From positions 1 to 20,622 of IMG/VR virus record IMGVR_UViG_3300046511_000540: a stretch of DNA of 20,622 nucleotides, one strand, 5' to 3'. Positions 1-20,622 of this stretch are shown in pieces; position 1 is the stretch's first letter, and every line of letters starts with the position of its first letter. The DNA comes from a virus. The position numbers and the translations under genes are program-made. The notes under the pieces were generated by a model. The model saw nothing but the letters and a program-made list of their open reading frames with translations, made no database searches and was not told the DNA's origin.

Positions 1-630
1 AACAACCCGGAGCTGGGCCAGGTCATGCCCATCATGGTCACCGACGGTGACCGCGTGTACGGGTACGCCGCGCAGTGGGGTGAGTGTCACCTCGGCTTCA
101 AGAACGAGTGCGTCATGCCACCGCGCGACGACGACTTCACTCGGTACATGACCGGCGAGATCTTGTGTGAGGACGGCTCACGCGTCCTCGTCGGACAGAT
201 CACCGCGGGCATGGGACACGCGCCGTTGAGCTACGGCGCGAACCGAGCGAGCGAGCACTACGAGAACACCGACGCCGTGGTCGCCGACGTCGCCGTGGGT
301 AATGACAAGCGCGGCATCTGGGTCGCCGGCGCGATCCGACCGTCCGCGCACACCGCGCGGGTGCAGGCGCTGCGCGCGTCCGGTCAGGTATCGCCAGACT
401 GGCGCTACGTCGGCGGTCGACTGCGCATGGTCGCACTGCTGACTGTGAACACGTCGGGATACCAGACGCCTCGTGCACGGTCGTTCGTCGCGAGCGGGCA
501 GATCCGCTCGCTGATCGTTGAGGGTATGGTCTCGGTGAAGAACACGGGACCAAGCGACGAAGAGTTGGACAAGCGTGCGCTGCGGCTGATCTCCGATCAG
601 CTGGCGGCACGTGTACACCCGGAGGTCTGA
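1..630 (+). CDS. Capsid maturation (prohead) protease, 5' truncated
   Basis: The open frame runs in from the left edge, so the true start lies outside the window; 209 residues are visible. It should cleave the scaffold arm of the capsid protein during head maturation. Family-like signatures are seen in order: RVYGYAAQWGECHLGF near the visible N-terminus, then MGHAPL, a second His in SEHYENTD, the block GIWVAGAIRP, and RASGQVSPDWR followed by a hydrophobic strand ending in VNTSGYQTPRAR. In actinophage proteases of this type the His and the Ser before DWR are the expected catalytic residues; that assignment is from family knowledge and was not tested. The C-terminal 60 residues are charged. The major capsid protein lies just downstream, separated only by a tiny gene, the usual order. 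The stop codon is immediately preceded by GGAGGT, the ribosome site of the next gene. Confidence 0.85.
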   Translation, partial: NNPELGQVMPIMVTDGDRVYGYAAQWGECHLGFKNECVMPPRDDDFTRYMTGEILCEDGSRVLVGQITAGMGHAPLSYGANRASEHYENTDAVVADVAVGNDKRGIWVAGAIRPSAHTARVQALRASGQVSPDWRYVGGRLRMVALLTVNTSGYQTPRARSFVASGQIRSLIVEGMVSVKNTGPSDEELDKRALRLISDQLAARVHPEV

Positions 631-633
631 ATC

Positions 634-723
634 ATGTGTGGTTGCGGCAAGCCCGTCATCACTCCCGCACAGCCGGCACCGGCACCGCCACCGCCTCAGC
701 CGGCACCACAGCCCGTGCGTTGA
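634..723 (+). CDS. Small Cys/Pro-rich peptide (29 aa)
   Basis: A 29-residue frame starts MCGCGKPVITPAQ and continues as an almost pure Pro/Ala/Gln tail. It has an excellent ribosome site, GGAGGT at 621-626, seven bases before the ATG, so it is probably translated. It begins three bases after the protease stop, and an 80-base untranslated gap separates it from the capsid gene. The two cysteines in CGC could bind metal or form a disulfide with a virion partner, and the Pro-rich tail should be extended. I do not recognise a defined function. Very short CGCG-type peptides are, as far as I recall, seen near the capsid genes of other actinophages, but I could not check this. The strong ribosome site is the main support. 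Confidence 0.6.
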   Translation: MCGCGKPVITPAQPAPAPPPPQPAPQPVR

Positions 724-790
724 GTCAACGCATCACGGACACACTGCACTGCCTGTTACCGTTCCGCTAGTTGTGGACGCAAGATCCATA

Positions 791-798
791 AAGGAGGT
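791..798 (+). promoter_or_regulatory. Strong Shine-Dalgarno of the major capsid gene
   Basis: AAGGAGGT lies five bases before a GTG codon at 804 and is the longest ribosome-site match I noticed in the window. It fits a gene that must be made in hundreds of copies per virion, and it fixes the capsid start at GTG 804. The rest of the gap (724-790) shows no convincing promoter or terminator hairpin. Confidence 0.8.
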
Positions 799-803
799 CC
801 CCC

Positions 804-2594
804 GTGGCCGATGAATTCGTCACCGTCCCGCAGGACTTGACGCTTCTGAGTGATCAGGACCTGGCGGACCTCGAGGCGCGCGCCGTCGCTGAGTTCGACC
901 GGATCCGGGCTGACACGAACGTCACGCCCGAGGGTGTCGAGTATCAGATGCGACTCGCCACCGACATCGATCGCCTCCGTGCGACCATCGTCGGTCGTGA
1001 GGCCGCGGCCGCACGCGCGGCCGAGCAGCAGCGCGCCGCTCTGCTCGAGCAGCAGGCGACGCTGGATCAGCGCGTTCACGGTGCACGGCCCGAGGGCGAG
1101 GGTGGCTCAAGTGGCGGGGGAGGCGGTGCGCCGGTCATGGACACCGCAGCCATCGCCGAGGCCGCCGCACGCGGCGCAACCGCGGCTCTGGTCGCCGCGC
1201 TTGGCAACCGTCGGCTGGACAGCTCGACGATCAACGAGCGCGCCACCGCGACGCTGGCCCAGGCGCGCGCTCACGCGCCGGCACCAATCGTCGCCCGTCC
1301 CCGCCTGGCCGTCACGGCCGGCGTGGACATTCCGGGTGTTGCCCGCGGCGCCGAGATGGCCAGTCTCGACGAGCTGGTCGCCGCGTTCGGACGCGCGGCC
1401 AAGGGAATGCCAGTGACCCGCGACGGCCACGGACAAGAGCGACTGGTCGCGACGATCCGCAACGAGTTCGAGCACACCATCGACGACCGCACCTCTCCGG
1501 CGCAGGTCGAGGAGCTGTTCCGGCACCTCACGCGTCCCGAGAAGATGGAGTCACTGGTCGCGGGTGGTGGCTGGTGCGCTCCCAGCGAGATCCGATACGA
1601 GTTCTTCAACGTCGCCGACGTGGACGGCCTGGTAGATCTTCCCACGGTGGGCATCAGTCGCGGCGGCATTCGATTCCCGGTCTCGCCCAGCATCGCCGAC
1701 GCGTTCGGCACCACCGGCCTCGCGCCGTTCGCCATCGCGTTCGGCACCGGCTCCGACCCGTGGCTGTGGACCGAGACGGACGACATCGCGTCCGTGACCG
1801 GCGCAGGCGGCACGCCGTCCAAGCCCACGATGCGCGTCCCCTGCCCGACGTTCGGCGAGGCGCGACTGGAGTGCTACGGCATCACGCTGACCGCCGGCAA
1901 CCTGACGGACGACGCCTACCCCGAGTCGACCGCGAACACCCTGCGGCTTCTGCTCGCCGCGTGGCAGCACGCGCAGAACGCACGCATCATCGGTCAGATG
2001 GTCGCCCTCAGCTCGCCCGGTGCGACCGGTCTGGGCGCCGCGGGTAAGCCCGTCTACCAGACGGTGCTCAACGGCCTCGACCTCGTCGCTACCGACTACC
2101 GCAGCAAGTACGCCATCGCCGACGAGACGCCGGTGGAGGTCATCGCCCCGTTCTGGGTGCAGGACCTGATCACCGCGGACCTCGCGTGGCGCAACACGCT
2201 CAGCACCGACTTGCTCTCGGTCACCAACGCGCAGATGCAGGGCTTCTTCGCAGATCGAGGTCTGCGCGTCCAGTGGGTCAACGACTGGCAGGTGCGTGGC
2301 TCCGGCCAGTTCGGCCAGAACGTCGGTGGCGCCGCGACCCTGAACGCGTGGCCCACCTCGGCGCAGTTCATGATGTACGCCGCGGGCACGTTCGTGAAGG
2401 GCAACGGTCTCACGCTCGACTTGGGCGTCGTCCGCGACTCGGTGCTCAACAAGACCAACGACTACACCGCCGCATGGTCCGAGGAGTGCCACCTCGTCGC
2501 CAAGTTCGGACACGAGTCGCGACTCTTCACGTTGACGTTCGCCGTCGACGGCAACACGGGCGGCCAGGTCGCGGCCGGCACCGCGTCGCTGTAA
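804..2594 (+). CDS. Major capsid protein with fused N-terminal scaffold arm (HK97 fold)
   Basis: This 596-residue protein should form the icosahedral shell. Residues 1 to about 95 are acidic and Ala/Arg/Glu-rich, with predicted coiled coil (DLADLEARAVAEFDRI and the EAAAARAAEQQRAALLEQQ stretch). A Gly/Ser linker follows at about 96-112. This looks like a scaffold (delta) domain that the upstream protease would remove. The shell part begins around residue 240 and carries the actinophage capsid signature VAGGGWCAPSEIRYEF, then DLPTVGISRGGIRFP, a long central helix rich in NARIIGQMVAL, and a C-terminal beta segment with YTAAWSEECHLVAKFG. The length is large because of the arm plus a linker of about 120 residues. 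The start is GTG with an AAGGAGGT ribosome site. The major capsid assignment rests on these motifs and on the adjacent protease. Confidence 0.88.
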   Translation: MADEFVTVPQDLTLLSDQDLADLEARAVAEFDRIRADTNVTPEGVEYQMRLATDIDRLRATIVGREAAAARAAEQQRAALLEQQATLDQRVHGARPEGEGGSSGGGGGAPVMDTAAIAEAAARGATAALVAALGNRRLDSSTINERATATLAQARAHAPAPIVARPRLAVTAGVDIPGVARGAEMASLDELVAAFGRAAKGMPVTRDGHGQERLVATIRNEFEHTIDDRTSPAQVEELFRHLTRPEKMESLVAGGGWCAPSEIRYEFFNVADVDGLVDLPTVGISRGGIRFPVSPSIADAFGTTGLAPFAIAFGTGSDPWLWTETDDIASVTGAGGTPSKPTMRVPCPTFGEARLECYGITLTAGNLTDDAYPESTANTLRLLLAAWQHAQNARIIGQMVALSSPGATGLGAAGKPVYQTVLNGLDLVATDYRSKYAIADETPVEVIAPFWVQDLITADLAWRNTLSTDLLSVTNAQMQGFFADRGLRVQWVNDWQVRGSGQFGQNVGGAATLNAWPTSAQFMMYAAGTFVKGNGLTLDLGVVRDSVLNKTNDYTAAWSEECHLVAKFGHESRLFTLTFAVDGNTGGQVAAGTASL

Positions 2595-2638
2595 GCGTCG
2601 GGTCAATGCGGGACACGGACGATGGAACGGGGTGAACG

Positions 2639-3574
2639 ATGGCAGGCGCACGACAGATCGTCGACCCGCCGTCGTTCACGCCCGTCCCGTTTGGCCTGCT
2701 GACGACGGTCGAGTGGCCGGCGATCGAGGGACCTCACTGGCAGAACGGCATCTCATACTCGCCGATGTGCAGTCCTACCGTCAGCGGCATCGGGTCTCTC
2801 ACCTACAGTCAGTGCCTCGCCGTTACCGGCGCCGGCGGAAGTCCACCTGCGCCGCCTAACCTAAGCAACAACGTTCAGCGCGTACTTCGCGGTGCGACGC
2901 CGTGCGTCGCCTACGTCGAGTTTGACTGCGCGCCCGTCGGTAACGAGCAGGCGCAAGCCGCGGCCGAGCAGGCGCTGGCTATGGCCGCGTCGTCGCAAGT
3001 GGAGCTGGCGTTCTGGACGGGACTCGCCGCCGGGCAGAACGTCGTGTTCCCACACCTCGCGGCCAACGCGCAGGTGCTCGACCCGAGCGGGATCTTGCTG
3101 CAGACCGTCGCCATCAACGTGACGGGCTCGAACGTCATCGGCGTCTCGGGAGACCTGCTCAACATCGAGACGGCACTGGGTCTACTCGAGGGAGCGCTGG
3201 CCAACTGCTACGGCGGCGTGGGTGTCATTCACGTACCCGAGATGCTGTTACCGACGATGGACGCGTGGGGAATCGTCCGCTCGGTCGGATCGGTGATGAA
3301 GACGCTCAACGGCAACAAGGTCGCCGTAGGCTCAGGTTATCCGGGCACGGGACCGGACGGCACTTCACGCGTCGGCAACAGCTGCTGGATGTACGCGACC
3401 GGCAACGTCTTTGGCTTCCAGTCTGAGGTGCGCGTTCGCGCACCGCAGGGACCCCAGGCATTTGACCGCAGCACGAACACCATGAGAATGATCGCAGAGC
3501 GCACTTACGTGCTCGGCTGGGACTGTTGCCACTTTGCGGTTCAAGCATCGCTCGGTGTGCCGAAGGGAACGTGA
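2639..3574 (+). CDS. Putative second HK97-like head protein (minor shell or vertex protein)
   Basis: A 311-residue protein directly downstream of the capsid gene, with a weak GGGGTGA ribosome site. The N-terminal 80 residues are Pro/Gly-rich with two Cys. Residues about 90-311 read like a compact HK97-type shell domain: an Ala-rich helix (EQAQAAAEQALAMAA), the hydrophobic stretch VELAFWTGLAAG, then GVGVIHVPEMLLPTMDAWG, KTLNGNKVAVGSGYPGTGP, a WMYATGNVFG strand and a closing RMIAERTYVLGWDCCHFAV segment. The order 'helix, His-Val-Pro, Gly-rich turn, Tyr-Ala-Thr-Gly strand, Ala-Glu-Arg' is also seen in phage capsid A-domains. This is pattern recognition, not a search result. It could be a pentamer or vertex protein, a cement protein, or a tail-tube-associated protein, because the next gene is tail-protein-like. 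It has no obvious scaffold arm. Confidence 0.5.
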   Translation: MAGARQIVDPPSFTPVPFGLLTTVEWPAIEGPHWQNGISYSPMCSPTVSGIGSLTYSQCLAVTGAGGSPPAPPNLSNNVQRVLRGATPCVAYVEFDCAPVGNEQAQAAAEQALAMAASSQVELAFWTGLAAGQNVVFPHLAANAQVLDPSGILLQTVAINVTGSNVIGVSGDLLNIETALGLLEGALANCYGGVGVIHVPEMLLPTMDAWGIVRSVGSVMKTLNGNKVAVGSGYPGTGPDGTSRVGNSCWMYATGNVFGFQSEVRVRAPQGPQAFDRSTNTMRMIAERTYVLGWDCCHFAVQASLGVPKGT

Positions 3575-3579
3575 TGTAG

Positions 3580-4254
3580 ATGGCCGCGATCTGTGGTACC
3601 CCGATCAAGGGTACGGTGCTGCGCATCGTTCAGCTGGACGTCTGTGGCAACCCCGTCACCGGCGCATCCAGCCACGTGATCATCAACAACCTGTTCACCC
3701 AGGTCCAGATGACACCGCAGTACGAGGCTGGCACGGACTTCTTCGAGCGCACCGCTGACGGTCTGATCGGCGTCAACCAGGTCGACCCGCCCATCCTCAA
3801 GCGCATGCAGATCCAGGTCGACATGATGACCGTCGACCCGGATATGATGCCGTACGTGCTGTCTGCACGCGAACTGACGACGAGCGCACCGGTGTCAGGC
3901 ACCGGCTTCGCCATGTCTGAGGGCGTCTCGACCGCACACTACTCACTCGAGGTCTGGCAGCGCGTCGCGGGCGCGGGTGCCTGCACACCGAGCGGCCTTG
4001 CGCAGTACGTGTACAACGCGTGGCCACACTGCTACAACACACAGGTCGCCGCGTACACGATCAGTAACGCGCGATCGGGTCTGAGCTTCCAGGCGGACAC
4101 CGCCGCGGCCGGAACACAGTGGCTGGACGGCCCGGGTACGTTGACCTGGCTGCCCACCGGCACACCGTCCGCACTCACCACCGAGCACTGGCTGTGGAAC
4201 ATCACGACCAACGTACCACCAACACCCGGGTGCGGCTTCGTAATCCTGCCGTAG
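3580..4254 (+). CDS. Major tail protein (tail tube)-like
   Basis: This 224-residue protein probably forms the tail tube. The N-terminus (CGTPIKGTVLRIVQLDVCG, then PVTGASSHVIINN and YEAGTDFFERTADGLIGVN) matches the pattern I know from a group of actinophage major tail proteins: a Cys-Gly-Pro start, a short strand, a 'YE-G' turn and an 'A-G-L' turn. It is followed by LKRMQIQVDMMTVDPDM, where family members have a conserved Val-Asp-Pro. The middle has YSLEVWQRVAGAGAC and WPHCYNTQVAAYTISNA, and the C-terminal part has GTQWLDGPG, all in family order. ATG 3580 follows the previous stop by five bases; GAAGGGA at 3562-3568 is the likely ribosome site. It sits before the connector genes. No other tail-tube candidate lies in the usual place between the connectors and the chaperones, which supports the call. 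Confidence 0.7.
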   Translation: MAAICGTPIKGTVLRIVQLDVCGNPVTGASSHVIINNLFTQVQMTPQYEAGTDFFERTADGLIGVNQVDPPILKRMQIQVDMMTVDPDMMPYVLSARELTTSAPVSGTGFAMSEGVSTAHYSLEVWQRVAGAGACTPSGLAQYVYNAWPHCYNTQVAAYTISNARSGLSFQADTAAAGTQWLDGPGTLTWLPTGTPSALTTEHWLWNITTNVPPTPGCGFVILP

Positions 4255-4262
4255 GAGGCGCC

Positions 4263-5204
4263 GTGAAGGCTGAGGCAAGCACAGGCTTCGGCGCAACGCT
4301 CAAGACGCGCGTGATGCGCGCGCCCAGGCCTAAGGGCGTCTTATCGGTGCGCGTGCCGGGCATGGGACGCGTCATGTTTACACGCGATCCCGGCGACTCG
4401 ATGCTACTGGCGCGCGAGGTGTTTCTCACGCACCTGTTCGCGACTCACCGTGGTCCCGACGGTCGGGTCATCGAGCAGCGCGACCTAGGTTCAGGACTGG
4501 TCACCAACGTCGGCGTCCTCGCGCTCGCCAACGACTTCCAGTGGCTACCCGGCCAGACTATCGCGCTGAACTTATTCCGTGTCCTGGGCAATCACGCCAC
4601 TGGGATCGGAGTCACCGCGGCCGCGGTCACGGACATCAAGCTGCAGACACCGTCCAGCTTCGGCGGTCAGACGATGGTCGCTGGCGTGCAGACGTTTATC
4701 CCAGGCACCAACGCGGGTGGCACGACCACCAGCACCACCGGGACGAACAAGTTCCAGTCGGTCGCCACGATCAACTACACCGGCACCGAGGCCGTCACCG
4801 AGTGGGGTCTGCTCGGAACCCTGGGTGCGATCGGCGGCACAGCGCTGTCGACCGCGACCGGCTCGCCGTTCACCGCGGGTGACGCGACGCACGGCACGGT
4901 CACCGCGACACCGCTCACCGCGTCGGCCGCGGGTGTGCAGGGTCAGGTACTGACCGTCGTCGAGAACACTGGCAACGCGACCCCACACTGGGGCCTGGTC
5001 ACTGCCAACTCCACTTCGATCTTCACGGTGCCCGCGTGGTACAAGGTCTCGGACAGCACCGCTGCCGGTACCTTCCCGGCGAACACCAACACGTTCGTCA
5101 ACCGTCCGATCATGTGGGATCACAAGGTCTTCGCCGCGATCAACGTGAACTCCGGCGACTCCATCCAGTTCACCTACCAGCTGACGCCCAACCAGGGCGG
5201 CTAG
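4263..5204 (+). CDS. Beta-rich virion protein, function unknown
   Basis: 313 residues starting at GTG 4263, five bases after a TAGGAGG that combines the previous stop with a good ribosome site. The first 55 residues are basic and Arg-rich (KTRVMRAPRPKG). The rest is Thr/Gly/Ala/Asn-rich with alternating hydrophobic residues, as in beta sandwiches. The C-terminal end has NRPIMWDHKVFAAINVNSG followed by SIQFTYQLT, a strand pattern common in phage structural proteins. No catalytic motif or transmembrane segment is visible. It is the first gene of a block of six accessory virion genes between the tail-tube and connector genes. A head decoration, collar or tail-fibre role are all possible. An earlier in-frame ATG at 4119 would overlap the tail gene by 136 bases and lacks a ribosome site, so GTG 4263 is preferred. 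Confidence 0.6.
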   Translation: MKAEASTGFGATLKTRVMRAPRPKGVLSVRVPGMGRVMFTRDPGDSMLLAREVFLTHLFATHRGPDGRVIEQRDLGSGLVTNVGVLALANDFQWLPGQTIALNLFRVLGNHATGIGVTAAAVTDIKLQTPSSFGGQTMVAGVQTFIPGTNAGGTTTSTTGTNKFQSVATINYTGTEAVTEWGLLGTLGAIGGTALSTATGSPFTAGDATHGTVTATPLTASAAGVQGQVLTVVENTGNATPHWGLVTANSTSIFTVPAWYKVSDSTAAGTFPANTNTFVNRPIMWDHKVFAAINVNSGDSIQFTYQLTPNQGG

Positions 5205-5205
5205 C

Positions 5206-5760
5206 ATGCCGATCCGCACCGGGTATGCCAACCTGCTCAACGACCCGCTCCCGGGTCCCGTCACTTCGAACACCTTCACCGGTCCCCAAGACCTGATTGC
5301 GGGCACGGTCGCACCCGCCGCACAGCCCTGCCTGATCCCCGCGAACTACATCAAGGATGGCGGTACGTACCGCACGACCGCGGCGGGTACGTTCTCGACG
5401 ACGGGCACGCCCACGCTCGTGTTTGGTCTGTACTTCGGCACGACGGTCCTGGCGGTCTCGGTCGCGTTCACCACGGCTTCGGGCGCCGTCACGCTGCCGT
5501 GGCGATTCCAGGTCGAGACCGTTGTCTACTCGTCGAACCCAAACACGGCGATCGTCACGGACACGTCGGGGTACCTGCACTTTGGCACGACGGTCGCCGC
5601 GATCACGCAGCAGCCGGTGCCCGGCATCGCACAGGCGAGCGTGAACATCGACAACTCCGCTGCACAGCTCTGGGCGGTCAAGGCGACATACTCTGCGTCG
5701 TCGTCGTCCAACATCGTCATCTTGCGTAAGTGGATCGTCGAGGAACTCACCCAGATCTAG
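5206..5760 (+). CDS. Jelly-roll-like minor virion protein
   Basis: 184 residues, starting one base after the previous stop codon; no clear ribosome site is visible, so translation is probably coupled. The sequence has the look of a short beta-sandwich virion protein: TGPQDLIAGTVAPAAQPCLI, then IPANYIKDGGTYRTTAAGTF, TLVFGLYFGTT, and a C-terminal strand ending IVILRKWIVEELTQI. The combination 'IPANY-K-G-TYR-TAAGT-STTGTPTL-FGLYFG' recurs, to my recollection, in structural proteins of many actinophages, where its role is usually unassigned. No membrane segment, signal peptide or catalytic motif is seen. It shares the operon with the neighbouring beta-rich genes and may be a head surface or fibre-base component. 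Confidence 0.65.
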   Translation: MPIRTGYANLLNDPLPGPVTSNTFTGPQDLIAGTVAPAAQPCLIPANYIKDGGTYRTTAAGTFSTTGTPTLVFGLYFGTTVLAVSVAFTTASGAVTLPWRFQVETVVYSSNPNTAIVTDTSGYLHFGTTVAAITQQPVPGIAQASVNIDNSAAQLWAVKATYSASSSSNIVILRKWIVEELTQI

Positions 5761-5768
5761 GAGACGTC

Positions 5769-6038
5769 ATGGCAGCACCGATTGTGTCGGGTTCACTCGA
5801 CAACCAGGCACCGACCATCGGTCAGGTGCTGACCCTGACCGTGAACTACTCCGACCCGGACGCGACGACGAACACGATCACGATCACCGGCACCGACGCC
5901 GAGGGACACCCCGGCACGGCCACCGTAACTTACACGGTCGGTGACCCGGTGACGCTCGCCGTCGCCGACTCGTCCGGCCGCGTCTGGTCCAAGATCTCAG
6001 ACACGGGTGCGATCGCCGTGTATCGGACGACCGTCTGA
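5769..6038 (+). CDS. Small Ig-like beta domain protein
   Basis: 89 residues from ATG 5769, with AGGAG at 5759-5763 overlapping the previous stop codon. The sequence starts APIVSGSLDNQAPTIGQVL and has SDPDATTNTITITGTDAEGH and GTATVTYTVGD, the strand-turn pattern of an Ig- or cadherin-like repeat, then a C-terminal segment VADSSGRVWSKISDTGAIAV. Residues 35-57 are clearly related to residues 4-26 of the next protein. Ig-like modules of this sort are common on phage capsids and tails, where they bind host surfaces weakly. It may be a complete decoration protein or the detached N-terminal part of the next gene. There is no cysteine. Confidence 0.65.
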   Translation: MAAPIVSGSLDNQAPTIGQVLTLTVNYSDPDATTNTITITGTDAEGHPGTATVTYTVGDPVTLAVADSSGRVWSKISDTGAIAVYRTTV

Positions 6039-6117
6039 GATGAGCACGGCGACCGTCACGGTCACCGCGACGGACCGCGAGGGGCACGCCGCGCAGGCCA
6101 CCGTGACTTACACCGAT
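5871..6117 (+). repeat. Duplicated Ig-like segment across two genes (copies 5871-5939 and 6049-6117)
   Basis: The two 69-base copies encode 23-residue stretches that match at 14 of 23 positions by eye: T-I-T-I-T-G-T-D-A-E-G-H in the first and T-V-T-V-T-A-T-D-R-E-G-H in the second, both ending A-T-V-T-Y-T. Copy one is in the middle of the 89-residue Ig-like protein. Copy two is at the very start of the beta-helix protein. They lie in different reading frames, separated by a stop and a new start. Confidence 0.75.
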
Positions 6118-6984
6118 CTGGCAGTGGCCGGAGTCGGTGTTCCACCGGGTACTGTCTTAAAGCGTGTGCCGCAGGACGTCACCACCGCAGCGCAAGCCGG
6201 CGGGATCAACTCCGGGTGGGGGTGGGACGGGACGAGGATCAACGCCTCGACCAACGGCGTCATCGACCGGGTTGACGTGAACGGCGCGGTGTACAACAAC
6301 GGCGGCACTGACGCCCGCACCGCCGGGAAACTCACCATCACCAAAAGCAAGATCCGGTGCACCAACGAGAACAACTGGGGTGTGACCCTCGGCTCCGGCT
6401 CACTGCTGCAGGACTGCGAGGTCGGCGGTGGTGCGAACGGCACAACCATCTGGGGCGCGATCGGTGTCCTCGCCGGGCGGTGGAACGCCGCGCAGACCAC
6501 GGCCATCGTGCAACGCTGCTACATCCATCACGTCGAGCACGGTGGCCGTTCCGACGGCAACGCTCACTGGCTGAACAACCTCATCGACGCGCTCCCGACG
6601 AACGACTCCACCAACCACGTCGACGGGATCATGTGCACCGCTGGTGACGACAACCTCTTCGACGGGAACACGTTCCGCGCAGCGGTGAACAACTCCCAGA
6701 TCTTCATCCAGTGGCAGACCGGCAACGTCAACATCGGCGTCGTCACGATCAGCAATAACACGTTCGAGTGTCACTGCGACAGCTCGGGTCAGTGTCCGTC
6801 GTGGGGTGTCGGCTTCGAGCATAAGGGCCTCGCGTCGGGGAAGACTCGCACCATCTCCAACAACGTCTTCCAGCGTGGCTGGGGTGGATCGCAGACTGGC
6901 ACGCCGATCGAGTGTCCTACTGGGACTACCGTCACGGGCAACAAGTTCACCGACGGTTCGGCGGCGACGGTTCAGTTCGTCTAA
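6040..6984 (+). CDS. Parallel beta-helix protein (tailspike or surface-depolymerase-like)
   Basis: 314 residues from ATG 6040, one base after the previous stop and without a good ribosome site, so translation is probably coupled. Residues 4-26 repeat part of the upstream Ig-like protein. From about residue 60 the sequence looks like a right-handed parallel beta-helix: regularly spaced short strands and Asn/Gly turns such as KLTITKSKIRCTNENNWGV, SLLQDCEVGG, AIVQRCYIHHVEHGG, HWLNNLIDALP, NHVDGIMCTAGDDNLFDGNTF, VVTISNNTFECHCD and TRTISNNVFQRGW. Such helices occur in pectate-lyase-type enzymes and phage tailspikes that bind or cut polysaccharide. HVDGIMCTAGDDN is a plausible active or binding groove, but I cannot assign catalytic residues. 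Seven Cys are present. It could act on the capsule or cell-wall glycan, or be a purely structural fibre. Confidence 0.72.
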   Translation: MSTATVTVTATDREGHAAQATVTYTDLAVAGVGVPPGTVLKRVPQDVTTAAQAGGINSGWGWDGTRINASTNGVIDRVDVNGAVYNNGGTDARTAGKLTITKSKIRCTNENNWGVTLGSGSLLQDCEVGGGANGTTIWGAIGVLAGRWNAAQTTAIVQRCYIHHVEHGGRSDGNAHWLNNLIDALPTNDSTNHVDGIMCTAGDDNLFDGNTFRAAVNNSQIFIQWQTGNVNIGVVTISNNTFECHCDSSGQCPSWGVGFEHKGLASGKTRTISNNVFQRGWGGSQTGTPIECPTGTTVTGNKFTDGSAATVQFV

Positions 6985-6999
6985 GAGAGGTAGGCTCAC

Positions 7000-9246
7000 G
7001 TGCCCGCGCCTACCTACCCATCGGCCGCGGACCTCGTCGAGGGCACCGGCACCCGCTCGTTTGGCGCGGTGACGACGCAGGCCGGCGACTGGCTCTTCGT
7101 CGAGATCGCGACCGAACGCAACGACCCCACCGGGGTGACATTCCCAGCGACGTGTCCGACGTTGATCTTCTCTGTGCAGAACGACACCGGCGGCTCAACT
7201 ACCGGTGATCACTCGCAGATCTACCAGACCACCGCACCTGACGCCGCTGGCGGTTCCCGCACCGTCACGATCACACCGTCGCAGGGCACCTACCGTTACC
7301 GGGCGCGACTGACCGTAGTTCGTGGCTCGGCCGGGCCCGGTGGCAAGGCCAAGACCGCCGCATCAACGTCGGGGCAGACGGTGTCTCTCGCCCGGCAGGG
7401 CGACAACTCTGGGGTATTCGTCACCCTGGGCGACTTCACAGCGGGTGCGGTTGGGTCGCCTACCGTCACCCCCGGCGGTTCGATCACGGCGTCACAGCAG
7501 GGCACCGGTGCGACGTACGTGTTTGGTCGGTGGGACGACTCCGGCGCGAAGGCGACCGCCACGACGGGCATCGCCACGGCGGTGTACACCACACCAGCAG
7601 TCGCCGTACTGGAGATGCTCGGACTATCATCGAGCGTATCGGCGTTCGTTCCACCGCGTGACTACCTCTCACCCATGAACGTCGCGGCCCGTGTCACGCT
7701 CGGGAGTATGGCGGCGACGGCCAACGCGTTCACCTCGACGCTTACCGCCACCGTCGGGTTCACGGGTGTGGACAACGTGCTGGTGGGTAGTAACCAGACC
7801 GCACAGCTGCCGTTCACCGGTGTGACTGTTAAGCGGACGATTAAGAGTGCACTGGCCGCAACAGTTGGCTTCACTGGTAGTCTCGCGTCGGCCGCGGTGC
7901 ACCACTTCACCCAGGCACTTACAGCAGCGCTGTCCTTCACCGGCACGCAGACGCGAAAGATCAACACGACCGACGCCGCGGGCGTTGGGTTCACCGGTGC
8001 ACTGGTGCGAAAGATCTTCGACACCGAGACGGCGACCCTTGGGTTCACCGGTGCGCTACCACGCGCGATCACACGCGGGTTGACCGCAGCGGTTAGCTTC
8101 ACCGGTGCGACCGCAAAGCGAACCGTGACGACTCTTACGGGTGCCACGCTCAGCTTCACCGGTTCGCTAGGCAGCGCCGCGGTGCACCACTTCACGCAGG
8201 CGTTGAGCGCGACGCTATCTTTCACGGGTGCACAGACGCGCAGGATCTTCAGCGGGCAGTCCGCGACGCTGTCACTCACCGGCGCGTTGGCACGTCGAAC
8301 CACTAAGTCACTTACCGCAGCGACGGTGTCCTTCACGGGTGCCGTCGTTAAGACCACATCGCGGACGCTGGGCGCGGCGCTGAGCTTCACCGGCACGCTG
8401 TCACGACGGACTAGTCACGGTCTGAGTGCCACCGTCTCGTTTACCGGTTCACTGACGTCGGCAGCGGTGCATCACTTCACGCAGGCGTTGAGCGCGAGCA
8501 TCGGCTTCACCGGCAGTCTCTCCACGCAGGTCGCGCACTTCTTCACGCAGGCACTCACCGCGACCGTGGGCTTCACGGGTAAGCAGATTAACGCGATCAG
8601 CAAGGGCGTCTCGGCGACGGTCGGCTTCACCGGCGCACTTCCGCGCAAGATCAGCACGGTCCGTTCGGCGACCGTAAGTTTCACCGGTGCACTGACGCGT
8701 CGGGTCGGCAGCGTGCAAGCGGCGACTCTGGCGTTCGTGGGTGTGATCGTTAAGAAGACGAGCACCGCGCGCGTCGCCACGCTGGCTTTCACGGGTAGTC
8801 TCACGTCGCAGGTCGCGCACTTCTTTACTAAGTCGTTGTCCGCGACGCTGTCTTTCACTGGCAGTCTGACAAGTGCGCACATCTTCACCAAGATCTTAAC
8901 GGCATCGGTCGGTTTCACCACGTCGCTGACGCGGCGCACCGTTCGCTTACTTGCCGCGGGTCTCTCGTGGACCGGTGTTCAGACGAGACGCATCAGCACG
9001 CGACTTACCGCTGATCTGTCGTTCAGCACGGTCTTCAGCTTTATCCCACACGTGCTCGCCAACATCACGAACCTACGCATTCGAGTCGCGGGTCGGGTCG
9101 GGCGGATCTTCGGTGTTGGGCGAGAGGGTCCCTCAGGTGGTGTAGGTGGTCTAGGATCGACGCACGGAGCCGGAGCCGAGGGAATCGACACGGCAAGCGG
9201 CCGTGAAGGCGTCGACGACGCGAGTGGTGAGGAGGCCGGGACGTGA
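7000..9246 (+). CDS. SFTG-repeat fibre protein (748 aa)
   Basis: GTG 7000 follows AGAGAGGT at 6984-6991. Residues 1 to about 215 form a beta-rich domain (GDWLFVEIATER, SRTVTITPSQGTYRYRARLT, ATYVFGRWDDSG), of the globular lectin-like type common at phage fibre heads. Residues about 246-677 consist of 23 degenerate repeats with the core A-T-(V/L)-S-F-T-G, mostly 18 residues long, with some units of about 22 residues carrying an extra (V/A)H(H/F)F-type insert. Between cores lie basic segments such as LTRRTS. Residues about 690-748 are a Gly-rich tail that becomes acidic (GVGREGPSGGVGG to DDASGEEAGT). SFTG-type repeats are, to my recollection, found in other phage virion proteins, but their structure is not known to me. 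They would suit an elongated beta-solenoid or thin fibre. Ser and Thr are abundant, making it a possible substrate for the glycosyltransferase encoded at 19970. No enzymatic motif is seen. Confidence 0.75.
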   Translation: MPAPTYPSAADLVEGTGTRSFGAVTTQAGDWLFVEIATERNDPTGVTFPATCPTLIFSVQNDTGGSTTGDHSQIYQTTAPDAAGGSRTVTITPSQGTYRYRARLTVVRGSAGPGGKAKTAASTSGQTVSLARQGDNSGVFVTLGDFTAGAVGSPTVTPGGSITASQQGTGATYVFGRWDDSGAKATATTGIATAVYTTPAVAVLEMLGLSSSVSAFVPPRDYLSPMNVAARVTLGSMAATANAFTSTLTATVGFTGVDNVLVGSNQTAQLPFTGVTVKRTIKSALAATVGFTGSLASAAVHHFTQALTAALSFTGTQTRKINTTDAAGVGFTGALVRKIFDTETATLGFTGALPRAITRGLTAAVSFTGATAKRTVTTLTGATLSFTGSLGSAAVHHFTQALSATLSFTGAQTRRIFSGQSATLSLTGALARRTTKSLTAATVSFTGAVVKTTSRTLGAALSFTGTLSRRTSHGLSATVSFTGSLTSAAVHHFTQALSASIGFTGSLSTQVAHFFTQALTATVGFTGKQINAISKGVSATVGFTGALPRKISTVRSATVSFTGALTRRVGSVQAATLAFVGVIVKKTSTARVATLAFTGSLTSQVAHFFTKSLSATLSFTGSLTSAHIFTKILTASVGFTTSLTRRTVRLLAAGLSWTGVQTRRISTRLTADLSFSTVFSFIPHVLANITNLRIRVAGRVGRIFGVGREGPSGGVGGLGSTHGAGAEGIDTASGREGVDDASGEEAGT
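7735..9030 (+). repeat. 23 tandem SFTG-type coding repeats
   Basis: The array encodes 23 units, mostly 54 bases (18 residues), with longer units of about 66 bases at units 3, 8, 13, 14 and 19. The DNA copies have mostly diverged, but a 25-base stretch is identical at 8188-8212 and 8473-8497. The His-His insert recurs exactly 285 bases apart at 7900, 8185 and 8470. A related His-Phe insert recurs 282 bases apart at 8536 and 8818. Confidence 0.85.
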
Positions 9247-9584
9247 GTCCTTCCATCGCCATCGGACCGTTCGTCGTCGGGGAGAAGCCGGCACCCTTGC
9301 TCTACACCTTCGAGGACTCCAACGGTGTCGTCATCGATCTCACGGGTTACACGGCGAAGTACTTCGTGAAGGAACGAGACAGCGGCATCACACCTGCTGC
9401 GCTAGCGGCTACGGTACCCGTGCCGCTACAGGGACAGGTGCAGTACTCGTGGGTGGGTTCCGAGTTTCCGACACCGGGCCACTACCTGTCCGAGTTCTGG
9501 GTGGGTAACCTCACGCAGCGCTGGTGCAGCATCTTGATCGAGTTTGACGTGCGCTGGTCACTCGGCGTGGTGCCGAACATCTAG
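9243..9584 (+). CDS. Small beta-sandwich virion protein (BppU N-terminal-like)
   Basis: 113 residues starting at a GTG that overlaps the previous stop (GTGA at 9243-9246), so translation is probably coupled to the fibre gene. The pattern IAIGPFVVGEKPAPLLYTFE, then GVVIDLTGYTAKYFVKERDS, GQVQYSWVGSEFPTPGHYL and EFWVGNLTQRW resembles the small N-terminal domain of baseplate upper proteins and similar phage beta-sandwich modules that describe 'T-F-D-G-x-x-x-D-L-T-G'. That domain usually anchors a receptor-binding protein to the tail. Here it stands alone and is coupled to the fibre gene, so it may be an adaptor for the SFTG protein. This is an inference from position and fold pattern only. Confidence 0.55.
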   Translation: MSPSIAIGPFVVGEKPAPLLYTFEDSNGVVIDLTGYTAKYFVKERDSGITPAALAATVPVPLQGQVQYSWVGSEFPTPGHYLSEFWVGNLTQRWCSILIEFDVRWSLGVVPNI

Positions 9585-9592
9585 GAGCTGAC

Positions 9593-10399
9593 GTGGCTGG
9601 TGACTTCGAACCGACCGCACCCTGGCCGTGCAACTGGATGTGTGACGTCTCTACCATCTCACCGACGATCACGGGTCGCGCGGTAACCTTCGCCACCGAG
9701 ATCTTGTGGGCACTGACCGGTCGACGCTTTGGATTCAACACAGTGAAGTTGCGTCCCTGCCGAGAGTACCCACTTGACACACCCTTCCCGGACGCGTGGC
9801 TGTCGTGGCCCGGCACTCAGATGCCACCGCTCGGCGCGACCAGCAGTGGCGGCTGGGGCGGCTGGTGGATCGCGGCGGGCTGCAGCTCGTGCTCGGGTGG
9901 CTGCTCTTGCACAGTGCTGAACGAGATCAAGCTTCCGGCGCCGGTTCACCTCGTTACCGAGGTGCGGGTCGACGGCAGTCCACTCGTCACCGGTGCGTAC
10001 CGACTCGACGACAACCGGCGCCTGCTCCGCGTCGACGGCTCGCAGTGGCCGAGCGTCAACAACCTCCTACTGGACGACACACAGCCGGGCACGTGGTCCG
10101 TGACGGCGCAGTACGGTGAGAACGTTCCGGCAGGCGGAGCCGACGCGATGGGCGAGCTCGCGTGTGAGTACCTCAAGGCCGCGAGCGGTCTTGACTGCCG
10201 GCTGCCGAGTGGGGTCACCCAGCTCGCCCGGCAGGGTGTCACGATCTCCATGCCCGACCTGGGGGATCTGCTCGACAAGGGTCGCACCGGACTTCGCCTC
10301 GCCGACATGTTCATCGCCGCGTGGAACCCAGGACACCTGAAGGCACGCTCACGCACCTACTCCATCGATCAGCAGCTGGCACGAAGGGCGGGCTCGTGA
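9593..10399 (+). CDS. Head-to-tail adaptor (connector) protein
   Basis: 268 residues starting at GTG 9593, preceded by TAGGAG around the previous stop. The protein should sit on the portal ring and start the neck. The N-terminal half has TITGRAVTFATEILWALTGRRFG, where adaptors have their first helix, then a Cys cluster at residues 97-106 (C-S-S-C-S-G-G-C-S-C). A beta segment follows (TEVRVDGSPL, GAYRLDDNRRLLRVDG, TWSVTAQYGENVP). The C-terminal helical part has GELACEYLKAASG, LPSGVTQLARQGVTI and LADMFIAAWNPGHLKARSR. The last two blocks and the closing Y-S-I-D match the actinophage adaptor family as I know it. Its length is typical. It opens the neck module. Confidence 0.82.
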   Translation: MAGDFEPTAPWPCNWMCDVSTISPTITGRAVTFATEILWALTGRRFGFNTVKLRPCREYPLDTPFPDAWLSWPGTQMPPLGATSSGGWGGWWIAAGCSSCSGGCSCTVLNEIKLPAPVHLVTEVRVDGSPLVTGAYRLDDNRRLLRVDGSQWPSVNNLLLDDTQPGTWSVTAQYGENVPAGGADAMGELACEYLKAASGLDCRLPSGVTQLARQGVTISMPDLGDLLDKGRTGLRLADMFIAAWNPGHLKARSRTYSIDQQLARRAGS

Positions 10400-10719
10400 G
10401 TCTCGATCTGGCCACACAGCACCGTCTCGCGGTCGAGCAAGACGACTTTCAAAACCGCGTCGTCTCGGCGCTGTTCACGGCCGCTATCACCGCGTTCTCA
10501 CTGCCTCCACTTTCTGATCCGAAGCAGCAGGCGCAGCGCCTATCGCTGGCCAAGGATGTTGTGATCGACCCGGCTAAGCAGTACGTTCCGACGTTCTGCT
10601 GGGTGTGCGTGAGCAGCGCAACACTCAACTCGGTCGACGCACTCACAGACTCTTACATTGTCACGACCGTCGAGGCGTTGTTCGACGCAGTCGCGCAGCA
10701 ACTCGTGGTGGTGCCCTGA
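10396..10719 (+). CDS. Small conserved neck-region protein, unknown function
   Basis: 107 residues with GTG 10396 overlapping the adaptor stop by four bases (GTGA). The N-terminus SLDLATQHRLAVEQDDFQNR and the following amphipathic helix VVSALFTAAITAF, then LSLAKDVVIDPAKQYVP, are family-like features of a small protein often found between adaptor and stopper genes in actinophages. The C-terminal half is hydrophobic (YIVTTVEALFDAVAQQ) but lacks a convincing transmembrane segment. It could be a connector or virion-assembly factor; no enzymatic motif is present. An earlier in-frame ATG at 10321 would add 25 residues overlapping the adaptor and has no ribosome site. Confidence 0.6.
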   Translation: MSLDLATQHRLAVEQDDFQNRVVSALFTAAITAFSLPPLSDPKQQAQRLSLAKDVVIDPAKQYVPTFCWVCVSSATLNSVDALTDSYIVTTVEALFDAVAQQLVVVP

Positions 10720-11222
10720 TGCTGCGCGGCTACGACGCCTCTTACACGATCTTGGCCGCCGTGCGTGACGCGTGCGCGGTCGAGCTTCAGTCGAGAAGTG
10801 CGGCGCCGGCGCGCATCTCGATCGTACCCGGTGCCATCGCGTGGGACGACTGCGACACGTGCGGCCTGCTCGCGCTGTCCACGCTGCGACACTTCTTCAC
10901 CGATCAGTTTCCGATCGAGGTCGTGACGACGGACATGGGTCCGGGCACACTTCAGGGTTCGGACATGGCGATACAGATGATCCGCTGCGCTCCCACGCCA
11001 CCTGACGGTGACCTGTCGCCGAGCGTCGCCGCACTCGACGCGAGTGCACATGAAGTTCTCAACGACGCCTTCTCACTGATCTGCGCGACTCACAACCAGC
11101 TGCAGCTCATGAAGACCCGCGATGACATCGTGGACTTCATGCTCAGGCAGGTCGTGTACGTCGGACCCGAGGGCGCGTGCGTCGGGTGTGAGCTGACCTT
11201 CGCTGTGGCGGTGCTGCGATGA
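10719..11222 (+). CDS. Head-tail joining protein (stopper or tail-terminator-like)
   Basis: 167 residues; ATG 10719 overlaps the previous TGA by one base. The family-like landmarks are PGAIAWDDCDTCGLLAL near residue 37, a helix with HFFTDQFPIEV, and the closing stretch VYVGPEGACVGCELTFAVAV. In related phages this type lies between the adaptor and the tail completion protein and closes the neck or caps the tail. Four Cys sit in the first and last motifs (CDTC, CVGC) and might bridge subunits. I cannot say whether it is the head-closure (stopper) or the tail-terminator protein. Confidence 0.65.
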   Translation: MLRGYDASYTILAAVRDACAVELQSRSAAPARISIVPGAIAWDDCDTCGLLALSTLRHFFTDQFPIEVVTTDMGPGTLQGSDMAIQMIRCAPTPPDGDLSPSVAALDASAHEVLNDAFSLICATHNQLQLMKTRDDIVDFMLRQVVYVGPEGACVGCELTFAVAVLR

Positions 11223-11692
11223 CGACGGGCAACGTGCGTCAGGTAATCGACGTCGCCGCACTCAACGCGCTCATCAACGGACCCAGCGGTGGCGTGGTCC
11301 GCGACTTGCTCCGTCGTGGTCTGCGCGTCCAGACCGCGGCGAAGCGCAAGTGTCCGGCCAACTTCGGCCGACTGCGCGGATCCATCACGCCGCAACTTGT
11401 GTTCACCGCCGAGTTGGGCAGCAAGGTGCCGGTCATGGAGGTCGGCACCAACGTTCGGTACGCACTGGCGGTGCACAACGGCACGGGCATCTACGGACCA
11501 CGCGCGACGCCGATCCGCCCCGTGAAGGGTCGGTACCTCGTGTTCACGATCAGAGGCGGTCCGAAGCGGAACGCGCAGGGTCAGTTCATCAAGGGCAGTA
11601 AGACAGGTAACCGTGTGATCTTCGCCAAGGAGGTCAAGGGACAGAAGGGCGTTCCCTACCTCAAGGACGCGCTGGACGCCGCACGAGGTTGA
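11219..11692 (+). CDS. HK97 gp10-like tail completion / neck protein
   Basis: 157 residues with ATG 11219 overlapping the previous TGA (ATGA). The pattern VVRDLLRRGLRVQTAAKRKC, followed by PANFGRLRGSITPQLVF and VEVGTNVRYALAVHNGTG-type strand and loop segments (here MEVGTNVRYALAVHNG), is that of HK97 gp10-type proteins, which act at the tail end of the neck. It is basic (many Arg/Lys), and the family has the same 'RR-G-x-x-V-x-x-x-A-K' helix and 'G-x-L-R-x-S-I' turn. It closes the connector module. The tail assembly chaperones follow after a 63-base gap. Confidence 0.75.
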   Translation: MTTGNVRQVIDVAALNALINGPSGGVVRDLLRRGLRVQTAAKRKCPANFGRLRGSITPQLVFTAELGSKVPVMEVGTNVRYALAVHNGTGIYGPRATPIRPVKGRYLVFTIRGGPKRNAQGQFIKGSKTGNRVIFAKEVKGQKGVPYLKDALDAARG

Positions 11693-11755
11693 GTCACACA
11701 GGTCACGATGCACCCTGACACGTTAGCGTTCCGATCATCAGCGGAAGGAACGCGC

Positions 11756-12196
11756 ATGACCTCACCCAGCGATCCGAGCATCCGGGACTTCTCGTTCCGC
11801 AAGCAGGTGCAGTTCAAGATCGACGACGACGTGTTTCACGGTGTGCCGAACCTGCCGGCCACCGCACTCGTCGAGTTCGCGTCGGTCGCCGAGACGATCG
11901 ACGCCGACTCGAACGTACCCGAGATCTCGGTGTTCACCAAGATGTTCGAGATCTTGCTGACACCCACGTCGGCAGAGCGGTTCATCGAGCGGATGAGTAG
12001 TCCCACTGAACCGATCTCACTCGCGCAGATCCAAGATATCCTCCCGTGGATCATGGAGGAGTTCGGCATGCGCCCTACGAGTCCATCTCCCGACTCCTCG
12101 GCTGGGTCAGAGAGCCCGGGAGATGGCACGAGATCGACGGGGAGTGCCTTGGCCGTGGTGTCGACATTGAATCCCTCCCCGCCCACCGGTTCCTAA
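11756..12196 (+). CDS. Tail assembly chaperone, short (G-type) product
   Basis: 146 residues in the zero frame. The start ATG 11756 has GGAAGGA seven bases upstream; an in-frame ATG at 11708 lacks such a site. This chaperone keeps tape measure protein soluble during tail assembly. The family pattern is visible: FRKQVQFKIDDDVFHGVPN, LPATALVEFASV, MFEILLTPTSAERFIERM, and DILPWIMEEFGMRPTSPSP, where 'W-ME-[YF]GMRPT-S' is typical of actinophage G proteins. After this the chain becomes Ser/Gly/Thr-rich and ends in a low-complexity tail, as expected for the unshifted product. It sits directly upstream of the tape measure gene. Confidence 0.82.
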   Translation: MTSPSDPSIRDFSFRKQVQFKIDDDVFHGVPNLPATALVEFASVAETIDADSNVPEISVFTKMFEILLTPTSAERFIERMSSPTEPISLAQIQDILPWIMEEFGMRPTSPSPDSSAGSESPGDGTRSTGSALAVVSTLNPSPPTGS

Positions 12197-12423
12197 ACTT
12201 GGTGTATGCAGCCATGGTCGCGCGCCTACCTTACCCGGACGAGAAGGACCACCCCGATCCACGAAGCGAGCTGGACGTTCCGCTGATGGTGAACACGTGG
12301 CACGTACCTGGTGAGCAGCGACCCGATGTCGAGGGTGAGACCGTCGAGGGTGCGCCCTCGTGGTGGCGTGGCGATGAGGAAGCGTCGCAGTCGTTCATCC
12401 GTGAGATGGGCATCAAGCTCTAG
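11756..12423 (+). CDS. Tail assembly chaperone, frameshifted (G-T-type) product
   Basis: Predicted -1 frameshift product. The first 122 codons are shared with the short chaperone; ribosomes would then slip back one base at CCCGGGA (12115-12121) and read about 100 further codons to TAG at 12421-12423, giving about 222 residues. The extension has the T-type pattern EIDGECLGRGVDIESLP, then HRFLNLVYAAMVARLPYP and a C-terminal acidic part ending EEASQSFIREMGIKL. It has no usable ribosome site or convincing start of its own in that frame, which supports a frameshift rather than a separate gene. In siphophages this longer form is made at a low ratio and links the chaperone to the tape measure protein. 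Confidence 0.75.
12115..12121 (+). promoter_or_regulatory. Probable -1 frameshift slippery heptamer
   Basis: C CCG GGA in the zero frame fits X XXY YYZ with X = C and Y = G. Slipping back one base changes CCG GGA into CCC GGG, so two of three bases still pair in each codon and the reading moves into the downstream chaperone frame. Four bases downstream, GGCAC (12125-12129) can pair with GTGCC (12144-12148) around a 14-base loop, a weak candidate for a stimulatory hairpin. No better heptamer is seen in the overlap of the two frames. Confidence 0.65.
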
Positions 12424-12431
12424 GTACGCAC

Positions 12432-15400
12432 ATGACGGCGCCCATTGATCGAGCTTACGTCGAGGTAGTTCCTGATCTTCGAAAGTTCAAAGAGAAGCTT
12501 AAGACCGACGTCGCGTCGGGTGTGAAGGGTGTCGGCGAGCAGTTCAACGGCGTCACCAGTGCGGCGAAGACCAGCGCCGAGAAGTCGGCGGGTCACTTCA
12601 AGCGCGCCTTCGGGGGCGTGGGTTCGTCGATCAAGAGCATCGTCGGACCCATGCTCGCGATCGGCACCATCGTCGGTGGGTTCTCGTTCCTGAAGGGTGC
12701 AGTCGAGAGCGCCGAGGCCGCACGTAAGGCGATGGCCCAGACCCAGGCCGTTATCAAGTCGACGGGTGGGGCCGCTCACGTCTCGGCAGGTGACGTGAAG
12801 GACCTGGCGCTCGGTCTCAGCTCGATGACCGGCATCACGGCAGGCACGATCCGCGCGAACGAGAACCTGCTACTGACGTTCACCGGCGTCCGCAACGAGG
12901 TCGGCAAGGGCAACGACATCTTTAACCAAGCCAGCCAGGCCGTGCTGGATATGTCGGTGGCCCTGAAGGAGGATGGCAAGAGCGCCAGCATACAACTGGG
13001 TAAGGCGCTGCAAGACCCGATCAAGGGTGCCACCGCGCTGCGCCGCGTCGGCGTCGCGCTCACGCAGCAGCAGCAGGACGCGATCAAGCACTTCGTCGCG
13101 ACGGGACACACGCTCGAAGCACAGAAGATCATTCTCAAAGAGCTGACCACTGAGTTTGGCGGCAGCGCGGCGGCGCAGGCCACCGCAGGCGACAAGATGC
13201 GCGCAACGTGGGCGCGCGTGAAGACCCAGATCGGTGAGGTGCTGCTGCCGACGGTCGAGAAGTTCCAAGACTTCGTGGCGAAGAAGCTGCTGCCCGGCAT
13301 CTCAGAGATGATCAAGGGATTCCAGAACGGCACCGGCACCTTCGGAACGATCAAGGAGCTGTTCCGATCAACGCTGGATGTGCTTCGGCCACTGGTTGCC
13401 ATGGTCATCGGCTTTGCCCGTGACGCGTGGGGTGCAGTCCAGAAGATCTTAGTGAATGAGATCATCCCTGCGCTTAAGAAGGTGGCGCAGTTCATCAGGG
13501 AACACGGCACACTTGTGCGCACCGTCGTCGTCGGAGTGCTGGCCTTCTACGCCGCGTGGAAGGTCGCCGAGAAGAGCATTGCGATCATTAAGGCCATCGG
13601 TGCGGCGTTGACCTTCGCGTCAGCGAATCCAATCGTGATCATCATCGCCGCAATCGTCGCGCTGGTTGCGGCGTTCATCTACGCTTACAAGCACAGTCAG
13701 AAGTTCCGTGACATAGTTGATCAAGTCATCGATAACGTGCAGCACGCGTTCAAGAACTTCATGCACGCGGTCGACAACGTGAAGCACGCGTTCGACAACG
13801 TGTGGCACGCGGGCGAGAACTTCATTCACGCAGTCGAGAACATCATTCACGCCGTTGGCAACTTCATCCACGCGATCGGTAACCTCATCCACGCCGGTGA
13901 GAACGTGGGACACGCGCTTGGCAACGTGGTGCACTTCTTCACCAGCATTCCGCGGTACATCGAAGATGCGGGCAAGGCGATCGTCGGGTTCTTCACCGAT
14001 CTGCCCAGTAACATTCTCAAGCTTCTCTACCAGGCACCCACGTGGCTGATCAACGCCGGCATCTTTCTCATTAAGGGATTCTTCACTGGACTTTTGGACG
14101 AGTGGAAGCTCCAAGTCAAGTTCTTCACGGCACTCCCTGGGCTGATCATCAAGTTCTTCGCGAATGCACCCACGTGGTTGCTCGAGGCAGGCAAGTTCAT
14201 TCTCAAGGGTCTGCTGACCGGGCTCAAGATCTACTGGGAGATCGTCAAGTTCTTCTACTGGAGCATTCCGAAGTTCATCTTGAAGATATTCGTCAGTGCA
14301 GGTTCGTGGCTGGTCGACGCCGGTCGGCGGATCATCGGCGGTCTGTTCTCTGGGATTAAGACAGCGTTCCTCACCGTCGCCAAGTGGTGGCTCGGCCTAC
14401 AGCTGTGGGTCTTGCGGATATTCATCAACGCACAGGTCTGGCTACTGAGGGCCGGCGCTGCGATAATCTCGGGTCTGTGGCACGCGATCAGTGGCGCGTG
14501 GAACAGCACCGTAGGTCCGTTCTTTGCAAACGTCGGCTCTGCCATCGTCAATAAGTTCGCCAACGCGGTCAACTGGCTCATCACCGCGGGCCACAACGTC
14601 ATCAGCGGCATCTGGAATGGCATGGGTGCCGTGTGGGCGAGTGTAAAGACGTGGCTCGGTAGACGCAAGCAGGCTGTGCTCGACGCACTCGGTGACGCCA
14701 CCAAGTGGCTCTACAGCGTCGGCAGGAACGTCATCACGGGTCTCTGGAACGGGATCAAGGCGCTCGGCACGTGGCTTAAGGATCAGATCCTGAAGATCGT
14801 TCCTAAGTGGATCAAGGACGCACTTGGGATTCACTCGATTCCCGGGTGGGCGGTCGACATCGGCAAGTGGATCGCCCGAGGACTGGCCGCGGGCATCAAG
14901 AAGTTTCCTCACTTCATAAGCAACCTCGCCAAGATGGCGCGCGACAAGCTCAGCAACATCGGCATCGGGTCGGGGTTCGACATACCCAAGCTGGCGCAGG
15001 GTCTGTACCAGCAGTACGCCGCGAGTCTGTTCGCCGCGCACGGGTGGGCTAAGAACCAACTGGCGCCGCTGGTCGCGCTGTGGCAGGGTGAGTCCGGGTG
15101 GAATCCGAAGGCGAAGAATCCATCGTCTGGCGCCTACGGCATCCCCCAGTCGCTACCCGCGTCGAAGATGGACTCATACGGCGATCGCAACGATCCCGCT
15201 GTGCAGATCCGCTGGGGTCTCGACTACATCAAGGGTGCGTACGGCACGCCGTCCAACGCGTGGGCGCAGTGGCAGGCGCGGTCCCCACACTGGTATCACC
15301 AGGGAGCGTGGGAGATCCCGCGTGATCAGTTCGCGTTCCTGCAGCGCAAAGAGATGGTCGTGCCCGCTCCGGCCGCTGAGAAGTGGCGCGCAAATCAAGA

Positions 15401-15548
15401 GATCGACTACGAGCGGCTGGCTCGCGTACTGGCGAAGGAGCTGGGACGCGCGATGTCCAACGTCAGCATCGAGCTCGATGGCGCGCAGGTTGCAACCTCC
15501 GTCACCAAGCGCCAGGGTGCCAAGGCAGCGAAGGGTCCGAGACGATGA
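12432..15548 (+). CDS. Tape measure protein with transglycosylase domain
   Basis: 1038 residues, starting eight bases after the chaperone stop with only a weak AGGT. It fills the tail tube and sets tail length. Order of parts: a soluble N-terminal portion (APIDRAYVEVVPDLRKFKEK; coiled-coil and Gly/Ala-rich to about 350); two hydrophobic segments (about 365-376 and 400-419, ANPIVIIIAAIVALVAAF); a 70-residue heptad array (435-504); and six repeats of about 44 residues (535-800) with W-L-x-x-A-G-x-x-[IV]-[IL]. A C-terminal peptidoglycan transglycosylase-like domain follows at about 870-950, with the putative catalytic Glu887 in GESGWNPKAKNPSSGAYGIPQ's first half and GAYGIPQ at 900-906. Its WGLDYIKGAYGTP segment matches secreted actinobacterial enzymes, so it may cut cell wall at entry. 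Confidence 0.87.
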   Translation: MTAPIDRAYVEVVPDLRKFKEKLKTDVASGVKGVGEQFNGVTSAAKTSAEKSAGHFKRAFGGVGSSIKSIVGPMLAIGTIVGGFSFLKGAVESAEAARKAMAQTQAVIKSTGGAAHVSAGDVKDLALGLSSMTGITAGTIRANENLLLTFTGVRNEVGKGNDIFNQASQAVLDMSVALKEDGKSASIQLGKALQDPIKGATALRRVGVALTQQQQDAIKHFVATGHTLEAQKIILKELTTEFGGSAAAQATAGDKMRATWARVKTQIGEVLLPTVEKFQDFVAKKLLPGISEMIKGFQNGTGTFGTIKELFRSTLDVLRPLVAMVIGFARDAWGAVQKILVNEIIPALKKVAQFIREHGTLVRTVVVGVLAFYAAWKVAEKSIAIIKAIGAALTFASANPIVIIIAAIVALVAAFIYAYKHSQKFRDIVDQVIDNVQHAFKNFMHAVDNVKHAFDNVWHAGENFIHAVENIIHAVGNFIHAIGNLIHAGENVGHALGNVVHFFTSIPRYIEDAGKAIVGFFTDLPSNILKLLYQAPTWLINAGIFLIKGFFTGLLDEWKLQVKFFTALPGLIIKFFANAPTWLLEAGKFILKGLLTGLKIYWEIVKFFYWSIPKFILKIFVSAGSWLVDAGRRIIGGLFSGIKTAFLTVAKWWLGLQLWVLRIFINAQVWLLRAGAAIISGLWHAISGAWNSTVGPFFANVGSAIVNKFANAVNWLITAGHNVISGIWNGMGAVWASVKTWLGRRKQAVLDALGDATKWLYSVGRNVITGLWNGIKALGTWLKDQILKIVPKWIKDALGIHSIPGWAVDIGKWIARGLAAGIKKFPHFISNLAKMARDKLSNIGIGSGFDIPKLAQGLYQQYAASLFAAHGWAKNQLAPLVALWQGESGWNPKAKNPSSGAYGIPQSLPASKMDSYGDRNDPAVQIRWGLDYIKGAYGTPSNAWAQWQARSPHWYHQGAWEIPRDQFAFLQRKEMVVPAPAAEKWRANQEIDYERLARVLAKELGRAMSNVSIELDGAQVATSVTKRQGAKAAKGPRR
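13734..13943 (+). repeat. Ten tandem 21-base units, heptad N-x-x-H-A array
   Basis: Ten perfectly in-register units of seven residues (codons 435-504), each starting Asn and carrying His at position 4, with Ala at position 5 in nine of ten. Examples are NVQHAFK, NFMHAVD, NVKHAFD, NFIHAVE and NLIHAGE. All ten Asn codons are AAC and all ten His codons are CAC. The other positions vary, so this is a conserved pattern rather than a simple DNA repeat, although recent expansion is possible. Confidence 0.9.
14034..14831 (+). repeat. Six repeats of about 44 residues in the tape measure protein
   Basis: Units of 44, 44, 44, 45, 44 and 45 residues (codons 535-800) begin APTWLINAG, APTWLLEAG, AGSWLVDAG, AQVWLLRAG, AVNWLITAG and ATKWLYSVG. 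Each continues with an Ile/Leu-rich part and a Gly at position 15 (for instance LIKG, IISG, VITG). The conserved Trp at position 4 and Gly at position 9 mark each unit. A partial seventh unit, PGWAVDIGKWIARGLAAG, follows. Confidence 0.85.
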
Positions 15549-18217
15549 CGATCCAGACACTGCGGCCTAACGCCCTGGTCCGCAACGCAGGCATCACTGC
15601 GGTCGGCGGCACTCCCGCCGGCGTCGTGTCTGACAACTCTGACGCCACGTACGACCTGGGTACACGCAAGGACGCGTACCTCGCGGTCGACTACGGTTCA
15701 CTCTCAGCACTTGGCGCGACCCAGCGTGTTAAGTCGTGCCAGCTACGCATTCGTAGTGCCGCCGACGTATCTGGGACCGCGTCATCAGTGACGACATATT
15801 CTCTGCAGAACTTTACTACAGGTGGAACACCAGTAGGAGCAACCACAGTCCGGCGCGGAACGACATCGATCTTGACTCAATCCGGTGCAATCGCGTACGT
15901 GGGTCCAGGTGGCCGTGCGTGGACCGAAGCCGAAGTCAATGCCACTGGCAGCTGGACGCAGTGGTCACTTGCTGACGGCGGTGTGACACACTTTGCCCGC
16001 GTTCATGAGCTCTACATGGACGTGGACATCAACGATCAGCCGATTGTGACTGGTGCGCCTACGGTGACTAACGTCACCAACAACGCAACTCCTACCGTGT
16101 CCTGGGTGTACACCGACGCCGACAACGATCCACAGACGCACTTTCAAGTCAAGATCTTTGACTCAACGACATACGGCACTGGTAACTTCTCACCCGACAC
16201 CTCAACGGCAGCGTATGACTCTGGTGACATGACTGGGCAGGACGCCCAGCTTATCACGACTGCACAGCTACAGAACGGAGTAACGTACCAAGCGTATGTG
16301 CGCGCCGCACAGGACTGGCCGGGACCGCAGGGTTCGGTGTGGTGGTCCGCGTGGGCGACATCCGCTCCGTTCACGATCAGCTTTACCGCACCGTACACTC
16401 CCTCGATCTCATCGGCCGCGGTACTCGCCGACGCCAACGACTACCGCACAATCCTCGGTGTGGATGCGCCGGTGAACTTGCTTACCGCGGGTTCAGCTTC
16501 GTTTGAAGGTGGTGTGGGCAGCTGGGTCGCAGATGCAAACTGCTCGATCAGCTCGGTTGCCACCGATCACCTTGATGGCGTGAACTGCATGCAGATGTCG
16601 TCGACTGCGGCGGGCAACATGATCGCCCGCTGTGAGCTCGATTTTCTCGGTGATCCAGTGGTTGACGTGGGTAAGACGGTCACAGTAATCGCATCGTTTA
16701 AGACCGCAGTGACGTCACGCTCGTGCTCGGTCGGAATTCGCTGGTATGCATCGGACGAAGTGACACAGATCGGTGCTGACCAGTTTGGCTCGACGATCTC
16801 AGATACAACGGGCGCGGCGGGCACCAACTGGACGCAGGCCGTTCTCACCACGACGGTGCCCGCGGGTGCGGTGCACGCGAAGGCGTTAGCGCGCGTCGCT
16901 GCGACGGGCGGCGCCGCAGAGCTTCATCGCGTCGACAACGTATCATTTCACGCCGGTTCGGTCACGACGTGGACACCCGGTGGCTACGTTAACTCGGCGG
17001 GTGACCTCATTCTTGAGCGTGGTGAACGTCTGCAGTCAGCACGTGGCCCGGCCGAAAATTGGGCGAGTATGCAGGTGTGGTCGTGTGCCACCGAGATCCG
17101 CAACCAGGGCCGAGGCTTCTCGTGGAACCTCATTGATCGTCTCGACTGGATGTGGTTGGATAAGGTCATCTCGGCTCCGGGTGCGACGCCCGCGGGTATG
17201 CTACGTTGGGGTCCTGTCACTGCAACAACGTCGGGTCTGGCGTTCGGCTGGTGGCCTTACTTTCCGGCGAAGGACTATGCATTTCCGATCGTGCCTGGGT
17301 TGTCACACGTGTTTTCGGTCTGGGCTTGGTGCGACGTCGGTACGTTTGTCATCACGCCTAAACTTGAGTGGAAGAACGACGATGAGTCACCCAACTCGGC
17401 GGTGACTGGATCAAACGTGACACTCACCACGACGCCGCAACAGATCGTGGTGAGTGGTGTAGCACCCGCTGCGCCGGCGTCAATGGCTCGCGGTCTGATT
17501 ACCAACACAAACTCTGACAACACTAAGCACGTGTTCTTCACACGCTGCGGGTTTGGTCTGGGAACCGTGCCGGTCGACGGTAAGCAGCCGATGGGTGGAC
17601 CGATTGTCTGGAGGTCGATCCGCTTTCCGATCGATGAGTTTGCCAGCTTCGCCGTTGGGTTTGACAGTCAGCAGCACAGAGTGTACGCAGACTTTGAGTA
17701 CCCAGCCGGACGACCAGTGCTCTACCGCGCATCAATCGCGTACTCATCAGGCGTAAGCAACGTCGTGAAGTCTGCATATTCGCAGCAGGCGGTCGTGTAT
17801 AACGCTCCTCCCACGCAGACTATCTTGCGATCAATCACCAACCCGCTGCTGCAGGTCGCGGTGAATCGACGTAAGTCCGCGGCGTTCACACACGTCGATG
17901 ACGCAGTGATCTTTCACCCGCTTGGCGCTGACGGGGCACCTGTGCGGGTGCGTGACTGGGTAGGCGGCGAGGATGGGCAGTTGATCATCGTCACATCCAC
18001 TGAGGCGCAGTTGGCACGGTTAAAGAGCTTGATCACCTCGGGTGACGTGCTGCAGGTGCAGTGGGCACAGGGTGGCCGCTCGTACATCTTACTTACTGAT
18101 CGCACGATGGACGAGACGATCAGTGTGGATACTGACTGGTGCGACGCCGACGGCACACAGAGTTGGATCCGCTACGCCGTGCACACACTGGCATACGTCG
18201 AGACGGTGGCGCCCTGA
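15545..18217 (+). CDS. Large minor tail protein (tail tip) with FN3 and carbohydrate-binding-like domains
   Basis: 890 residues; ATG 15545 overlaps the tape measure TGA (ATGA). In order: an N-terminal beta domain (1 to about 162, NSDATYDLGTRKDAYLAVDY, HELYMDVDIND), a fibronectin-III-like module (about 165-278, PTVTNVTNNATPTVSWVYTD to TYQAYVRAAQDW), then a jelly-roll carbohydrate-binding-like part (about 309-477) with SFEGGVGSW and HRVDNVSFHAG. A second beta-rich region comes next (ILERGERL, KLEWKNDDESPNSAVTGSN). A C-terminal tail domain from about 781 has FTHVDDAVIFHPLGADGAPV. It likely belongs to the tail tip and contacts the cell surface. The gene looks lower in GC than the capsid gene (see findings), suggesting different ancestry. 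Its position right after the tape measure is where distal-tail proteins normally lie. Confidence 0.78.
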   Translation: MTIQTLRPNALVRNAGITAVGGTPAGVVSDNSDATYDLGTRKDAYLAVDYGSLSALGATQRVKSCQLRIRSAADVSGTASSVTTYSLQNFTTGGTPVGATTVRRGTTSILTQSGAIAYVGPGGRAWTEAEVNATGSWTQWSLADGGVTHFARVHELYMDVDINDQPIVTGAPTVTNVTNNATPTVSWVYTDADNDPQTHFQVKIFDSTTYGTGNFSPDTSTAAYDSGDMTGQDAQLITTAQLQNGVTYQAYVRAAQDWPGPQGSVWWSAWATSAPFTISFTAPYTPSISSAAVLADANDYRTILGVDAPVNLLTAGSASFEGGVGSWVADANCSISSVATDHLDGVNCMQMSSTAAGNMIARCELDFLGDPVVDVGKTVTVIASFKTAVTSRSCSVGIRWYASDEVTQIGADQFGSTISDTTGAAGTNWTQAVLTTTVPAGAVHAKALARVAATGGAAELHRVDNVSFHAGSVTTWTPGGYVNSAGDLILERGERLQSARGPAENWASMQVWSCATEIRNQGRGFSWNLIDRLDWMWLDKVISAPGATPAGMLRWGPVTATTSGLAFGWWPYFPAKDYAFPIVPGLSHVFSVWAWCDVGTFVITPKLEWKNDDESPNSAVTGSNVTLTTTPQQIVVSGVAPAAPASMARGLITNTNSDNTKHVFFTRCGFGLGTVPVDGKQPMGGPIVWRSIRFPIDEFASFAVGFDSQQHRVYADFEYPAGRPVLYRASIAYSSGVSNVVKSAYSQQAVVYNAPPTQTILRSITNPLLQVAVNRRKSAAFTHVDDAVIFHPLGADGAPVRVRDWVGGEDGQLIIVTSTEAQLARLKSLITSGDVLQVQWAQGGRSYILLTDRTMDETISVDTDWCDADGTQSWIRYAVHTLAYVETVAP

Positions 18218-19401
18218 TGTACCCAGTCTCCCAGCGATACCTCGACACGATCGCACGACCTCACACCCAGCTCGCGTACGTGGACGTGCTCAAGGACGGC
18301 AACCTGATCGCCACGTCGTTTGGCGGAACGCTCGTCGATCCGCAAACCGGTGCGGTCGCGCAACCCATCTCTGGAAACATCACCGTAGATAAGACCTCGA
18401 TCCGCCGCGCCGGTAACCTCACGTTCACCGACGTATCGGGTCAGCTGGTGCCGCAGGACGTCGACTCACTGTTCGCGCCGTTCTCGACCGAGGTGCGGGT
18501 CTGGGTCGGAGTGAGATACTGGGACTCCCCGCTCGCCGTGATAACTGACCCGACGACGAACGTCACCACATTGCAGGTGGACACCGAGTTCGTCCCGCTG
18601 GTGACGCTCGTCGTCACCAAGGTCGCGGCCGACTACCCACAGCTCACCGTGTCGGGCTTTGACCGGATGCAGCTGCTCGGCACGTTCCCCTCGCCGTACG
18701 CGGTGGCCAGCGGAACCGAGGTCACGCAGGCCCTGCTGAACCTACTCTCGGCGAACCTGCCCAGTGGTCGCATCAGCACGAACCTGCCGACCGGCGCCGA
18801 GCAGACGACAGGTGACCTACTGTGGGACGTCCAGACGCCGGTCGCCGACGCCGCACACGATATCGCCCAGTCCGCTGCGCTGCAGCTGTTCGTCGATCCC
18901 ATGGGCACGTTCACGGCCACCAACGAGCCGTCCACCAACGACGCTCCGGTGCTGACGTATCAGCCCGGGCAGTTCTCAATGATGCAGCGTCCTAAGCGTG
19001 AGATCTCGGCGGAAGAGATGTACAACGCCGTCGTGTTCACCGGTGAACCGACCGACGGCACGGCACCGGTGCGGGGTTATGCGCAGGACGACGATCCGGG
19101 TTCACTTACATACGTCGGACGAACCGGTGTGCGCATCTACTTCGCGTCGTCTCCGATCATTCGGACCGCGGCCGCCGCGAACGCAGCGGCCAAGACGACG
19201 CTTCTGCGTATCCTGGGACTCACCGACTCTCTCAACGTCGCAGTGATGCCCAACCACGCACTCGAGTGTGGTGACGTGATCTACCTGAAGGATCCACAGC
19301 AGGGCATCGACTTCCCGGTGCTGATCGACAGCTTCTCACCCTCGCTGCGCGCGAGCGACGGGTGGATGCTCCTCACGTGTCGGAACCGGGTGATCTCGTG
19401 A
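18217..19401 (+). CDS. Minor tail protein (DUF5047-like)
   Basis: 394 residues; ATG 18217 overlaps the previous TGA by one base. The N-terminus YPVSQRYLDTIARPHTQLAY followed by VDVLKDGNLIATS and ITVDKTSIRRAGNLTFTD resembles the DUF5047-type phage tail-tip proteins I know ('YPVS-R-L', then a strand pattern with 'D-x-x-[ST]-x-R-R-x-x-x-L'). The middle has VTKVAADYPQLTVSGFDRMQLL, and the C-terminal half resembles a baseplate hub segment (REISAEEMYNAVVFTGEPT, ALECGDVIYLKDPQQGI). It probably forms part of the tail-tip ring above the next minor tail protein. Name and fold are from memory and were not verified by a search. Confidence 0.72.
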   Translation: MYPVSQRYLDTIARPHTQLAYVDVLKDGNLIATSFGGTLVDPQTGAVAQPISGNITVDKTSIRRAGNLTFTDVSGQLVPQDVDSLFAPFSTEVRVWVGVRYWDSPLAVITDPTTNVTTLQVDTEFVPLVTLVVTKVAADYPQLTVSGFDRMQLLGTFPSPYAVASGTEVTQALLNLLSANLPSGRISTNLPTGAEQTTGDLLWDVQTPVADAAHDIAQSAALQLFVDPMGTFTATNEPSTNDAPVLTYQPGQFSMMQRPKREISAEEMYNAVVFTGEPTDGTAPVRGYAQDDDPGSLTYVGRTGVRIYFASSPIIRTAAAANAAAKTTLLRILGLTDSLNVAVMPNHALECGDVIYLKDPQQGIDFPVLIDSFSPSLRASDGWMLLTCRNRVIS

Positions 19402-19958
19402 CCGCGGCACTGCCGGGACAGCACCTTCCCGCGAACAACGCTGTGCGCCGCGTCGGCACCGTGATCTCCATCGCACTAGGCACGCCCAACAAGGTCGAGA
19501 TTGCGCTCGGCGGGGACACGACGCAGACCGGACTCTTCTGCTACCTCAAGTCTTACTTCCCGGTGGTGGGCGACGTCGTCATGGTCCTGTCCGTTGGACC
19601 GGATCACCTGGTGCTCGGCTCGATCTCGGACGGGATACTGCCAGACCAGGACGCACCCACGTTCACGGGCACCGCGCTGACCGGCACATACGACTCGGCG
19701 CTGCCCATCCGACACTCTTACTTCGTCAAGTCGGGCACATCGGACGCGTCTGGTCTGTTCACTGTATCGATGCCCTCGGGCGTGACGGCGATCCTGTGCG
19801 CGACGTGGATGAAGGCCGCGGTGGCAGGCTTTGACATCATCTACCGCAACGAGTCGACGGTGACCACATTGACCTTCCAGACGCGTAACAACGACGCGAC
19901 CAACGCCGCCGCCGCACTCAAGGCGTATGGCGTGTACATCGACATCACGTGGCAGTAG
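19398..19958 (+). CDS. Minor tail protein with OB-fold-like N-terminus and C-terminal binding domain
   Basis: 186 residues from GTG 19398, overlapping the previous stop (GTGA). Residues about 15-75 have the alternating pattern of an OB-fold spike-base domain: RRVGTVISIALGTPNKVEIA, then GDTTQTGLFCYLKSYFPVVG and VVMVLSVGPDHLVLGSIS. The C-terminal half (about 95-186) is a beta domain (SALPIRHSYFVKSGTSDASG, FTVSMPSGVTAILCATWM, STVTTLTFQTRN), of the size of a small host-binding lectin-like domain. In this order it would be the last tail-tip component before the glycosyltransferase. An alternative ATG at 19362 would overlap the previous gene by 40 bases and is less likely. Confidence 0.7.
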   Translation: MTAALPGQHLPANNAVRRVGTVISIALGTPNKVEIALGGDTTQTGLFCYLKSYFPVVGDVVMVLSVGPDHLVLGSISDGILPDQDAPTFTGTALTGTYDSALPIRHSYFVKSGTSDASGLFTVSMPSGVTAILCATWMKAAVAGFDIIYRNESTVTTLTFQTRNNDATNAAAALKAYGVYIDITWQ

Positions 19959-19969
19959 GGAGGTTGACA

Positions 19970-20622
19970 GTGAGATTCCTCGTGTATCCGGCGGACGACC
20001 ACGGGTGCGGCCACTACCGACTGATCTGGCCCGCGCAGGCACTGCAGGCGCAGGGCCACGACGTCACTGTGGTGACCGCCGAAGATCGACACCTGCGGAT
20101 TCACTTCGATCCACACGACGCCAGCAAGGTCGCCAACGTCGAGATCGAGCCGGGCTACGACGCGGTCGTGTTCCAGCGCACCACCGACCGGCGACTCCTC
20201 GAGGTGTTCCCGTGGCTGCGCGCGCGAGGCATCGCGGTGATCATCGACGTGGACGACGATCTCACCAGCATTCACCCGAGCAACCCGGCGTGGACGATGC
20301 TCGATCCCAACCGCGCCGCGCGTGAGACCAAGTTAGCGATCTTGAACGGCCAGGTGCCGCGAGAGAAGGCCGGACAGCTTCACGCGATGCTCTTGCAGGG
20401 ATACAATCACTCGTGGCATCACCTCACCGAAGCGTGTAAGCGCGCGACGCTGGTCACGGTGTCCACTCCCAACTTGATCAAGAAGTACGCGGCGCACGGC
20501 CGTGGCCGCGTGCTGCCCAACTTCGCACCGGATCACTACCTCGACGTCGTGCACGAAGACTCGGACGTGATCGGCTGGCCCGCGGCACTCTACTCCCACC
20601 CAAACGACCCAGCGGCCGTTGG
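19970..20622 (+). CDS. Glycosyltransferase (GT-B-like), 3' truncated
   Basis: The frame starts at GTG 19970 with GGGAGG at 19958-19963 and stays open to the right edge (217 complete codons). It begins RFLVYPADDHGCGHYRLIWP, followed by AQALQAQGHDVTVVTAED: a Rossmann-like start with a Gly-His-Tyr-Arg sugar-donor loop as in phage glycosyltransferases. Next come VVFQRTTDRRLLEV and a VIIDVDDDLTSIHPSNPAW block, then TEACKRATLVTVSTPNLIKK and GRVLPNFAPDHYL, matching the domain hinge of GT4-type enzymes. The C-terminal half with the donor-phosphate site lies outside the window. Glycosyltransferases next to tail genes in actinophages have been linked to glycosylation of capsid and tail proteins. Which protein is modified here is unknown. 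Confidence 0.82.
   Translation, partial: MRFLVYPADDHGCGHYRLIWPAQALQAQGHDVTVVTAEDRHLRIHFDPHDASKVANVEIEPGYDAVVFQRTTDRRLLEVFPWLRARGIAVIIDVDDDLTSIHPSNPAWTMLDPNRAARETKLAILNGQVPREKAGQLHAMLLQGYNHSWHHLTEACKRATLVTVSTPNLIKKYAAHGRGRVLPNFAPDHYLDVVHEDSDVIGWPAALYSHPNDPAAV

Follow-up and report, generated by a model that had tools for sequence, protein, structure and literature searches.

Gene context of the array

The DNA analysed here (the window), IMG/VR record IMGVR_UViG_3300046511_000540, is linear, comprises 20,622 bases and carries the structural module of an uncultured phage. Genes for head, tail and tape measure proteins were located in it (Table 1), and the major head protein resembles, at about 35% identity, its counterparts in phages of Gordonia, Mycobacterium and Microbacterium. 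The gene under study lies within this virion structural module and encodes a fibre-like protein, composed of an N-terminal domain, an array of 22 units and a short C-terminal tail. From the gene context we infer that the protein is located on the virion and serves in binding. Relatives found by tblastn align to it only from residue 218 onward.

In Gordonia phage Wizard, the head-tail adaptor gene directly follows that of the major tail protein. At the same junction the window carries an extra run of genes (4119-9246), the array gene among them. These extra genes are fibre-like, and Wizard has none between its major tail protein and head-tail connector genes; head or tail decorations could be encoded in this block. 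The gene layout of the window recurs in L135 and L136, two contigs that read as one phage, where the array gene is likewise placed between major tail protein and adaptor, whereas in L129 and L137 it stands beside distal tail genes. The array gene overlaps at its end with a small gene (9243-9584) that gives weak matches to BppU_N (Pfam) and phrog_1084, and a gene of the same kind also follows the array in L135. The tape measure protein has a repeat of its own: at 13729-13940, shortly downstream of a membrane-like stretch, about nine 7-residue repeats with a period of 21 bases carry His at every seventh place (HAVDNVKHAFDNVWHAGENFIHAVENIIHAVGNFIHAIGNLIHAGENVGHAL).

Table 1. Genes of the structural module and parts of the array gene; U1-U22 are the array units in order.
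Feature	Position	Strand	Remarks
Major head protein	804-2594		phrog_777
Major tail protein	at 3580		phrog_792
Array gene (ORF, 748 aa)	7000..9246	+	unit lengths U1-U22: 18,19,22,18,18,18,19,22,18,19,18,18,22,22,18,18,18,18,22,20,18,18
N-terminal domain (residues 1-243)	7000..7728	+	without family match
Array entry half-unit FTSTLTATVG	7729..7758	+	like second half of long units
Lead short units U1-U2	7759..7869	+
Long unit U3	7870..7935	+	22 aa, VHHFTQ
Short units U4-U7	7936..8154	+	18, 18, 18, 19 aa; U4 with Gln5
Long unit U8	8155..8220	+	22 aa, VHHFTQ
Short units U9-U12	8221..8439	+	18, 19, 18, 18 aa; U9 with Gln5
Long unit U13	8440..8505	+	22 aa, VHHFTQ
Long unit U14	8506..8571	+	22 aa, VAHFFTQ; adjoins U13
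Short units U15-U18	8572..8787	+	4 x 18 aa; U15 with Gln5
Long unit U19	8788..8853	+	22 aa, VAHFFTK
Long unit U20	8854..8913	+	20 aa, SAHIFTK
Short units U21-U22	8914..9021	+
Terminal unit and C-terminal tail	9022..9243	+	IPH...NLRIRV.GR and final GEE[AP]GT in common with L135
Tape measure protein	12432-15548
Further tail protein	at 18139		phrog_1887

Long and short units

The 22 units, each anchored on an FTG motif, were called both by eye and by dynamic-programming segmentation, and the two agree over the array. A preliminary description of this DNA had stated that the array is not uniform and that longer VHHFTQ inserts occur in units 3, 8 and 13 at distances of 285 bases. This is confirmed; the motif begins at 7897, 8182 and 8467, the positions given before (7900, 8185 and 8470) being those of its first His. 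The second variant it had described, AHFFT, is indeed present twice, 282 bases apart, starting at 8533 and 8815, within one residue of the places given. The long units it listed are all real, and a sixth, U20, had been overlooked. Consecutive long units thus stand 5, 5, 1, 5 and 1 units apart (285, 285, 66, 282 and 66 bases from start to start).

A self-scan of the protein gave its strongest lag at 18 residues and the next at 95, as the proposed super-period would have it. Tandem Repeats Finder reports no array here, so the repeat is old at the DNA level. That 285 bases occur twice is partly a coincidence, since an extra residue falls in U7 of the first block and in U10 of the second; the constant is the number of units, not that of residues.

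Composition of the units was compared over the window and its relatives. Units of 18 residues (n=99) are hydrophobic at positions 1, 5, 9, 13 and 17, with Gly at position 3, Arg or Lys at 7 and Lys, His or Arg at 11. All 19 units of 22 residues have His11, Phe or Tyr at 13 and Gln or Lys at 15, and not one of 121 short units has Phe or Tyr at the place matching position 13 of the long ones. Gln5 is found in every short unit directly following a long one (11/11) and in 11 of 33 elsewhere. Between proteins, long units are 61% identical and short units 38%. The second half of the long unit ([FY]TQ-L-A-LS) resembles the array entry in seven of nine proteins, as if each long unit restarted the array. 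The window array is basic and almost free of acidic residues (5 in 421), as are the arrays of its relatives; counts of Lys plus Arg against Asp plus Glu are 38/5 in the window, 31/0 in L001, 39/0 in L129, 38/2 in L135 and 39/1 in L137.

Spacing of long units in related phages

Viral contigs from IMG/VR, scanned with patterns and at the protein level, yielded four relatives (L001, L129, L135/L136 and L137) which form, together with the window, what we define here as the five-unit FTG super-repeat clade. Its members possess FTG-anchored units of 18-19 residues with Arg or Lys at 7 and Lys11; 22-residue units with His11, Phe/Tyr13 and Gln/Lys15, separated by four short units; and Gln5 in the short unit that follows a long one. 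All three traits are present in the window. The relatives share with it the basic 18-residue FTG units and the 22-residue H.F.Q unit at every fifth place; their N-terminal domains, lead lengths and C-terminal tails differ. The array ORFs of L001 and L129 end in unrelated short repeats of their own, about ten residues long, which follow the array.

Long units occupy positions 3, 8, 13, 14, 19 and 20 in the window, 4, 9 and 14 in L001, 8, 13 and 18 in L129, 6, 11, 12, 17 and 18 in L135/L136, and 2, 6, 11, 12, 17 and 18 in L137. In 11 of 12 cases in the five phages, the run of short units between long ones is exactly four. In the same order of phages, the runs leading into the array comprise 2, 3, 7, 5 and 1 units and those trailing it 2, 3, 4, 2 and 2. 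Unit number can thus differ before the first and after the last long unit, but stays constant between long units. The block of one long and four short units, as proposed from the window, is supported by its recurrence in these four relatives together with its block-position features.

Six long units among 22 could be expected to show some equal spacings merely by chance, and single arrays do leave room for this explanation: under random placement, the three pairs of long units five units apart in the window have p of about 0.05, and the corresponding values are 0.16 for L135 and 0.34 for L137. L001 (0.01) and L129 (0.007) argue against it. Pooled, the five phages contain 11 such pairs where 3.6 would be expected (p < 5e-5; 20,000 shuffles never gave as many), a value to be taken as a guide only, because the random-placement null ignores common descent and the five phages are not phylogenetically independent. 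The comparison of inner runs with lead and tail runs, which does without a null model, tells more. The relatives, together with the Gln5 signature seen in 11 of 11 units after a long one, largely refute chance placement, which we regard as hardly credible.

Window, L135 and L137 have the same layout up to the array end, L-ssss-L-L-ssss-L-l-ss (L and l, long units; s, short units), the window carrying one block more in front. This common C-terminal layout may be simply inherited. Collinear short units of the window are not recognisably orthologous to those of L135 (p 0.33) or L137 (p 0.07).

Outside the clade, the 18-residue unit of the window type, interspersed with units of 20 or 22 residues, was found with other or irregular spacing. 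Short units between long ones number 3, 3, 3, 0, 2 and 1 in L002, 3 and 0 in L044, 2 and 2 in L128, and 4, 0 and 2 in L058, and the spacing in L111 and L052 is irregular. Irregularly placed long units in related proteins, named beforehand as evidence against the super-period, therefore do exist in these distant relatives and are absent from the closest ones. Since the distant relatives have other spacings, five is a property of the clade and not general to the unit fold. Two of these proteins, L111 (740-6346) and L052 (1544-4621), are very long, and their version of the unit is more hydrophobic; in L111 a Laminin_G_3 domain separates two arrays.

Age of the blocks

The preliminary description had further suggested that the gene grew by block duplication and that the identical stretches of 25 bases at 8188-8212 and 8473-8497 point to recent block copying or gene conversion. 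The stretches are identical as described. With codon usage taken into account, such identity in this one pair has p 0.0012 before correction for multiple comparisons; with about ten pairs of long units and many possible start points it becomes unremarkable, a weak and post hoc observation. The blocks of the window share 50-59% DNA identity, and within the window a common block position does not make short units more similar to one another (p 0.41; lag-5 p 0.66). Recent block duplication in the window is therefore rejected; growth by duplication long ago is likely.

Short units of the window do resemble units in the same block position of relatives (p 0.0026). The U8-U12 block is 63% identical to U4-U8 of L001 and 54% to the neighbouring U3-U7 of the window itself. 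As this block is closer to that of another phage than to its own neighbour, the blocks, and with them the five-unit module, most likely predate the split of window and L001. As far as sequences can tell, the five-unit spacing, shared with four other phages, is an old trait that this family of fibres has kept and no accident of recent copying.

Block copying is visible elsewhere in the wider family. In L128, whose array ORF lies on the minus strand and whose super-period is three units, a three-unit block has been copied at 83% DNA identity, a recent duplication. Protein identity between blocks is 67% in L129 and 62% in L137.

Predicted structure

AlphaFold2 models of the window protein from U8 to the end (pLDDT 60) and of L129 from the first long unit (pLDDT 57) are all-beta. 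These low-confidence models are drawn as beta-solenoids with about one 18-residue unit per coil, not five, and so do not show the turn of a solenoid suggested earlier for a five-unit block. AlphaFold2 is reported to favour beta-solenoids for perfect repeats and to do so less for diverged repeats (PMC11795689). The best structural match of both models is the beta-helical domain of MpAFP, a Ca2+-dependent antifreeze protein (PDB 3p4g; Z 20.2 and 18.7, with an rmsd of 2.9 and 3.4 over 261 and 255 residues, respectively). Sequence identity to this domain is 8-11% and the array is nearly devoid of acidic residues for calcium, so that the likeness is one of fold only, and of low-confidence models. 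Z-scores to tailspikes and lyases were set aside, the arrangement being common to low-confidence solenoid models, and Foldseek with the models returned nothing at E 0.001 or better. A solenoid rung measures about 4.8 angstrom; if one unit equals one rung, five units would extend over about 24 angstrom.

Interpretation of the spacing

The units, their common spacing, the invariant residues and the age of the blocks come directly from the sequences. We infer a fibre function, a solenoid-type fold and a structural reason for the held spacing, and favour, with moderate confidence, the following explanation. The array would be the shaft of a virion-surface fibre (an adhesin), built of basic 18-residue beta units, each of them probably one rung. 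In every fifth unit four residues are added, the conserved Arg7 and Lys11 of the short unit giving way to His11 and Gln/Lys15, with Phe/Tyr13 entering. This 22-residue variant, together with Gln5 of the following unit, may form one local feature, such as a side loop, a cap or a joint. Arrays would have grown long ago by addition of whole ancestral five-unit modules which then diverged, and the distance of five would have been held because these features have to recur at a fixed interval along the fibre; the special rung would have to point to one particular side or provide a contact.

The spacing might instead be a relic of duplication, an ancestral block of five having been copied and its period persisting, with no structural need, merely because units are gained and lost as whole blocks. 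Spacing that is constant by blocks and differs by lineage (four short units in the clade, three in L002, two in L128), the fresh block copy in L128, and the difference of one whole block between window and L135 or L137, in front of a conserved C-terminal layout, are all what such a history would leave. Blocks as diverged as those of the window have, however, had time for changes of single units, and these have altered the leads, which vary from 1 to 7, and hardly ever the runs between long units; long units are, moreover, far better conserved between proteins than short ones. We therefore consider the relic rather unlikely. Because the two ends of the array vary in unit number and the stretches between long units do not, readings in which the long unit is a local feature or a joint are favoured over it. 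The joint is a variant of our preferred explanation: each long unit would end one rigid segment and enter the next, giving a fibre of hinged five-rung segments in place of an unbroken rod that bears side loops. Likeness of the long unit's second half to the array entry points this way, as do the strands of the window model, which break inside long units (pLDDT 60). Both models nevertheless align over nearly their full length to continuous solenoids, albeit with low confidence, and hinged segments appear to us unlikely.

Phage fibres are commonly trimers, and a shaft of another trimeric kind, a triple beta-spiral or triple-stranded beta-helix in which long units contribute an axial His/Gln layer or a metal site, is a possibility that we entertain tentatively. 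The invariance of His11 in long units would suit it. As a general feature the metal site is rejected, because the position that corresponds to His11 is occupied by Gln, Glu or Asn in units of L111. One may also imagine the long units as a comb or ruler of regularly spaced binding loops (His, aromatic and Gln residues) on the basic shaft, with a pitch matching a polyanion of the host cell wall or a partner protein; we think this decidedly improbable. The preferred explanation, a shaft with an ancestral five-unit module whose features are held apart by structural need, would accommodate the free ends and fixed inner runs, which in any case offer a clean, testable case of higher-order organisation along a phage fibre.

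Comparison with known systems

Searches of the array against Pfam, PHROGs, NCBIfam and PDB sequences gave nothing significant, and its alignment could thus define a new family. A tblastn search of 50,697 phage records with the arrays of the window, L001 and L002 gave no match, although low-complexity filtering may hide some. The true relatives came from a stricter DNA pattern and from a long-unit pattern; a further long-unit scan added only a false match (L140) and the remainder of the L136 contig. An array profile detects all eight relatives tested and none of 396 genomes from the phylum of a Kribbella genome, and a single scan of bacterial genomes returned simple-repeat matches only. A literature search, limited to open papers, found nothing relevant on super-repeats in phage fibres.

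A looser DNA pattern, four F-x-G at 54 bases, caught mostly collagen-like phage proteins (L008 and others). They also form long tandem arrays, but with Gly at every third residue; the array units lack this and the proteins are unrelated. A calcium beta-roll of the RTX or MpAFP type was likewise rejected, the unit profile having no Asp/Gly-rich motif and the array five acidic residues in all.

Tandem-repeat fibres are common in phages, and to our knowledge hardly anything is known of constraints on their lengths and unit orders. What is new here is that a predicted fibre of this kind has a higher-order repeat which is conserved. The super-repeat principle itself is known from nebulin, where seven simple repeats at a time make up a super-repeat that contains one conserved motif and fits the spacing along a partner filament (PMC7109182). 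The principle is alike in outline; nebulin is a muscle protein and bears no relationship to the array. Should the long units act as a ruler, the five-unit pitch would be matched to a repeating polymer or partner much as the super-repeats of nebulin match the thin filament.
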